Assembly (NCBI RefSeq): GCF_030814655.1
Contig: NZ_JAUSVK010000001.1
Span: 2,871,501 to 2,935,500, forward strand
DNA from: Labrys monachus
Lineage (GTDB): Bacteria > Pseudomonadota > Alphaproteobacteria > Rhizobiales > Labraceae
DNA: 64,000 bases
Direction: 5' to 3'
Position 1 is the stretch's first letter; each line of letters starts with the position of its first letter. Both the position numbers and the translations under genes were made by a program. Positions 1 to 64,000 of this stretch are shown here, piece by piece. Under the pieces are notes generated by a model. It saw nothing but the letters and a program-made list of their open reading frames with translations. It was not told the origin of the DNA and did no database searches.

Positions 1-1045
1 CGACGACGATGAGGTCGAGGCCGCGCTGGCGCTTCAGGCGCCGGGCGCGCGCCGTCAGCTGGGCGATGGCCAGGCCGCCTGTATCGTCGATGTAGAGCGG
101 CACAGACTGCATGTCCTGGCTGGCCGTCACCAGACGGCTGAACTCCTCTTCCATGAGGTCGCCGCGCCGGATCTTGTAGGAAGGCACGTTCGCCTGCTCG
201 GCGATGACGCGGGTCGCCAGCTGCTCGGCCGACATTTCCAGCGAGAAGAAGCCGACCGATCCGCCGTCCAGCGTCTTGGGCGTGCCGTCCGGCTGGATCT
301 CGAAGCGGTAGTTCTTGGCGACGTTGAAGGCGATGTTGGTGGCGAGCGAGGTCTTGCCCATGCCGGGGCGGCCGGCCAGGATGATGAGGTCGGACGGCTG
401 GAGGCCGCCCATGACGCGGTCGAGGTCGTCCAGGCCGGTCGCCAGGCCGGAAAGGTGGCCGTCGCGCTGATAGGCGGCCGACGCCATGTCGATGGCGTCC
501 TTCAGCGCATCGGAAAAGCGCGCAAAGCCGCCGTCGTAGCGGCCGCTTTCGGCCAGCGAGAACAGGCGCCGCTCGGCCTCCTCGATCTGCTCGCCGGGAG
601 GCATGTCGACGGGCGCGTCATAGGCGACGTTGACCACCTCCTCGCCGATCTGGATCAGCGAGCGGCGGATCGCGAGGTCGTAGATCGTCTGGCCGTAATC
701 GGCGGCATTGATGATCGTCGTCGCCTCGGTGGCGAGGCGGGTGAGATATTGCGAGATCGTCAGCCCGCCGATGTCCTGATCGGGACCCATGAAGGTCTTG
801 AGGGTGATCGGCGTCGCGATCTTGCCGCCGCGGACGAGGCTGGAAGTGATCTCGTAGACCTTGCGATGCAGCGGGTCGAAGAAATGGTCGGGGAGCAGGA
901 AGTCGGAGACGCGATAGAATGCCTCGTTGTTGACGAGAACGGCGCCCAGCAACGCCTGTTCGGCTTCGACATTATGCGGCGCCTGCCGATAGGCCGGGGC
1001 CTGGGCGGTGTCGAGCTTGTGGACGGTGGCTTCGTTCTGGGGCAT
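1..1045 (-). CDS. dnaB: Replicative DNA helicase DnaB (C-terminus outside window)
   Basis: This is the hexameric helicase that unwinds DNA at the replication fork. About 348 codons are visible before the gene leaves the left edge. The N-terminal primase-interaction domain begins with MPQNEATVHKLD and includes the family sequence PHNVEAEQALLGA. The RecA-like domain follows, with a Walker A loop (GRPGMGKTS) near residue 225 and the motif FFSLEMSAEQLATR. The ATG at 1045 gives a normal N-terminus, but I see no strong ribosome binding site. It lies downstream of rplI on the same strand, the usual alphaproteobacterial order. Identification is secure; only the start codon is mildly uncertain. Confidence 0.96.
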   Translation of the reverse strand, partial: MPQNEATVHKLDTAQAPAYRQAPHNVEAEQALLGAVLVNNEAFYRVSDFLLPDHFFDPLHRKVYEITSSLVRGGKIATPITLKTFMGPDQDIGGLTISQYLTRLATEATTIINAADYGQTIYDLAIRRSLIQIGEEVVNVAYDAPVDMPPGEQIEEAERRLFSLAESGRYDGGFARFSDALKDAIDMASAAYQRDGHLSGLATGLDDLDRVMGGLQPSDLIILAGRPGMGKTSLATNIAFNVAKNYRFEIQPDGTPKTLDGGSVGFFSLEMSAEQLATRVIAEQANVPSYKIRRGDLMEEEFSRLVTASQDMQSVPLYIDDTGGLAIAQLTARARRLKRQRGLDLIVV

Positions 1046-1134
1046 GCGACTCGGCTGCTGTTGGGCGGACAGTGTAGCACGGGTCGCAGGCGGGAAGGGG
1101 CGGTGCGGTTCCATCCACACTGATCCACAGGCTG

Positions 1135-1164
1135 CCGGCCGGGCAGTCGAGGCTGCCCGGCCGG
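1135..1164 (-). terminator. Strong GC hairpin between rplI and dnaB
   Basis: A perfect 12-bp inverted repeat (CCGGCCGGGCAG / CTGCCCGGCCGG) with a 6-nt loop sits just past the rplI stop codon and before dnaB. No T-run follows it on the minus strand, so it may be a weak terminator, an attenuator or an RNA-stabilising hairpin separating the ribosomal operon from dnaB. Confidence 0.5.
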
Positions 1165-1185
1165 TCGGCTCGCGAAAAGCGCGGA

Positions 1186-1758
1186 TCAGACGTCGGGCTG
1201 CTCGCCCGTGCCGGGGACGCCGGGGATCTCGACGTCTTCCGGATTCTCGTATTCGTCTTCCTCGTCGCGGGGAACGGTGACGTCCTCGCCGCGGGCCTGG
1301 CGCTCGGCTTCCTCGGGGGAACGGGCGATGTTGGCGGTGATGAAGACCTCCACTTCCGGATGGAGGTGGACGGCGACCTTGTGCACGCCGATCGTCTTGA
1401 TCGGCGTGTTGAGCACGATCTGGGAACGGGAGACGGTGAAGCCCCCGGCCGTGGCGGCGTCGGAAAGATCGCGTGCGCTCACCGAACCGTAGAGCTGGCC
1501 CGATTCGCCGGCCTGCCGGATCAGCGTCACGGTCTGGCCGTTGAGCTTGACCGCAACGGCCTCGGCTTCCTTGCGCTGTTCGAGGTTGCGGGCCTCGAGC
1601 TGCACGCGCTCGTTCTCGAAGCGCTCCTTGTTCGCCTTGGTGGCGCGCAGGGCCTTGTTGTTCGGCAGGAGGAAGTTGCGGGCATAGCCGTCCTTCACCC
1701 TGACGGTATCACCCATCTGGCCGAGCTTGGAGACGCGCTCGAGCAAAATCACTTCCAT
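1186..1758 (-). CDS. rplI: 50S ribosomal protein L9
   Basis: L9 binds 23S rRNA and bridges ribosomes through a long central helix. The protein is 190 residues, within the size usual for alphaproteobacteria. It starts [19 protein letters not shown], the conserved N-terminal domain, and continues with the family sequence [17 protein letters not shown]. An extra acidic tail rich in Asp and Glu follows residue 165. An in-frame upstream extension to 1878 was rejected because the canonical L9 start is the ATG at 1758. It belongs to the rpsF-rpsR-DUF2232-rplI cluster. Confidence 0.97.
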
Positions 1759-1780
1759 GGTCTTCTCCTTCGTTTCGAGG

Positions 1781-2755
1781 TCACTTTGGTCTTTGCGGGG
1801 ATCGCGGCCAGCCACCCGGACCCGAGAGGCGCCGCAGATTGAAGATGAGATCGAGGACGCCGACGACGGCGAGCGCACCGAAGGCGAACCAGCTCATGAC
1901 GAAGCAGAGCAGATAGACGATCGCGAGCAGCATCGGCCGCGTCGCCCTGCCGCGCGTCACGAAATGCACGACGGCGAAGCCCTGCACCGAGAAGGCCCCG
2001 ATCATCGCCGCGAGCAGCAATTGCCCGGCGAGGCCGTAGATGTCCGGAAGCATCGAGACGATACCTCCGCCCGCCAGCAGCGCGAGGGCCCACCACGGCA
2101 GGCGCAAGGCGGCGACGTCGGGCCAGGGGCGGGGGAGCCGCCCCGATATGCGTGCGATGCGGGCCGAAAGCCACAGGCCGCAGAGGCTGCCGATGGTGGC
2201 CGAGATGGCCGACAGCGGCAGCGCGACATAGCTGAGCAGCCGCAGGAATGCCGTGGCATCCTCGACGTCGGGAATGACGAGGGGGTGCTCCTTCGGAATC
2301 CCGAACAGGACATGCGCGGACTCGGTGAGGGTCTGCTCCAGGCGGCTCACGATATCGGCATAGGAGGTGCTGAACGAGATCGCCGCGATGAGAACGATCG
2401 CCGCACTGAGGACGGCGGCGACGACGACGAGCGTGCCGAGGGGAATCCGCCCGCGCCCTTCATCGGCGGTCCGCCTGTCGGCGATCGCCAGATAGGCAAG
2501 ACCCCAGGCCGGAAGCGCGATGGTCACGCCGAAGGACAGGCCGTCGGATATGTCGAGGACGACCGCGAGCAGCACCATGGCCGAAACCGCGGCGACGAGG
2601 CCGGCACGATAGCCCCAGCCCAGCGTGACAAGCGTGATCGGGAGGGCCGCGAAAATCATGAGGACGACACCCATGACCGAGCCGCCCAGCGGGGCGAGCA
2701 TGAGAGCGGCGGCCGCAAGGCCCGCGCCGAGTCCGATGGGCGTTTCGCGTGTCAT
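1781..2755 (-). CDS. DUF2232-family integral membrane protein
   Basis: This is a 324-residue, strongly hydrophobic protein with roughly eight membrane segments, beginning [24 protein letters not shown]2232 (YybS-like) membrane protein between rpsR and rplI is a recurring arrangement in Rhizobiales, which supports the call as much as the sequence does. The molecular function of the family is not established. It starts 121 nt after rpsR and ends 22 nt before rplI, so it is probably cotranscribed with the ribosomal genes. Confidence 0.85.
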
Positions 2756-2876
2756 CGTCGAGCTGTCCCGCTGTCGCGGTTAGAGGCCCTGAGGGAGCCC
2801 CAGCCATGGCCGGAACACCGGCTGACTGTCGTTGAGGAAGGAGGCGAGGCGCCGGAGCGCCCCGCCGATGGTCGGG

Positions 2877-3116
2877 TCAGCCGATCACGTAGGGCAGGAG
2901 GCCCAGGAAGCGCGAGCGCTTGATGGCCTGGGCCAGCTCGCGCTGCTTCTTGGCCGAAACGGCCGTGATGCGGGAAGGAACGATCTTGCCGCGCTCGGAA
3001 ATGTAGCGCTGCAGCAGCTTCACGTCCTTGTAGTCGATCTTCGGCGCGTTGGGGCCCGAGAACGGGCAGGTCTTGCGGCGGCGGAAGAACGGACGGCGTC
3101 CTGGTGCGGTTGCCAT
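2877..3116 (-). CDS. rpsR: 30S ribosomal protein S18
   Basis: S18 is a small-subunit platform protein that pairs with S6. The 79-residue product has the conserved core [12 protein letters not shown] followed by a [14 protein letters not shown] stretch and the basic C-terminal half that contacts 16S rRNA. The start codon lies only two bases past the rpsF stop codon, so the two genes are almost certainly translated from one message and balanced in amount. Confidence 0.98.
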
Positions 3117-3118
3117 GA

Positions 3119-3595
3119 TTATTCTTCTCCTCCGTCCTCGACACCCTCGCGGGGCGTTTCGAAGCGATCGCGGCGCGGGGCGCGGTCACGGTCGCCGCCG
3201 AAGCGGCCCGGTCCACCGCGGCCACCGCCGCCGAAGCCGAAGCCACGGTCGTCGTCGCGGCGGTCGTCGCGGTCGCTCTTGCGCAGCATCGCCGACTGAC
3301 CTTCTTCCAGCTCTTCGACCGCGAGGGTCAGGAAGCGGATGACGTCTTCGGAGATCGACATCTGCCGCTCGACTTCCGCGATCGCGGCGTGCGGCGCGGT
3401 GATGTTGAGCAGCGTGAAGTGCGCCTTGCGGTTCTTCTTGATACGGTACTGGAGCGATTTGACGCCCCAATATTCAGTCTTGCCGACCGAGCCGCCATTG
3501 GCTTCGATGACACCCTTGAACTGGGCGGTCAAAGCTTCGACCTGTTGAGAGGTCACATCTTGGCGAGCCAGGAAGACATGCTCGTAATTGGGCAT
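3119..3595 (-). CDS. rpsF: 30S ribosomal protein S6
   Basis: S6 binds S18 and 16S rRNA in the small-subunit platform. The ferredoxin-like core begins [19 protein letters not shown] and includes the family stretch [19 protein letters not shown]. The 158-residue product carries a disordered tail after about residue 105, rich in Arg, Asp and Gly, longer than in enterobacterial S6 but common in alphaproteobacteria. It is the first gene of the minus-strand ribosomal operon, with a candidate promoter about 170 nt upstream. Confidence 0.98.
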
Positions 3596-3762
3596 GATAG
3601 GGCCTGTCCTCGTTACGTTTCATCGCCCGGCGCGAAGCCCCTCGTGACCCTGCAGGCCGTCGAGGAATGTCCCAGAGAGCGGAGACACGGGATGACGAGG
3701 TATCAACCTCTGCCGCGGGAGACGCGACCATCCGTTCAGCCTCCGGCCGAAGCGAAGCCGGG

Positions 3763-3791
3763 TCCTTACAGAGTTTGGCCGGACCACGCAA
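3763..3791 (-). promoter_or_regulatory. Candidate sigma-70 promoter for the rpsF operon
   Basis: Read on the minus strand, TTGCGT (3786-3791) and TAAGGA (3763-3768) are separated by 17 bases. This leaves a leader of about 160 nt before rpsF, long enough for an S6:S18-responsive leader, although I did not establish such a fold. The call rests on motif and spacing only. Confidence 0.35.
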
Positions 3792-3828
3792 GAGGAAGTT
3801 GCGGGCGGAGCCGGGACGGCGCTCGAAT

Positions 3829-4791
3829 TCAGCCGCGCCGGGGCCGTAGCGCCGATGCGAGAATGGCGGCGGCGATGACGGCGAAGGTGATCGCCATCGT
3901 CAGCACATTGTCGAATTCCCCGACCAGGCGCTCGTAGAAGATCACGAATCCGATGAAGATCAGGAGGAAGGACAGCGCCGTCTTCAGGTAATGGAAGCGG
4001 GCGATCAGTGCGTCGATGACGAAATAAAGCGCGCGCAGCCCGAGAATGGCGAAGATGTTGGAGGTGTAGACGATGAACGGGTCCCGGGTTTGCGACAGCA
4101 CGGCGGGAACGCTGTCCACCGCGAATATGATATCGGCGATGTTGATGGTCATGAACGCTGCGAACAGCGGCGTGGCGTAGCGCAGGGGCCGCCCGCTGCC
4201 GCGCTCGGGCCTGGTCACGAAGAACTTGTCGCCGTCGAACTCGCGCGTCATGCGCAGGCGTCGCATCAGCCAGTGCACGGCCGAGTTGTGGTTGAGGTCG
4301 AACTGGTGCTCGCCGCCGAACAGCATCCTGAGGCCGGTCGCGATCAGGAACACGCCGAAGATGTAGAGCAGCCAGGCGAAGCGCTCGACCGCAGCGGCCC
4401 CGACGCCGACGAACAGGCCTCGCAGCACGATCGCGGCCAGGATGCCCCAGAACAGCACGCGGTGCTGATATTCGCGCGGCACGGCGAAGAAGCTGAAGAT
4501 CACCGACATCACGAAGACGTTGTCGATCGACAGGGACTGCTCGAGCACATAGGCGGTGAAGAAGAGCGACCCCTGTCCCGCGCCGAAATAGAGCCAGACG
4601 CCCATCCCGAAGATCGCGGCAAGCGCGGTATAGCCGGCCGTCAGCGTGAGGGACTGGCGCAGCGACAGCACGGGGACGCGGCGGCTGAGATAGCCGAGAT
4701 CGAAGATTAGAACCGCACTGATGGAGGCCGCGAAGATCGCCCAGAACCAGATCGGAGCGCCGAACAGGCTGCTGCCAACGAAGAGCATCAT
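3829..4791 (-). CDS. TerC/Alx-family integral membrane protein
   Basis: The protein has about nine membrane segments and the TerC-family signatures SLSIDNVFVMSVIF and FAVDSVPAVLSQ, whose paired acidic residues lie in membrane segments. Members are linked to metal ion export, especially manganese, and to tellurite or pH stress; the substrate here is unknown. I prefer the ATG-ATG pair at 4791/4788 to the longer frame from 4836, because the hydrophobic family N-terminus begins there and a GGATGG sequence lies just upstream. It is divergent from pcsA; a second, shorter TerC paralogue follows pcsA. Confidence 0.88.
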   Translation of the reverse strand: MMLFVGSSLFGAPIWFWAIFAASISAVLIFDLGYLSRRVPVLSLRQSLTLTAGYTALAAIFGMGVWLYFGAGQGSLFFTAYVLEQSLSIDNVFVMSVIFSFFAVPREYQHRVLFWGILAAIVLRGLFVGVGAAAVERFAWLLYIFGVFLIATGLRMLFGGEHQFDLNHNSAVHWLMRRLRMTREFDGDKFFVTRPERGSGRPLRYATPLFAAFMTINIADIIFAVDSVPAVLSQTRDPFIVYTSNIFAILGLRALYFVIDALIARFHYLKTALSFLLIFIGFVIFYERLVGEFDNVLTMAITFAVIAAAILASALRPRRG

Positions 4792-4984
4792 CGACCATCC
4801 GTGGTTGCGGGGCGTTGATGGGCCTGCATTACCCAACTGTCAACCGGCGCCTGCCGCCGCCATCACGGGCCTGCAGGCCCTCGCTGCTTTTATGGGAGTA
4901 AGCGGCGGCGCAAACAAAAATTCTATAGCGCCGATGCAGTGTAACGATATGATGACCTCTCCATAATGAAGAAGCCGATCAGAA

Positions 4985-5728
4985 TTGCCTCCATCGTCGC
5001 ATCGACCTTCCGCCGAGCCCGTCAGCCCGCAGCGCCGATGGCTTGCGCTCGGCGTTCATCTGTTTACGGCCAGCGGCGTGCTGTGGGGCTTCCTCGCGCT
5101 CGTTGCTGCCGTGGGCGGGGACATCCGCAGCATGTTCCTGTGGCTGGCGCTGGCCCTGTTCGTCGACGGCATCGATGGATCGATCGCGCGCAGGATCAAC
5201 ATCACGCAGGCCGCCCCCCGCTGGTCGGGGACGGCGCTCGACCTCATCATCGACTACCTGACCTATGTGATCGTGCCGGCCTATGCGCTCTACAGTTCGG
5301 GCATGCTGGAAGGCGCCATGAACCTGATCGCCATGGCGGTGATCCTGCTCACCAGCGCGATGTATTTCGCCGACAACGAGATGAAGACCGAGGACGCTTG
5401 GTTCAAAGGCTTTCCGGCCGTATGGAACCTGATCATCTTCTACTTCTTCCTGCTTCGTCCGACCGGAATCGTCATCTTCGTGGTCGTCGCCGTGCTCGGG
5501 CTGCTCACCTTCGCGCCTTTCGTCTTCGTGCATCCGCTCAGGGTGGCCAAGCTGCGCGTGCCGACCCTGAGCCTGCTGGTGATCTGGTCGATCCTCGCGA
5601 TTTACGCCATATGGGAAAACATGGTACCTGCCGTCTGGGTGGTATGGAGCCTGTGCGTCATCGGGCTTTATTTCCTGATCCTTGGGTATTTCCGGACGGC
5701 ACCGGTGCATGATTCAACTTCTGACTGA
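4985..5728 (+). CDS. pcsA: Phosphatidylcholine synthase
   Basis: PcsA condenses choline with CDP-diacylglycerol to make phosphatidylcholine in the inner membrane, a pathway typical of host-associated alphaproteobacteria. The CDP-alcohol phosphatidyltransferase motif (DG..AR....G..LD...D) is visible as DGIDGSIARRINITQ, then GTALDLIIDYLTY. The 247-residue length and about eight hydrophobic segments fit the family. The assigned start is a TTG; an ATG at 4966 is out of frame, and no strong ribosome binding site settles the start. The end overlaps the next gene by 20 nt. Confidence 0.92.
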   Translation: MPPSSHRPSAEPVSPQRRWLALGVHLFTASGVLWGFLALVAAVGGDIRSMFLWLALALFVDGIDGSIARRINITQAAPRWSGTALDLIIDYLTYVIVPAYALYSSGMLEGAMNLIAMAVILLTSAMYFADNEMKTEDAWFKGFPAVWNLIIFYFFLLRPTGIVIFVVVAVLGLLTFAPFVFVHPLRVAKLRVPTLSLLVIWSILAIYAIWENMVPAVWVVWSLCVIGLYFLILGYFRTAPVHDSTSD

Positions 5729-6449
5729 TCCGCAGGCCTGGGCCGCGCTCGTCACGCTCACGGCCATGGAGATCATCCTCGGCATCGACAACGTCGTCTT
5801 CATCTCCGTGCTGGTTTCGAAGCTGCCGGCCGATGAGGCGCGTCGTGCCCGTTCGACGGGGCTGCTGCTCGCCCTCGTCTTCCGCATCGCGCTGCTGTTC
5901 TGCCTGACATGGCTGATCGGGCTGACCGATCCGGTCCTGACGGTGTACGGGCTGGGCTTGTCCTGGCGCGATCTGATCCTGATCGCGGGCGGCCTGTTCC
6001 TGCTCTTCAAGGCCACGCACGAGATCCACAACGAATTCGAGCATGACGACGGGGAGCCCGAGCCTGCCCGCATGGGCGCCGCCTTCACCGGCGTGATCCT
6101 GCAGGTCGCGGTCATCGACATCGTCTTCTCGGTCGATTCCATCGTCACCGCGATCGGCATGGCCCAGCAATTGCCGATCATGATCGCGGCCGTCGTCATG
6201 GCCATGATCTTCATGTATGCGGCGTCGGGGCCGATCGGCGGCTTCATCCACCGGCATCCGACCACCAAGGTCCTGGCTCTCGCCTTCCTGATGCTGATCG
6301 GCGTGTCGCTGGTCGCCGACGGCGTCGGCATGCATATCCCCCGGGGATATATTTATTTCGCCATGGCTTTTGCGGCCGGCGTCGAGACGATCAATGTTCT
6401 CGCGAAACAGCGGCGGGCCGCGCAGAAAGCCCGCTCCCGCGCACCCTGA
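5709..6449 (+). CDS. TerC-family membrane protein (second copy)
   Basis: This is a 246-residue TerC-family protein with about seven membrane segments. The paired acidic signatures are EIILGIDNVVFISVL near the N-terminus and DIVFSVDSIVTAIGM in the second half, separated by a short charged cytoplasmic loop (residues around 115-125). The ATG at 5709 sits inside the end of pcsA, so translation is probably coupled. The family is associated with metal or tellurite stress; the substrate is unknown. It shares little beyond the family motifs with the longer TerC at 3829-4791. Confidence 0.88.
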   Translation: MIQLLTDPQAWAALVTLTAMEIILGIDNVVFISVLVSKLPADEARRARSTGLLLALVFRIALLFCLTWLIGLTDPVLTVYGLGLSWRDLILIAGGLFLLFKATHEIHNEFEHDDGEPEPARMGAAFTGVILQVAVIDIVFSVDSIVTAIGMAQQLPIMIAAVVMAMIFMYAASGPIGGFIHRHPTTKVLALAFLMLIGVSLVADGVGMHIPRGYIYFAMAFAAGVETINVLAKQRRAAQKARSRAP

Positions 6450-6474
6450 TCAACGTCAATCATAGGAGGTCCCC

Positions 6475-7449
6475 ATGCCCTCAGCCATTCGCGTCCATGA
6501 GACAGGCGGCCCTGAAGTCCTCACCTTCGAGGATGTCCCGACGCCAGCGCCGGGGCCGGGCGAGGTCCTGCTTCGCCAGCATGCCTGCGGCATCAACTAT
6601 ATCGACACCTATTATCGGTCCGGCCTCTACAAGGCGCCGACGATGCCTTTCACCCTGGGCGCCGAGGGCGCCGGCGAGGTCGTCGCCGTGGGCGAGGGCG
6701 TGACGCTCTTCAAGGTCGGCGACCGGGGCGCCTATTCCGGCGCCATCGGCAGCTATGCCGCCGAGCGGGTCTATCCGGCGGACCGTCTCGTGCCGCTGCC
6801 GGATTCGATTTCCTATGAACAGGCCGCCGGCATGATGCTCAAGGGCATGACGGCGCAATATCTCGTGCGCCGGACCTTCAAGGTCGAGAAGGGGCATATC
6901 GTCCTGGTGCATGCGGCCGCCGGCGGCGTCGGCCTCATCCTGTGCCAGTGGGCGAAAGCGCTGGGCGCCACGGTGATCGGCACGGTGGGATCGGAAGAAA
7001 AGGCCGAACTCGCCCGGGCCAACGGCGCCGACCACACCATTCTCTATCGCACCGAGGATTGGGTGAAGCGGGTGGAAGAGGTGACGGCCGGCGCCAAATG
7101 CGACGTCGTCTATGACGGCGTCGGCAAGGACACCTATCCGGGCTCGCTCGACTGCCTGCGCCCTCTCGGCATGTGGGTTTCCTTCGGCAACGCCTCCGGC
7201 CCCGTCCCGCCCGTGCCGATGCTGACGTTGGCGCAGAAGGGTTCCCTGTTCGCAACGAGGCCGACGCTCGGGACCTATATCGCCAGGCGCGAGGACCTGC
7301 TCGCCACCGCCAATGATCTCTTCGCCGCGATCTCGTCGGGAGCGGTCAGGATCCCGGTCAACCAGCGCTATGCCCTCAAGGATGCGCGCAAGGCGCATGA
7401 GGACCTCGAGGGGCGGGGGACGACCGGCTCCTCGATCCTGCTGCCCTGA
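6475..7449 (+). CDS. NADPH:quinone oxidoreductase (zeta-crystallin type)
   Basis: This is a cytosolic zinc-independent medium-chain reductase that reduces quinones with NADPH. The 324-residue protein has the GroES-like N-terminal half with GINYIDTYYRSGLY, and a Rossmann domain with the nucleotide motif HAAAGGVGLILCQWAKALGA. No structural-zinc cysteine cluster is present, as expected of QorA-type enzymes. A very good ribosome binding site (AGGAGG) lies 6 nt upstream of the ATG. It is 25 nt after the TerC gene on the same strand. Confidence 0.9.
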   Translation: MPSAIRVHETGGPEVLTFEDVPTPAPGPGEVLLRQHACGINYIDTYYRSGLYKAPTMPFTLGAEGAGEVVAVGEGVTLFKVGDRGAYSGAIGSYAAERVYPADRLVPLPDSISYEQAAGMMLKGMTAQYLVRRTFKVEKGHIVLVHAAAGGVGLILCQWAKALGATVIGTVGSEEKAELARANGADHTILYRTEDWVKRVEEVTAGAKCDVVYDGVGKDTYPGSLDCLRPLGMWVSFGNASGPVPPVPMLTLAQKGSLFATRPTLGTYIARREDLLATANDLFAAISSGAVRIPVNQRYALKDARKAHEDLEGRGTTGSSILLP

Positions 7450-7483
7450 TCTGACGATCGGCCGGATCGAATCGGGAGGGACG

Positions 7484-7879
7484 ATGACGCTCGAACCGCT
7501 TCTCGCCGCTCCGGCCGTCATCCAGCTGCATGTCGCCGCCGCGGCCGGGGCGTTCCTGCTCGGTCTCGCCCAGTTCGCCATGCCGAAGGGCACGCCGCGC
7601 CATCGCGCCGTCGGCTATGTCTGGGTCTGGCTGATGGCCGTGCTGGCCGTGTCGAGTTTTTGGATCCACCAGATCCGTCTCGTCGGGCCGTTCAGCCCGA
7701 TCCATCTCCTTTCGATGCTGACCCTCGTCGGTTTGCCGCGCGCGGTGTGGCTGGCCCGCCACGGCCGGATCGCGGCCCATCGCCGGCTGATGCTGGTCCT
7801 CTTCTTCTTCGCGCTGATCGGCGCCGGCATATTCACCCTGCTGCCCGGCCGCCTGATGTACGCCGTGGTTTTCGGATAG
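7484..7879 (+). CDS. Small four-helix membrane protein, DUF2306-like
   Basis: The 131-residue protein has about four membrane segments and a periodic pattern of histidines and arginines (HVAAAAGAF, KGTPRHRAVGYVW, HGRIAAHRRLM). This resembles the DUF2306 family, whose biochemical role is unknown. A GGGAGGG ribosome binding site precedes the ATG at 7484, which is why I reject a longer frame extending back into the quinone reductase gene. It lies 34 nt after that gene and may be cotranscribed with it. Confidence 0.75.
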   Translation: MTLEPLLAAPAVIQLHVAAAAGAFLLGLAQFAMPKGTPRHRAVGYVWVWLMAVLAVSSFWIHQIRLVGPFSPIHLLSMLTLVGLPRAVWLARHGRIAAHRRLMLVLFFFALIGAGIFTLLPGRLMYAVVFG

Positions 7880-8052
7880 GGCGGGGAAGATCCAATCACC
7901 GTGAACGTCGCCTGCGGTTGCCGGGCAGCCCTCCCACCCCTCTCGTCAGGCTCTTCTCAACCTGAATTCGGAGCCCGGCGCCGGGCGACGCTGTTGTGGT
8001 GCGACTCTTTGGAATGGGCTAGAACGAGCGATCGGAATCTGTTCGAGGCGAT

Positions 8053-10779
8053 GTGTTGACCGACGAGAATGACAAGAAGCCGGGTGACGGCGAACCGTCC
8101 GATATCCGGATGGTTTCCATCACGGATGAAATGAAGCGCAGCTATCTCGATTACGCCATGAGCGTCATCGTGAGCCGCGCTCTCCCGGACGTGCGTGACG
8201 GGCTGAAACCGGTCCATCGCCGTATTCTCTACACCATGCACGAAAACGGCTTCACGCCGGACAAGCCCTACAAGAAATCCGCCCGCGTCGTCGGCGACGT
8301 CATGGGTAAATACCATCCGCACGGCAACCAGGCCATCTACGACGCTCTCGTCCGCCTGGCGCAGGACTTTTCCATGCGCGTGCCGCTGATCGACGGGCAG
8401 GGCAATTTCGGCTCGGTCGACGGCGATCCGCCGGCGGCCGAACGCTACACCGAGGCGCGCCTCGCCAAGGTGGCGCTGACCATCCTCGACGACATCGACA
8501 ACGACACCGTCGATTTCCAGGACAACTATTCCGGCGAGTTCCAGGAGCCGATGGTGCTGCCGGCGCGGTTCCCGAACCTGCTCGCCAACGGCGCCGGCGG
8601 CATCGCCGTGGGCATGGCGACCAATATCCCGCCGCACAATCTCGGCGAGGTCATCGATGGCTGCCTCGCCTATATCGAAAATCCCGGCGTGACGATCGAT
8701 GACCTCATAGAGATCATCCCTGGTCCCGATTTTCCCACCGGCGCCACCATCCTCGGCCGCTCCGGCATCCGTTCGGCCTATCAGACCGGCCGCGGCTCCA
8801 TCATCATGCGCGCCACGGCGACGGTGGAGGAGATCCGCAAGGATCGCGACGCCATCGTCGTCACCGCCATTCCCTATCAGGTGAACAAGGCCACGCTGCA
8901 GGAGCGCATCGCCGAACTGGTGCGGGAGAAGAAGATCGAGGGCATCTCCGAGGTTCGCGACGAATCGGACCGGCAGGGCATGCGCCTGGTCATCGAGCTG
9001 AAGCGCGACGCGGTCGGCGAGGTCGTGCTCAACCAGCTCTACCGCTTCACCGCCCTGCAGAGCAGCTTCGGCGCCAACATGGTGGCGCTCAACGGCGGCA
9101 AGCCGGAAGTCCTCAACCTGAAGGATTTCATCGCCGCCTTCGTCGACTTCCGCGAGGAGGTGATCAGCCGGCGCACCCGCTTCCTGCTCGGCAAGGCCCG
9201 GGAACGGGCCCATGTGCTGTGCGGCCTGGCCACGGCGGTCGCCAATATCGACGAAGTCATCCGCATCATCCGCACCAGCCCCGACCCGAACACGGCGCGC
9301 GAATCCCTGATGGGCCGCGACTGGCCGGCCGGCGACATCGAGCCGCTCATCGCGCTGGTCGACGATCCCAAGCATCCGATGAATCCCGACGGCACCTACA
9401 GGCTGTCGGAAGTCCAGGCCCGTGCCATCCTCGACCTGCGCCTGCAGCGCCTCACCGCTCTGGGCCGCGACGAGATCGGGGACGAGTTGAAGAAGCTCGC
9501 CGACCAGATCGTCGACTATCTCGACATCCTGCGCTCGCGCGCCCGCATCATGGCGATCGCCCGCACCGAGCTGGAGGAGATCAAGGCGCATCATGCCACG
9601 CCGCGCCGGACGGAGATCCTCGATTCCGACGCCGATTTCGAGGACGAGGACCTGATCCAGCGCGAGGACATGGTCGTCACCGTCAGCCATGCCGGCTACG
9701 TCAAGCGCGTGCCGCTGTCGACCTACCGGGCCCAGCGCCGCGGCGGCAAGGGACGCTCGGGCATGCAGACCCGCGAGGAGGATTTCGTCACCTCGCTCTT
9801 CGTCGCCAACACGCATACGCCCGTGCTGTTCTTCTCCTCCAAGGGACGCGTCTACAAGGAGAAGGTCTGGCGCCTGCCGCTCGCGGCTCCCCAGGCCCGC
9901 GGCAAGGCCTTCGTCAATCTCCTGCCGATCGAGCAGGACGAGCGCATCACCTCGATCATGCCGCTGCCGGAAGACGAGAACCAGTGGTCGACGCTGCACA
10001 TCATGTTCGCGACGACGTCGGGTACGGTGCGGCGCAACGATCTGTCCGATTTCGTCCAGGTCAACCGCGCCGGCAAGATCGCCATGAAGCTGGAGGAGGG
10101 CGAGCAGATCCGCGACGTCTCCATCTGCACCGAGCAGGACGATGTCCTGCTCACCACGGCGCTCGGGCAGTGCATCCGCTTCCCGGTCCCGGACGTGCGC
10201 GTGTTCAAGGGCCGCGATTCCATGGGCGTGCGCGGCATCCGCCTCGAGAAGGACGACAGCGTCATCGCCATGGAGATCATCCGCCACCGGGAGATTTCCC
10301 CGGACGAGCGCGCCACCTATTTCAAGATGCGCCGTGCCGTCTCGGGCGAGGTCGACGGCGCCGAGCCGGCGGTGGACGATGCCGAGGAGGCCGTGGCAGG
10401 GCCGGTCGAGATCTCGACCGAGCGTTACGCCGAACTGTCGGCGGCCGAGCAGTTCATCCTCACCATCTCGGAGAACGGCTACGGCAAGCGCACCTCCTCC
10501 TACGAGTACCGGATCACCGGACGCGGCGGCAAAGGCATCGTCGCGATGGCGGTGAACCAGCGCAACGGCCGGCTCGTCTCGTCCTATGCGGTGGAGAATT
10601 CGGACCAGATCATGCTGGTCACCAATGGCGGCCAGCTGATCCGCTGCCCGGTCCATGGCATCCGCACGGTGGGCCGCGGGTCTCAGGGCGTCATCGTCTT
10701 CGATACGGCCGATGGCGAGAAGGTCGTCTCCGTCGAACGCGTGCGCGATGAAGGCGAGGAGGAAGTGGGCGAGGAATAG
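8053..10779 (+). CDS. gyrA: DNA gyrase subunit A
   Basis: GyrA is the DNA-cleaving subunit that introduces negative supercoils together with GyrB. The 908-residue protein starts from GTG. The catalytic tyrosine is Y132 in [10 protein letters not shown], and the gyrase-specific GyrA box QRRGGKG is at residues 561-567, which separates it from ParC. The quinolone region reads [10 protein letters not shown], so the positions equivalent to E. coli D82 and S83 are Asn92 and Gln93, while D87 is kept as D97. An acidic insertion lies around residues 768-790. Confidence 0.98.
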
Positions 10780-10808
10780 GCTCCCGCCCGCCCGGCAGGA
10801 CATCCGTG

Positions 10809-10836
10809 AAAAAAGCGGCTTCCTTGCGGAAGCCGC
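10809..10836 (-). terminator. Intrinsic terminator for the gene at 10916-11194
   Basis: A perfect 9-bp stem (GCGGCTTCC / GGAAGCCGC) with a TTGC loop is flanked on its left by six A residues, so on the minus strand the hairpin is followed by a T-run. It therefore terminates the small minus-strand gene and may also slow read-through from gyrA. Confidence 0.85.
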
Positions 10837-10915
10837 CTGGAGTTCCGGTCATGCGCTGGGAGCGTGCAGGCCGGTCTTGGAGAGGGGAAGGCGCGCCCGG
10901 CGGGGCGGCCGGAAA

Positions 10916-11194
10916 TCAGTTGCCAAGCTTCACGCGAACCAGCATGGTTTCACCCGGCCTTTCGAAGACCTGGATCGATGTCGCCGGCCGCATGGCGGCG
11001 ACATTTCCCTGGGTTCCCGCACAAGCGGCGATCAGGGAATCCCGCGCGCAGCCAGGCGTGGTGTCGACCGAGGCCTGCCGGTCGCCGCGCACGCTTGCCG
11101 CTTGCGGTTCCATGCGCGCAACGTCGAGCAGCGAAGCTCCGGCCAGAACGAAGAGGCTGGCGCCGATTGCCAAGGCAGGGCGAAGGGATGTCAT
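10916..11194 (-). CDS. Small putative exported protein, unknown function
   Basis: I do not recognise this 92-residue protein. It starts MTSLRPALAIGASLFVLAG, a plausible signal peptide or N-terminal anchor. The remainder is short and polar with two cysteines (in PGCARDS and AACAGT) that could form a disulfide. I chose the ATG at 11194 because an AAGGA-like site is upstream and the hydrophobic segment then lies at the N-terminus. A clear intrinsic terminator follows at 10809-10836, which supports it being a real transcription unit convergent with gyrA. Confidence 0.65.
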   Translation of the reverse strand: MTSLRPALAIGASLFVLAGASLLDVARMEPQAASVRGDRQASVDTTPGCARDSLIAACAGTQGNVAAMRPATSIQVFERPGETMLVRVKLGN

Positions 11195-11421
11195 CGGGGT
11201 GCATCCTTGTGTCAGGTTGCCGATATATGTGTCTTGCTCAACTCTCTTACTACTCATTAACCATCAACCCAGCGTGATCGGCTGTGCGCTTTGTCACACT
11301 ATGCGGTGAGGGCCTCGGCGGGATCTCAAGTCGATGCTCGACCATCGGTTGCCGGTCAACAGCGCACGGGGACTAGTTTTCATTCGTTTCGCGGGTACAT
11401 AACGTCTATCGTCAACAAAAG

Positions 11422-11440
11422 TGCCGCGCCTTGCGCGGCA
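11422..11440. other. Isolated perfect hairpin in the 384-nt gap before coaD
   Basis: The gap at 11195-11578 holds no gene I can support. It contains a perfect 8-bp stem (TGCCGCGC / GCGCGGCA, loop CTT). On the minus strand the stem is followed by CTTTTGTTG, a weak T-rich tail, so it could end a small minus-strand RNA; on the plus strand it lies in the coaD leader. Nothing in the sequence decides between these. Confidence 0.4.
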
Positions 11441-11578
11441 TCAAACAAAAATTAACCAACCTGTCCTTCGCGTCACTTGCCACTCGGAACATATCGACGC
11501 CACAGGACGCGGATTGAGGGGCTGCGCATGCCCTTTGGATCGCTCGCCAGGAAAACTCGAAACCCGCCGGAGACCTTC

Positions 11579-12097
11579 ATGTGTTCCAACAGCGCCGGTC
11601 CGCGCATCGCCTTCTATGCCGGTTCCTTCGACCCGCTGACCAACGGCCATGTCGACGTCATACGTCATGCGAGCGCGGTCGCGGACCGGCTGGTGGTGGC
11701 GATCGGCGTCCATCCCGGCAAGACGCCGCTCTTCACCGCCGAGGAGCGCGCCGCGATGATCCTCGAGGATTGTGGGCCCATCATCGGCACCGACCGGCTC
11801 GAGGTCGTCACCTTTGCCGATCTCGCCGTGGACGCGGCGCGGCGCGCCGGCGCCACGCTGCTCATACGCGGGCTGAGGGACGGCACGGACCTCGACTACG
11901 AAATGCAGATGGCCGGCATGAATGCGGCGCTTGCGCCCGGCGTGCAAACCGTGTTTTTGCCGTCCTCGCCCATCGTGCGCCCCATCACGGCCACGCTTGT
12001 GCGGCAAATCGCGTCGATGGGGGGCGACGTTTCCGGTTTCGTGCCGGCAGGGGCCTTGCGCCGTCTCAAGGCCCGGTTCTCGAAGCCGACTGCGTGA
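11579..12097 (+). CDS. coaD: Phosphopantetheine adenylyltransferase
   Basis: CoaD transfers AMP from ATP to 4'-phosphopantetheine, the penultimate step of coenzyme A synthesis, in the cytosol. The nucleotidyltransferase motif with the TxGH-type signature is visible as [16 protein letters not shown], and the second half carries [20 protein letters not shown]. The 172-residue length is typical. The ATG at 11579 is preceded by GGAG, and the family N-terminus follows directly; a longer frame from 11477 is not supported. It heads a run of plus-strand genes through the cyclophilins. Confidence 0.95.
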
Positions 12098-12166
12098 TCG
12101 CCTTCCCCGCCATCCGGTCCGCCGCCCTCGGGCAGCGCGCCATACCCTTCCTGAAGGAGCCCGTCC

Positions 12167-12724
12167 TTGCTACGCCTCTTCTCCATCCTGGCCGTCATGA
12201 CGATCGGCCTTTTCGCCGCAGCGCCTGCACAGGCCGCGCCCGCCGACGCACAGAACACGGTCTATCTCGAAACCCAGTACGGGCGCGTGACGATCAAGCT
12301 GCGCCCGGATCTCGCGCCCCATCACGTCCAGCAGATCAAGACGCTGGTGAAGCGCGGCTTCTACAACGGCATCGTCTTCCATCGCGTGATCGACGGCTTC
12401 ATGGCCCAGACAGGCGACCCGACCGGCACCGGCACGGGCGGTTCGGACCTGCCGGACATCAAGGCCGAGTTCACCAACAAGACCAAGTTCGTGCGAGGCA
12501 CCGTCGGCATGGCGCGTTCCTCCGATCCCGATTCGGCCAACTCGCAATTCTTCATCATGTATGCGCCGCAGCCGAGCCTCGACGGCCAGTACACCATCGT
12601 CGGGCAGGTGGTGAGCGGCATGGACGCCGTCGACAAGCTCAAGAAGGGCGATGAAGCCAATAACGGCATGGTCACCGACCCCGACAAGATCATCAAGATG
12701 CAGATGGCGACGGGTGCCAAGTAA
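12167..12724 (+). CDS. Exported cyclophilin-type peptidyl-prolyl isomerase
   Basis: Cyclophilins catalyse cis-trans isomerisation of proline peptide bonds. This 185-residue copy begins with a signal peptide (hydrophobic residues 1-19, with AQAAPA near the cleavage site), so it should act in the periplasm. Catalytic-core sequences include FHRVIDGFMAQTGDP and SANSQFFIM. The start codon appears to be TTG, with GGAG upstream. A signal-less paralogue follows 105 nt later, so the pair serves two compartments. Confidence 0.93.
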   Translation: MLRLFSILAVMTIGLFAAAPAQAAPADAQNTVYLETQYGRVTIKLRPDLAPHHVQQIKTLVKRGFYNGIVFHRVIDGFMAQTGDPTGTGTGGSDLPDIKAEFTNKTKFVRGTVGMARSSDPDSANSQFFIMYAPQPSLDGQYTIVGQVVSGMDAVDKLKKGDEANNGMVTDPDKIIKMQMATGAK

Positions 12725-12829
12725 GGCGGTTCGCCCTGTCCCGCTGTTGGCGGGTAGCAATTCGGCTCGGACCGCATTATCTGAGCCTTCTTCCCACTAC
12801 GCTTCGCACGATCAGAAAGGAGCGCGCCA

Positions 12830-13300
12830 ATGGCCGCCGATCCCGAGAACACGATTGTCATGGAAACCACGCAGGGCCGCGTCGTCATCGCCTTGCGTCC
12901 CGATCTCGCCCCCAAGCATGTCGAACGCATCAAGCTGCTCGCCCGCGAGCATTTCTATGACGGCATCGTCTTCCATCGCGTGATCGACGGCTTCATGGCG
13001 CAGGTTGGCTGTCCGCACGGCACCGGCACCGGCGGCTCCTCCCATCCGAACCTGCCGGCCGAGTTCAATGCCGAGCCGCATGTGCGCGGCATCTGCTCCA
13101 TGGCCCGCTCGTCGATGCCGAATTCGGCCAATTCGCAGTTCTTCATCGTCTTCGGCGATGCCCGCTTCCTCGACAATCAGTATACGGTCTGGGGCCAGGT
13201 CACCGAAGGCATGGAAAATGTCGACAAGATCAAGCGCGGCGAGCCGGTGAAGAACCCCGACAAGATCGTGACCATGCGCGTGCTGGCCGACGCGGCGTAA
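12830..13300 (+). CDS. ppiB: Cytosolic cyclophilin-type peptidyl-prolyl isomerase
   Basis: This 156-residue cyclophilin lacks a signal peptide and should act in the cytosol. It closely resembles the preceding exported copy, with FHRVIDGFMAQVGCPHGTG and SANSQFFIVFGD. The ATG at 12830 follows an AAAGGAG ribosome binding site. It is probably cotranscribed with coaD and the exported cyclophilin. The PpiB-like assignment is by length and the absence of a leader. Confidence 0.93.
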   Translation: MAADPENTIVMETTQGRVVIALRPDLAPKHVERIKLLAREHFYDGIVFHRVIDGFMAQVGCPHGTGTGGSSHPNLPAEFNAEPHVRGICSMARSSMPNSANSQFFIVFGDARFLDNQYTVWGQVTEGMENVDKIKRGEPVKNPDKIVTMRVLADAA

Positions 13301-13313
13301 GATCGCAAGACCC

Positions 13314-13370
13314 GGGACCGCCGGCTTCCCGCCGGCACTCAACCGCTGCGCGGCAGGGGCCGGCGGTCCC
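13314..13370. repeat. Intergenic palindrome between ppiB and queA
   Basis: A 12-bp perfect inverted repeat (GGGACCGCCGGC / GCCGGCGGTCCC) encloses a second, smaller GC-rich palindrome. The outer arms resemble the GGGACCGCGGGC arms beside the larger repeats near 33.8 and 35.7 kb, so it may belong to a dispersed palindromic family. It could also act as a terminator of the coaD-ppiB run, although no T-run follows. Confidence 0.5.
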
Positions 13371-13381
13371 AGGACCAATCC

Positions 13382-14443
13382 ATGCGTGTTTCCGATTTCG
13401 ATTTTCACCTGCCGCCGGAGAATATCGCGCTTCGCCCCGCCGAGCCGCGCGACAGCGCTCGCCTTCTCCGGGTCGATCCGTCCGCCCGCGACCCCTTCGC
13501 CGACCATGTCGTCAGCGAGCTTCCGGCGCTCCTCAGGCCGGGCGACGCCCTGGTCTTCAACGACACCAAGGTGATTCCCGCCCGCCTCGACGGCCTCCGC
13601 CGGCGGCCCGGCGGGGCCGGCGCCGCGATCGAGGCCATGCTGCACCAGCGCATCGGGCCGGCGCGGTGGAAGGCCTTCGCCCGTCCGGGCAAGCGCCTCG
13701 CGATCGGCGACATCGTCGAATTCGGTGGGGCGCTGACGGCCGGGGTGGAAGCCAAGGGCGAAGGCGGCGAGGTGATCCTGCATTTCTCCCTGTCGGGTGC
13801 CGACCTCGACGTCGCCATCGCCGAAAGGGGCCATATTCCCCTGCCGCCCTATATCGCGTCGAAGCGCCCCGAGGACGAGCGGGACCGGCAGGACTACCAG
13901 ACGGTCTATGCCCGTGCCGAGGGGGCGGTCGCCGCGCCGACGGCGGGCCTGCATTTCACGCCCGCCCTGTTCGACGCGCTGGACCGGGCCGGCGTCTCCC
14001 GCCATTTCCTGACGCTGCATGTGGGCGCCGGCACCTTCCTGCCGGTGAAGGGCGAGGATCTCGACGATCACCGGATGCATGCCGAATTCGGCGTCATCGC
14101 TCCCGAGACCGCCTCGATCCTCAACGCGGTGAAGGCGAGGGGCGGGCGCATCGTCGCCGTCGGCACCACGTCGCTGCGCCTCCTCGAGAGCGCGGTCGCC
14201 GCGGACGGCCTCGTCCGTCCCTTCGCGGGCGAGACGTCGATCTTCATCACGCCGGGCCACCGTTTCCGCACGGCCGATGCGCTGATGACCAATTTTCACC
14301 TGCCGCGCTCGACCCTGATGATGCTCGTCTCCGCCTTTTCGGGTTACGAGACGATGAGGAAGGCCTACGCCCACGCGATCGGGCAGGGCTATCGCTTCTA
14401 TTCCTACGGCGACGCCAGCCTGCTCTGGCGCGCCGAATCCTGA
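13382..14443 (+). CDS. queA: S-adenosylmethionine:tRNA ribosyltransferase-isomerase
   Basis: QueA moves the ribosyl group of S-adenosylmethionine onto preQ1 in tRNA to form epoxyqueuosine. The 353-residue protein starts [19 protein letters not shown], the family N-terminus, and includes the conserved sequences [22 protein letters not shown] and the C-terminal [17 protein letters not shown]. It is followed 13 nt later by tgt, which catalyses the preceding step of the same pathway, so the two form a queuosine operon. Confidence 0.97.
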
Positions 14444-14456
14444 CCGAAAGCCTGCG

Positions 14457-15593
14457 ATGACGATTTCCCCCGGCGTCTCCTTCTCAGTCCATGCCCAGGA
14501 CGGCACCGCACGCACGGGCGCCCTGGAGCTCGGGCGCGGCGTCGTGCGCACGCCGGCCTTCATGCCCGTCGGCACGGCGGGCACCGTCAAGGCGATGTAT
14601 GTCGACCAGGTCAGGGACCTCGGCGCCGACATCATCCTCGGCAATACCTATCACCTCATGCTCAGGCCGGGCGCGGAGCGCGTCGCGGCGCTGGGCGGGC
14701 TGCATGCGTTCTCACGCTGGCAGGGGCCGATCCTGACCGATTCCGGCGGCTTCCAGGTGATGTCGCTCTCGGGGCTGCGCAAGCTCGACAGGGACGGCGT
14801 CACGTTCAGGAGCCATATCGACGGATCCTCGCATCGCCTGACGCCGGAGCGGTCCGTCGAGATCCAGACCCTGCTCGATTCTGACATCATCATGCAGCTC
14901 GACGAATGCGTGCGGCTGCCCTCGACCCGCGTCGATATCGAACGGGCGATGCGCCTGTCGCTCGACTGGGCGGAACGCTCGAAGCGCGCCTTCGGCTCGC
15001 AGCCCGGCAAGGCGATCTTCGGCATCGTGCAGGGCGGCGACGTTCCGGACCTGCGCATCGCTTCGGCGTCAGGCCTCGCCGACATGGATTTCCCCGGCTA
15101 CGCCATCGGCGGCCTTGCGGTCGGCGAGCCGCAGGACGTCATGCTGCGGATGATCGAGACGGTGGAGCCCTTCCTGCCCAAGGCCAGGCCGCGCTATCTG
15201 ATGGGAGTCGGCACGCCCGACGACATCGTCGAAAGCGTCGCGCGCGGCATCGACATGTTCGACTGCGTGATGCCGACCCGGGCAGGGCGCCACGGGCTCG
15301 CCTTCTCGCGCTTCGGCAAGATCAACCTGAAGAACGCCCGCCATGCGCAGGACCACAGGCCGCTCGACGAAGCCTCCTCCTGCCCGGCCGCCCGCGACTA
15401 CAGCCGCGCCTATCTCCATCACCTGACGCGGGCCAACGAGATCCTCGGCATGATGCTGCTGACCTGGGTGAACCTCGCCTATTACCAGGACCTGATGGCC
15501 GGCCTTCGCGCCGCCATCGCTGCCGGCCGCTTTGCGGATTTCCGCGCCGAGACCCGGGAAGCCTGGGCCAAGGGCGACATTCCCGCGCTGTGA
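14457..15593 (+). CDS. tgt: Queuine/preQ1 tRNA-guanine transglycosylase with degenerate zinc site
   Basis: Tgt exchanges the wobble guanine of GUN anticodon tRNAs for preQ1. The 378-residue protein has the substrate loop [15 protein letters not shown], the GIVQGG motif, and the catalytic aspartate region [14 protein letters not shown]. The usual C-x-C-x2-C...H zinc site is largely absent: the aligned residues are Ser307, Cys309, Ala312 and Val338, so only one of four ligands remains. The rest of the enzyme is well conserved, so activity without zinc, rather than decay, seems more likely. It is cotranscribed with queA. Confidence 0.96.
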
Positions 15594-15738
15594 CTCGCCG
15601 GCCGGATTGATTTTTCCCGAAGGCCCACACGGTTCGGCCTCCCCGCCGGCTGCCCTGACGTCGCTGTGCGCGCCCCCTATCGACCCCGGCTACGAAGACC
15701 CTGGGCCGGGCTGCCGCTTGCCTCCTCCGGCCGCCGCC

Positions 15739-15761
15739 TATACCCTCCCCCCCTATGCTAT
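15739..15761. promoter_or_regulatory. Candidate DmeR operator upstream of dmeRF
   Basis: Just upstream of dmeR, TATACCC, a seven-C tract and CTATGCTAT form a C-tract flanked by AT-rich inverted arms. This matches the general plan of RcnR/DmeR operators, in which the repressor reads a G/C tract with AT-rich flanks. It overlaps the region where the dmeR promoter must lie, ending 9 nt before the start codon. The assignment is an inference from architecture. Confidence 0.6.
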
Positions 15762-15770
15762 GAGGGCCGC

Positions 15771-16046
15771 ATGACTCACACCATCCATGAAAAGCAGAAG
15801 CTCCTGGCCCGGATCCGGCGCATACGCGGGCAGGTGGACGCCATCGAACGCGCGCTTGAAAACGAGATCGGATGCGATCCGGTCATGCATCTGCTCGCCG
15901 GCGTCCGCGGCTCGGTCGCCGGCATGATGGCGGAGGTCATCGAGGATCACGTCCGCGATCACATCATGAATCCCGACCAGGCCGGGGCGGCGAGCCGCGA
16001 AGCCGCCGAACATCTGATCGACGTCATCAGGAGCTATCTGAAATGA
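15771..16046 (+). CDS. dmeR: Nickel/cobalt-responsive repressor, RcnR/CsoR family (DmeR)
   Basis: This 91-residue all-helical repressor belongs to the family that releases DNA when it binds metal. The residues matching the RcnR nickel/cobalt site are all present: His3, Cys35, His60 and His64. FrmR-type formaldehyde sensors lack His3 and His64, so nickel or cobalt is the likely signal. The stop codon overlaps the dmeF start (ATGA), linking the sensor to a cation exporter in the dmeRF arrangement known from Rhizobium. Autoregulation through the C-tract operator upstream is expected. Confidence 0.92.
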   Translation: MTHTIHEKQKLLARIRRIRGQVDAIERALENEIGCDPVMHLLAGVRGSVAGMMAEVIEDHVRDHIMNPDQAGAASREAAEHLIDVIRSYLK

Positions 16047-17287
16047 GCCTCTCAGCCTCGATGCAGGAAGTCGGGCACGATCATGTCTTCCTCGGCGCAG
16101 AGCATGACAGCAACGAGCGCCGGACCTGGGCCGTCATCGTCCTGTGCCTGGCGATGATGGCGGCGGAGATCGTCGGCGGCGCCCTGTTCGGTTCGATCGC
16201 GCTCGTCGCCGACGGCCTTCACATGTCGACCCATGCGGGCGCGCTGCTGCTGACGGCGCTCGCCTATCGCTACGCGCGGCGATATGCGAGGGATCGGCGC
16301 TTCACCTTCGGCACCGGCAAGTTCGGCGACCTCGCCGGCTATACCAGCGCCATCGTCCTGGCGATGATCGCGGTGCTCATCGCCTACGAAGCCTTGAACC
16401 GGCTGCTCGCTCCCATCCCCATCGACTATGCCGAGGCGATCCTGATCGCCTCGGTCGGTCTCGCGGTCAATATCGCCAGCGCCTGGCTGCTGAGCGGAGG
16501 GCACCATCATCATCACGGGCATGAGCATCCTCATGGCCACGGCGCCCACCACCATGACGACGAGACCCGCCGCATCGAGACGGGGGCGGGACCGCTGGTC
16601 CTGAGCATCTTCGAGGACGGCGTGCCGCCCCGCTTTCGCCTTCGCCCGCAGGGCGGCGCATTGCCCGGCGCTCCCGGCGCCACGATCGAGACCCTGCGCC
16701 CTGACGGCGCCCGGCAGGTTTTCGCGCTCGTGCAGAGGGACGGCTTTCTCGAATCGGCCGATGCGATTCCCGAACCGCATGCGTTCACGGTACATGTGCG
16801 GCTGCACGGGGAGGACCACGTCGTCGGCTTCGCCGAGCATGCGCATGATGCCGGCCAGCACGACAACAATCTGCGCTCGGCCCTTGCCCATGTCGTCGCC
16901 GACGCGGCCGTCTCCGTGCTGGTCATCATCGGCCTCCTGCTCGGCCGGATATTCGGCTGGGCATGGATGGATCCCGTCGCCGGCCTCGTCGGCGCGGCGG
17001 TGATCGTCAGTTGGTCCTGGACGCTGATCCGCGACACCAGCCGCATCCTGATGGACATGATCCCGGATCGCGGCATGGCCGATGCCATCCGTGCGACCAT
17101 GGAGACGGGGGGCGACCGGGTCACCGACCTGCATCTGTGGCGCCTGGGACCCGGCCATATCGGGGCGATCCTCTCCGTCTCGACGCCGGAGCCGCACGAG
17201 CCGGGCTTTTATCGCCGAAGGCTGGCCGGCTTTCCCAGCCTTTCGCATGTCACCATCGAAGTGCAGCCGAGACCAAGGGCGGCATGA
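16043..17287 (+). CDS. dmeF: Cation diffusion facilitator DmeF, cobalt/nickel exporter
   Basis: DmeF pumps cobalt and nickel out of the cytoplasm in exchange for protons. The 414-residue protein has six membrane segments. A TM2 motif reads VADGLHMSTHAG, and TM5 carries the HxxxD motif as HVVADAAVS. A long cytoplasmic loop between segments 4 and 5 begins with a dense histidine cluster (encoded at about 16500-16560) and continues for over 90 residues, typical of DmeF. The ATG overlaps the dmeR stop codon. It is expected to be derepressed by Ni or Co. Confidence 0.93.
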   Translation: MSLSASMQEVGHDHVFLGAEHDSNERRTWAVIVLCLAMMAAEIVGGALFGSIALVADGLHMSTHAGALLLTALAYRYARRYARDRRFTFGTGKFGDLAGYTSAIVLAMIAVLIAYEALNRLLAPIPIDYAEAILIASVGLAVNIASAWLLSGGHHHHHGHEHPHGHGAHHHDDETRRIETGAGPLVLSIFEDGVPPRFRLRPQGGALPGAPGATIETLRPDGARQVFALVQRDGFLESADAIPEPHAFTVHVRLHGEDHVVGFAEHAHDAGQHDNNLRSALAHVVADAAVSVLVIIGLLLGRIFGWAWMDPVAGLVGAAVIVSWSWTLIRDTSRILMDMIPDRGMADAIRATMETGGDRVTDLHLWRLGPGHIGAILSVSTPEPHEPGFYRRRLAGFPSLSHVTIEVQPRPRAA

Positions 17288-17650
17288 TCTGACACGCCCT
17301 GCCTCGCCGGGCGGGGAGGGCGAATTCGCGCCGCGCCGCTTTGGTTGTCTTGAATCCGTCACACACCGCGTGGCAAAGCGGTGCCGGCAGCCTCCTGCAG
17401 CGCCATGTTTCGACAGATGATCAATCGCCTTCTGCCCGCTTGCGGTGCGGGCCTCCCAATTCTGCGTCGAAAGGCCGGCAACGGCAGTCGCGCGGCCGTC
17501 GAGGATGCCGTGCTCTTCCGCCTCGGATGTCATCGGCCGTCAGTCCGTCATGGCTCCGCATCCGCGACGCCTCCCGGATCGGGCTCGATCGAAGCATGAG
17601 CGAAGCCCACTAGACCTTTGTTGCAGCGAAACCTGGCGGAGACAGGACCC
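17288..17650. other. Gap of 363 bases without a supportable gene
   Basis: Short open frames exist in several phases, but none has a convincing ribosome binding site or a recognisable product. No ABC permease gene is hidden here, which matters for the orphan ATPase that follows. A GC-rich imperfect hairpin lies at the very start, just after dmeF, without a T-run. Confidence 0.6.
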
Positions 17651-18961
17651 ATGCTCGACCAACCCTCGAAAGTCCCGCTCATCGATATCGCCAAGGTCAG
17701 CCGTTCCTTCAAGAAAGGCAGCGGCAGCGATGTCGTCGTCCTCGACGACGTCGACCTCGCCATCAGCGGCGGCGAGATCGTCGGCCTTCTCGGCCGTTCC
17801 GGCTCCGGCAAGTCGACCCTGCTGCGGATCATCGCCGGCCTGATCGAGCCTTCCGCGGGGAAGGCCCTCTGGCGGGGAGAGCCGATCGACGGGCCGCCGC
17901 CCGGCATCTCCATGGTGTTCCAGTCCTTCGCGCTGTTTCCCTGGCTGACGGTGCTGCAGAATGTCGAGCTCGGCCTGGAGGCGCAGAGGGTCGAGCGGGC
18001 CGAGCGTCGCGAGCGGGCCCTCGCCGCGATCGACCTCATCGGCCTCGGCGGCTTCGAGAACGCCTATCCCAAGGAATTGTCCGGCGGCATGCGCCAGCGC
18101 GTCGGCTTCGCCCGCGCCCTCGTCGTCCACCCCGATCTCCTGCTCATGGACGAGCCGTTCTCCGCGCTCGACGTGCTGACGGCCGAAACGCTGCGCACCG
18201 ACATGATCGACCTGTGGATGGAAGGCCGGCTGCCGATCAAGTCGGTGCTGATCGTCACCCACAACATCGAGGAGGCGGTGCTGATGTGCGACCGCATCCT
18301 CGTCTTCTCCTCCAATCCTGGCCGCGTGGCACGCGAACTGAAAGTCGACCTGCCGCATCCCCGCAACCGGCTCGATCCGGCCTTCCGGCAATTGGTCGAG
18401 ACCATCTATGCGCTGATGACCAAACGGCCGGAGCCGCTTCTGCCGGCGGCCGCCGGCGTGGGTGAGAGCGGCGTCGGCATGTCCCTCAACGCCGTCTCCA
18501 CCAACCTGATGGCCGGCCTGATCGAGGCGCTCGCCGGCCCGCCCTATGACGGCCGGGCCGACCTGCCCGACCTCGCCGGGGCGCTCCAGCTCGAAGCGGA
18601 CGAACTCTTCCACCTCGGCGAGACGCTGCAGCTGCTCGGCCTCGCCTCCCTCAGCGAGGGCGACATCCTCCTCACCGAGGCCGGCAAGCGCTTCGCCGGC
18701 CTGGAGACGGACGAGCGCAAGAAGCTCTTCGCCGGGCAGCTCATCGCCCATGTACCGCTGATCGGCCTCATCCTGCGCGTGCTGAACGAACGTCCGAGCC
18801 ACGCCGCGCCGGCGGCCCGCTTCCGCAACGAGCTCGAGGATCATATGAGCGAGAGCTATGCGGAGGAGACCCTGGAGGCGGCGATCGCATGGTCGCGCTA
18901 TGCCGAACTCTTCTCCTATGACGAGCAATCGGAAACCTTCAGCCTGGAAGAAGCCGAATAA
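17651..18961 (+). CDS. ABC transporter ATPase, nitrate/sulfonate/bicarbonate type, with C-terminal AAA-associated domain
   Basis: The first 250 residues form an ABC ATPase with Walker A GRSGSGKST, Q-loop FQSFALFPWL, signature LSGGMRQRV, Walker B LLLMDEPFSALD and the switch histidine in VTHNIEEA. Residues from about 290 form the AAA-associated C-terminal domain (DUF-type winged helix) found in a subset of these importers. Such proteins normally have a permease partner next door, but none lies within this window. The ATG at 17651 follows GGAGACAGG. The substrate cannot be inferred. Confidence 0.9.
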   Translation: MLDQPSKVPLIDIAKVSRSFKKGSGSDVVVLDDVDLAISGGEIVGLLGRSGSGKSTLLRIIAGLIEPSAGKALWRGEPIDGPPPGISMVFQSFALFPWLTVLQNVELGLEAQRVERAERRERALAAIDLIGLGGFENAYPKELSGGMRQRVGFARALVVHPDLLLMDEPFSALDVLTAETLRTDMIDLWMEGRLPIKSVLIVTHNIEEAVLMCDRILVFSSNPGRVARELKVDLPHPRNRLDPAFRQLVETIYALMTKRPEPLLPAAAGVGESGVGMSLNAVSTNLMAGLIEALAGPPYDGRADLPDLAGALQLEADELFHLGETLQLLGLASLSEGDILLTEAGKRFAGLETDERKKLFAGQLIAHVPLIGLILRVLNERPSHAAPAARFRNELEDHMSESYAEETLEAAIAWSRYAELFSYDEQSETFSLEEAE

Positions 18962-19093
18962 TTGTCCGCATCCGGCCGTTCACGGGAGGCTTCACGCAAT
19001 CGGCGGCGCTTTTGACGCGATCGTTATGTAACGTGTGCCGCCGCCGCGCGTATATGACGAGGTAAGCACCCGCTGAAAATCGCGAGAAACGCC

Positions 19094-20038
19094 ATGCTCA
19101 TCCGCAATGCCCCCGACCTCACAGAAGCGCATGTGACGCCAAGGGAAGCCTATCTCGACCGCCGGCGCTTCCTCATCGGCAGCGCCGGTGCGGCTCTCGG
19201 CGCGGCTCTGCTGCCGGCCGCCGCCGCGGCGGCGCCGCTCGCCGGCATCAAGAGCCCTTACTCGACGACGGACAAGCCCAGCAGCCTGTCGGACATCACC
19301 ACCTACAACAATTTCTACGAGTTCGGCACCGACAAGGCCGATCCGGCGGCCTATGCCGGCAAGCTCACGCTGAGCCCGTGGTCCGTCAAGGTCGACGGCC
19401 TCGTCAACAAGCCCGGGACCTTCGCGCTGGAGGATTTCGTCAAGCACTACGCCATCGAGGAGCGCATCTACCGCCATCGCTGCGTCGAGGCGTGGTCCAT
19501 GGTCATTCCCTGGCTCGGCTTTCCGCTCTCCGAGGTGATCAAGCGCGCCGATCCCCAGGGCAGCGCCAAATATGTGGCCTTCGAGACGCTGGTGCGCCCC
19601 TCCGAAATGCCGGGCCAGAGCGCCTTCTTCCCCGCGCTCACCTGGCCGTATGTCGAGGGGCTGCGCCTCGACGAGGCGATGCATCCGCTCGCCATCCTGG
19701 CGACCGGCCTCTATGGCGAGACGCTGCCGGCCCAGAACGGCGCGCCGCTCCGCCTCGTCGTGCCCTGGAAATACGGCTTCAAGGGCATCAAGTCGATCGT
19801 GCGCATCAGCCTCGTCGAGAAGCAGCCGGCGACCTCGTGGAACATGGAGAACGCGCAGGAATACGGCTTCTACTCCAACGTGAATCCGCAGGTCGATCAT
19901 CCCCGCTGGAGCCAGGCGACCGAAAGGCGCATCGGGGCCGGCCTGTTCGCCGGGCGCCAGAAGACGCTGATGTTCAACGGCTATGCCGACCAGGTCGCCC
20001 AGCTCTATAGCGGCATGGATCTGAGGGCGAATTTCTGA
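19094..20038 (+). CDS. msrP: Periplasmic methionine sulfoxide reductase catalytic subunit MsrP
   Basis: MsrP (YedY) is a molybdopterin enzyme that reduces methionine sulfoxide in periplasmic proteins. The 314-residue precursor has a twin-arginine signal (DRRRFL at residues 22-27, then a hydrophobic stretch ending AAAAAA). The molybdenum ligand is Cys130 in [12 protein letters not shown]. The C-terminal part has the family sequence [18 protein letters not shown]. Its TGA overlaps the msrQ ATG by one base, so electron donor and catalytic subunit are coupled. Confidence 0.96.
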
Positions 20039-20682
20039 TGAGCACGGCATCGGCCAGGACCGGCAGCGGGCCGCGCTTCGCAGTGCCGAACATTCCCCGC
20101 ATCCTCGTCTATGTCGCCGGCCTGCTGCCGGCCGCCTGGCTGTTCTATCTCGCCTTCACCGACCAGATCGGCGCCGATCCGGTCGCCCAGCTCGAATGGG
20201 GGCTCGGCCTGTGGGCGCTGCGCCTGCTGATCGCCACGTTGTGCATCACGCCGCTGCGCCAGCTCTTCAGGATCAACCTCTTGCGCTATCGCCGCGCCGT
20301 CGGCCTGCTGAGCTTCTATTATGTGCTGATGCACCTCTCTGTGTGGGTCGTGCTCGATCGCGGCCTCGATCTGCATGCCGCCCTCACCGATATCCTGCGC
20401 CGGCCCTACATCACCATCGGCATGGCCGCCTTCGTCATCCTGGTGCCGCTGGCGATCACCTCGAACAATTGGTCGATCCGCGAGATGGGCGGCAAGGCCT
20501 GGGCCAAGCTGCACAAGCTGGTCTATGCGGCCGTCGCGCTGGGCGCGCTGCATTTCATCATGATCAAGAAGGTCTGGCTGGTCGAGCCGCTGGTCTATGC
20601 CACCATCGTGCTGATGGTGCTCGGTTTCAGGCTCGCCTGGCCTTATACGGGCGGCCGCAAGAAGGCGCGCAAGACGGCCTGA
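20038..20682 (+). CDS. msrQ: Heme-binding membrane subunit MsrQ
   Basis: MsrQ (YedZ) is an inner-membrane b-type heme protein that passes electrons from the quinone pool or flavin reductase to MsrP. The 214-residue protein has about six membrane segments with conserved histidines in YVLMHLSVW and KLHKLVYAAVALGALHF. The start codon shares a base with the msrP stop (TGATG). With msrP it forms the cell-envelope methionine repair system, often induced by chlorine or other oxidants. Confidence 0.95.
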   Translation: MSTASARTGSGPRFAVPNIPRILVYVAGLLPAAWLFYLAFTDQIGADPVAQLEWGLGLWALRLLIATLCITPLRQLFRINLLRYRRAVGLLSFYYVLMHLSVWVVLDRGLDLHAALTDILRRPYITIGMAAFVILVPLAITSNNWSIREMGGKAWAKLHKLVYAAVALGALHFIMIKKVWLVEPLVYATIVLMVLGFRLAWPYTGGRKKARKTA

Positions 20683-20740
20683 CGCCCCGGGAGCGCGGAC
20701 GGGACTGCCGGCTCCCCGAAACTTTCCCGGAAATTTTCGG

Positions 20741-20769
20741 TTGCGCAAAGCTGGCGCTGCGCCTAACTT
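20741..20769 (+). promoter_or_regulatory. Candidate sigma-70 promoter before the leader ORF and ABC exporter
   Basis: TTGCGC and TAACTT are separated by exactly 17 bases, with a predicted start near 20777. A purine-rich ribosome binding site (AAAGGGAGGG) and a small ORF follow within 30 nt. The next large gene is the ABC exporter at 20984, implying a leader of about 207 nt that includes the small ORF. Confidence 0.45.
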
Positions 20770-20804
20770 TGGCGTAGGCGTCCATTGAGGAAAGGGAGGG
20801 TCAT

Positions 20805-20873
20805 ATGAAAATGTCTATGAGCTCCCGTCGCGTGTCGTCCTTCGTACGACCGTCAGAGATTCAGGCCCGCTAA
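20805..20873 (+). CDS. Possible 22-codon leader peptide upstream of the ABC exporter
   Basis: An ATG preceded by AAAGGGAGGGTCAT opens a 22-codon frame ending TAA. The peptide begins MKMSMSSRRVSS and ends RPSEIQAR; it is basic and serine-rich. It has a candidate promoter at 20741-20769 and lies 110 nt before the exporter start. Either a translation-based regulatory leader or a stand-alone microprotein would fit. I do not recognise it; conservation would decide whether it is real. Confidence 0.45.
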   Translation: MKMSMSSRRVSSFVRPSEIQAR

Positions 20874-20983
20874 GCGGAGCGTTTCTCTCCCAACCGAATC
20901 CCCCCTCGATACATAGAAAAGCGCGTCTCGCAGAGCCGTCGGCTTTTCCCCTGGAGACGGCGTTTCGCGCGCCGGTTGTCACC

Positions 20984-22777
20984 ATGACTCAGTCCCCCGG
21001 CAAGGCGGGCAGGCACGCGATCCTTTCCGTGCTGGCCTTCACCGTCCGGCACTGGCGCAGCCAGAAGAATCTCGTCGCCGCCATCGTCGCCGGCGTTTCC
21101 ATCGCCACGCTGAGCGAGATCGTCATTCCCATCTATGCGGGCAGCATGATCGACGCCGTCGCCCGGGGGCCGGGCGCGGGGGCGGGGGCCTGGCGCGCCC
21201 TCGGCGCCATGCTGGCGCTCGCCGCCGTCGCCGTCGGCTGCCGCCAGGCCTATTTTCTCGCCATCTCCCGGATGACGACGGCGGTGATGACGCAGGTCGC
21301 GGAAGACGCCTTCGCGCGGCTGCAGCGCTTCTCCACCGACTGGCACGCCAATAATTTCGCCGGTTCGTCCGTGCGCCGCATCACCCGTGGCATGTGGGCG
21401 CTCGACCTCCTGCACGACACCCTGCTCCTCGCCCTCCTGCCTTCGATCGTGGTGCTTCTCGGCTCGACCGTGGTGCTGGCGGCGCATTGGCCGCTGCTCG
21501 GCGCCATCGTGCTGGCCGGTACGGCTTTCTTCATCGCCGGAACGGCACTGCTGTCGCTCAACTACGTCGCGCCCGCCGCGCGGCTTTCCAACAGCTGGGA
21601 CACCCGCATGGGCGGCGCCCTGGCCGACGCGATCTCCTGCAACGCCGTGGTCAAGGCCTTCGGCGCGGAGGCGCGCGAGGACGCCCGGCTCGCGGGCATC
21701 CTCGCCAAATGGCGGGCGCGGACCACCCGGACCTGGATCTTCGGCACCAATTCGGGAACGGCGCAGAACGTCTTCCTCCTCGCCTTGCGGGCCCTCGTGC
21801 TCGGCTATGTGCTGCTGCTCTGGAGCCGCGGCGAGGCCGGCGCCGGCGACGTCGCGCTGGTGCTGACGAGCTATGCCATCGTGCACGGCTATCTGCGCGA
21901 CATCGGGATGCACATCCGCAACCTGCAGCGCTCGGTCAACGACATGGAGGAACTCGTCGCCTTCCATGACCAGCCGATCGAGGTGTCGGACAAGGAGGGC
22001 GCCGGCGACATCGCCGTTCCGGCCGGCCGCATCGCCTTCGAGCATGTCACCTTCCATTATGGCGGCCATGCCGAACCGCTCTACCGCGACTTCTCCGTCG
22101 CGATCGAGGCCGGCGAGAGGATCGGCCTGGTGGGACGCTCGGGCTCCGGCAAGACGACCTTCGTCAAGCTGATCCAGCGTCTCTACGATCTGAAGGCCGG
22201 CCGCATCACCGTCGACGGCCAGGATATCGCCGAGGTCACGCAGGCGAGCCTGCGTGCGAACATCGCCATCGTGCAGCAGGAGCCGATCCTGTTCCACCGC
22301 TCCCTGGCCGAGAACATCGCCTATGGCCGGCCGGGCGCGACGATGGCCGAGATCGAGCAGGCGGCGCGGCTCGCCAATGCGCACGACTTCGTCGTCCGCC
22401 TGCCGAAGGGCTACGGCACGCTGGTCGGCGAGCGCGGCGTCAAGCTGTCGGGCGGCGAGCGCCAGCGCGTCGCGCTGGCACGCGCCTTCCTTGCCGATGC
22501 GCCCATCCTCATTCTCGACGAGGCGACGTCGAGCCTCGATTCCGAATCGGAGCATCTGATCCAGGAGGCGATGGAGCGGCTGATGACAGGACGGACGACC
22601 ATCGTCATCGCGCATCGGCTTTCCACGGTGCGCGCGATGGACCGCATCCTGGTGTTCGACAAGGGGCGGATCATCGAGGAGGGCAACCACGCCAGCCTCA
22701 TCCGCCACACCGACGGCCTCTATCGCGGCCTGTTCGAGCGCCAGGCTCTCGAATTGGCGAAAGGATGGGCGGCCTGA
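20984..22777 (+). CDS. ABC exporter, fused membrane and ATPase domains
   Basis: This 597-residue half-transporter should dimerise in the inner membrane. Six membrane segments occupy about residues 20-330, and the ATPase domain follows: Walker A GRSGSGKTT, signature LSGGERQRVALARAF, Walker B ILILDEATSSLDSES and the switch histidine in IVIAHRLST. This is the MsbA/multidrug/lipid exporter class. The substrate is unknown. An MFS exporter follows 72 nt later on the same strand. Confidence 0.92.
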   Translation: MTQSPGKAGRHAILSVLAFTVRHWRSQKNLVAAIVAGVSIATLSEIVIPIYAGSMIDAVARGPGAGAGAWRALGAMLALAAVAVGCRQAYFLAISRMTTAVMTQVAEDAFARLQRFSTDWHANNFAGSSVRRITRGMWALDLLHDTLLLALLPSIVVLLGSTVVLAAHWPLLGAIVLAGTAFFIAGTALLSLNYVAPAARLSNSWDTRMGGALADAISCNAVVKAFGAEAREDARLAGILAKWRARTTRTWIFGTNSGTAQNVFLLALRALVLGYVLLLWSRGEAGAGDVALVLTSYAIVHGYLRDIGMHIRNLQRSVNDMEELVAFHDQPIEVSDKEGAGDIAVPAGRIAFEHVTFHYGGHAEPLYRDFSVAIEAGERIGLVGRSGSGKTTFVKLIQRLYDLKAGRITVDGQDIAEVTQASLRANIAIVQQEPILFHRSLAENIAYGRPGATMAEIEQAARLANAHDFVVRLPKGYGTLVGERGVKLSGGERQRVALARAFLADAPILILDEATSSLDSESEHLIQEAMERLMTGRTTIVIAHRLSTVRAMDRILVFDKGRIIEEGNHASLIRHTDGLYRGLFERQALELAKGWAA

Positions 22778-22849
22778 GCCCTTTGTCGCAGCCGGTCGTG
22801 CCCGGTCGCAACCGCCGGTCCGAAGCCGGCACATGCAAGAGGAGAAAAA

Positions 22850-24109
22850 GTGGGCACGGGCGGCGGATTTGCCGGAAGGCTCGGCGGCATCGGCGAAGCG
22901 TTCGCCGACCGCAATTTCCGCATCTACGCGGTCGGCTCCGTGCTGTCGTGGCTGAGCTTCTTCGTGCAGGCGGTGGCGGTGTCGTGGACGGCCTGGGAAC
23001 TGACGCATTCCACCACCTGGCTTGCCGTCGTCGCCCTGCTCGACATCGCGCCGAACCTCGTCTTCATCCCCCTGGGCGGCGTGCTGGCCGATCGCTTCGA
23101 TCGCTACACCCTGATGATGGTCAGCTATGTCGCGGCTCTGCTGCAGGCGCTCGCCTTGGCGGTTCTCGCCTATGGCGGGCTGCTCACCATCGAGGCCCTC
23201 GCTTTGCTCTGCGCCCTGCATGGGCTGATCCACAGCTTCAGCATTCCCGCGACCTATGGCCTGCTGCCGCGTTTCGTCGCGCGCGAGAAGCTGCCTTCCG
23301 CCATTGCCGTCGCGGCGGCCTTCACGCAGTTCGCGGTCTTCGCCGGGCCGGCGCTGGCGGGCTGGATCATCCTCCATTTCGGCGCCGCCGCGGCCTATGC
23401 CACCAATGTCGTCGGCTATGCCGTCTTTCTGATCTCCGCCTCGTTCCTGCGCACGCCCGTCGGCCATGTCGCGCCGGCGGCCAGCGGCCGCTCGATTCTC
23501 GGCGACGCCGTCGATGGCGTTCTCCATGTCGTGCGCCACAAGGGCATCGCCGCCGTGCTCGGCCTGATCCTGGTCGGCGACGCGATCACGGCCGCGCTCT
23601 ATCAATTGCTGCCGGCCTTTGCCGACAAGGTGCTCGGCGCCGGGGTTGCCGGCATGTCCACCCTGATGTCGGCAGCGGGGCTCGGCGCGACGCTCGCGGC
23701 GCTGCGCATCGCACATGGCGGCGCGGCGCGTACCACGGCGCCGGCGATCCTGCAGGCGTTTCTCGCCTCGTCGGTCGTGGTGATGGCGTTGATGCTGACG
23801 GAAAGCCTCGCTGTCGCCGCGGCGATCATGGCGCTCTACGGCCTTGCCGGCGAAACCTGGCGCACGGGAACCCTGGCGCTCCTGCAGATGTCGGTCGGCG
23901 ATGTGCAGCGCGGACGCGTGATGAGCACGCAGTTTCTGTTGCGGCGCGTCGCGGCCGGCAGCGGCACGCTGGCGATCGGCTGGCTGGCGGACCGGTACGG
24001 CCTGCGCCTGCCGATGCTCGGCGCGGCGGCGGTCGCCGTCCTCGCCTGGGGTGCCGCCTATCTGAACAGGACGCGCATGGCGGCGGCGTTCGCCACGCCG
24101 GCGCCATGA
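22850..24109 (+). CDS. MFS transporter, EntS-like (MFS_3) class
   Basis: The 419-residue protein has about twelve membrane segments, with the loop motif GGVLADRFDRYTLMM between segments 2 and 3. It resembles the MFS_3 subgroup, which includes siderophore and macrolide exporters. It starts from GTG at 22850 with AGGAG 5 nt upstream. It lies 72 nt after the ABC exporter and may share its transcript. No siderophore synthesis genes are nearby, so the substrate is open. Confidence 0.87.
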   Translation: MGTGGGFAGRLGGIGEAFADRNFRIYAVGSVLSWLSFFVQAVAVSWTAWELTHSTTWLAVVALLDIAPNLVFIPLGGVLADRFDRYTLMMVSYVAALLQALALAVLAYGGLLTIEALALLCALHGLIHSFSIPATYGLLPRFVAREKLPSAIAVAAAFTQFAVFAGPALAGWIILHFGAAAAYATNVVGYAVFLISASFLRTPVGHVAPAASGRSILGDAVDGVLHVVRHKGIAAVLGLILVGDAITAALYQLLPAFADKVLGAGVAGMSTLMSAAGLGATLAALRIAHGGAARTTAPAILQAFLASSVVVMALMLTESLAVAAAIMALYGLAGETWRTGTLALLQMSVGDVQRGRVMSTQFLLRRVAAGSGTLAIGWLADRYGLRLPMLGAAAVAVLAWGAAYLNRTRMAAAFATPAP

Positions 24110-24152
24110 CCGGCAATCCCGCGGGGCCGGGCGACAGGGAGGAGCGGCAGCC

Positions 24153-24872
24153 CTATGCCAGGACGATGCGCACCCGCCGGTTCTGCTTGCCCTTCTTCTC
24201 GATCTGGGTCACCGCGATGCGGCCGATCTCTTCGGTATTGCGGACATGGGTGCCGCCGCAGGGCTGCAGGTCGAGCCCTTCGATCTCGACGAGGCGCACC
24301 TGCCCCGATCCGCGCGGGGGTTTCACCGACATGGTCTTGACCAGGCCCGGATTGGCGTCCAGCTCGGCATCGGTGATCCAGCGCTCGGTGACGTCGGCGG
24401 CCTGGGCGATCATGGCGTTGACCCTGGCGGCGATGTCGTCCTTGTCGAGGCCGGCGTCCTGGATGTCGAAGTCGAGCCGGCCCTCGCCGTCTCCGATCGA
24501 GCCGCCGGTGACGGGAAAGGGCAGGGCGACGGAGAGGAGGTGCAGGGCCGTGTGCACCTTCATGCGGGCATAGCGGCGCGGCCAGTCCAGCGCCAGCTCC
24601 ACCTGGTCGCCGATCGCCGGATGCAGTCCTTCCGGCGAGAGGACATGGGCGACTTCGGTTTTCGCATCGTCGTTCCACACCGCATTGGTGACGGCGATGG
24701 TCCGGCCGTCGCCGAGCGTCATCACGCCGACATCGCCCGGCTGGCCGCCCCCCATGGCGTAGAAGACGCTCTGGTCGAGCAGGATGCCGCGTTCCGACAC
24801 GCCGAGCACGGTCGCCGCGGTCGATGGGCGGTAGGCGTCCTCGCGGAAAAGCAGTTTCGTCGCCATGGTCAT
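24153..24872 (-). CDS. Alanyl-tRNA editing protein, AlaX type
   Basis: AlaX proteins hydrolyse Ser-tRNA(Ala) or Gly-tRNA(Ala) in trans, preventing mistranslation. The 239-residue protein has the editing-domain zinc motif HTALHLL (HxxxH) and the downstream CGGTHVRNT, matching the AlaRS editing site. The ATG at 24872 overlaps the cysK TGA (ATGA); a second ATG two codons later at 24866 is possible. Coupling to cysteine synthase is unusual; it may reflect cotranscription only. It converges with the MFS gene. Confidence 0.9.
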   Translation of the reverse strand: MTMATKLLFREDAYRPSTAATVLGVSERGILLDQSVFYAMGGGQPGDVGVMTLGDGRTIAVTNAVWNDDAKTEVAHVLSPEGLHPAIGDQVELALDWPRRYARMKVHTALHLLSVALPFPVTGGSIGDGEGRLDFDIQDAGLDKDDIAARVNAMIAQAADVTERWITDAELDANPGLVKTMSVKPPRGSGQVRLVEIEGLDLQPCGGTHVRNTEEIGRIAVTQIEKKGKQNRRVRIVLA

Positions 24873-25906
24873 GCCCGCTCCAGCGGCGCTTCGATCGTCG
24901 AGCGATGCTCCAGCCATTCCGGTACAGGCAGGTTCTTGGACCGCATGAATTCGGGATTGAACAGCTTCGACTGATAGCGCGAGCCGTGGTCGCACAGGAT
25001 GGTCACGATGGTATGGCCGGGCCCGAGGTCGCGCGCCAGGCGGATGGCGCCCGCGATGTTGATGCCTGTCGACAGCCCCACGCACAAGCCTTCCTCGAGC
25101 AGCAGGTCGTAGACGAGCGGCACGGCCTCCTCGTCGGGGATCTGATAGGCGAAATCCACGGGCGCATCTTCGAGGTTCCTCGTCACGCGGTTCTGGCCGA
25201 TGCCTTCGGAGATGGACGAGCCGGAGAATTTCAGCTCACGGTCGGTGAACCAGGAATACATCGCCGCGCCCATCGGATCGGCGACGCCGATCCTGATGCG
25301 CCGGTCGATGGATTTGAGGCCGATGCCGGTGCCCGCAAGGGTGCCGCCCGTGCCGACGGAGCAGATGAAGGCGTCGACCTTGCCGTCCGTCTGCGTCAGG
25401 ATTTCCGGCGCCGTCGTCTCGATATGGGCCTGCCGGTTGGCGAGATTGTCGAACTGGTTGGCCCAGATCGCGCCGCCGGGCGCCGTCTTCGCGAGTTGTT
25501 CGGCGAGGCGGCCCGACACCTTCACGTAATTGTTGGGATTGGCGTAGGGCACGGCCGGCACCTCGACGAGTTCGGCGCCGGCAAGACGAAGCATGTCCTT
25601 CTTTTCCTGGCTCTGGGTCTCCGGAATGACGATCACCGTCTTGAAACCCATGGCGTCGGCCACCAGCGCGAGCCCGATGCCGGTGTTGCCGGCGGTGCCT
25701 TCGACGATCGTGCCGCCGGGCTGCAACCGGCCCCGCGCCACCGCATCCTTGATGATGTAGAGCGCCGCACGGTCCTTCACCGACTGTCCGGGATTCATGA
25801 ATTCGGCTTTACCCAGGATGGTGCAGCCCGTCAGTTCCGAAGCGCGCTTGAGGCGAATGAGAGGCGTGTGGCCGATAGCGTCGACGAGACCGGTACGGAA
25901 AGTCAT
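24869..25906 (-). CDS. cysK: Cysteine synthase A (O-acetylserine sulfhydrylase)
   Basis: This PLP enzyme makes cysteine from O-acetylserine and sulfide. The PLP lysine lies in NPGQSVKDRAALYI, and the phosphate-binding loop is seen as EGTAGNTGIGLAL. A later glycine-rich loop reads SVGTGGTLAGTG. At 345 residues it is longer than E. coli CysK, as in many rhizobial homologues, and cystathionine beta-synthase-like relatives are a minor alternative. It is first in a two-gene operon with alaX. Confidence 0.92.
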   Translation of the reverse strand: MTFRTGLVDAIGHTPLIRLKRASELTGCTILGKAEFMNPGQSVKDRAALYIIKDAVARGRLQPGGTIVEGTAGNTGIGLALVADAMGFKTVIVIPETQSQEKKDMLRLAGAELVEVPAVPYANPNNYVKVSGRLAEQLAKTAPGGAIWANQFDNLANRQAHIETTAPEILTQTDGKVDAFICSVGTGGTLAGTGIGLKSIDRRIRIGVADPMGAAMYSWFTDRELKFSGSSISEGIGQNRVTRNLEDAPVDFAYQIPDEEAVPLVYDLLLEEGLCVGLSTGINIAGAIRLARDLGPGHTIVTILCDHGSRYQSKLFNPEFMRSKNLPVPEWLEHRSTIEAPLERA

Positions 25907-26052
25907 GGCAATCTTGTCTATTCGTTTGAATGGGGGATCAACCTAACCCGTCTTTACCGCGCGGGATAGGGGGCGATCTCTCCTGTTCCCGGCCGATCGC
26001 TGCCCCGGATGGGCCCAACGAAGCGACGATCGGCGTGCAGCCATCGCCGTTC

Positions 26053-26291
26053 TTGCCAAGAAATTGTTTGGCCGTAAATTAATTCGGCGTAGGGATTTTT
26101 GTTTAATCATAATAATTCTTGTAATTCATTTGAACGAGGTTCATGGTAAATGCGTCGATAGATGGTCGTATGACTTAGCTTTTTGCACGAAAACTGCGAA
26201 CAGGCTGACAATATTCTTCCTGAAAAACGCGATTTCGACGGCCTTCGGTAGTTCGCGGGCAAGCAACGTTTTGTTTAAGAAAGGGTTTCCC
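26053..26291 (+). promoter_or_regulatory. Candidate promoter and long AT-rich leader of cspA
   Basis: TTGCCA (26053-26058) and TAAATT (26075-26080) are 16 bases apart, implying transcription from near 26087 and a leader of about 205 nt. The leader is distinctly AT-rich compared with its surroundings. Long structured leaders that change fold at low temperature are known for cold-shock genes. The rest of the gap (25907-26052) holds nothing I can identify. Confidence 0.5.
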
Positions 26292-26504
26292 ATGGCATCG
26301 GGAACCGTCAAGTGGTTCAACTTCCAAAAGGGCTTCGGCTTCATCGCACCTGACAATGGTGGCAACGATGCCTTCGTCCATATCAGTGCGGTTGAGCGGG
26401 CCGGCCTGAGCGAATTGCGCGAAGGCCAGAAGGTCGGTTTCGAACTCGTCGCCGATCGCAAGAGCGGCAAGATGTCCGCCGACAACCTCAAGGTCCTGGA
26501 CTGA
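26292..26504 (+). CDS. cspA: Cold-shock protein, CspA family
   Basis: This is a 70-residue single cold-shock domain, an RNA chaperone or single-stranded nucleic-acid binding protein. The RNP1 motif is KGFGFI and the RNP2-like motif is DAFVHI. The ATG at 26292 gives the canonical MASGTVKWFNFQKGFGF start; the reading frame stays open upstream to 26064, but that sequence is the leader rather than protein. Only some family members are cold-inducible; the long leader suggests this one could be. Confidence 0.96.
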   Translation: MASGTVKWFNFQKGFGFIAPDNGGNDAFVHISAVERAGLSELREGQKVGFELVADRKSGKMSADNLKVLD

Positions 26505-26622
26505 CCGGATCTGGTCTGGCCGGCATGTCGGCGGCGCTAGGGCCCGGCGACCATCATCGTGCCGCGGCGCGGGCTCTGCCTGCGCCGGGCGTTACTGTCG
26601 ATCGAGCGCATAGGAGGCCGGC

Positions 26623-26763
26623 ATGGCCAAAGAGCAGAAACGCGGCAATCGCGAGACCCGCAAGCCAAAGACCGCCAAGCCCGCCGCACCGGTCGTCGCG
26701 ACGAGCCTTGTCAGGGGAGCCCTGACGCCCGTGACCTTCAATACGCCGAAGAAGAAGGGCTGA
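26623..26763 (+). CDS. Small basic protein of 46 residues, unknown function
   Basis: The ATG follows a textbook ribosome binding site (AGGAGG, 6 nt spacing). The product starts MAKEQKRGNRETRKPKTAK and ends FNTPKKKG; it is highly basic and probably disordered. I recall similar short MAKEQKRGNRE-type proteins annotated in Rhizobiales, but I cannot verify this here. It lies 118 nt after cspA. An RNA- or ribosome-associated role would fit the charge, but that is a guess. Confidence 0.75.
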   Translation: MAKEQKRGNRETRKPKTAKPAAPVVATSLVRGALTPVTFNTPKKKG

Positions 26764-26987
26764 CGCCCCGATTTGCCGTCCGCATCCCTCCACGACACGG
26801 ATCGCGGCCCCTGAGGCCGCTATCTGCGTCCATCGCGAGGATGTCCCGATTCAGATCTTTTGAAGGAGTGCATCGCGGCCAACGACAGCGCACGCGTTGA
26901 TGCCACCGGCAGTCAGCCGGGCCTCGCACGTGTGTGCCAACAGCCGCCTCCGGCAACGTTCCGTGCGGTAGGATCAGGAGATACCGC

Positions 26988-27926
26988 ATGACGATCGAAC
27001 ATGCTGCGATACGAGTCGTGGACAAGCCATGGGGCAGCCGCGACCTCCGGCCGTGGAGCAAGCTGCAGGACGGCGCCGCAATCGGCGAATTGTGGTTCGA
27101 GCGCAGCGACCCGGACGCCTCGCCCTCCGCTCTTCTCCTCAAGCTCCTGTTCACCACCGCCCCGCTCTCCATCCAGGTCCATCCGGACGACAGCTTCGCC
27201 CGATCGGTCGGCCTCGATCACGGCAAGACGGAAGCCTGGTATGTCCTCTCGGCCGAGCCTGGGGCGAAGGTCGCCGCCGGGCTCGCCGGCAGGCTTACGC
27301 CGCCCCAGTTGCGCGCTTCGATCGAGGACGGCTCGATCGAAGACCTCGTTCAGTGGCGCGGTGTCCTGAAGGGCGATCTCGTTTCAATTCCCGCCGGCAC
27401 CATCCATGCCATCGGAGCGGGGCTCGTCCTGGCCGAGATCCAGCAGAGAAGCGACACGACATACCGCTTGTTCGACTATGGCCGGCACCGCCAGCTTCAC
27501 GTCGACAGCGCCGTGGCGGTTTCCGACGCCGGACCGGCGGCGACGCAACCAATCCCCGTGCGGCTTTCCGGGGAAAGGACCCTCCTGGTGGCCAATCCCT
27601 ATTTCGCGCTCGAGCGGGTCGATCTCCCGCCGGCGACGGCGTGGGAACTCGATGCGTCGGGCGAGGCCTGGCTCCTCGCCTTCGAGGGCGGCGCTCCGAC
27701 CGGGACGACGACGATGCGGATCGGCGAGGCCCTCTTCCTGGAAGAGGATCGTGTCGTCCTCGAAGTCGGCCCGCAAGGCCTCAGCGGCCTCCTCGCCTAT
27801 GCCGCGCCGCATGCGAAGCCGTCTCTCCTGCTCCGCGCCGGTGACGGCATATCCCGCGTCGGAGGTCCTTCCCTGCCGCTCGGCATTCACGATCCGGCCA
27901 GTGCGATGCCGAGAGGAGTTCTGTGA
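26988..27926 (+). CDS. manA: Class I mannose-6-phosphate isomerase
   Basis: ManA interconverts mannose 6-phosphate and fructose 6-phosphate, feeding GDP-mannose synthesis or mannose catabolism. The 312-residue zinc cupin has the family sequences IQVHPDDSFA, GKTEAWYVL and the catalytic stretch EIQQRSDTTYRLFDYGR. It starts at the ATG at 26988 after AGGATCAGGAG. The stop codon overlaps the next start (TGATG), linking it to a glycosyltransferase and then a GH130 enzyme, so its mannose role probably serves a mannose-containing glycan. Confidence 0.93.
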   Translation: MTIEHAAIRVVDKPWGSRDLRPWSKLQDGAAIGELWFERSDPDASPSALLLKLLFTTAPLSIQVHPDDSFARSVGLDHGKTEAWYVLSAEPGAKVAAGLAGRLTPPQLRASIEDGSIEDLVQWRGVLKGDLVSIPAGTIHAIGAGLVLAEIQQRSDTTYRLFDYGRHRQLHVDSAVAVSDAGPAATQPIPVRLSGERTLLVANPYFALERVDLPPATAWELDASGEAWLLAFEGGAPTGTTTMRIGEALFLEEDRVVLEVGPQGLSGLLAYAAPHAKPSLLLRAGDGISRVGGPSLPLGIHDPASAMPRGVL

Positions 27927-30220
27927 TGATTACGTTGGACCGCCTGGCCTTCATCGGCAACTCGCTGCCGCGCCGCTGCGGGATCGCCACCTTCACGACC
28001 GACCTGCAGCAGGCGATCTCGACATCGCGCCCAGGCGTGGAGACGTCGATCGTCGCCATGACCGATCGCGGCCACAGCTATGACTACCCGCCTGCCGTGC
28101 GCTTCGAGATCCATGACGACAGGGTGGGGGACTATATCCGCGCCGCTGAATTCCTGAACGCCAGGCGGGTCGAACTCGTTTCGCTCCAGCATGAATTCGG
28201 CATTTTCGGCGGCGAGGCCGGCGGCGACATCATGGCGCTGCTGTCGCGGCTGACCATGCCGGTCGTGACCACGCTCCACACGGTTCTGGCCGAGCCGACA
28301 CCCGTGCAGCGCGGCGTCCTCAACCGGATCGTGGCGGCTTCGGCGAAGGTCGTCGTCATGGCCGAAAAGGGACGGGAGCTGCTGCGCACCGTCTATCGGG
28401 TGCCGCCCGGCAAGATCGAGGTCATTCCCCACGGAATTCCCGATTTTGCCTTCGTCGAACCCGATGCGGTGAAGGACAGGCTGGGCTTCGGCGGCAGGAC
28501 GGTCATCCTGACCTTCGGACTGCTGTCGCCCAACAAGGGCATCGAGGTGATGATCGATGCCATGCCCGCCATCCTGAAGAGCCGGGCCGATGCGGTCTAC
28601 GTCATACTCGGCGCCACCCATCCCAATCTCCTGCGCGACCGCGGCGAAGTCTATCGCGAGAGCCTGGTGGCCCGCGTGCGGGAACTCGGCATCGAGGACC
28701 ACGTCGTCTTCCTCGACCAGTTCGTCGACAAGGCGACGCTGCTCGACTTCATCTCGATGTGCGACGTCTATGTCACGCCCTATCTCAATGAAGCGCAGAT
28801 GACGTCGGGCACCCTGGCCTACAGCTTCGGCCTGGGCAAGGCCGTCGTCTCCACGCCCTATTGGCACGCCCGGGAATTGCTGGCCGATCAGCGCGGCATC
28901 CTCGTGCCCTTCGGGGACGTCGCCGCCATCGGCGAGGCGATCTCCGGCCTGCTCACCGACGACGTGCGGCGCGAGGCGATGCGCAAGCGAGCCTATGCGA
29001 GCAGCCGCTCGATGACGTGGGAGCGGACCGCCGAGCGCTATCTCGGCCTGTTCGAGACGGCCCGGCGCGAATATCGGGCCAAATCCATCGGCCGGCCGGA
29101 TTATTACGCTCCGCTGCGCGCGCCCAATGCCGCACCGGCCATGCAGACCGATCATTTCCTGTCGATGTGCGACGATACCGGGCTCTTCCAGCATGCGGTG
29201 CACTCGGTGCCGGACCGTTCCCACGGCTATTGCGTCGACGACAATGCCCGCGCGCTGCTGGTCGCCTGCGCGCTCAACAATGCCGGCGAACAGAGCCTGC
29301 CGGAACCGCTGACGGCCCGTTTCGCCGCCTTCGTGCAGCATGCCTGGAATCCCGACACCGCGCGGTTCCGCAACTTCATGAGCTTCGACCGGCGCTGGCT
29401 CGAGGACACGGGATCGGAGGACAGCCATGGGCGCACGCTCTGGGCGCTCGGGGAATGCGCGCGCAGCGATACCAGCCCGTCGCGCCGGCAATGGGCAGCC
29501 GATCTCTTCGCCCGGGCCCTGCCGACGGTGGAGGCCTTCCGGTCGCCGCGGGCCTGGGCGTTCGCGCTGCTGGGCCTGGACGGCTACTGCGCCGTCGAGC
29601 CCGAAGACCGGTCCGCCGATCTCGTCCGCCGCCGTCTCGCCGCCAGATTGATGGCGCTCCTGTCGGCTGCGGAGACGAAGGACTGGGTCTGGTTCGAGGA
29701 CGGCCTGGCCTATGACAATGCGCGTCTGTGCCAGGCCCTGATCGTAACGGGGCATGCGCTGCCGACGCCGGCCGATGTCGAGGCGGGCCTGCGCTCCCTG
29801 CGCTGGCTGGCGGCCCTGCAGACCACCTCGGCGGGCGTGTTCAGGCCTGTCGGCTCGAAGAGCTTCGGCGACAGGAGGGTGCAGCCGGAGGCGTTCGACC
29901 AGCAGCCGCTCGAGGCCGCCGCGATGATTTCCGCCTGCGCCGAGGCGTGGCGCGTCGACGGCAATCCCGACTGGAAGGTCGAGGCCAACCGGATATTCGC
30001 CTGGTTCCTCGGCACCAACGATCTGTGGGTCTCCCTGGTCGATCCCGAAACCGGAAGCTGCCGCGACGGGCTCCATCCCGATCGCGCCAATGAAAATCGC
30101 GGCGGCGAATCCGTCGTCTCCTATCTTCTCAGCCTTGCGGAGATCCGCCAGCTCGCTCGCCAGACCGGCGACAGCCACAAGATCGGATCGCTTCGGGCCA
30201 TGCGCGCTTCGGTCTCCTGA
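27926..30220 (+). CDS. GT4-family glycosyltransferase with C-terminal helical-toroid-like domain
   Basis: The N-terminal 390 residues form a GT-B glycosyltransferase, starting near GNSLPRRCGIATFTTDL, with FGLLSPNKGIEVMIDA and a C-terminal nucleotide-sugar site around SGTLAYSFGLGKAVVSTPY. Residues from about 410 to 764 look like an (alpha/alpha)6 barrel, with HGYCVDDNARALL and DQQPLEAAAMISACAEA, the kind of fold seen in glycan-processing enzymes. The ATG at 27926 overlaps the manA stop; a GTG one codon earlier is also possible. The donor and acceptor sugars are unknown; mannose is suggested by the neighbours. Confidence 0.85.
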   Translation: MITLDRLAFIGNSLPRRCGIATFTTDLQQAISTSRPGVETSIVAMTDRGHSYDYPPAVRFEIHDDRVGDYIRAAEFLNARRVELVSLQHEFGIFGGEAGGDIMALLSRLTMPVVTTLHTVLAEPTPVQRGVLNRIVAASAKVVVMAEKGRELLRTVYRVPPGKIEVIPHGIPDFAFVEPDAVKDRLGFGGRTVILTFGLLSPNKGIEVMIDAMPAILKSRADAVYVILGATHPNLLRDRGEVYRESLVARVRELGIEDHVVFLDQFVDKATLLDFISMCDVYVTPYLNEAQMTSGTLAYSFGLGKAVVSTPYWHARELLADQRGILVPFGDVAAIGEAISGLLTDDVRREAMRKRAYASSRSMTWERTAERYLGLFETARREYRAKSIGRPDYYAPLRAPNAAPAMQTDHFLSMCDDTGLFQHAVHSVPDRSHGYCVDDNARALLVACALNNAGEQSLPEPLTARFAAFVQHAWNPDTARFRNFMSFDRRWLEDTGSEDSHGRTLWALGECARSDTSPSRRQWAADLFARALPTVEAFRSPRAWAFALLGLDGYCAVEPEDRSADLVRRRLAARLMALLSAAETKDWVWFEDGLAYDNARLCQALIVTGHALPTPADVEAGLRSLRWLAALQTTSAGVFRPVGSKSFGDRRVQPEAFDQQPLEAAAMISACAEAWRVDGNPDWKVEANRIFAWFLGTNDLWVSLVDPETGSCRDGLHPDRANENRGGESVVSYLLSLAEIRQLARQTGDSHKIGSLRAMRASVS

Positions 30221-30244
30221 AGCCCCACAAGAATTGAGGAAGCC

Positions 30245-31579
30245 TTGTCTGATGTTTCGCTCCTGTGCCGCCAGCCGGTCTATCTGCGGCCCGACCCCGC
30301 CCGTGTCATCGTCCGCCCGTTCAGGCCGGCGACCGAACCCCGCGATTTCACCCCGATCGACAAGGCCAGGGCGAACCACATCGTCGACCGTGTCCTGACG
30401 CTCGATGCCGAGACGGCAGCCAGTCAGCTGGCCGACGTCATGGATAATTTCAAACAGCGCCATCGAAACCTGCCCGCGGTGATCGAAGCGCGGGCGGAGG
30501 AGATGGAGGACGCCTTCGCGGCCCACGCCGTCTTCAGCCCGATGCAGCGCCTGCTGGTCGGCGCCTATTTCCTGAACGAATATTCCTTCGAGGCGTCCGC
30601 CCTGTTCAATCCCAGCATCGTCCTCGATCCGGATCAATCCGGTGCGCCGGAGGGCGGCAGCAGCTTCATCCTGAGCCTGCGGGCCGTCGGCGAGGGACAT
30701 ATTTCATCGCTGACCTTCCGTCAGGGATCCATCGCCGCCGATGGCTGCGTCACCGTCGAGCCGGCGGCGCGCCTCGCCTCGCTTCCGAAGGTGCAGGACC
30801 GGATAGCGACGCCGCACGGAGACCAGGTCGAGGTCAGCTTCGAAGCCGACTGCGTCATCAGCGAGCGCGTGATCTTCCCCGTGACCGCGTCGCAGTCGAA
30901 CGGCATCGAGGATGCCCGCTTCGTGGCGTTCGAGGAGGACGGCGAGACGATCTTCTACGCGACCTATACCGCCTATGACGGCAGGGCGATCCGATCCGAG
31001 CTGATACGGACGACGGACTTCATATCCTTCGGCATGGTGCCCTTGACCGGCGCCGCCGCCCGCAACAAGGGCATGGCGCTGTTCCCCCGCAAGATCGGCG
31101 GCAAATACGCCATGATCGGCCGCCAGGACAATGAGAACCTCTATCTCATCTATTCGGACGATCTCTATGCATGGGATGACGGCAAAGCCATCCTGAAGCC
31201 GGAATTTCCGTGGGAATTCGTCCAGATCGGCAATTGCGGCTCGCCGATCGAACTCGACGAGGGCTGGCTGCTGCTGACGCACGGCGTCGGTCCGATCCGC
31301 AAATATTCGATCGGCGCGGTGCTTCTCGACAAGCACGATCCTTCCAGGATCCTGGCCCGCCTGCGCGAGCCGCTGATCCGGCCGGACCCGCTGCGCAGCG
31401 AAGGCTATGTGCCGAACGTCGTCTATACCTGCGGCGGCATGCGGCATGGCGACCAGATCATCCTGCCCTATGCCGTCTCCGATACCTTCTGCCACATCGC
31501 CACCATCGACATCGCCGCGCTGGTCCAGTCGATGCAGAGCGAAGAGGCTCCGTTCAGGATATCCGAGCCGGCACTCTGA
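30245..31579 (+). CDS. GH130-family mannoside phosphorylase or hydrolase
   Basis: The 444-residue protein is a five-bladed propeller enzyme of family GH130, which phosphorolyses or hydrolyses beta-mannosides. Supporting sequences are ALFNPSIVLDP, GIEDARFVAF (with the family E-D-x-R motif) and the C-terminal ILPYAVSDTFCHIATI. It starts from TTG at 30245 after TTGAGGAAG, 24 nt behind the glycosyltransferase. A phosphorylase would yield mannose 1-phosphate, connecting it to manA. The linkage specificity cannot be told from sequence alone. Confidence 0.88.
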   Translation: MSDVSLLCRQPVYLRPDPARVIVRPFRPATEPRDFTPIDKARANHIVDRVLTLDAETAASQLADVMDNFKQRHRNLPAVIEARAEEMEDAFAAHAVFSPMQRLLVGAYFLNEYSFEASALFNPSIVLDPDQSGAPEGGSSFILSLRAVGEGHISSLTFRQGSIAADGCVTVEPAARLASLPKVQDRIATPHGDQVEVSFEADCVISERVIFPVTASQSNGIEDARFVAFEEDGETIFYATYTAYDGRAIRSELIRTTDFISFGMVPLTGAAARNKGMALFPRKIGGKYAMIGRQDNENLYLIYSDDLYAWDDGKAILKPEFPWEFVQIGNCGSPIELDEGWLLLTHGVGPIRKYSIGAVLLDKHDPSRILARLREPLIRPDPLRSEGYVPNVVYTCGGMRHGDQIILPYAVSDTFCHIATIDIAALVQSMQSEEAPFRISEPAL

Positions 31580-31660
31580 ACAGGCGCCGCGCCAACCTCG
31601 ACGGGGCGGCGCATGAAGGCCGCCTCGCGGAGGGCCGGCCGCGGACCGGCTCGCCGGGAC

Positions 31661-32233
31661 TCAGGCGAGATGGCGCCGGGCCGCGATGGCGAGGCATTCC
31701 TCGAAGGCCTGCAGATTGGTGAAGCGCTCCGCTTCCGGCACCGGCCGCCGCACGAAGGTGCCGCCACGCGTTTCGATGCCGCCGTCGAGCATGAGGTTGT
31801 CGGCCATGTCGAAATCCTCGATGCTCAGACCGTCCGGGCCGGCCGTCGCACCGTCGGGCCGCTTTGCAACCCTGCCGCCGTAATAGTCGTGCAGGGCGCG
31901 CTCGAAATAGCCGCGCGCGCTGTTGGTATAGGCGTAGACGGGCCGGCCGAGGCCGCACATGAAGCCGAGCTCGAACACGGTGCCGACATCGGCGCTGATG
32001 CCGCGAAACGGCGTGAGATTGGCGATGATCAGGTCGGCATGGCGCATCATGCCTTCATTGACGCCGCTGATCGCCACGCCCCGCTCGCGCTTGCTGTTCG
32101 TCTCGGGAATGGCGAGGTCGCCGGGAACGAGCGGCGTGAAGCCTGCGGCCCGGGCGAGTTCGGCCTTGCGCGCCAGGATCATCCGGGCATTGCTCAGAAA
32201 GACCTCGGGGCCGGCCAGGTAGACCTTCACCAT
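31661..32233 (-). CDS. Nucleoside 2-deoxyribosyltransferase
   Basis: These enzymes swap nucleobases on deoxyribonucleosides or hydrolyse them, in nucleotide salvage. The 190-residue protein starts MVKVYLAGPEVF, the family strand, and has DLIIANLTPFRG and GTVFELGFMCGLGRPVYAY, which include the catalytic glutamate region. An AGGAG lies just upstream of the ATG at 32233, which I prefer to the ATG at 32245. It converges with the GH130 gene and is otherwise isolated. Confidence 0.9.
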   Translation of the reverse strand: MVKVYLAGPEVFLSNARMILARKAELARAAGFTPLVPGDLAIPETNSKRERGVAISGVNEGMMRHADLIIANLTPFRGISADVGTVFELGFMCGLGRPVYAYTNSARGYFERALHDYYGGRVAKRPDGATAGPDGLSIEDFDMADNLMLDGGIETRGGTFVRRPVPEAERFTNLQAFEECLAIAARRHLA

Positions 32234-32543
32234 CTTGCTCCTCACCGCCGGATCGATGACGGGGGCTTCCCGAATCCGGTCACCGTCCCCTGGTGCCGGA
32301 ACCGGACCGGCGGATCAACCGACAAGTTCCGGCCGGTGCATCACGCCGGGGTGAGAAGCCTCGCCCCGGCCGCCGATGCCGGACGGTCACGCGTGGGGGT
32401 CGGGACGACAATCTCATCGGTCGAGACTATGTCTCGACCCCCATCCCTTACCCCCCGACATTTCCGCAGGAAATGCGGCGCCCGCAAGGGGAAGGGAGAC
32501 CCGAGCGTTGCACCCGCCTAAGTTAAGTTAGCGCATATGACGG
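32234..32543. other. Gap of 310 bases with a palindrome and a repeat end
   Basis: No gene is supportable here. A perfect 9-bp stem with a 3-nt loop lies at 32419-32439 (GGTCGAGAC / GTCTCGACC). Next to the ada stop codon the sequence TTAGCGCATATG (32527-32538) matches the terminal sequence of the 210-bp repeats described at 33831 and 45891, suggesting a solitary end or a remnant. Confidence 0.5.
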
Positions 32544-33626
32544 TCACGCCTGCGCCTCCGTCTCGATCAGGCGGCGCTTGCGCTCGACGCCCCAGCGATA
32601 GCCGGACAGGGCGCCGTCGGTGCGCACGACGCGGTGGCAGGGGATGGCGACGGCGAGCCGGTTGGCGGCGCAGGCCTGCGCCACGGCACGGACCGATTTG
32701 GGTTCCCCGATGCGCCTGGCGATCTCCGCATAGCTCGCGGTCTGCCCGCAGGGAATGGCCCTCAGCGCCTGCCAGACCCGCTGCTGGAAGGCCGTGCCGC
32801 GCACGTCGAGCGGCAGGTCCAGCCCGAGGCCCGGCGCCTCGACGAAGCCGACGACCCTGGCGACGAGGTCCTCGAAGGTGGCATCGCCGCCGATCAGTCG
32901 GGCCTTGGGGAACATGTCCTGGAGGTCGCGGGCGAGCCTGTCCGGATCCTCGCCGAGCAGGATGGCGCAGATGCCCTTCTCACTGCAGGCGACGAGGATG
33001 GAGCCCAGCGCGCATTCGCCGACGGCGAAGCGGATCGCGGCATCCGTCCCGCCATTGCGGAAGGCGGTCGGCGTCATGCCGAGGACGTCGTTGGAGCGCT
33101 CGTAGAAGCGGCTGCTCGAATTGAAGCCGGCATCGTAGATCGCTTCCGTGACGCTGTTCCTGCCGTCCGCCAGCTGCTCGCGGACCTTTTTGGCGCGATG
33201 GGCCGCGCCATAGGTGCGCGGCGTCAGCCCGGTCGCCGCCTTGAAGAGACGGTGGAAATGGAACGGGCTCATCGCGGCGGCCTGGGCGAGGTCCTCCAGC
33301 GGCGGCAATTCCTCGGCGCTCTCGATGCGGCGGCAGGCCCGGGCGATCGCGGCGGCGTGTTTTTCCGCCAGCGGCGCCTCGTTCGGGCGGCAGCGGCGGC
33401 AGGCCCGGAAGCCGGCCTGCTCCGCCTCCTCGCAGGTGGCGTGGAAGGCGACGTTCACGGGCTTGGCCAGCCGGGAAGGGCAGGTGGGCCGGCAATAGAT
33501 GCCGGTCGTCCGCACCGAATAGACGAATGTGCCGTCGGCGGCAGGGTCGCGGCTGAGAAGGATGCTCCAGCGCGGATCCCGTTCGGCGGGCGTGCGGAAA
33601 TCCGCGGTATCAATGGCGACGTTCAT
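32544..33626 (-). CDS. ada: Ada: methylation-responsive regulator and O6-methylguanine-DNA methyltransferase
   Basis: Ada repairs methylated DNA and, once methylated itself, activates the adaptive response. The 360-residue protein has the N-terminal zinc Cys4 site (C45, C49, C76, C79, with C45 the methyl acceptor in GIYCRPTC), an AraC-type helix-turn-helix region, and the C-terminal methyltransferase with acceptor C330 in IPCHRVVRT. The spacing matches E. coli Ada exactly. I chose the ATG at 33626, preceded by GAGGACAG, over one at 33656. No alkB or alkA is adjacent. Confidence 0.95.
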   Translation of the reverse strand: MNVAIDTADFRTPAERDPRWSILLSRDPAADGTFVYSVRTTGIYCRPTCPSRLAKPVNVAFHATCEEAEQAGFRACRRCRPNEAPLAEKHAAAIARACRRIESAEELPPLEDLAQAAAMSPFHFHRLFKAATGLTPRTYGAAHRAKKVREQLADGRNSVTEAIYDAGFNSSSRFYERSNDVLGMTPTAFRNGGTDAAIRFAVGECALGSILVACSEKGICAILLGEDPDRLARDLQDMFPKARLIGGDATFEDLVARVVGFVEAPGLGLDLPLDVRGTAFQQRVWQALRAIPCGQTASYAEIARRIGEPKSVRAVAQACAANRLAVAIPCHRVVRTDGALSGYRWGVERKRRLIETEAQA

Positions 33627-33994
33627 CGCATCTGTCCTCGATTGATCATGTCGCATCGATAGGCCTCGCCCGCATGGCGCACACTCCGGCGCTTGCTTTC
33701 AATTCCGGCGGAGCGGATGCAGGCAATATAGGGCGGCCCGAGGGGGACGCCAGTCTGTCCAAGGCGCCGCGATGAAAAGCAAAGACGCGACTTTTGCCAT
33801 TCGTGTCTCCTGGGACCGCGGGCGTCTCGCCCATATGCGCTAACATAACGGAAATACCCGCCTTCTCCCTGTTCGGGAGAAGGTCCCGGCAGGGGGATGA
33901 GGGTCTAAACTTCAACGCAGATAGCTCAATAGTCGCGCTGGAATTGCAGAAGTCTAGACCCTCATCCGGCGCTTCGCGCCACCTTCTCCCGCAT

Positions 33995-35582
33995 CAGGCT
34001 GTGCGAGAACTCCGCGCAGTCTTGGATTGTGTCCGGAACCTGTGGGCGAGGAAGATTGATTTCATAGTGGATTTGCTTTGAGGGCTTCCAGGAGGGCTGG
34101 AATGCCCAGGATTGCGGTAACCCGCTTGAGATTGAAGCCCAGGACGGCGAGAGCCAGTTCAGCTTTTGCCTTCTGGAGGCCTCGCAGCAGGAAGCGGGGA
34201 TAGCCCAGCATCCATTTGATGGTGCCGAAGGGATGCTCTGCCAGTTGGCGCCGCTGCTTCATCAGGGTCGGGTTCTCGATGGTGCGCCGATGCATGGCCT
34301 GGCGAGCGTCCTCATAAAGGTGGCGCGTGATCTGCCGGCTCTGAGCCTTGGTGCATTTGGGTTTCAGGGCACAGCCGCCGCAGGCTGTGGTCGAGTAGCG
34401 CTTCTCCTGCTCGGTCTGGGAGATGCAACGAAGCGAGAGGATCTCTCCCGCGGGACAGGTCCAGCTGTCGCTGGCCGCATCATAGGAGAAGGCCTCGCGG
34501 CTGAAGAGGTCGCCATTCCTGGCATTGACGGTCTTTTGGCGAGGAACCGCAGCCGTGATGCCCGCCGATGCGCAGGCCTCGCCCTGCTCGCCATTGGAAT
34601 AGCCGGTATCGGCGACCACGGCGAGGCTTTCCACCTCCAGCGCCTCCTTGGCCGCCTGAGCCATCGGCAGGAGCTGGGCCTGATCGTTGCAATCGTTGAT
34701 CAAGTCGAACTGCGCAATCAGGCCATGCTTGTCATCCACGACGCTCTGGGCATTGTAGGCAACCTGATGGCCGTGGCGGGCTGTCTTCATCAGGCGTGCC
34801 TCGTCCTCGCCGATCACCTTCTGGCTGAGCCCCGCGGCAGCCAGATCCCGGGCCTGGGCCTGGATCTCCTCGCGTCGCACACGCAGGCTCGCAAGGGCTT
34901 TGGCGACATCCTCCGGTCTGGTTTGAGCCTCGGCCGCGGCCTCCTCGCGATCGGCTTGATCCATCGCCTTCAGATGATCGGCAATCCGAGCGTCGAGCTT
35001 GGCCATCCGCTTCTCCAGTTCCTTGGGCGTGATCACCTTCTTGCGACTGGCAACGGCTTCGATCTTGGTTCCGTCTAGAGCTACCAGCTCTCCACCATAC
35101 AGGGACTGGCCACGGCAGAACCGGATGAAGGATCGGCACACCCCTATGATCGCCTCGACATGCTCCTTGCGGAAATCGGCAATCGTCTTGAAGGAAGGCG
35201 TCACGCGGTTGACCAACCATTGTACCTCGATATTGCGCACGGCTTCCCGTTCGAGGCTGCGGCTGGAGCGTATACGGTTCAGGTAACCATAGACGTACAG
35301 CTTCAGTAGATCGGCAGGCCGATAGGGCGGCCGGCCTGTTGCTTCGGCTTCGACTTTCGAAAATTTCAGCCCATTCAAATCAAGGCCATCGACAAAGGCA
35401 TCGATGACACGCACCGGATGATCACCACAAACAATCTCATCAAGGCTCGAAGCCACCAGAGATCGTTGATAGCGCGATTCTCCAACAACATGTGCCATAA
35501 TGATCCTCCGATACTGTAGAATAACATTACAGCATATTCTAAGTACTTTGGGAATCGCTCGGACGGGTTTTCACACAGCCTG
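33995..35582 (-). mobile_element. Complete IS1182-family insertion sequence
   Basis: The 1,588-bp element has terminal inverted repeats starting CAGGCTGTG, identical at 15 of the first 18 positions. It is flanked by a direct GCAT duplication (33991-33994 and 35583-35586). It carries one intact transposase on the minus strand. The target is the loop of a hairpin (CTCCC-GCAT-GGGAG) within the 210-bp repeat. Intact ends, an intact gene and a clean duplication suggest recent insertion. Confidence 0.92.
34062..35498 (-). CDS. IS1182-family transposase
   Basis: This is a 478-residue DDE transposase. It has the DUF772-type N-terminal domain (GRPPYRPADLLKLYVYGYLN), a first catalytic aspartate at D142 in LVALDGTKIEA, a second in VVADTGYSNGEQ, and the C-terminal glutamate region around AEHPFGTIKWMLGYPRFLL. 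A zinc-finger-like CGGCALKPKC segment precedes that region, as usual in the family. No frameshift or stop is present, so the element is probably active. Confidence 0.95.
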   Translation of the reverse strand: MAHVVGESRYQRSLVASSLDEIVCGDHPVRVIDAFVDGLDLNGLKFSKVEAEATGRPPYRPADLLKLYVYGYLNRIRSSRSLEREAVRNIEVQWLVNRVTPSFKTIADFRKEHVEAIIGVCRSFIRFCRGQSLYGGELVALDGTKIEAVASRKKVITPKELEKRMAKLDARIADHLKAMDQADREEAAAEAQTRPEDVAKALASLRVRREEIQAQARDLAAAGLSQKVIGEDEARLMKTARHGHQVAYNAQSVVDDKHGLIAQFDLINDCNDQAQLLPMAQAAKEALEVESLAVVADTGYSNGEQGEACASAGITAAVPRQKTVNARNGDLFSREAFSYDAASDSWTCPAGEILSLRCISQTEQEKRYSTTACGGCALKPKCTKAQSRQITRHLYEDARQAMHRRTIENPTLMKQRRQLAEHPFGTIKWMLGYPRFLLRGLQKAKAELALAVLGFNLKRVTAILGIPALLEALKANPL

Positions 35583-35645
35583 GCATGGGAGAAGGAAAAT
35601 CGCGCTATTGTCGGCAAAGTTAGCGCATATGGGCGAGACGCCCGC

Positions 35646-36863
35646 TCTGGAAACGCCGCGCTCGAAGGTTGAAACGTTGCGCTTGGGGGTGGCAAGAGCG
35701 GGCGAGACGCCCGCGGTCCCAGGGAAGAACGCCGGGCAGGCGATAGTGCGGCTGGTCATCCCGGATCTGCACCGCACCCCTGCGGGGTGCCGTGCGCACG
35801 GGATGACGGGTGATAGCTCTGCGGGCACGCGTCTTCGTCGCCGCGCCCTGTCCGGGCCGGATTGTGCAAGGGAAGATCGGGGCGACGACGGCTGTTCTGG
35901 TGTCAGCCGTGGTGCGGTGTAGGATCGTGGTCGTGAGGAATCGGGGCCTCGCATGTTGTGCAAGGCCGCCGTCGCCCCTTTCCCGCCAGGCCGGGACGCG
36001 CCAACAGGCAACGCGCCGGAGCCAGGCTCTTTCCCATCGATCCGATCAAGCTTTCGGCCTGAACCCGGACTGCCGGACGGGAGGCATCGCCGGCGCCGGA
36101 GGGCACGGTTCCCTCCATCACCAGTCCTGCCGGACAGGCCACACATCCCGCCACCGCTTCCGGGCCAGGGAAGCCAGTCGGGACGCAAGCCTCACCCACG
36201 GAACGGGCGGGACAGGGGCCTTGGCGGACGGCTTATATCTTCGCCGCACCCCGCCGGCCGGAGCAGCCGGGTCCCCGTGCTGCTGCGGCCGCGGACGCTG
36301 CGGGCCGGGTTTGCCGGCCGCCGGCGTCCGACAAGGCGATCCGGCCTGGAAGGCCGGCGCCTCTCCTGTCTCGCGCGGGATCTGCGGCAGGCCCGAAGGC
36401 GGCCCGATCCCGGCACGTTCCTCATCAAGCCCCGTGTGCAGACCTGACGGCCGGGTGATCGCACACCCGGCGCTACCGGATGTCGGCGGTCCCGGCATTG
36501 CTCGTGAGAGCAATGGGGCGGTCTGCAGCGATCCCTCTCGGCGCCGGCCCAGCCATGGCTTCCAACACCATGGCAAGACGGACAGGCGCCTCGATACGGC
36601 TGGCGCGCCGCAAGCGTAAACCGGGATCGCCCGGAGTGGGTGGAAGGCACGGGGCGGTATCGCGAACCTTGGCCCCGCCGCTCTTCATTCCGAGAGAAAG
36701 TAGGCCATGGGGGAGGGCGGATGTCAAGATTTGTGCGTGATTTGTTCCGAATCTCGAAGGAGAATTCTCGCTGGCCAAGGCTATGGCCCGCTGGATCTCT
36801 CAGCCACCTGAGGCGACCTTTGTCATGAAGGTTCGATCCAACCAACTGTCCGATCAGATCGCG
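35646..36863. other. 1.2-kb intergenic stretch without a supportable gene
   Basis: The first 90 bases carry further palindromic fragments (GGGCGAGACGCCCGC at about 35705-35720) related to the repeat arms next to the IS. The remainder is GC-rich with overlapping open frames on both strands, but their translations are rich in Arg, Pro and Gly without domain signatures or ribosome binding sites. It may be decayed sequence between the IS and the AT-richer gene block that follows. Confidence 0.6.
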
Positions 36864-37913
36864 TCAGGACTGGAACGGGATTGTGCGCCCAGGCTGCCGA
36901 GCCTGTTCACGCGTATATGAAACTCCGTGTACCTTGATCCCACGACCATCGAGTAATGTGATGACCCCCCCCTTGTTCGACAGCGTCATTGGTGCTTCGA
37001 TATCCACCACCCTCGTTATACCGGGAGCGATCACACCCCGAAGGCGGATTGCATTTTTTTGCTTGTCTTTCAGTGTCCAGTCGGTGACGTCGACGGGACA
37101 ATCGGATGTGTTCAACAGCGTAACGGTCTCATGCTCCGGCGTCCGAATATCGTTCACATAGGCGGCGACGATCCGTACCAGCCCGTCAGGTACATCGAGC
37201 GTGGGAATTCCATCGCGACTGACGGGAGTATGAGGAAGATGCGGATGCTCTGGATCGGCGTGGATTATGGGCCGCGCCGTCGTATCGTCCGAATGCCATG
37301 CCTGACTTTGAAATTTCAAAAAGGCCGCCACCCACTGTTTTTCGGTTGGGAAGGAAAAGACTAGTCCCCCATCCTGCCAAGGACCGTTGTCCTGATCATG
37401 TTTGCCTTTGGGATTTCCTTGATTCATATGGATGTCGTGGATCCCCCGCCCCGGTTTGAAACCGAAATATGCGTCGGCCTTATTCTCCTCGGGGCCCCAG
37501 GCTGCCCCAAACGCATAGATGACAGCAAATTCGTCGGACATGGCGCGCTGCACGTATGCATCGATCTTCTCATTCAGGTCGTTGTCCGGACCGGATGCTG
37601 ACATCGGGAGAGGCCTGAATTCCCAAGGCTGCGCAAGGTTTCCGCGAATGAAATCAATCGCCGCACCACCTGGCGCGCTCGCAATTGCAGTCAATCCGCC
37701 TGGCAAGGATTCCCAGACTTCAGTGATCGGATGTTCGAAGTGTGAGTTGACGATAAATTCGACTTCGCTCCCATCATCCGAGCGAACATTGATGGCGATG
37801 CGAAACAGGACGCCATTGGCAGACACGAGCACTTGGTAATGCGGGTTTTTGCCCGTCGCGATGCGGCTACTGATCGGACGCCCCTTGAGGGCGGAATAAT
37901 TTTCGATTGGCAT
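36864..37913 (-). CDS. DUF2278 (YukJ-like) protein with C-terminal lamin-tail domain
   Basis: The 349-residue protein has an N-terminal DUF2278 domain, beginning MPIENYSALKGRPISSRIA, with IHDIHMNQGNPKGKH in the centre, a His/Asp/Asn-rich stretch typical of that family. The final 100 residues look like a lamin-tail (Ig-like) domain, with VTLLNTSDCPVDVTDWTLKD and GVITLLDGRGIKVHGVSY. Neither domain's role is settled; bacterial lamin-tail domains often accompany nucleases or other phosphoesterases. It lies 7 nt after the phospholipase D-like gene, so the two form an operon. Base composition is noticeably more AT-rich than the flanks. Confidence 0.85.
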   Translation of the reverse strand: MPIENYSALKGRPISSRIATGKNPHYQVLVSANGVLFRIAINVRSDDGSEVEFIVNSHFEHPITEVWESLPGGLTAIASAPGGAAIDFIRGNLAQPWEFRPLPMSASGPDNDLNEKIDAYVQRAMSDEFAVIYAFGAAWGPEENKADAYFGFKPGRGIHDIHMNQGNPKGKHDQDNGPWQDGGLVFSFPTEKQWVAAFLKFQSQAWHSDDTTARPIIHADPEHPHLPHTPVSRDGIPTLDVPDGLVRIVAAYVNDIRTPEHETVTLLNTSDCPVDVTDWTLKDKQKNAIRLRGVIAPGITRVVDIEAPMTLSNKGGVITLLDGRGIKVHGVSYTREQARQPGRTIPFQS

Positions 37914-37920
37914 AACCTAG

Positions 37921-39930
37921 TCACTCCGTAAAATAGCTCGCCAGGCGCCGGGATGCGGTCTTCTGCCAGCTATCGCTCGTTTTGAGAAATCCTTCCCAGC
38001 CGGTTTGATCTGGGCCGGCCGTACTTTGCTGCCCCTTCTGTTTGGCAGCGATCTCGGCCTCCGTTGCCCGGAATTTGTAATGATCGTAGACGTCGAGCAC
38101 ATGTGCGGCATAAGCCTGTGCAATCCCCTGATGCCCTCGCACGATCACCAAATTCTCATCGTTGCTGTAAGAGGCTTTGTAGCCTTGGTTATGACTGCCA
38201 AATGCAACAACGCAACTTTGCGAATCCATTGGATCAATCACCAATATCTTGTCGTGAATGATGGCGCCGGCGCCATTGCCGAATGCTGTCAATCGTTCAT
38301 TCAATTTGAAGTCGCCCAGGCCCTGAACGAGGTTTTTGTCGGTCAACGCGGTGGCCCTCACGACGGAGACGCCAGCTTGCTGAAATACATGCGGGGACCA
38401 GGCGGGTATCTTAGGCCCCGATCCTGCTTTGCGGCCGGGTTGATAGAGCCACATAGCCTTCGGATCAGATATGGCTCCGATCACCTCAAGCGAGGTGTCC
38501 CTTATTCCTAGATTGATCGCCTCTCCCACGATCGAATTAGTACCGCCTTGGGAAGGATAAAATATGAGAAAAAAGATCGAGCGCTTGGCTTGTCGCATGA
38601 ATGAAAATAGCCGTGCCATATCCGGAGGGACAGAGGGAGCTTTGGTCTTGCTCGTAGTTGGCTGAGAAGCCCCCGGAACATTTGGTGAGTACCAAGCTTC
38701 CAATGTGGCTCCGCCACTGAACGTTGTGGTTACTGGAGCGAGATCAAATTTCTTCAGGTCGTCACCTTGACCAGCACCGGTCGCGACAGCGTTCAAGGGT
38801 ACAGGATCCATTTGCTTGTCCTTGAACATTTGGTCCCAATAGGAAACATAGCCTGCGGCGACGACCGCGTCGTCGATGACGGTACAGTTATTGCTTTGTC
38901 CAGCGATGCCGGTCGAGGTCCAGTTCGTCGAACCAGTCAATACTTGCGTAGCAGTTTGAGGATTCGGCATGAAGACAACGAATTTGTTGTGACCGATATG
39001 ACCGGAACCGTTGAACATCCGATTGATCAACCGAAATTTCGAACCCGGCCGATCTGCAATGGCGCGCAACTTCTGACGTGCGGATGAGTTGCGGGTATCG
39101 TAGATAGTTTGTTTTGCTCCGTCCGATCCTTCAATTGAGGCGTCGCCGGCATCCGAAAGGATAAGGTCAATTCGGTCGGCGTGGACAGCAAGCAGGTCGA
39201 CCAGTTCCTTGTCATCGAGTTCATAGAGTGCCGCCCGGAAACGGCCTCCGACATTCTTTTCGAAGAAATCATGCATAAGCGGGATGACATCACCCGTTAA
39301 ATAATTGCGCAGCCAGTCACCAGGTGTGGTGAGATGCCTAACGAGTTCGCCGTCCTCCACCTTGCCATCTTCCGACAGCACATTGCGCAGGAACTGTGTG
39401 GATAGGATGCCATTGGTAAACGTCGCGCGGAAGGGCGGTCGCAACGCCGTCACTTCTACGACATTGGTAAAGGCCGCAGGCGTTAGGTAACCTAGGGCCC
39501 TCGGTGGGCCATCGTATGTATGAGCTACGACTTGTCCGGTGGCACGATCGATGTGACTTTCCGGGATGGTTTCGACTTTCTCAAGCCCGGGTTTGAGATC
39601 ACCCACGGCGCGAATTTGGTACCGAACACGCTCATTATCGGGGCGTCGCCCAGAGCCATCGCGCTTCTTGCGCAACGTAAGATCGCGCCAGGTGAATTTT
39701 TGTATCGGCCAAATAGTTGTATTCTGTGCTTGCCATTTCGTATTGTGTTGACCAAGGAACGGTACATAGGAGGCGAGCGGCCGTCGGAGTGTAACGTCAC
39801 CTCCCTCGTCGAGGTACTCGCGCACGATGTTAAACCCGAGGCATCCCTCAACAAGATCATGATCAAGACGCCAAGCCAGAAATCCCACTTCATTGTTCGA
39901 AAACGCGATAGCCTTGACGATACTTACCAT
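37921..39930 (-). CDS. Phospholipase D-like protein with two HKD motifs
   Basis: The 669-residue protein has a unique N-terminal 200 residues followed by two PLD phosphohydrolase halves. The first HKD motif (H314, K316 in GHNKFVVFM) lacks the usual aspartate, while the second (H559, K561, D566 in IHDKILVID) is complete. Both are followed by the GS-x-N signature (TGSTNW, FGSHNQ). The family includes lipases, nucleases and phosphatidyltransferases. I see no signal peptide. The ATG at 39930 has AAGGA upstream; a longer start at 39966 is possible. It is paired with the DUF2278/lamin-tail gene. Confidence 0.88.
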   Translation of the reverse strand: MVSIVKAIAFSNNEVGFLAWRLDHDLVEGCLGFNIVREYLDEGGDVTLRRPLASYVPFLGQHNTKWQAQNTTIWPIQKFTWRDLTLRKKRDGSGRRPDNERVRYQIRAVGDLKPGLEKVETIPESHIDRATGQVVAHTYDGPPRALGYLTPAAFTNVVEVTALRPPFRATFTNGILSTQFLRNVLSEDGKVEDGELVRHLTTPGDWLRNYLTGDVIPLMHDFFEKNVGGRFRAALYELDDKELVDLLAVHADRIDLILSDAGDASIEGSDGAKQTIYDTRNSSARQKLRAIADRPGSKFRLINRMFNGSGHIGHNKFVVFMPNPQTATQVLTGSTNWTSTGIAGQSNNCTVIDDAVVAAGYVSYWDQMFKDKQMDPVPLNAVATGAGQGDDLKKFDLAPVTTTFSGGATLEAWYSPNVPGASQPTTSKTKAPSVPPDMARLFSFMRQAKRSIFFLIFYPSQGGTNSIVGEAINLGIRDTSLEVIGAISDPKAMWLYQPGRKAGSGPKIPAWSPHVFQQAGVSVVRATALTDKNLVQGLGDFKLNERLTAFGNGAGAIIHDKILVIDPMDSQSCVVAFGSHNQGYKASYSNDENLVIVRGHQGIAQAYAAHVLDVYDHYKFRATEAEIAAKQKGQQSTAGPDQTGWEGFLKTSDSWQKTASRRLASYFTE

Positions 39931-40143
39931 TTTTCTTATCCTTGCCACGAAGATGAAACGACCCATCAGAAATATCGCATTATTTATTCCGAATAAATTT
40001 ATTTAAAACCAAAATTTTACAAAGTTTTATTTCTTTATATTAATAATACTTAGTTTCTCAGATGAGAAAATACAGACTGCGTATTCATGGCGCGACTTGA
40101 CTTCGCGGAGTAACGCGGGATCGAAGGAATATTGGATTCCTAT

Positions 40144-41226
40144 TCAGGTTTCAGCATCAAATTGCGCGGTATCCGCGACATAGCGATCGAAATCACGCCC
40201 AACCCACTCGGCGGCTTCCTTGGCGCTTTTGTATAGCCAGTCTGCCGACCGCTTCTCTAGGTCCCCTTTGATATCTCTGGTGTCTTCGTCACGAACACCG
40301 TGGATTGCAGCGAGATCGGCTCCCATGGCGGTGAGCAGGCGCTCGTCGAGGTCAGCGCCTTCCGGGGCGCCGAGGTCGATCTTACGGGAGTCGGCCGCAA
40401 GTCGGCGAGCTACGAATTGATCCTTGTAAAGCGCCAAGAAAGGATCGGGGGCCCGAAAACGTCCTTGTGCAAGCTTCAGGAAATTCGAAGGATGCCCTGG
40501 TTGCCTATGCGCCCAGTGCCAAGCGGATGGCACGACAGCCTTGGCTTCCCGAACGATGCGACCGCCGCACCATTTTGCCACCACGATATAGCGAGGTCTC
40601 CCGAGACTGCCCCCTCCCTTGGTGCGCGGAGCGAAATGTTCAATGCAGGCGTTGCCGGGTAGGGCAAACCGCAGCGCCTCCTGTGCGAGTGCTGGCGGTG
40701 AGCCGTGGCGAAGATCCTCGATATCCCGCCAAAAGCGTTCACGGTCGCTATCGGAGCAGGCAATCCTACTCCGCATCCAAGTAGCACGCTCATCGAGCAA
40801 GGTCGGACGGCGATTGTCCAGCCCCTTCTCGTAGCCGAACAGGACGGCCTCGCAAGTGCGGCGGGACGAAAGCGCGAGGTTGGGCGTGAGCCTGACGCTC
40901 GTGGCAAGCCGCAGCAGGTCAAGAGTATAGGGCATGACTGCGGCTTCATCGAAATCGTTCACACCCCAGACAAGCCGACCGTCAGCATCGCGCCAGGTTC
41001 CAAAATTCTCCACGTGGATGTCGCCGACTGCAAGAACAGCAGGCGCATCGATCAGCCCGGGACAAACCCCTTCGATTGATCTTGCCCAGCGAAAGTATGT
41101 GGCTCTCAGAAAGACAAAAGAATTACGCCGCATACGACAATGCTTTCGCTCAAGGTCCGCCTCGACCACATCGCATTGCTTGCGGAGCCAAGTTTCGTAT
41201 TCGGCATTGACATGCATGAACGACAT
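40144..41226 (-). CDS. DUF2252-family protein (kinase-like fold)
   Basis: The 360-residue protein matches the DUF2252 family by GDIHVENFGTWRDADG and VNDFDEAAVMPYTLDLLRLA, which resemble the catalytic HxxN and DxD loops of aminoglycoside phosphotransferase-like kinases. The substrate is unknown for the family. The ATG at 41226 is preceded by AGGTTCC, a weak site, and a second ATG lies at 41217. It lies 213 nt upstream of the PLD gene on the same strand, separated by a very AT-rich spacer, so the three genes may form one unit. Confidence 0.85.
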   Translation of the reverse strand: MSFMHVNAEYETWLRKQCDVVEADLERKHCRMRRNSFVFLRATYFRWARSIEGVCPGLIDAPAVLAVGDIHVENFGTWRDADGRLVWGVNDFDEAAVMPYTLDLLRLATSVRLTPNLALSSRRTCEAVLFGYEKGLDNRRPTLLDERATWMRSRIACSDSDRERFWRDIEDLRHGSPPALAQEALRFALPGNACIEHFAPRTKGGGSLGRPRYIVVAKWCGGRIVREAKAVVPSAWHWAHRQPGHPSNFLKLAQGRFRAPDPFLALYKDQFVARRLAADSRKIDLGAPEGADLDERLLTAMGADLAAIHGVRDEDTRDIKGDLEKRSADWLYKSAKEAAEWVGRDFDRYVADTAQFDAET

Positions 41227-42132
41227 GGAACCTCACGGGTAGGCGAAACATTAATATTTATTTAATAGGTATAGAAACATGAATATAAACATCCGCCGCG
41301 ATACAGGTACTTTAATTTGTCGATTGGTTTATAAAAATCAGTGGGTAGCGAAGCATTTCTCCGAGTATATTTATCTCGAATTACACGATATTCTGGCTCT
41401 GGGAAGCTAATGCAAGCCTCTCTGCACGTCCAATAGTTTTATTTCCCAGCGCAGAGACAAGAAGATACGAGCGGCTGCGAGGATAGCGTGAACGCTGCGA
41501 ATGCCTATTATCCACCGCTACCAAGTTGCTGCAGGATAGAAGGTCTGCGTGAAATATCCGTGAATAATCGACTATACAATATAGAAAGTTGAAAGGGCGT
41601 GTTATAGTGGGTACATAGGCAACGCCTCGTTTCCCTTCCCCACGCATCAAACCGCACGTGCGGTTTTCCCGCATCCGGCTTTCCGACAGACTTCATTGCA
41701 GGCTCACTGTGGTGGCGTTCGGCGTCGTGGTGAGATGTTTGACGCCGAGTGTCGCGAAGATTTTTCCCCAGGGGGCCGCGTTCCTCGTCCACTTTCCTTG
41801 TGCCGCTTGGCAAGGAAACGTCTGACGCGATCGCAGACGTGCCGATCGATGGCCCGACAGGCCGCAGGCCGAGCGCCATAGCGAAGATGTGGGACCTCAC
41901 GACAAGGACCTCCCTTTCGGCCGCGGCAGCAGCCCCCAACGGCGAACGCCATTCCGAAGGCGCTCTCGCCCGTCAAGCCGCCGCCTACTCCCCTCCGGCG
42001 CAATTTCCCTCGTCGATCCGCCGATTGTTCCGCAGAGGTCTTTGACAGCTCGCCCGGAGTTCCCGATAACAGACGAAATCGGTCGGAGTACCGAGGAATC
42101 GCCGGCACGATCCGGCACCGGGAGGATGCGCC
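41227..42132. other. 0.9-kb gap: AT-rich tail, intron remnant and operon leader
   Basis: Positions 41227-41600 are AT-rich, with no supportable gene, and probably mark the edge of the acquired DUF2252/PLD/DUF2278 block. A group II intron-like fragment occupies 41607-41707. From 41708 to 42132 the composition returns to GC-rich and the sequence leads into the sugar ABC operon, where I see no coding sequence and no convincing promoter. A good ribosome binding site (GGGAGG) precedes the ABC ATPase. Confidence 0.6.
41607..41707 (-). ncRNA. Group II intron 3'-end remnant (domain V-like)
   Basis: On the minus strand, positions 41682-41649 form a 34-nt unit beginning AAAGCCGGATGCGGG and ending CACGTGCGGTTT. 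This has the length, the AGC catalytic triad, the pairing of AAGCCG with CGGTTT, and the GCGG/CCGC upper stem expected of group II intron domain V. The flanking bases on both sides also resemble the region around domains V-VI of bacterial introns. No reverse transcriptase gene is present, so it is a relic. Confidence 0.55.
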
Positions 42133-43644
42133 ATGCAGGGGGAGGGGACTCTCCGTTTCGAGGACGTCGTCAAGACGTTCGGCGGCACGCGCGCGCTGAA
42201 GGGCGTCAGCCTCGATGTCCGCCGAGGCGAGGTCGTCGCGCTCCTCGGCGAGAACGGCGCCGGCAAATCCACCCTCATCAAGATCCTCGGCGGCATCTTC
42301 CGGGCAGACAGCGGCACCATCACCATCGGCGGCGAGCCCTATCGCCACCGCGTGCAGGCGCGCGGCGAGCGCCAGAGCGTCGCCTTCATCCACCAGGACC
42401 TCGGCCTCGTCGAATGGATGACGGTGGCCGAGAACATGAGCCTGCCGCAGGGCTTTTCCAGCCATGGCTGGTCGGGCCTGTTCCGCCTGATCGACTGGCG
42501 CCAGGCCGAGCGCCGGGCCGAGGCCGCGCTGAAGCTGGTCGGCTGCGACATCGACCCGACCATGCGGGTGCACAGCCTCAGCCGCACCGAGAAATCGCTC
42601 GTCGCCATCGCCCGCGCTCTGGTGGTCGACTGCGATTTCCTGGTGCTGGACGAGCCGACCGCGAGCCTGCCCGCCGACGAGGTGGAGCGCCTGTTCGAGG
42701 CGATCCGCCGGCTGCGCGCGCGCGGCGTCGGCATGATCTATGTCTCGCACCGCCTCGACGAGATCTTCCGCATCGCCGACCGGGTCGTGGTGATGCGCGA
42801 CGGGCTCAAGGTCGGCGAGAAGCCGGTCTCGGAGACGACGCCGGACGAACTGGTGAGCCTCATCGTCGGGCGCTCGACGCTCGAACTCTTCCGCAAGGCG
42901 GACTGGCATTCCGGCCCGGTCCGCGTCGCGGTGCGCGACGTGGTGACGCCCTCGGCCGGGCCGGTGAGCTTCGAGGTGCGCCAGGGCGAGCTCCTCGGCC
43001 TCGTCGGCCTGCGCGGCGCCGGGCATGAGGAGATCGGGCGCGCCTTGTTCGGCGCCGTGCCGCATCGCGGCACCATCCTGCTCGACGGCGCGGTTCCGGA
43101 CCTGTCCTCGCCCCGCACCGCGCTGAAGGCGGGCATCGGCCTCGTCGCCCGCGACCGCATGGAGGAATCGCTCGCTCCCTCGCTCACCATCCGCGAGAAC
43201 GCCTATCTCAATCCGGCGGCGACCGGGCGCGGCCTGTTCTCGCCGCTGTCGCCCGCCGCCGAGGCCCGCCGGGCGAGCGCGCTCGGCGTCACCGTCGGCC
43301 TCAGGCCCAACGATCCCGACCTGCCGATCGAGGGCCTGTCCGGCGGCAACCAGCAGAAGGTGGTGGTCGGGCGCTGGCTCGCCACCGGCCGGCGCCTGCT
43401 GGTGGCGGAGGACCCCACCGCCGGCGTCGATGTCGGGGCCAAGGCGGAGATCTACCGGCTGATCGCCCGAGCCCTGGAGGAGGGACTGGCGGTCGTCGTG
43501 GTCTCCACCGACTTCGAGGAGATCGCCCATATCTGCCACCGCACCCTGGTGTTCAACCGGGGCCGGATCATCGCGGAGCTTTCGGGCTCCGGCCTCACCA
43601 CCGAAGCGGTGATCACCGCGGCCTCCGCATCGGAAGCGGCCTGA
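42133..43644 (+). CDS. Sugar ABC transporter ATPase, RbsA type (two ATPase domains)
   Basis: The 503-residue protein has two fused ATPase domains, as in ribose/xylose-type importers. The first is complete, with Walker A GENGAGKST and Walker B FLVLDEPTASLP. The second is degenerate at its Walker A but has the signature LSGGNQQKVVVGRWL. It precedes a permease and a periplasmic binding protein in one operon. The sugar cannot be identified from the ATPase. Confidence 0.95.
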   Translation: MQGEGTLRFEDVVKTFGGTRALKGVSLDVRRGEVVALLGENGAGKSTLIKILGGIFRADSGTITIGGEPYRHRVQARGERQSVAFIHQDLGLVEWMTVAENMSLPQGFSSHGWSGLFRLIDWRQAERRAEAALKLVGCDIDPTMRVHSLSRTEKSLVAIARALVVDCDFLVLDEPTASLPADEVERLFEAIRRLRARGVGMIYVSHRLDEIFRIADRVVVMRDGLKVGEKPVSETTPDELVSLIVGRSTLELFRKADWHSGPVRVAVRDVVTPSAGPVSFEVRQGELLGLVGLRGAGHEEIGRALFGAVPHRGTILLDGAVPDLSSPRTALKAGIGLVARDRMEESLAPSLTIRENAYLNPAATGRGLFSPLSPAAEARRASALGVTVGLRPNDPDLPIEGLSGGNQQKVVVGRWLATGRRLLVAEDPTAGVDVGAKAEIYRLIARALEEGLAVVVVSTDFEEIAHICHRTLVFNRGRIIAELSGSGLTTEAVITAASASEAA

Positions 43645-43659
43645 GCGCAAGGAGTTGCC

Positions 43660-44709
43660 ATGTCGACGAACTCGATCAAATCCGACGCGCTGGAGCCGAC
43701 GCGCGGCGAGCTGAAGAACGCCTCGGCCGGGGAGCGCCTGCTCCGGCGGCTGCCGGTCTACGGCCTGCCGATCCTGACGCTGGTGCTGATCGTGCTGTTC
43801 TCGGCGATCCTGCCCCAGACCTTCCCGACCATGCTGAACGTGCGTTCCATCGTCATGGACAAGGCGATCATCGCCATGCTGTCGCTGGCGGCGATGATCC
43901 CGATGGCGGCCGGCAAGATCGACCTCACCGTCGGCTACGGCATCGTGCTCTGGCACATCCTCGCCATCAGCCTGCAGACCATGCTCGGCCTGCCCTGGGA
44001 AGCCGCCGTGGTCATCGTCATCGTGCTCGGCGGGCTGATCGGCCTCCTCAACGGCGTGCTGGTCGAGGTGGCGCGGATCGACAGCTTCATCGCTACCCTC
44101 GGCACCGGCACGGTGCTCTACGCCATCGCGCTCTGCCATACCGGCGGGCGGCAGGTGGTCGGCACCCTGCCGCAGGGCTTCCTGGCGCTCAACGGCACCA
44201 TGGTTTTCGGCCTGCCGATCAGCGGCTTCTACGTGCTGGGGCTCGCCATCCTGCTGTGGCTGATCCTCGAGCATCTGCCGATCGGCCGCTATCTCTACGC
44301 CATCGGCGCCAATCCCAAGGCGGCGGCGCTGAACGGCATTCCCGTGCAGCGCTTCACCGTCGGCGCCTTCATCGCCTCGGGCGCCCTGACGGCGGTGGCC
44401 GGCGTCCTGCTCGCCTCCAAGCTGCGCATCGGCCAGGCCAGCGTCGGCCTCGAATATCTGCTGCCGGCCCTGGTCGGCGCCTTCCTCGGCTCGACCACCA
44501 TCAAGCCCGGCCGCGTCAATGTGTGGGGCACGATGTTCGGCGTCGCCATCCTCGCCGTCGGCATCGCCGGCATCCAGCAGTTCGGCGGCTCGTTCTGGGT
44601 GGAGCCGCTGTTCAACGGCGTCACTTTGCTCATCGCCATCGGTATTGCGGGCTATGCCCAGCGGCGCCGCGGCTCGGTACTCAAGAACTTCAAGAAGACG
44701 GGCGCCTGA
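43660..44709 (+). CDS. Sugar ABC transporter permease, RbsC type
   Basis: The 349-residue permease has about ten membrane segments. It carries the family sequences MAAGKIDLTVGYGIVLWH, RIDSFIATLGTGTVLYA and YAIGANPKAAALNGIPV, the last forming the cytoplasmic loop that contacts the ATPase. The ATG at 43660 has GGAG upstream and lies 15 nt after the ATPase stop codon. It works with the flanking ATPase and binding protein. Confidence 0.94.
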   Translation: MSTNSIKSDALEPTRGELKNASAGERLLRRLPVYGLPILTLVLIVLFSAILPQTFPTMLNVRSIVMDKAIIAMLSLAAMIPMAAGKIDLTVGYGIVLWHILAISLQTMLGLPWEAAVVIVIVLGGLIGLLNGVLVEVARIDSFIATLGTGTVLYAIALCHTGGRQVVGTLPQGFLALNGTMVFGLPISGFYVLGLAILLWLILEHLPIGRYLYAIGANPKAAALNGIPVQRFTVGAFIASGALTAVAGVLLASKLRIGQASVGLEYLLPALVGAFLGSTTIKPGRVNVWGTMFGVAILAVGIAGIQQFGGSFWVEPLFNGVTLLIAIGIAGYAQRRRGSVLKNFKKTGA

Positions 44710-44733
44710 CCCGTCATGCACCGGAGGAAACCT

Positions 44734-45843
44734 ATGTTGAGACGTACCCTTCTGATGGCGGCTGCCAGCGCCGCATGCCTGACGCTGGCGCCACTGGCCG
44801 CCCGCGCCGACTCCCTGGTCGACGAGGCGAAGGCCGTGGTCGCCAAGGCGACGGGGCGCGCCGACAAATGGGACGGCCCCACCACCGGCCCGAAGGCGGT
44901 CGGCAAGAAGACGATCGTCTATGTCGCCGGCGACATGCGCAACGGCGGCATTCTCGGCGTCTCCCAGGGCGTCAAGGAGGCGGCCGGCGTCATCGGCTGG
45001 ACCTATCGCGAGATCGACGGGCAGGGCACCGTGTCCGGCCAGGCCGCGGCGCTGAGCCAGGCGGTGGCGCTGAAGCCCGACGCGATCATCGTCGGCGGCA
45101 GCGACGCGGTGGAGCAGAAGGCGGGCATCGAGGATGCCGCCAAGCAGGGCATCACCCTGGTCGGCTGGCATGCCGGCGCCAAGCCCGGCCCGCTCGACGG
45201 CGTGCCGATCTTCGCCAACATCACCACGGACGCCATGCAGGTGGCGAAGGTGGCGGCGATGAAGGCGATCGCCGATTCCGACGGCAAGGCCGGCGTGGTG
45301 ATCTTCGCCGATTCCACCTACGCCATCGCCATCGCCAAGGGCCGCGCGATGGAAGCCGAGATCAAGAAATGCACCGGCTGCTCCGTGCTGGCCTTCGAGG
45401 ACACGCCGCTCTCCGACGTCTCCACCCGCATCCCGCAGCTCACGACGACGCTGCTGCAGCAGAACGGCGCCAAATGGACCCATTCGCTCGCCATCAACGA
45501 CCTCTATTATGACTTCATGCCGCCGGCGCTCTCGGCGGCCGGCATCGCCGGCGACGGCGATCCGCAGAACATCTCGGCCGGCGACGGCTCGGAAGCCGCC
45601 TATCAGCGCATCCGCGCTAGAGATCACCAGGCGGGCACGGTGCCGGAGCCGCTGGCGATGCAGGGCTGGCAGATCGTCGACGAGCTCAACCGCGCCTTCT
45701 CCGGCCAGAAATGGTCAGGCTACGTGCCCGGCGTCCATCTGGTGACGCCCGACAACATCGCCTTCGACGGCGGACCGAAGAACGTCTTCGATCCCGACAA
45801 CGGCTATCGCGACGCCTATAAGAAGATCTGGGGCGTGCAATAG
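44734..45843 (+). CDS. Periplasmic sugar-binding protein of the ABC importer
   Basis: This is a 369-residue type I periplasmic binding protein with a signal peptide ending near ARA|DS at residue 25. The fold is supported by IVYVAGDMRNGGILGVSQG, the repeated KPDAIIVGGSD region and AINDLYYDFMPPALSAAG. The start at 44734 follows GGAGGAAACCT. It completes the ATPase-permease-receptor operon. An intact 210-bp repeat lies just beyond its stop codon. The ligand is unknown. Confidence 0.94.
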   Translation: MLRRTLLMAAASAACLTLAPLAARADSLVDEAKAVVAKATGRADKWDGPTTGPKAVGKKTIVYVAGDMRNGGILGVSQGVKEAAGVIGWTYREIDGQGTVSGQAAALSQAVALKPDAIIVGGSDAVEQKAGIEDAAKQGITLVGWHAGAKPGPLDGVPIFANITTDAMQVAKVAAMKAIADSDGKAGVVIFADSTYAIAIAKGRAMEAEIKKCTGCSVLAFEDTPLSDVSTRIPQLTTTLLQQNGAKWTHSLAINDLYYDFMPPALSAAGIAGDGDPQNISAGDGSEAAYQRIRARDHQAGTVPEPLAMQGWQIVDELNRAFSGQKWSGYVPGVHLVTPDNIAFDGGPKNVFDPDNGYRDAYKKIWGVQ

Positions 45844-45890
45844 GCGGCATGGCCAGGTTGCCGACGGTTCTTCGACCGTCGACACCCCTC

Positions 45891-46100
45891 CCATATGCGC
45901 TGACTTTACCGAAAATAACGCGATTTTCCTTCTCCCATGCGGGAGAAGGTGGCGCGAAGCGCCGGATGAGGGTCTGGACTTCTGCAATTCCAGCACGACT
46001 ATTGAGTTCTCTGCGTTGAAGTTTAGACCCTCATCCCCCTGCCGGGACCTTCTTCCGGCTCGGGATAAGGCGGGTAATTCCCCTATGCTAGCGCATATGG
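45891..46100. repeat. Copy B of the 210-bp palindromic repeat, intact
   Basis: This intact copy begins CCATATGCGCTGAC and ends GCTAGCGCATATGG. It is inverted relative to the copy at 33831-35632 and is exactly the same length once the IS is removed. It retains the hairpin CCTTCTCCC-ATGC-GGGAGAAGG, whose loop is the IS target in copy A. A longer inner inverted repeat runs between GATGAGGGTCTGG and TTTAGACCCTCATC. It sits between convergent genes (sugar-binding protein and LysR). Confidence 0.88.
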
Positions 46101-46109
46101 ACACACCTT

Positions 46110-47060
46110 CTACCGCATGCGCCCGCCCGGCGGCCTCTCGGCCGTCAGGCGTGCCCGCCACACGCCCCTGTCGACGAGGTCGGCGATGACCTCCGCCAGC
46201 ACCCGGGCGACGCCGTCGCTGCCGCGCGGGTTGAGGGTGCGCTGGGAGACCACCACCGACAGCCGCCAGGATGGCGCGGGATCGACGATCGGGATGGCCG
46301 CCATCTCGCCGCGCTCGATCTCCGTCGCCAGGGCGAAATGCGGCAGGATGGTGTGAAAGCCGGAAAAGCGCACGAGCTGGGCGATGGCCGGCAGGCTGTC
46401 GCAATCCATGGCGGCGACCTCGATGTCCTGGCGTGAGGCGAGCCGCTCGACGAGAATGCGCGCCACGTTGGGGCGGCCCGGCAGCACCAATGGCTGCTCG
46501 AACACCTGACGGAAGGGGACGGAGGCCGCACCCGTGAGCGGGCCGTCGGGCGGCCCGAGCAGCATCAGCTCCTCCGCCATCATCTCGGTCCAGGCGACGT
46601 GCTCGAACGCCTTGTGGTCATAGAGCAGCGCCACGTCGAGCCGGCCGGCCCGCAGCAATTCATCGAGATAGCCGGTCATCGTCTCGACGATGTGCAGCCG
46701 GATATGCGGGAGCCGCTGCGACAACGCCTGGAACAAAGGCAGCGACAGGCCTCGGCACGCCGATGTCGGCAAGCCCACCGAGACCCGTCCCGACGGGCTT
46801 GCCGCCTGGGATCGTATGGAGTCCCTGGCGTGGTCGGCCTCCTGGATGAGGCGGCGGGCATGGTCGCAGAACTGCAGCCCCAACTCGGTGAGCGCCACGC
46901 CCCGCGCATGGCGCATGAAGAGTTCCACGCCCAGCTCTTCCTCCAGGCTCTTGATCTGCTGGCTCAGGGAAGGCTGCGCCACGCGCAGCATCTCGGCCGC
47001 CCGCGAAAAGCTTCCGCAATCGGCGATCTGCACGAAATAGCGAAGCTGGCGAAGATCCAT
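46110..47060 (-). CDS. LysR-type transcriptional regulator
   Basis: The 316-residue regulator has the standard N-terminal winged helix-turn-helix (MDLRQLRYFVQIADCGSFSR, then AAEMLRVAQPSLSQQIKSLE) and a periplasmic-binding-like effector domain from about residue 90. It is divergent from the cyclase-amidase pair across a 387-nt region, so it probably controls those genes. The effector is unknown, but it is likely a pathway substrate of the amidase or cyclase. Confidence 0.94.
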   Translation of the reverse strand: MDLRQLRYFVQIADCGSFSRAAEMLRVAQPSLSQQIKSLEEELGVELFMRHARGVALTELGLQFCDHARRLIQEADHARDSIRSQAASPSGRVSVGLPTSACRGLSLPLFQALSQRLPHIRLHIVETMTGYLDELLRAGRLDVALLYDHKAFEHVAWTEMMAEELMLLGPPDGPLTGAASVPFRQVFEQPLVLPGRPNVARILVERLASRQDIEVAAMDCDSLPAIAQLVRFSGFHTILPHFALATEIERGEMAAIPIVDPAPSWRLSVVVSQRTLNPRGSDGVARVLAEVIADLVDRGVWRARLTAERPPGGRMR

Positions 47061-47447
47061 GGCGTTCGGCGATCGCAGGTTGGGCCGGCCCGGCGGCCGA
47101 TCGGGATCATTCTGGCGCGGCCGGCGCGATTGTATAGCGCTTTCCGCTCCGGGCCGCCGGCGGATCGCCCGGGCAGGGCGTATGCAAAGAAAGCGGGCTA
47201 TCGCCTCGCGATATTGCGCAATTTTTCATCCAACTGTTTGAAATCGGCCGGTGTTCCTGCCGCATGCCCAGGGAGGAGGCAGTTCCCGGCGGACTCCATA
47301 GGCCTGCCCTATGGCTCGGATCGGAAATCCATCTTTGCCGCCCGGCCCAAGCTGCGGATATCGTCCGGAGGTGGGAATTCATTTGGCCGATCGCCCGGGC
47401 CGGTCCGCTCGAGCCCGTCGCGATCGCCAGCATCCAGGGAAACGGAC
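47061..47447. promoter_or_regulatory. Divergent control region between LysR and cyclase genes
   Basis: The 387-nt region contains a perfect 10-bp palindrome ATTGCGCAAT at 47213-47222 followed by an AT-rich stretch to about 47245. LysR regulators often bind such T-N11-A-type inverted repeats between divergent genes. I could not define promoters. A short GGGA sequence lies before the cyclase ATG, so its ribosome binding site is weak. Confidence 0.45.
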
Positions 47448-48149
47448 ATGGCCCAGCGCATCGTCGATCTCAGCCTCGCCATCGAAGACAACATGCCGGC
47501 GCACAAGCTCTTCCAGCGCCCGGTGATCACCAAGCATCTGAGCCATGAGAGCACCAAATCCTTCGGCCTCGGCGTTCCCGGCGACGCCATGACGTTCCAG
47601 ACCAATTTCATCGCCATGCTCGACCATGTCGGCACCCATGTCGATGCCTTCCGGCATGTGAAGGAGGACGGAGCGCCCATCGACGAGATGCCGCTCGACA
47701 TGTTCATGGGCAAGGCCGTCTGCTTCGACCTGCGCCACATTCCCGATCTCGGCGACATCGAGGCCTCCGACATGGAGGAGGCCGAGAAGAAGGCGGGCGT
47801 GACGGTCGACGGCCATATCGTGCTGCTGTGCACCGGCTTCCACAACCGCAACTATCCGAGCATCGATTCGGTGTGGAAGAACCCGCTGCTGACGGTGGCG
47901 GCGACGAAATGGCTGCATGAGCGCGGCTCGCGCATGCATGGCGTCGAAGGCCCCTCGACCGACAAGCCGACCGACAACATCTTCGCGCAGCACCGGCTCT
48001 GCCGCGATCTCGGCATCAGCCATTGGGAATGGCTGGTGAACCTGGAAGAGCTCCTCGGCAAGGGCGAGTTCCAGTTCTTCGGCGTGCCGCTGAAGTTCAA
48101 GGGCGGTTCCGGCTCGCCGGTGCGCGCCTTCGCCATCCTGCCGAACTGA
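47448..48149 (+). CDS. Cyclase-family hydrolase (kynurenine formamidase-like)
   Basis: This is a 233-residue metal-dependent hydrolase of the cyclase family. The metal motif HVGTHVDAFRHV (HxGTHxDxxxH) is complete, and further support comes from the second half FGVPLKFKGGSGSPVRA. Members hydrolyse N-formylkynurenine, isatin or cyclic amides; the substrate is not clear. Its immediate partner is an amidase 14 nt later, and it is divergent from a LysR regulator, suggesting an inducible amide-degradation unit. Confidence 0.9.
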   Translation: MAQRIVDLSLAIEDNMPAHKLFQRPVITKHLSHESTKSFGLGVPGDAMTFQTNFIAMLDHVGTHVDAFRHVKEDGAPIDEMPLDMFMGKAVCFDLRHIPDLGDIEASDMEEAEKKAGVTVDGHIVLLCTGFHNRNYPSIDSVWKNPLLTVAATKWLHERGSRMHGVEGPSTDKPTDNIFAQHRLCRDLGISHWEWLVNLEELLGKGEFQFFGVPLKFKGGSGSPVRAFAILPN

Positions 48150-48163
48150 CCGGGGAGGGCGGC

Positions 48164-49570
48164 ATGTCGGCTGAATTCGACCATATGACCGCCCTTGAGC
48201 TGCGCGCCCGCATGGCGCGCAGGGACATCTCGCCCGTCGAGGTGACGCGGCGGGCGCTGGAGAAGGCGCAGGCGACGCAGGATACGCTCAACGCCTTCTT
48301 CGTCCTCGTGCCCGAGGAGGCGATGGCGGCCGCCCGGCGTGCCGAAGACAAGGTGACGGCGGGCGAACCTCTCGGGCCGCTGCACGGCCTGCCGTTCTCG
48401 GTGAAGGACCTCATCGCCGTCGCGGGCCTGCCTTATGCCTCGGGCTCGCGCGCCATGGCCGGCAACGTCGCCCGCGTCGACGCGCCGTCGGTGGAGCGGG
48501 CCCGCGCCGCCGGCGGCATCTTCATCGGCAAGACGACGACGAGCGAGTTCGGATGCAAGCCGGTGGGGGACAGCCCGCTGACCGGCGTGACCCGCAACCC
48601 CTGGAACCTCGACAAGACGCCGGGCGGCTCCAGCGCGGGTGCCGCGGCTTCCGTGGCGGCCGGCATCACGCCCTTCGCGCTCGGCACGGATGGCGGCGGA
48701 TCCATCCGCATTCCCTGTTCGTTCAGCGGCCTCGCCGGTCTCAAGGGGCAGTTCGGCCGGGTGCCGGTCTGGCCGACCTCGGCGACGCCGAGCCTTGCCC
48801 ATGTCGGGCCGATCGCCCGCAATATGGGCGACGCCGCTTTGCTGTTCAGCGCCATCGCCGGCTACGACGCCCGCGACCCCGCCGGCGTCGCCGGACCGGT
48901 CCCGGATGTGCTCGGGGCCGTCGGTGCCCCGGTGGCGGGCCTGCGCATCGCCTGGAGCCCGACGCTCGGCTATGCCCGGCCCGAGCCGGAGGTCGTGCGG
49001 CTCTGCGCGCAGGCAGCCCTGCGGCTGCAGGACCTCGGCGCCGTGGTCGAGGAGGTCGACAGCGTTTTCGAAGCCGATCCGGCCGATCTGTGGACGGCGG
49101 AATTCTATGCCGGCGTCGGCACGCGGCTGCGCGCCGTCATGCAGGACCAGCGCGGCCTGCTCGATCCCGCCGTCGCCGAGGTGCTGGACGTGGCGCTCAG
49201 GCAGGAGATGCAGGCCTACTACGAGACGGTGTTCCGGCGCCACGCGCTGCGGGACGCCGTCCGCAGCTTCTTCGAACGCTATGACGTGCTGCTCTCGCCC
49301 GTCCTGCCGGTGACCTCGCTGCCCGTCGGCTGCGACATCCCGCCCGCTCTGGCGGACCGCAATCTCGTGAGCTGGGTGTTCTACACCTATCCGTTCAACC
49401 TCACCGGCCAACCCGCGGCCTCCGTCTGCGCCGGCCTCGCATCGGATGGGATGCCGGTCGGATTGCAGGTGGTGGGCCGCGCCCTGGGCGAAGCCGACGT
49501 GGTACGGGTTGCCTCGGCGGTCGAACGCGCGAGGCCGGCCGTCGACCTCCGGCCGCCGGCGTTCCGATAG
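48164..49570 (+). CDS. Amidase of the amidase-signature family
   Basis: The 468-residue enzyme hydrolyses a C-N amide bond. The Ser-cisSer-Lys triad is K81 in FSVKDLI, S156/S157 in GGSSAGAA, and nucleophile S180 in GTDGGGSIRIP. It resembles GatA-like and indoleacetamide hydrolase-like amidases, but no gatB or gatC is nearby, so it is not the tRNA-dependent enzyme. It is cotranscribed with the cyclase. The ATG at 48164 follows GGGGAGGGC. Confidence 0.92.
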   Translation: MSAEFDHMTALELRARMARRDISPVEVTRRALEKAQATQDTLNAFFVLVPEEAMAAARRAEDKVTAGEPLGPLHGLPFSVKDLIAVAGLPYASGSRAMAGNVARVDAPSVERARAAGGIFIGKTTTSEFGCKPVGDSPLTGVTRNPWNLDKTPGGSSAGAAASVAAGITPFALGTDGGGSIRIPCSFSGLAGLKGQFGRVPVWPTSATPSLAHVGPIARNMGDAALLFSAIAGYDARDPAGVAGPVPDVLGAVGAPVAGLRIAWSPTLGYARPEPEVVRLCAQAALRLQDLGAVVEEVDSVFEADPADLWTAEFYAGVGTRLRAVMQDQRGLLDPAVAEVLDVALRQEMQAYYETVFRRHALRDAVRSFFERYDVLLSPVLPVTSLPVGCDIPPALADRNLVSWVFYTYPFNLTGQPAASVCAGLASDGMPVGLQVVGRALGEADVVRVASAVERARPAVDLRPPAFR

Positions 49571-49630
49571 AGCGTCATGGTTTCAGGTCGAACCGCAGAG
49601 CCCGTCATTCCGGGTGAACCGAAGCGAAAG

Positions 49631-49679
49631 GCCGGAACCCATACCCGCAATACTGACAGGACAGTGTCTATGGGTTCCG
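49631..49679. repeat. REP-like hairpin between amidase and lhgO
   Basis: A perfect 12-bp inverted repeat (CCGGAACCCATA / TATGGGTTCCGG) with a 25-nt loop occupies the gap between convergent genes. It is flanked by CGTCATTCCGGG-type sequence and a small CGCCCTTCGGGCG hairpin. This pattern is typical of dispersed palindromic repeats in Rhizobiales genomes. It may also act as a bidirectional barrier to transcription. Confidence 0.6.
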
Positions 49680-49794
49680 GGCCCGCCCTTCGGGCGTCCC
49701 GGTAGGACGGCCACGTTTCCATCCAACCGCGTCGCGTCCCGGGGCATGAAGCGGACATGGGGGGCGTCATGCTTGTACACGCCCGCGCAAGGCC

Positions 49795-51006
49795 TCACGC
49801 CGGCTTCCATCCGAACCGCGCGACCGCCCTGTCGACGATCTCGTTGCCGATCGGGATCGACGAGGTCGCGGCCGGCGAGGGCGCATTGCAGACATGGACG
49901 GTGCGCGCCGTCTCGCGGATGAGGAAGTCGTGCACCAGCGTGCCGTCGCGCAGCACCGCCTGGGCGCGGATGCCCGGGCGGTAGGGGGTGAGGTCGGCCA
50001 GGCCGAGTTCCGGGCAATAGCGCTGGCAGAGCTTCAGGTAGCGGCTCCGGCTCAGCGAATTCCGCATCTCGTCGATGCCCGATTTCAGGTTCTTGCCGAT
50101 GAGGCGCCGGAAGCCGGGATAGGCGATCATCTCGCCGAGATCCTTCAGGTTGACGTCGGTGAAGCGGTAGCCCTCGCGGGCGAAGGCGAGCACGGCATTG
50201 GGCCCGACGGTGACATAGCCGCCGATCATGCGCGTCAGATGGACGCCGAGGAAGGGCAAAGCGGGGTCGGGGATCGGATAGATCAGGTGCTTGACGATGT
50301 CGTTCCTGTCGCTGCCGAGGCGGTAATATTCGCCGCGGAACGGCACCATGCGGAAATCGAGGTCGAGGCCGCAGAGGCCGGCGATGCGGTCCGCCATCAT
50401 GCCGGCGCAGGCGATGAGGTGGCGGGCGGTGATGACCGCGCCGCCGGCCTCGATGGTGACGCCCGAGGCCTCCTCGCGGATGGCGCGGACCTCGCTGCCG
50501 GTGAGGATCGTGCCGCCGCGCTCGACGGCGAGCGCCGCCATGCGCCGGGCGATGGCGCCATAATCGGTGATGCCGCTCGTCGGCACGAACAGCGCGCCGA
50601 GCCCGCTGATATGCGGCTCGCGCCGCGCCAGCTCGGCGGCGTCGAGCCGCTCGACCGGAATGCCGTTCTGGACGCAGCGCTGCTCCAGCGCCGCCATGCG
50701 GGTCATCTCGAGCTCGTCGGTCGCCACCAGCAGCTTGCCGCATTGGTCGAAGGGCAGGCCGTGCTCGGTGCAGAAGCGGATGGTCGCCTCGGAGCCTTCC
50801 TTGCACAGGCGCGCCTTGAGGCTGCCCGGCTGGTAATAGACCCCGGCATGGATGACGCCGCTGTTCCGCCCAGTCTGGTGGAGCGCGAGCTCCGGCTCCT
50901 TTTCGAGCACCACGAAGGAAAGGCCGGGGAAACGCTCGGTCACCGCCAGCGCGGTCGCCAGTCCCACGATGCCGCCGCCGATGATCGCCAGATCGAAATT
51001 GCTCAT
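49795..51006 (-). CDS. lhgO: L-2-hydroxyglutarate oxidase-type FAD enzyme
   Basis: LhgO oxidises L-2-hydroxyglutarate to 2-oxoglutarate, passing electrons to the quinone pool. The 403-residue protein starts MSNFDLAIIGGGIVGLATA, an FAD-binding Rossmann motif, and includes HQTGRNSGVIHAGVYYQPG and PFRGEYYRL, both typical of the family. I chose the ATG at 51006 because the FAD motif begins there; the frame stays open far upstream without protein-like sequence. It is divergent from the PoxB-like gene. Confidence 0.92.
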   Translation of the reverse strand: MSNFDLAIIGGGIVGLATALAVTERFPGLSFVVLEKEPELALHQTGRNSGVIHAGVYYQPGSLKARLCKEGSEATIRFCTEHGLPFDQCGKLLVATDELEMTRMAALEQRCVQNGIPVERLDAAELARREPHISGLGALFVPTSGITDYGAIARRMAALAVERGGTILTGSEVRAIREEASGVTIEAGGAVITARHLIACAGMMADRIAGLCGLDLDFRMVPFRGEYYRLGSDRNDIVKHLIYPIPDPALPFLGVHLTRMIGGYVTVGPNAVLAFAREGYRFTDVNLKDLGEMIAYPGFRRLIGKNLKSGIDEMRNSLSRSRYLKLCQRYCPELGLADLTPYRPGIRAQAVLRDGTLVHDFLIRETARTVHVCNAPSPAATSSIPIGNEIVDRAVARFGWKPA

Positions 51007-51373
51007 GAATGAACCCGTGGTGACAAGAAGCGATGCGTCGGCAGCTCGGAGGAGCCGGCGCGCCGATCGGTGAGGATCAGGCCACGGCGCATGCGATGGA
51101 GCTGCGGACGATATTGGATGTTTCGCCGCGCCGATAGGCCGGAGCGAGCCCCGCAAGGGGGAGTTCCCCCATGATCTCGCGCCTGCCGGCGCCGTGACCC
51201 GCAGGGCGCATCGAGGGCGGCACGCAAAATTGCCCCGTCGGACATGCCATTCGGCCCTGCATGGTGGACATATCCGGCCGGAGGGGAAATTGTACCGTCC
51301 GATCGTCAGTCGGGGGCGGATGCATCGAGACTGTCCGGCAGGACAGGGCGAGACGCCCCATGAGGAGAGAATC
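51007..51373. other. Divergent 367-base gap between lhgO and the PoxB-like gene
   Basis: No gene is supportable here. The region must hold the promoters of both divergent genes, but I could not choose a convincing -35/-10 pair. A GAGGAGAG ribosome binding site directly precedes the ATG at 51374. Confidence 0.55.
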
Positions 51374-53101
51374 ATGGCCAGAACAGTTGCCGACCAGATG
51401 GTCGAGACCCTCGCCGCGGCCGGTGTGCGGCGCATCTATGGCATTGTGGGCGACAGTCTCAACGGATTCACCGATGCGCTGCGCCGCCATGGCGGCATCG
51501 AATGGCTGCATGTGCGGCACGAGGAGGTCGCCGCCTTCGCCGCCGGCGCCGACGCCCATGTGAGCGGCGCCCTTGCCGTCTGCGCCGGCAGTTGCGGCCC
51601 CGGCAACCTGCATCTGATCAACGGCCTGTTCGACTGCCAGCGCTCGCGCGTTCCCGTCGTCGCCATCGCCGCCCATATCCCCTCGCCGGAGATCGGCTCG
51701 GGCTATTTCCAGGAGACGCACCCCGAACATCTGTTCCGCGAATGCAGCAGCTATTGCGAGCTGGTCTCCAGCCCGGAGCAGATGCCGCGGGCGATGGAGA
51801 TCGCGGTGCGCCGCGCGATCGCGGAGCGCTGCGTCAGCGTGCTCGTCATCCCCGGCGACATCGCCTTGCGGCCGGCCTCCTCCGCACCGGCCTCGAAGGC
51901 ATCCGGCCTGGCGCTGGCGCAGCCGACGGTGACGCCGCCGGAGGACGAGGTCGACCGCCTCGCCGCGCTCCTCAACAGCGCGCGGCGGATCACCTTGCTG
52001 TGCGGGGCCGGGTGCGAGGGCGCGCATGACGAGCTGATCCGGCTCGCCGAGGCGCTGCAGGCGCCGATCGTCCACGCCATGCGGGGCAAGGAGCATGTCG
52101 AGTGGGACAACCCCTACGACGTCGGCATGACCGGCCTGATCGGCTTTTCCTCCGGCTATTACGCCATGGAATCCTGCAATGTCCTGCTGATGCTGGGGAC
52201 GGATTTCCCCTACCGGCAATTCTACCCGAAGGCGGCCCGCATCGCGCAGATCGACATCCGGCCGGAGGCGATCGGCCGGCGGGCGCCGGTCGAATTCGGC
52301 CTGCTCGGCGCGGTGGCGCCGACCTTGAGGATGCTGCTGCCGCGCCTGAAGCCGAAGGCGGACAAGGCGCATCTGGAAGCGGCGGTCAAGCATTACCAGG
52401 AAGCCCGGCGCGGTCTCGACGAATTGGCGACGGGCAAGCCGGGCGGCCAGCTCCACCCCCAGCACATCGCCCATGCGCTCAGCCGGCTCGCCAGCGACGA
52501 CGCCATCTTCACCTGCGATGTCGGCCTGCCGACGGTGTGGGCCGCCCGCTATGTCGCCATGAACGGCCGCCGGCGCCTGATCGGCTCCTTCTGGCACGGC
52601 TCGATGGCCAATGCGATGGCGCAGGCGATCGGCGCCCAGGCCGCCTTTCCCGGCCGGCAGGTGATCTCGCTGTCGGGGGACGGCGGCTTCACCATGCTGA
52701 TGGGTGACCTTCTCAGCCTGGTGCAGCTCAAGCTGCCGGCCAAGATCGTCGTCTTCAACAACGGATCGCTCGGCTTCATCGAGCTCGAGCAGAAATCGTC
52801 CGGCTTCCTCGACAGCGGCACGGAACTCGTCAATCCGAATTTCGCGGCCATGGCCGAGGCGGTCGGCATCAAGGGGATCCGCATCGAGGATCCGGCCGAG
52901 GTGGAGGACAAGCTCGCCGAGGCGCTCGCCCATCCCGGCCCGGTCCTCGTCGACGCCGTCGTCAACCGCATGGAACTCGCCATGCCGCCCAAGGTGACGA
53001 CGGAGATGGCGAAGGGCTTCACGCTCTATATGCTGAAGGCCGTCCTCAACGGCCGGGCCGACGAGGTCGTCGAGCTCGCGCGGTCGAACCTGCTGCGCTA
53101 G
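51374..53101 (+). CDS. poxB: ThDP-dependent pyruvate dehydrogenase (quinone)-like, PoxB type
   Basis: PoxB oxidatively decarboxylates pyruvate to acetate at the membrane, reducing quinone. The 575-residue protein is the same length as E. coli PoxB and has the N-terminal [15 protein letters not shown], the catalytic-glutamate stretch [12 protein letters not shown] and the ThDP motif [13 protein letters not shown]...NN. A C-terminal tail after residue 545 (ending LARSNLLR) could bind membrane as in PoxB. It is followed 47 nt later by a related ThDP enzyme. Confidence 0.9.
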
Positions 53102-53148
53102 GCGCAGGGCATCCGCGGGGAAAGTGATATTTGACAGGAAAGTCCAAT

Positions 53149-54759
53149 ATGGTGAGATCGCCCCAAGATCGGAGCGAGGCGGCCGGAGCCGGCGAGATCC
53201 TGCCGCCCGGCGCCATGAACGGCGCCGAAAGCCTGCTGCATACGCTGGTGGCGAGCGGCGTCGAGGTCTGCTTCGCCAATCCCGGCACGTCCGAGATGAG
53301 CTTCGTCAACGCGCTGGACCGCGTCGACGGCATGAGGGCGGTGCTCTGCCTGTTCGAAGGCGTCGCGACCGGGGCTGCGGACGGTTATGCGCGCATGGCG
53401 GGCAAGCCGGCGGCGACGCTGCTCCATCTCGGCCCGGGCCTCGCCAACGGCCTGGCCAACCTGCACAATGCCCGCAAGGTGCCGATCTCCGTCGTCAACA
53501 TCATCGGCAATCACGCCAGCACGCATCAGCGCTTCGACGCGCCGCTGACGTCGGACGTCGCGGCCTTCGCCCATACCGTCTCGCATTGGGTCGCCTCGTC
53601 CGCGGGGCCGCGGACCGTCGCCGCCGACGCGGCGAGGGCGGTGCAGGCCGCCCGCACGGCGCCGGGGCAGATCGCCAGCCTCATCCTGGCGGCGGACGCC
53701 GCCTGGCTTCCCGCCGAACGGCCGTCGCCCGCCCTGCCGGTGATCGGCCCGGCCCCGGTGTCGGACCTGGCGATCGCCCAGTCGGCGAGGGCGCTGCGTG
53801 CCGGCAAGCCGGTCGCCTTCCTGTTGCGCGGGGAGGCCCTGCGCGGGCGCGGGCTGCAGGCCGCCGGCCGGATCGCCGCCGCCACCGGCGCGCGCCTCGT
53901 CTGCGACACCTTCACGCCGCGTATCGAAAGGGGCGCCGGCCGCGTGCCCGTCGAGCGGCTGCCTTATCGCCCGGGGCCGGCCATCGCCTTCCTGCAGGGC
54001 ACGGCGACGCTCATCCTCGTCGGCACGCAGGCGCCGGTCGGCTTCTTCGCTTATCCCGACCAGCCGAGCGAATTGACGCCGCCGGGCTGCGAACCCCTCG
54101 TGCTCGCCCATCCGCACGAGGACGCCACCGCGGCGCTGGAGGCGTTGGCGGACGCGCTCGGCGCCAAGGCGCCGCCAAGCCTCTCGCCCTTTCGCCTGCC
54201 GGACATGCCGGCTGACGGCGCCCTGACGGACGAAGCGGTGATGCGCCTCGTCGGGCGATATCTGCCTGACAATGCGATCGTCAGCGACGAGAGCATCACC
54301 GCCGGCTTCCCGCATTATCCCCTCCTGGAAACGGCGGCCCCGCATGACTGCCTGCAGCTTGCCGGCGGCGCCATCGGCGACGGCATGCCGGTGGCGACCG
54401 GCGCCGCCGTCGCCTGTCCGGACCGCAAGGTCGTCTCCCTGCAGGCCGACGGCAGCGCGATGTACACGCTGCAGGCGCTGTGGACGCAGGCCCGCGAGAG
54501 GCTTGACGTCACCACGGTCATCTACGCCAACCGCGCCTACAAGGTCCTGCTCGACGAGCTTCGCTTCGTCGGCGCCGACCGGGCCGGGTCGAACGCCTTC
54601 CCGATGCTCGACCTCCACGATCCCGTGCTGGACTGGGTCAAGCTTGCGGAGGGCATGGGGGTCGAGGCCGTGCGGGTCGACGATACGCGCGGTCTCGACG
54701 CCGCCCTGAAGTCCGCCATGGGCCAGCGCGGCCCCCGGCTGATCGAAGCGCTGGTGTGA
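53149..54759 (+). CDS. Acetolactate synthase large-subunit-like ThDP enzyme
   Basis: The 536-residue protein has the N-terminal fold ESLLHTLVASGVEVCFANPG, a glutamate in LFEGVATGAADGYARM that matches the catalytic residue, and a ThDP motif read as QADGSAMYTLQALW, where the usual GDG is ADG. It lacks an adjacent ilvH regulatory subunit, and biosynthetic IlvB usually lies with ilvH/ilvC, so it may not make branched-chain amino acids. The substrate is unknown. I chose the ATG at 53149 after AGGAAA; an ATG at 53215 is an alternative. Confidence 0.85.
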   Translation: MVRSPQDRSEAAGAGEILPPGAMNGAESLLHTLVASGVEVCFANPGTSEMSFVNALDRVDGMRAVLCLFEGVATGAADGYARMAGKPAATLLHLGPGLANGLANLHNARKVPISVVNIIGNHASTHQRFDAPLTSDVAAFAHTVSHWVASSAGPRTVAADAARAVQAARTAPGQIASLILAADAAWLPAERPSPALPVIGPAPVSDLAIAQSARALRAGKPVAFLLRGEALRGRGLQAAGRIAAATGARLVCDTFTPRIERGAGRVPVERLPYRPGPAIAFLQGTATLILVGTQAPVGFFAYPDQPSELTPPGCEPLVLAHPHEDATAALEALADALGAKAPPSLSPFRLPDMPADGALTDEAVMRLVGRYLPDNAIVSDESITAGFPHYPLLETAAPHDCLQLAGGAIGDGMPVATGAAVACPDRKVVSLQADGSAMYTLQALWTQARERLDVTTVIYANRAYKVLLDELRFVGADRAGSNAFPMLDLHDPVLDWVKLAEGMGVEAVRVDDTRGLDAALKSAMGQRGPRLIEALV

Positions 54760-54892
54760 CGGGCCACGCGGTCACCGCCGGCGGCGGAGGAGGGAGGCGT
54801 TGACCGTTCCGCGGCGGGTCTGTCACATCGAGGGCAGCCCGATCATGCGAACATGCTATTCAACTCGAGAATTTCAACGTGGAACATCGTCC

Positions 54893-55183
54893 ATGCGCCC
54901 CTCGCTGATGTTCGAGCTCAAACGAAACGCCGTGCGCGAAGCGGTGAACCGCTTCCCTCTGGCGAACCTGCGCGTGTTCGGCTCGGTGCTCCACGGCGCG
55001 GACCGGGACGGCAGCGATCTCGATCTCCTGGTCGATGCGCTGCCCGGCGCGACACTGTTCGATCTCGGGGGGCTGCAAGACGAACTGGAATCGCTGCTCG
55101 GCGTTCCTGTCGATCTCCTGACGCCGGCCGACCTTCCGTCGAAGTTTCGGATCGAAGTGCTCGCGGAGGCACAACCGGTATGA
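54893..55183 (+). CDS. mntA: MntA-type minimal nucleotidyltransferase antitoxin
   Basis: This 96-residue protein matches the MNT family motif GSx10DxD exactly: G30-S31, then D42 and D44 in GSDLDLLVD, with a third acidic residue at D74. MntA antitoxins AMPylate a tyrosine on the partner HepT and so block its RNase. The stop codon overlaps the hepT ATG (ATGA). An ATG further up at 54845 is possible but the family N-terminus fits 54893. It is the antitoxin half of a toxin-antitoxin pair next to Wadjet. Confidence 0.9.
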   Translation: MRPSLMFELKRNAVREAVNRFPLANLRVFGSVLHGADRDGSDLDLLVDALPGATLFDLGGLQDELESLLGVPVDLLTPADLPSKFRIEVLAEAQPV

Positions 55184-55698
55184 GCAGGACGCGCCTGCCC
55201 GACTACCTGCAGCATATGCAACAGGCCGCGACCGAGGCCTGCAGCTTTGTCGAGGGTTTGGAGAAAGGCGACTTCCTGCTGGATAGGCGCACGCAGCGGG
55301 CAGTGATCATGTGCCTCATCGTCATCGGGGAAGCGGCCACCCGGATCATGGAAGGCGATGCTGCGTTCACCTTGACGCATGCCGAAGTGCCGTGGCGCAG
55401 CATGCGAGGCATGCGCAACCGCCTCACCCATGCCTATTTCGACGTCGACCTCGATGTAACCTGGGAAACGGTGCAGACCGCGCTGCCGGAACTGCTGAGG
55501 CGATTGCCCGCCCTTCAAAGAGACGCGGCGGGTCGGATCCGACCTGTCCGGCCGGGACGGGGCGCCGATGGATCGAGCGCTTCCTGCTCCAGTTCCAGCC
55601 CGGCCGGGTCGCCGGCCATCATGTCCCAGAGGGCGCCGAGGGCGCTGTCGCCGGCTTTTCCGACCGGCAGGCGGCGGGTGGGCCTACCCGCCGGCTGA
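55180..55698 (+). CDS. hepT: HepT-type HEPN RNase toxin with unusual C-terminal extension
   Basis: HepT toxins are HEPN-domain RNases. The motif Rx4HxY is present as R79...H84-A-Y86 in RNRLTHAYFDVD, so the RNase site and the AMPylated tyrosine are both kept. Residues 1-115 match the normal family length. The frame then runs 55 more residues, rich in Ser, Pro, Arg and Gly, antisense to the 3' end of jetD. That tail is probably not part of the original protein. It is cotranslated with mntA. Confidence 0.88.
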   Translation: MSRTRLPDYLQHMQQAATEACSFVEGLEKGDFLLDRRTQRAVIMCLIVIGEAATRIMEGDAAFTLTHAEVPWRSMRGMRNRLTHAYFDVDLDVTWETVQTALPELLRRLPALQRDAAGRIRPVRPGRGADGSSASCSSSSPAGSPAIMSQRAPRALSPAFPTGRRRVGLPAG

Positions 55699-56744
55699 CC
55701 GTGGCTGCGCAGGAGGCCGGCATCCATCAGATGGGGCATCAGCGGCAATCCGCGCTCGCGCAGCGCGCGTTCGAGATGGACGAAGATGCGCAGGCCGCCG
55801 GGATCGATGTCGCCCCAATGGAACACCGGCGCGCCGGCCCGCATGGCGAGTTCCACCATGGCGGCGAGGCTGGTGCGCGCCGGAAAGCCGCCCGTATAGA
55901 TCACGAGGCCGCTCTTCCCGGCATTGATCTCGGCGGCGTGGCGGACGAACGAGGTGTGGTTCTCGATCGTCAGCACATAATCGACCGGCCGCGCCGGCGT
56001 CAGGCGATGAGCGATCTCGGGGGGGACGCCGACATAGGGCATGTCCGGAAAGGCGTGGCCGTCGAGCGTCAGGGCGCCGCTCGCCAAAAAGGGTTGCGGC
56101 AGGCGGGTGACGCCGAGGGAGGACAGGACCTCCCCGGCTTCGAGATCCGGATCGGGGACCGCGTCCGGAAAGAGACGAGCGAGAATATCGACGACGGCCG
56201 TCGCCAAGAGTTCCAGCGCCTTGCTGTCGCCGACCGTGCGGCGCGAGAAGGTGCGGTAGTCGACCGCCGCCGCCCCGGCATTCGCGCGCCGGGCGAGCGC
56301 GGCGGCGAGGTCGACCGCTCGGCTCAGGGCCTCGCTCTGGCCGGGCCGCAGCAGGGACCAGCCCACATTGCGCGACCACCTGTCCTGGACCTCGTCGAGC
56401 AGGGGCGCCAGGCTGTCGGGAAGATCGGCGCGCCCGCGCAGGCCCGCGAGGGAGGCCGCCGCCGCTCGGGCGGCCGGAGAGCGGCCGAGATGCCGGTAGA
56501 GGACGTCCGCATCGGCCAAGCGGACATGGAGGATCCGCTCGGCGCCGTCGCTCCGCTCGCTCTTCAGCACGACCCCGCCGGCCCGTTCGAGCGCCTGCAG
56601 TTGGGCGAGACAATCGTCCTGGTCGGCGATGCTGCGGAAGCCGTGATAGTCGACATGGGCGAGAAGGCGCACGCCGCCGCGGGCCTCGTGCCGGTCGAGC
56701 AGGTCGGCGACGAGCGCCGAGGCGTCGGTGAAGCGCCGCACCAT
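55515..56744 (-). CDS. jetD: Wadjet protein JetD, TOPRIM nuclease
   Basis: JetD cleaves DNA that the JetABC complex has recognised as a small circular plasmid. The 409-residue protein has the TOPRIM glutamate E261 in TIENHTSFVR and the aspartate pair D312/D314 in HWGDIDPGG, then the C-terminal LELEQEAL. The N-terminal part is the DUF3322-like region. The ATG overlaps the jetC stop codon (TAATG). It is last in the operon and its 3' end is overlapped by the convergent hepT frame. Confidence 0.93.
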   Translation of the reverse strand: MVRRFTDASALVADLLDRHEARGGVRLLAHVDYHGFRSIADQDDCLAQLQALERAGGVVLKSERSDGAERILHVRLADADVLYRHLGRSPAARAAAASLAGLRGRADLPDSLAPLLDEVQDRWSRNVGWSLLRPGQSEALSRAVDLAAALARRANAGAAAVDYRTFSRRTVGDSKALELLATAVVDILARLFPDAVPDPDLEAGEVLSSLGVTRLPQPFLASGALTLDGHAFPDMPYVGVPPEIAHRLTPARPVDYVLTIENHTSFVRHAAEINAGKSGLVIYTGGFPARTSLAAMVELAMRAGAPVFHWGDIDPGGLRIFVHLERALRERGLPLMPHLMDAGLLRSHGQPAGRPTRRLPVGKAGDSALGALWDMMAGDPAGLELEQEALDPSAPRPGRTGRIRPAASL

Positions 56745-59700
56745 TATTTGGAGAACGCATCGGCGGCCGAGGCCGCGAGCTGCGCCCGCAAATCCTCGTC
56801 GCTCAGATGCTGCGGATTGGCGCGGCGGATCGCCTGGCGGGCAAGTTCCTTGATATGCGAGACCTCGGCCTCCGCCTCGTCGCCGAAGCGGAAGACGTCG
56901 ATGACGGTATCGAGATTCTCATAGACGACGGCGCGCTTTTCCGTCGGCGCCGCGATCAGGACCTGGAGGCCCACATCGTTGTAGAAATGCAGGATCGTGC
57001 GCTGGTTCTGCCCGTCCAGCTTGCTGAAGGCTTCGTCGAACACGGCGAGGCCCATGCCGCGCGCGCTCTCGTCGCCGGCCTTGCGCGTCCCGTGATAGAT
57101 GCTGGCGAGGGCCGCGCCGATGATGACGTAGAACGGCACCTGCCGTTCGGCGCCGCTGGCGACGCCCCGCCGGCGGTCATAGCTGGTCTCGTGACCGCTC
57201 GCATTGCGCATGCGCAGGTCGAAGCTGTAATAATTGCGGTAGTCCTGATAGACCTCGAAATTCAGCTCCTCGTCCTGCAGCAGCTTCTCGACCTCGCCGA
57301 GCGCCTGCTTGTAGGGGTGGTCGGCGGCGGCCGCCGCCCCGAACAGCGGCAGCAGGATGCGCTCGTCGTTCTCGCTGGCGCGGGCGAGGTCGTGGAGGCT
57401 GCGGAATTCCGGCTTGACGAGAGCGTGCAGCGAATAGACCTCGCCATGCAGCTGCTTGGACCGCAGGGCCGCGCGCAGATCCTCCATCTCGGTTTCCAGA
57501 TTGCGGAAGCGGCTGTTCAGCTCATGGATGAAGGAGCTGCGGAAGAGGTGGATGACCCGTTCGGCCGCCTGATCCGCCTGCTGGCGGTAGCGGATCAGTT
57601 CGTTGTCCTCCAGCGCGCCGATCGTCTCGCCGGCCCAGATCTTGACGACGGCGGAAATATCGGACTCCCGGTCGAAGGGGCGCTGCGCGGCGAAGGTCAC
57701 GCAATATTCGATGACCTTGCCGCGGATATCGGCGACGCAGTCCTGGCGCTCCTGCGCCAGGCGGCGGGTCTCGTCCTGGATTTCCTGAGCGGCGCGGCCA
57801 TGGCTGCGCCCGGCCGAGCGCTTGGCGTAGGCCGGGCGGACCGCAATGAAGCTCGCGAGGTCCGGCAGGCGATCGCGGAAGAGGCGGCGGCGGGTCCGGA
57901 GCGACCACCAGGATCCGATCTCGCCCTCGCCGGCGTTCAGCCGGATGTCGAGGGCGGTCAGTTCGGCCCGCAATCCGCCCCGGTCGGTCTGCCGCTCGCC
58001 CCTCTCCTCATGGAGGACCTTAAGGCGGCGCCGCACCTTCGAAAAACTCTCCTGGATGGCCGGATCGAGCAGGAGGCCGACGCGATCGATCCGTTCCTGC
58101 AGGTCGGCGCGGCGATCGTCGATCTCGGCGAGGGCCGATGCCAGGGTTTCGAGCGTCTCGGTCTCGGCCGGCGCGATCGTCAGCAGATGCAGGCGGCCGC
58201 AGATATCGGTGAGGAAATCCGCATGGCCCCGATGGGTCTGCGCCAGCTGCTGCTCGTCGGTCAGCTCGGCCTGGAGACGGTCGAGCATCAGCTCGGCGGC
58301 CACGCGGCCGATCTTCAGCCCGTCTGGATGGCGCACCTCGATGACGATGCCGTCGTCATAGGTGCCGTCGCGCATGATGGCGCGGCCGGGCAGGAACAAT
58401 TCCTCCTGCGTCTCGGCGAGGCGTATGGAGCCGAGGCGCTGCACGACGAGGGCCATGGCCAGCTCGTCGTCGCTGCGCAGGATGGAGGCCAGCGAGCCGG
58501 CCTGGGCCGCCTTGGCCAGGCCGGCGAGCTTGCGCGAATTGGCGACGCGGCACCCCTTGAAACGGTCGCGCTCGCGGCGCAGTAGCGACACGGCGTCCTC
58601 CGCATGGCCGGGATCGACGAGGATCGTCTCCCGGTCGCGGCCGAGCAGGGCTTCGGCGGCGTTGCGCCAGCTTTCGTCCAGCACCTCCAGCACCTGGCAC
58701 AGCGCGCGGGGGCGGAAGCCCCGGCTGCGCAACGCCTCCATCAGCGCGAGGGTATTGGGCTGAAGCAGCACGCGGCCCTGCCGGGATTCTGCGATGCGCG
58801 TGCGGATCTCGGCGATCCTGTGCTCGCATTGGCGCCTGTATCCGATCGCCTCGTCGCGCCGGTCCTCCAGCCGCGGCAGCCTCTCCGCCGCGACGGCAGC
58901 GGCGACGGCGATGCGCTTCTCCATGGCGCCGGGGTCGCGCGGCCAGGCCGGCGGGGCCAGGCCTTCGCTTGAGGCCTCGATGGCTTCGAGCGCCGTGAAG
59001 ATCTCGCCGAGGCCCAGGCCCTTGAGGCGCTCGCGGTGCCGCAGGAGCTCCACGGCGCGCGCCGTGCCGAGATGGCGCTCCTTCAATCGCCGCAGGAGGT
59101 CCGTGCGGTCGCGCTCGACGAGGGCGATCTCCTGCTTCAGGCCGTAGCGCTTGCCTTCGACGCCGGTCGCCTCGATCTGGGCGCGAAGGCTCTCCTCCTC
59201 CCGCGCCGTGCTTTCGATTTCCGCGTCGATGCGCTCGATCTCGGCTTCGATGGTGTCGAGCGCCCGCTTCTTCCGGCGCTTGCCTTCGAGATTGGCGAAC
59301 AGCGCCTTGCCGCTTTCCAGGAGGACGGCGAGCCGCTGCATGCGAAGGCCGAGCTCTTCCTGCGCCACCAGGCGGTCGAAGCGCTCGATCTCGCCGCGGA
59401 TCAGCTTCAGCGCCGCGAGCTTGCGCTCGAGCTCGTGGATGTCCTTCTGGATCTGCCGGTAGCGCTGGATGGACTCCCGCAATTCGGCGATGTCGATGTC
59501 GTTGCGTTCGAGCAGGTAGCTGCGGACGAAATCCTCGACCGAACGCATGTCCTCGAAGGACAGCGCCATGACGAAGGCCTTGATGAAGCGGTCGGGGTCC
59601 GGCGATCGCCGGCCGGTGAACAGCAGGCGCATATATTCGCGGATATAGGTGCGCGCCGCGGCGGGGTGCTGGTGCAGCTGGCCGCCGGCCTGCCGGCAGG

Positions 59701-60187
59701 CGAGGTCGAGGCGCGCACGGACCAGCGCCCAGGGCGCCGGTCTTTCCTCGCTCCCCTCGGCCTCGACGAAGTGGCGGCTGTCGATCGCGACGCCCTCGGC
59801 GACATAGCGCCCGCTGGTGCGGACCTCCTCGTTGCGGCGCGCCTCCAGGCAGAGGCCGAGCGTGACGGGCGGACGGAGGCCGGCGGTGTCCTCGAACACC
59901 AGCGCGACATGGGTGATGCCCTGCTCGCGCAAGGTGACGTGCTGGTCCGTCTGGCCGAGGCAGTAGCCGCGCAGCGTCCGTTCGGAGCGGCCGCCGCCTT
60001 CGCCGGCGGAGCGGTTGAAGCGGTAGAGATTGCCGGAGCCGCCGGTCATCACCGCCTGGACGAGGTCGATCAGCGTCGACTTGCCGGTGGCGTTCTTGCC
60101 GAGGATCGCGCCGTTGCCGGCCAGGTCGAGATCCGCCCGCGCGAAGAGGTGCCAGCTGACGAGCGAGATGCGCCTCAGATGCATCAT
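56744..60187 (-). CDS. jetC: Wadjet protein JetC, SMC/MukB-like ATPase
   Basis: JetC is the SMC-like motor of the Wadjet complex, thought to extrude DNA loops to sense circle size. The 1,147-residue protein has Walker A at residues 30-38 (GKNATGKST), long coiled-coil regions rich in Glu, Arg and Leu on either side of a hinge, and a C-terminal ATPase half with the signature-like ASGAERQVPFYV and Walker B GLAVFDEAFSKLD. The ATG overlaps the jetB stop codon by 4 nt. Confidence 0.95.
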   Translation of the reverse strand: MMHLRRISLVSWHLFARADLDLAGNGAILGKNATGKSTLIDLVQAVMTGGSGNLYRFNRSAGEGGGRSERTLRGYCLGQTDQHVTLREQGITHVALVFEDTAGLRPPVTLGLCLEARRNEEVRTSGRYVAEGVAIDSRHFVEAEGSEERPAPWALVRARLDLACRQAGGQLHQHPAAARTYIREYMRLLFTGRRSPDPDRFIKAFVMALSFEDMRSVEDFVRSYLLERNDIDIAELRESIQRYRQIQKDIHELERKLAALKLIRGEIERFDRLVAQEELGLRMQRLAVLLESGKALFANLEGKRRKKRALDTIEAEIERIDAEIESTAREEESLRAQIEATGVEGKRYGLKQEIALVERDRTDLLRRLKERHLGTARAVELLRHRERLKGLGLGEIFTALEAIEASSEGLAPPAWPRDPGAMEKRIAVAAAVAAERLPRLEDRRDEAIGYRRQCEHRIAEIRTRIAESRQGRVLLQPNTLALMEALRSRGFRPRALCQVLEVLDESWRNAAEALLGRDRETILVDPGHAEDAVSLLRRERDRFKGCRVANSRKLAGLAKAAQAGSLASILRSDDELAMALVVQRLGSIRLAETQEELFLPGRAIMRDGTYDDGIVIEVRHPDGLKIGRVAAELMLDRLQAELTDEQQLAQTHRGHADFLTDICGRLHLLTIAPAETETLETLASALAEIDDRRADLQERIDRVGLLLDPAIQESFSKVRRRLKVLHEERGERQTDRGGLRAELTALDIRLNAGEGEIGSWWSLRTRRRLFRDRLPDLASFIAVRPAYAKRSAGRSHGRAAQEIQDETRRLAQERQDCVADIRGKVIEYCVTFAAQRPFDRESDISAVVKIWAGETIGALEDNELIRYRQQADQAAERVIHLFRSSFIHELNSRFRNLETEMEDLRAALRSKQLHGEVYSLHALVKPEFRSLHDLARASENDERILLPLFGAAAAADHPYKQALGEVEKLLQDEELNFEVYQDYRNYYSFDLRMRNASGHETSYDRRRGVASGAERQVPFYVIIGAALASIYHGTRKAGDESARGMGLAVFDEAFSKLDGQNQRTILHFYNDVGLQVLIAAPTEKRAVVYENLDTVIDVFRFGDEAEAEVSHIKELARQAIRRANPQHLSDEDLRAQLAASAADAFSK

Positions 60188-60843
60188 GGCGCGCCGCCGT
60201 CCGTCGCCGCCTCGGGGCCCTCTTCCTCCTCTTCCGCCGGCACCTCGTGTTCCTGCAGGAAGATCTCGATGGTGGCGAGGAAGTCCTCGCCGGCCAGGAG
60301 CGTGACGATCGGGCGGATCGTGAGTTCCTGGTCCTGGAATTCCTCGTCATAGCCATGGAGACGCACCACGGCGCGGCGGGCGAGTTCATGGACGATGTCG
60401 CGGAACGCCTCGATGCGCAGGGCCGCGCGGCGCGACCGCGACGCCAGGCCCTGATAGGCGTCATAGGCGTCGTTCAGGGTCGTCAGCACATTGCTGTATT
60501 CGCCGACCTCGCCGTCCTGCACGCCCTCCTGCCACAGCCGCGCCAGCACGAGCAGCACCAGGGTCTCCTCGATGCGCATGCGCGGCGGGGCCATGCGCTC
60601 GGTGTCCGGCAGGATGCCCGCCCACCCCTCGCTCTCGCGCAGGACGAGCTTGTATCCGGCCGTGTCGAAGAACGAGCCGAGGAGGGCCCCCGTCGTCGGC
60701 CGCCGCACGATCTCCAGGAGGGAGGCCGAGCCGCGGTCGTCCGTATGGATGAACTGGTGGCGCAGGAGATGATGGATGGTCTGCGAGACGCGTTCCATGG
60801 TACGCGGCTCGCGGGCTTCGAGGTCCTTGAATTCAATCAGCAA
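60184..60843 (-). CDS. jetB: Wadjet protein JetB (MukE-like, DUF4194)
   Basis: JetB is a 219-residue winged-helix subunit of the JetABC complex, comparable to MukE. It has the family sequences HHLLRHQFIHTDDRGSASL and MRIEETLVLLVLARLWQEG. An acidic tail (EEEEEGPEA) lies near the C-terminus. The start overlaps the jetA end by 11 nt and its stop overlaps the jetC start, showing tight coupling of subunit production. Confidence 0.92.
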   Translation of the reverse strand: MLIEFKDLEAREPRTMERVSQTIHHLLRHQFIHTDDRGSASLLEIVRRPTTGALLGSFFDTAGYKLVLRESEGWAGILPDTERMAPPRMRIEETLVLLVLARLWQEGVQDGEVGEYSNVLTTLNDAYDAYQGLASRSRRAALRIEAFRDIVHELARRAVVRLHGYDEEFQDQELTIRPIVTLLAGEDFLATIEIFLQEHEVPAEEEEEGPEAATDGGAP

Positions 60844-62362
60844 AGTCGACCTCCAGGCTCACATGGTCGTCCTTGCGGCGAATGTGGAAATTCTCGCAGG
60901 TCAGCCATTCATTGTCCACGATGCCGCTCCGCCCGGCATCGAAGGCGAAATGCCGCGCGAGGTGGCGCGCCAGGAGATCCTCCTCCTTGCCGTGCATGAC
61001 GCCGCGGACGGCATGGCGCAGGGTTTCGAAAGCGAGGAAATCGTCGAGGTCGTCGATGGCCAGATGCTTGGCCTCGGTGGAGCCGAAGGGCGGAACCCGC
61101 CGCTCCAGGAAGCGCAGGACCTGGCGGGGGCGTATGGCGATGCGGGCCAGATAGGCCCTTTCGAGCTGCTTCCGGAGTTCCCGCAACGGGTCGAAGGCCG
61201 GCAAGGCGAGCACGCCGGAGACGATGGGGGACCGCTCCCGGCGCGGCCGGGCCAGGAGTTCGGGCGCGAAGGGCGCACGCACGGCATCCAGATGGCCGGG
61301 AATCGTCGGGGCGCGCGGGTCGCCAGCATGGCGCGCCGTCAGGCGGTCGAGCCGCAGGATGATCTGCTCGCTTCGCCGCAGATAGGCGTCGGCGCGGCGT
61401 CCGGCATAGCGGACGGTGTTCCTCAGCCGCGCCTCGAGCTGGCCGCGATGCTGCTGGATGCGGCGGAAGGCTTCGTCGATGCGCTGGAACACGCGCCGGA
61501 TCTTGTCGAGATCGTCGAAGACGAGGTCGCGGGCGGCAGCCATGGCCGGGGCGAGGCCGGCCTCGTGATAGGCGGCCGCGAGGCTCTCGATGTCGACGGG
61601 CGAATCCTCCAGCGACTGCAGGACGTCGAAGATGCGGTGCCGGAAGCGGTAGGGATGCGACGTGGTGGCGATCGCCGCATAGTCCTTCAGGAGCACCCGC
61701 TCGACGAAGTCCTCGAAATAATGCTGTAGCCTTTCGTTGAGGCTCTCGCTCTCCATGACGTGACGGTCGATCTCCCGCAGCGCCGAAAGGACGCTGCGCA
61801 GGTAGCGGCCGAAGCCGACCGCATCCCGTGCCGCCTTGTGCAGCCCGAGGGCGTTCTCCTTGGCGCTCGCCCGCACGCCCTCCAGGGCATTCTTCACCTC
61901 GATGACCAGGCCGCCGAGTTGCTCCATCGAGCCTTCGCGCAGCGTGCAGAGGAATTCGGCGAGGCGCATGGCGCCGGCGGGCATGTCGACGGTGATGCGC
62001 AGGCCGTAGCGGCTTTCCTCGAGCCATCCGGTCTGCAGGAGGCGCGCATAGATGTGGCGCGCCCTCGCCATCGCCTCGCCGGTGGCCTGCTCATGCGCCC
62101 CGGGCTGGCGGCGGCGCCGAAGCCGGCGGCGGCGCTCGGACGAAATTTCGTCGAGGGTGACGAGCGCGCCTTCCTCGTGCCAGAGGCCCGGCCTCTCGGC
62201 GAGAATGTCGTAGATGATGCCGACGAGTTCGTTCTGGGTCGGAAACAGCAGGTCCGATCCGAAGCAGCTGTCGTATATCTTGACCAATACCTCCTCGTAG
62301 AGGCGCCTGTTTTCTCCCGAAAACAGCATGAAGATATCGGGATCCAAAGCGCCGAACAGCAT
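60833..62362 (-). CDS. jetA: Wadjet protein JetA (MukF-like kleisin)
   Basis: JetA is the kleisin-like subunit bridging JetC heads. The 509-residue protein begins MLFGALDPDIFMLFSGENRR, characteristic of the family, followed by helical regions through the whole length. It is the first gene of the Wadjet operon; its promoter should lie in the 188-nt gap up to 62550, which otherwise holds nothing I can identify. The next gene upstream, an MFS transporter, is on the same strand, so read-through is also possible. Confidence 0.92.
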   Translation of the reverse strand: MLFGALDPDIFMLFSGENRRLYEEVLVKIYDSCFGSDLLFPTQNELVGIIYDILAERPGLWHEEGALVTLDEISSERRRRLRRRRQPGAHEQATGEAMARARHIYARLLQTGWLEESRYGLRITVDMPAGAMRLAEFLCTLREGSMEQLGGLVIEVKNALEGVRASAKENALGLHKAARDAVGFGRYLRSVLSALREIDRHVMESESLNERLQHYFEDFVERVLLKDYAAIATTSHPYRFRHRIFDVLQSLEDSPVDIESLAAAYHEAGLAPAMAAARDLVFDDLDKIRRVFQRIDEAFRRIQQHRGQLEARLRNTVRYAGRRADAYLRRSEQIILRLDRLTARHAGDPRAPTIPGHLDAVRAPFAPELLARPRRERSPIVSGVLALPAFDPLRELRKQLERAYLARIAIRPRQVLRFLERRVPPFGSTEAKHLAIDDLDDFLAFETLRHAVRGVMHGKEEDLLARHLARHFAFDAGRSGIVDNEWLTCENFHIRRKDDHVSLEVDFAD

Positions 62363-62550
62363 TCCCTGAAGTTCCCGTGGATCTTTACAGCCCAGGATAG
62401 ATCGATTGCCGCCGCCAGGCTAGACAGCACCGTATCGCCATAGCCGTCCATGCACAGTTCGATGATATCCGCGCATGGCGTCAACACCGGCGGCGCCAGA
62501 TTCTACGAAAATTCCGGCCATGCTCCCGTCCGACAAATATTCGCCGGCCT

Positions 62551-63807
62551 CTATCCTGCCCGCGGCGAGGCCCGTTCTCCGCCCGGCGGCAGGCCGGCCT
62601 TCGACACCGACGCCGCAATGGCGGCGGCGGCGAGGTTGGCGCCGACGCTGGCGAGGATCGGCAGGGCATAGCTGTGGCTCGCGTCGAAGGCGAAGCCGGC
62701 GACGCTGGGGCCGACCAGCGTGCCGAAAGCGACGCTGGTGTAGAGGACGCCGATGATGCCGCTGATGTTGCGTCCGCCGAAATGATCCATGACGACGGCC
62801 GGCATGACGGCGACCCAGCCGCCATAGAAGACGCCGAACAACAGGGCGAAGACGGCGAGGGCCCAGAAGCCGGCTGACAGGCCCCAGATGGCGAGCGCCA
62901 GCGCCATGCCGACGAACATCGCCACGAGGAAGGGCTGCCGCCCGATCCGGTCGGCGAGCCCGCCGAGAAAGAAGCGTCCCGCCGTGCTGCCGGCGCCGAT
63001 CACGCCGAGGAGAAGCACGGCCGAGGCCGGCGGCACGCCGCCATCCACCGCATAGGGCACGAGATGGACGAACGGCACGAACACGCCGAACGAACTGATC
63101 AGGCAGGCGGCATAGAGGGTGACGAACGGGCGCGACGTCACCGCCTCGCGCAGCGGCATGCCGCCCGGACGGCTTCCCTGCGCATGCCGCCGCGGCGGAT
63201 CGCCATCCGGCCCGAGGCCGCGGGCGGCCGGGTCGCCGTCGAGGAGGAGGGCCATGCCGATGCCAGCCGTCGCGGCGAGGGCGCCGAGGACGAGATAGGC
63301 GCCGCGCCATCCGAGCATGCCGATGAGATGGGCGGCGAGGGGCGGCATCACGAGCGTGCCCACGCCGATGCCGCTGACGGCGAGGCCGGAGGCAAAGCCG
63401 CGGCGCCTGACGAACCAGTGCTGCACCGCGCCGATGGCCGGCACATAGGCGCAGCCGATACCCAGCCCGACCCCGAGGCCGTAGGCCGCATAGACCCCGA
63501 CGATGCTGCCCGCCATGCTCGCAAGGGCGAGGCCGGCTCCGAGCAGCGCCATGCCGAGCACGGCCAGCCTGCGCGAGCCCCACCGGTCCGCCAGCGGCCC
63601 GCTGAGGACGCCGAAGCCGAAATAGACAAATCCCGCCAGGGAGAACACCAGCGAAACCGAGCCGCGGGAGGCGCCGAAATCCCGCTGCAGCGGTTCGACG
63701 AAGGCGCTGAAGGTGTAGGCGCTGCCGAAGCCGAGAAAGGTGACGGCGAAGGCCGCGGCGACGACGAACCAGCCATGGAAGATGCGGGGAGGGGACGGGG
63801 TGTTCAC
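62551..63807 (-). CDS. MFS transporter, monocarboxylate/oxalate-formate type
   Basis: The 418-residue protein has about twelve membrane segments, beginning IFHGWFVVAAAFAVTFLGFG, typical of the monocarboxylate or oxalate-formate antiporter group. The loop motif LSGPLADRWGSRRL lies between segments 2 and 3 and is repeated as LGGLADRIGRQPFL in the second half. A charged loop rich in Asp, Gly and Pro separates the halves. The GTG at 63807 places the family start normally, but its ribosome binding site is weak and a TTG at 63858 is possible. Confidence 0.87.
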   Translation of the reverse strand: MNTPSPPRIFHGWFVVAAAFAVTFLGFGSAYTFSAFVEPLQRDFGASRGSVSLVFSLAGFVYFGFGVLSGPLADRWGSRRLAVLGMALLGAGLALASMAGSIVGVYAAYGLGVGLGIGCAYVPAIGAVQHWFVRRRGFASGLAVSGIGVGTLVMPPLAAHLIGMLGWRGAYLVLGALAATAGIGMALLLDGDPAARGLGPDGDPPRRHAQGSRPGGMPLREAVTSRPFVTLYAACLISSFGVFVPFVHLVPYAVDGGVPPASAVLLLGVIGAGSTAGRFFLGGLADRIGRQPFLVAMFVGMALALAIWGLSAGFWALAVFALLFGVFYGGWVAVMPAVVMDHFGGRNISGIIGVLYTSVAFGTLVGPSVAGFAFDASHSYALPILASVGANLAAAAIAASVSKAGLPPGGERASPRAG

Positions 63808-63939
63808 GCGGGTCACTCGATGGGATCTTGCGCAAGGCACGGGCGCGGGGCCCGACAATGGGAGGGGGGCGCATGGCGCCGGATTATGGAAGGCTGGGCC
63901 GAGGACGGCCGAGGCCCGGTCGACATGGAGCCTGCCTCG

Positions 63940-64000
63940 CTACCGTCCGGCAAAGGACTCTTTTCGCTCCAGGGCCCTGGCATAGCGCGTCAGCGGAAAA
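63940..64000 (-). CDS. Possible C-terminal fragment of a gene beyond the right edge
   Basis: On the minus strand an open frame enters from the right edge and ends TAG at 63940, giving about 19 residues (PLTRYARALERKESFAGR at the end). The pattern resembles the end of glutathione S-transferase-like proteins, but this is too short to assign. It could be chance. Confidence 0.25.
   Translation of the reverse strand, partial: FPLTRYARALERKESFAGR

Follow-up and report, generated by a model that had tools for sequence, protein, structure and literature searches.

A foreign gene block of Labrys monachus and the recurrent pairing of its PLD-fold gene with DUF2278 and DUF2252 genes

The question raised by this locus is whether three adjacent genes of low GC content in Labrys monachus, encoding a DUF2278 protein, a PLD-fold protein and a DUF2252 protein, make up one functional system and, if so, what that system would act on. 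The window is the whole stretch of DNA that was analysed, 64,000 nucleotides of contig NZ_JAUSVK010000001.1 (positions 2,871,501 to 2,935,500), and the block is its positions 36864-41226, where the ORF list holds three intact genes, all on the minus strand. The features are as follows:

33982-34010 and 35567-35595: putative IS1182 terminal repeats, a repeat pair 79% complementary
34062-35498, minus strand: IS1182 transposase gene, flanking the block (NCBIfam IS1182, E 2.4e-114, 382.9 bits against a cut-off of 270)
36864-37913, minus strand: DUF2278 protein with a C-terminal lamin-tail-like domain, 349 aa (Pfam DUF2278, E 6.8e-67)
37914-37920, minus strand: intergenic gap of 7 nt between PLD, the upstream gene, and DUF2278
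37921-39966, minus strand: two-HKD PLD-fold protein, 681 aa as listed (Pfam PLDc_2, E 3.1e-13)
39967-40143, minus strand: AT-rich spacer of 177 nt between DUF2252 and PLD, a possible promoter
40144-41226, minus strand: short-form DUF2252 protein, 360 aa (Pfam DUF2252, E 9.2e-26)
41606-41683, minus strand: group II intron domain V (Rfam RF00029, 42.6 bits against a cut-off of 40)

An earlier note on this DNA had described three same-strand genes of distinct base composition, two of them 7 nt apart, lying between an IS1182 element and a group II intron, and this description was borne out, the flanking elements by the profile matches given above. GC content is 0.55 in the DUF2278 gene, 0.53 in the PLD gene and 0.59 in the DUF2252 gene against ~0.67 in the surroundings (1-kb windows outside the block have a mean of 0.669, sd 0.029), while GC3 is 0.57-0.61 in the three genes; six neighbouring genes have values of 0.84-0.95, and the IS1182 gene has 0.71. 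AT-richness as a trait of the PLD family was rejected, as the mean difference from the flanks was 0.0 over 71 of the 80 genomic PLD loci described below (10 lay below -0.03 and 7 above +0.03). The 7-nt gap suggests a single transcript for PLD and DUF2278; promoter-like matches in the 177-nt spacer numbered 5, not clearly above chance (mean 3.6, sd 2.0 in shuffled sequences). No reverse transcriptase gene was noticed in the ORF list beside the intron domain, which would fit a relic. Palindrome-like repeats (GGGCGAGACGCCCGC) are found at 33809-33844 and 35619-35723, on either side of the IS1182 element. The block is also framed by an imperfect inverted pair of 19 nt (33669 and 42121), which was taken as chance because this stretch has 34 inverted pairs in all and each of the two arms is close to the start of a gene.

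Comparison with other genomes supports the block being foreign, accessory DNA. In 12-kb stretches of three genomes of the same genus (G001, G002 and G004) homology to the window begins only at 42128-42151, which is the start of a sugar-ABC-like gene, so that the block is not at that site in them. DUF2278 was found in 0/4 genomes of the genus, in 11/397 genomes of the order and in 5/385 of the class sample (the own genome being included in the last two counts, and one of the five matches being below the cut-off). The closest relatives found were a DUF2278 from Rhizobium (72% identity), PLDs from Sphingomonas and Lysobacteraceae MAGs and a Rhizobium plasmid (60-61%) and a DUF2252 from Methylosinus (54%). 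Of the earlier claim of a mobile unit, the part on foreign, accessory DNA is supported; the support does not extend to a unit with ends of its own, and no second trio was found in the samples described below. A phage origin was rejected, since neither DUF2278 nor PLD had a match in 50,697 phage records (tblastn, E 1e-5); among viral contigs DUF2278 gave none and PLD 2 weak matches only. Elsewhere in the own genome there is another PLD of this family, more distant in sequence (G000:C1:3574809-3576464), with neither DUF2278 nor DUF2252 near it in the 19 kb fetched. On plasmids of Rhizobium, Agrobacterium and Variovorax (L002, L003, L007, L008, L010, L011 and L013) the PLD or DUF2278 copies are interrupted, be it by stops, by frameshifts or by an insertion, which suggests loss.

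If the three genes worked together they might be expected to meet again elsewhere, and here the answer is divided. A PLD scan was made with one genome per species and the best 80 loci were kept, some of them cut by contig ends. DUF2278 directly adjoins PLD in three of these (L049, L076 and L077) and is missing from 77/80, some shortened by contig ends; we estimate that ~0.01 such adjacencies would be expected by chance in 80 loci of 20 kb, assuming 12 DUF2278 genes per 397 genomes and 4.5 Mb per genome. Seen from the other side, PLD adjoins DUF2278 at 3/12 places in the order sample of 397 genomes (the window, G749 and G685; the adjacent loci L226 and L227 of this sample come from one genus), and the remaining 9/12 have no close PLD, two of them (L123 and L223) being cut by a contig end. 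A PLD-like fragment 8 kb from DUF2278 (L230) was left out of this count, and the DUF2278 loci L126-L128 of the class sample are also without a close PLD. In plasmids, where 18 of 34 records were inspected, PLD lies within ~3.5 kb in 10/18 DUF2278 loci (L002, L005, L006, L008, L012, L013, L015, L017, L019 and L248), or in 7/15 when L002, L008 and L248, fetched via PLD or phosphatase, are left aside. The DUF2278 gene of L002 carries in its record an AAC(3) resistance label that overlaps the DUF2278 match, and we take this label to be spurious.

DUF2252 was beside PLD in 0/80 genome PLD loci, a partial DUF2252 being found ~10 kb off in L071. Three of 16 DUF2252 regions fetched, from G001, G002 and G003 of the window's genus, have a divergent PLD (the divergent loci L235, L237 and L241 are all from one genus), and none was found at L130 and L131. 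In plasmids, PLD is next to DUF2252 in 2/5 inspected records, out of 23, namely L003, which was fetched via PLD, and L139, which has another PLD subfamily; a patatin gene lies just upstream in L139 and L140. These adjacencies hold in the same loci with a clean DUF2252 profile. Gene calls in unannotated loci came from a home-made GC3 caller and some are wrong. Both PLD-DUF2278 and PLD-DUF2252 are real, recurrent pairs, which is the part of the earlier note's co-occurrence proposal that held. The three-gene system itself did not, as no adjacent trio was met among the best 80 genome PLD loci, in the order sample of 397 genomes or in those plasmid records that were listed or inspected, and the note had itself counted absence elsewhere as refutation. 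In G660 and G775 the three genes are all present, but on different contigs. The idea of one ancestral operon of three genes was likewise rejected, no second trio having been found.

The identities of its members bear on how the PLD-DUF2278 pair arose. Gene order varies and the PLD subfamilies differ; the window DUF2278 is 70-71% identical to the copies in L005, L017 and L019, while the PLDs of these loci are only 19-22% identical to the window PLD, a disparity that points to partner exchange or local re-assembly. The identities of DUF2278 and PLD nevertheless correlate over 14 paired loci, the window included (Mantel r 0.46, p 0.003), a trend from which the window deviates. Judging from these sequences, the pairing has probably been made more than once, and repeated pairing favours a functional tie and disfavours an old fixed unit. 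We infer that the trio of the window is a local assembly and not an ancestral unit.

Other genes also recur around PLD. A histidine-phosphatase-like protein is encoded beside or near it in L008, L011, L027 (1.6 kb from PLD, on the other strand), L030, L051, L065, L247 and L248. Two members scanned gave no Pfam match, and the name rests on the motif RHAEKP. The order is patatin, phosphatase, DUF2278 and PLD in L008 (5429-9689), and PLD, phosphatase and DUF2278 in L248 (6240-9590); L247 (1-8540) has patatin, PLD and phosphatase with other genes interspersed, and in NZ_AP023250 DUF2278 is followed by phosphatase, by coordinates. As a partner, this protein may be more telling than DUF2252. In L012 (8001-16924) DUF2278, DUF3616 and PLD are followed by peptidase-like and metallo-beta-lactamase-like genes, and L014 (4409-10022) has the same set without PLD and in another order. 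These two loci, which share four kinds of gene in a different order, are from Paraburkholderia and Mesorhizobium. The peptidase-like neighbour has an M36 match of 15.6 bits, below the Pfam cut-off of 23.3, and relatives annotated as S8 or M4; the metallo-beta-lactamase-like one reaches 21.1 bits, just below the cut-off of 22.7. A tblastn search (E 0.01) with phosphatase, patatin and the other partner genes revealed no remnants in the window. Among 71 immediate PLD neighbours the commonest Pfam families were DUF2278 and Abhydrolase_3, with 3 each, a rough tally because the 71 were picked by eye from 116 called neighbours (63 dereplicated loci), dropping doubtful calls and keeping all 3 DUF2278 neighbours. 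In L011 (6010-7833) the broken PLD gene is immediately preceded by genes for multiubiquitin, ThiF and DUF6527 proteins.

The domain labels given to the three proteins by the earlier note could be confirmed for DUF2278 and DUF2252, both above the Pfam cut-offs, and for the PLD fold, but not for the lamin tail. The PLD protein more likely starts at the ATG at 39930 and would then have 669 aa rather than 681, because AAGGA lies upstream of this codon and most close relatives align from residue 9-16. Pfam PLDc_2 matches it in two stretches. Its first HKD motif is without the usual Asp (HNKFVVFM), with HxK and GSxxN present, and the second is complete; H326, K328, S346, N348, H571, K573, S591 and N593 are invariant in 43/43 sequences, and D578 occurs in 42/43. 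The predicted model is confident (pLDDT 92.2) and has the PLD fold. Foldseek matched it to phospholipase D 7e0m (E 1.1e-11) and PLD4 8v08 (E 2.9e-11), the ssDNA exonucleases PLD3/PLD4 ranking as high as the phospholipases. The comparison with PLD nucleases suggested earlier gave a match, but phospholipase D matches about as well. With Streptomyces phospholipase D and human PLD3/PLD4 the protein shares the fold, which extends over ~430-550 alignment columns in almost every one of the top 50 matches, as well as both HxK and GSxxN motifs of the two-HKD superfamily. It differs from these enzymes in its low sequence identity (8-14% in the top 50 matches), in an extra N-terminal region rich in beta strands, in the lack of Asp in the first motif and in its genomic partners, DUF2278 and others.

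The DUF2278 protein matches Pfam PF10042 with 225.8 bits against a cut-off of 25, over profile positions 1-205 of 206, and HDIH, Q165, N167 and DG are invariant in 12 sequences, the window included. It shares this full-length match and the HDIH motif with the YukJ family, which Pfam labels uncharacterised, and differs from it by the C-terminal domain and the PLD neighbour. That domain is only LTD-like, because the LTD match (PF00932) scores 24.5 bits (E 3.6e-5), under the cut-off of 34.3. By sequence, no solved relatives of DUF2278 were found; its AlphaFold model is poor (pLDDT 48.9, from only 4 sequences) and every Foldseek match had E >= 0.088. Many of these weak matches are OB-fold proteins (POT1/TPP1, SSB, lysyl-tRNA synthetase), and the OB-like hint that this poor model may give is a lead only. 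Two papers bear on the domain: ExeM is described as an LTD, an OB-like region and an EEP nuclease (PMC6085458), and a lamin-tail domain is present in some bacterial DNases (PMC4486849). What the window protein would have in common with ExeM is an LTD fused to what may be a region for nucleic-acid binding or a hydrolase; unlike it, ExeM is secreted and has an EEP domain, for which Pfam gave no match here, and no secretion signal was seen by eye in any of the three block proteins. The name DUF2278 was absent from the literature searched, papers on YukJ being left aside; no paper there combined a lamin tail domain with phospholipase D and bacteria, and a passage search of the main text of PMC7159879 did not find PLD, HKD or CHAT.

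The DUF2252 protein reaches 91.2 bits against a cut-off of 22.3 (PF10009), its best stretch covering only positions 3-105 of the 392-position profile, from which it differs as a short form. The GDxHxEN and DFD motifs of the family are shared, and the kinase-like motifs proposed in the earlier note are there as GDIHVENFG and NDFDEA; G68, D69, H71, E73, N74, N90, D91 and D93 are invariant in 6 short-form sequences, the window included. A 2022 kinome survey places DUF2252 in the PKinase clan of Pfam, with flipped lobes (PMC9758233).

Taken together, the reading that we favour, with a probability of roughly 0.45, is that of a shuffled cytosolic cassette for phosphodiester processing, directed more likely to lipid than to DNA. 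PLD would cleave a phosphodiester, either cytosolic or on the inner membrane face, and DUF2278-LTD would be its accessory, either as a substrate or membrane adaptor or as a second hydrolase acting through the invariant HDIH. The patatin and phosphatase partners suggest that a phospholipid-like substrate might be dismantled stepwise, its acyl chains by patatin, its head group by PLD and its phosphate by the phosphatase, and DUF2252 could be a separate kinase-like regulator acquired next door. In favour of this are the recurrence of PLD-DUF2278 although DUF2278 is so rare in the order, the partner exchange, the correlated identities, the PLD-DUF2252 adjacencies, the conserved catalytic residues of PLD and the patatin and phosphatase arrangements of L008, L248 and L247. 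Against it are the many PLD loci without DUF2278 and the many DUF2278 places of the order sample without a close PLD, the few independent events (L235, L237 and L241 are of one genus, as are L226 and L227), the high rank of PLD3/PLD4, the poor DUF2278 model, the nuclease genes, either S1/P1-like or non-specific, in the vicinity of some copies and the fact that patatins are common genes.

The best placed of the alternatives, though in our opinion rather unlikely, is nucleic-acid processing, in which a PLD3/PLD4-like nuclease and an OB-like, DNA-contacting DUF2278-LTD would act on incoming or damaged DNA. Complexes of PLD3/PLD4 with ssDNA rank near the top of the structural matches (E 2.9e-11), but phospholipase D structures score about the same; the weak OB-fold matches of DUF2278 come from a poor model, with no E below 0.088. 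The company that lamin-tail domains keep with nucleases, as in ExeM and the DNases cited above, and the nuclease genes near some copies (S1/P1 in L014, a non-specific endonuclease in L247) agree with this reading, whereas the patatin and phosphatase partners would be better explained by lipids.

We consider improbable an anti-phage or conflict cassette, that is a plasmid- or island-borne cytosolic phospholipase or nuclease effector with its accessory protein. The sporadic distribution (11/397 genomes), the many plasmid copies and neighbours such as patatin, CHAT, Fic (PDC-S24) and LmuA-like proteins, together with sub-threshold STAND (a TPR protein) and SLATT matches, would suit it. However, the best PADLOC match was E 0.0087, for PLD, with none for DUF2278 and DUF2252 at E up to 1, some chromosomal DUF2278 loci adjoin ordinary genes (recO, aldo-keto reductase), and phage records held no homologue of DUF2278 or PLD. 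The 71 immediate neighbours matched 102 PADLOC families (E 1e-10) and 71 of 88 distant control genes, also chosen by eye with doubtful calls dropped, matched 37, a rough tally; among the 25 families listed for each, the controls gave mostly kinase-like PD-T4-6 models, one member each. Two of the neighbours to which matches were traced are Fic proteins, and the others are a UvrD helicase, a reverse transcriptase and an LmuA-like protein, all of generic families; Ptu-like matches were not assigned to proteins. The L039 neighbour had its strongest matches to group-II-intron-like reverse transcriptases, and its matches were left out of the defence tally. The excess over the controls is at most slight and suggestive at most, and the evidence for the defence role or context put forward earlier is weak. 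Equally improbable is the absence of any functional link, with three unrelated orphan genes set side by side by accident in a transposon-rich insertion hotspot, as the trio found nowhere else, the flanking IS1182 and intron relic and the relatives in different taxa would allow, because each of the two pairs is found side by side in other genomes too, and the gene order varies.

A more novel reading, to which we give little weight, can be set beside the lipid-directed cassette that we prefer. The genes might belong to an undescribed modular system of Proteobacteria, often plasmid-borne, in which a constant DUF2278 recruits interchangeable PLD enzymes, histidine-phosphatase-like proteins, patatins, DUF3616 or kinase-like DUF2252, and which would serve as an intracellular conflict system degrading lipids or nucleic acids. 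DUF2278 and DUF2252 are both families that Pfam calls uncharacterised. Through its repeated, order-independent tie to a PLD whose catalytic residues are conserved, and in some loci to a phosphatase-like protein as well, DUF2278 acquires its first concrete and testable biochemical context, and the PLD-DUF2252 pairing offers, more weakly, the same kind of context for DUF2252.
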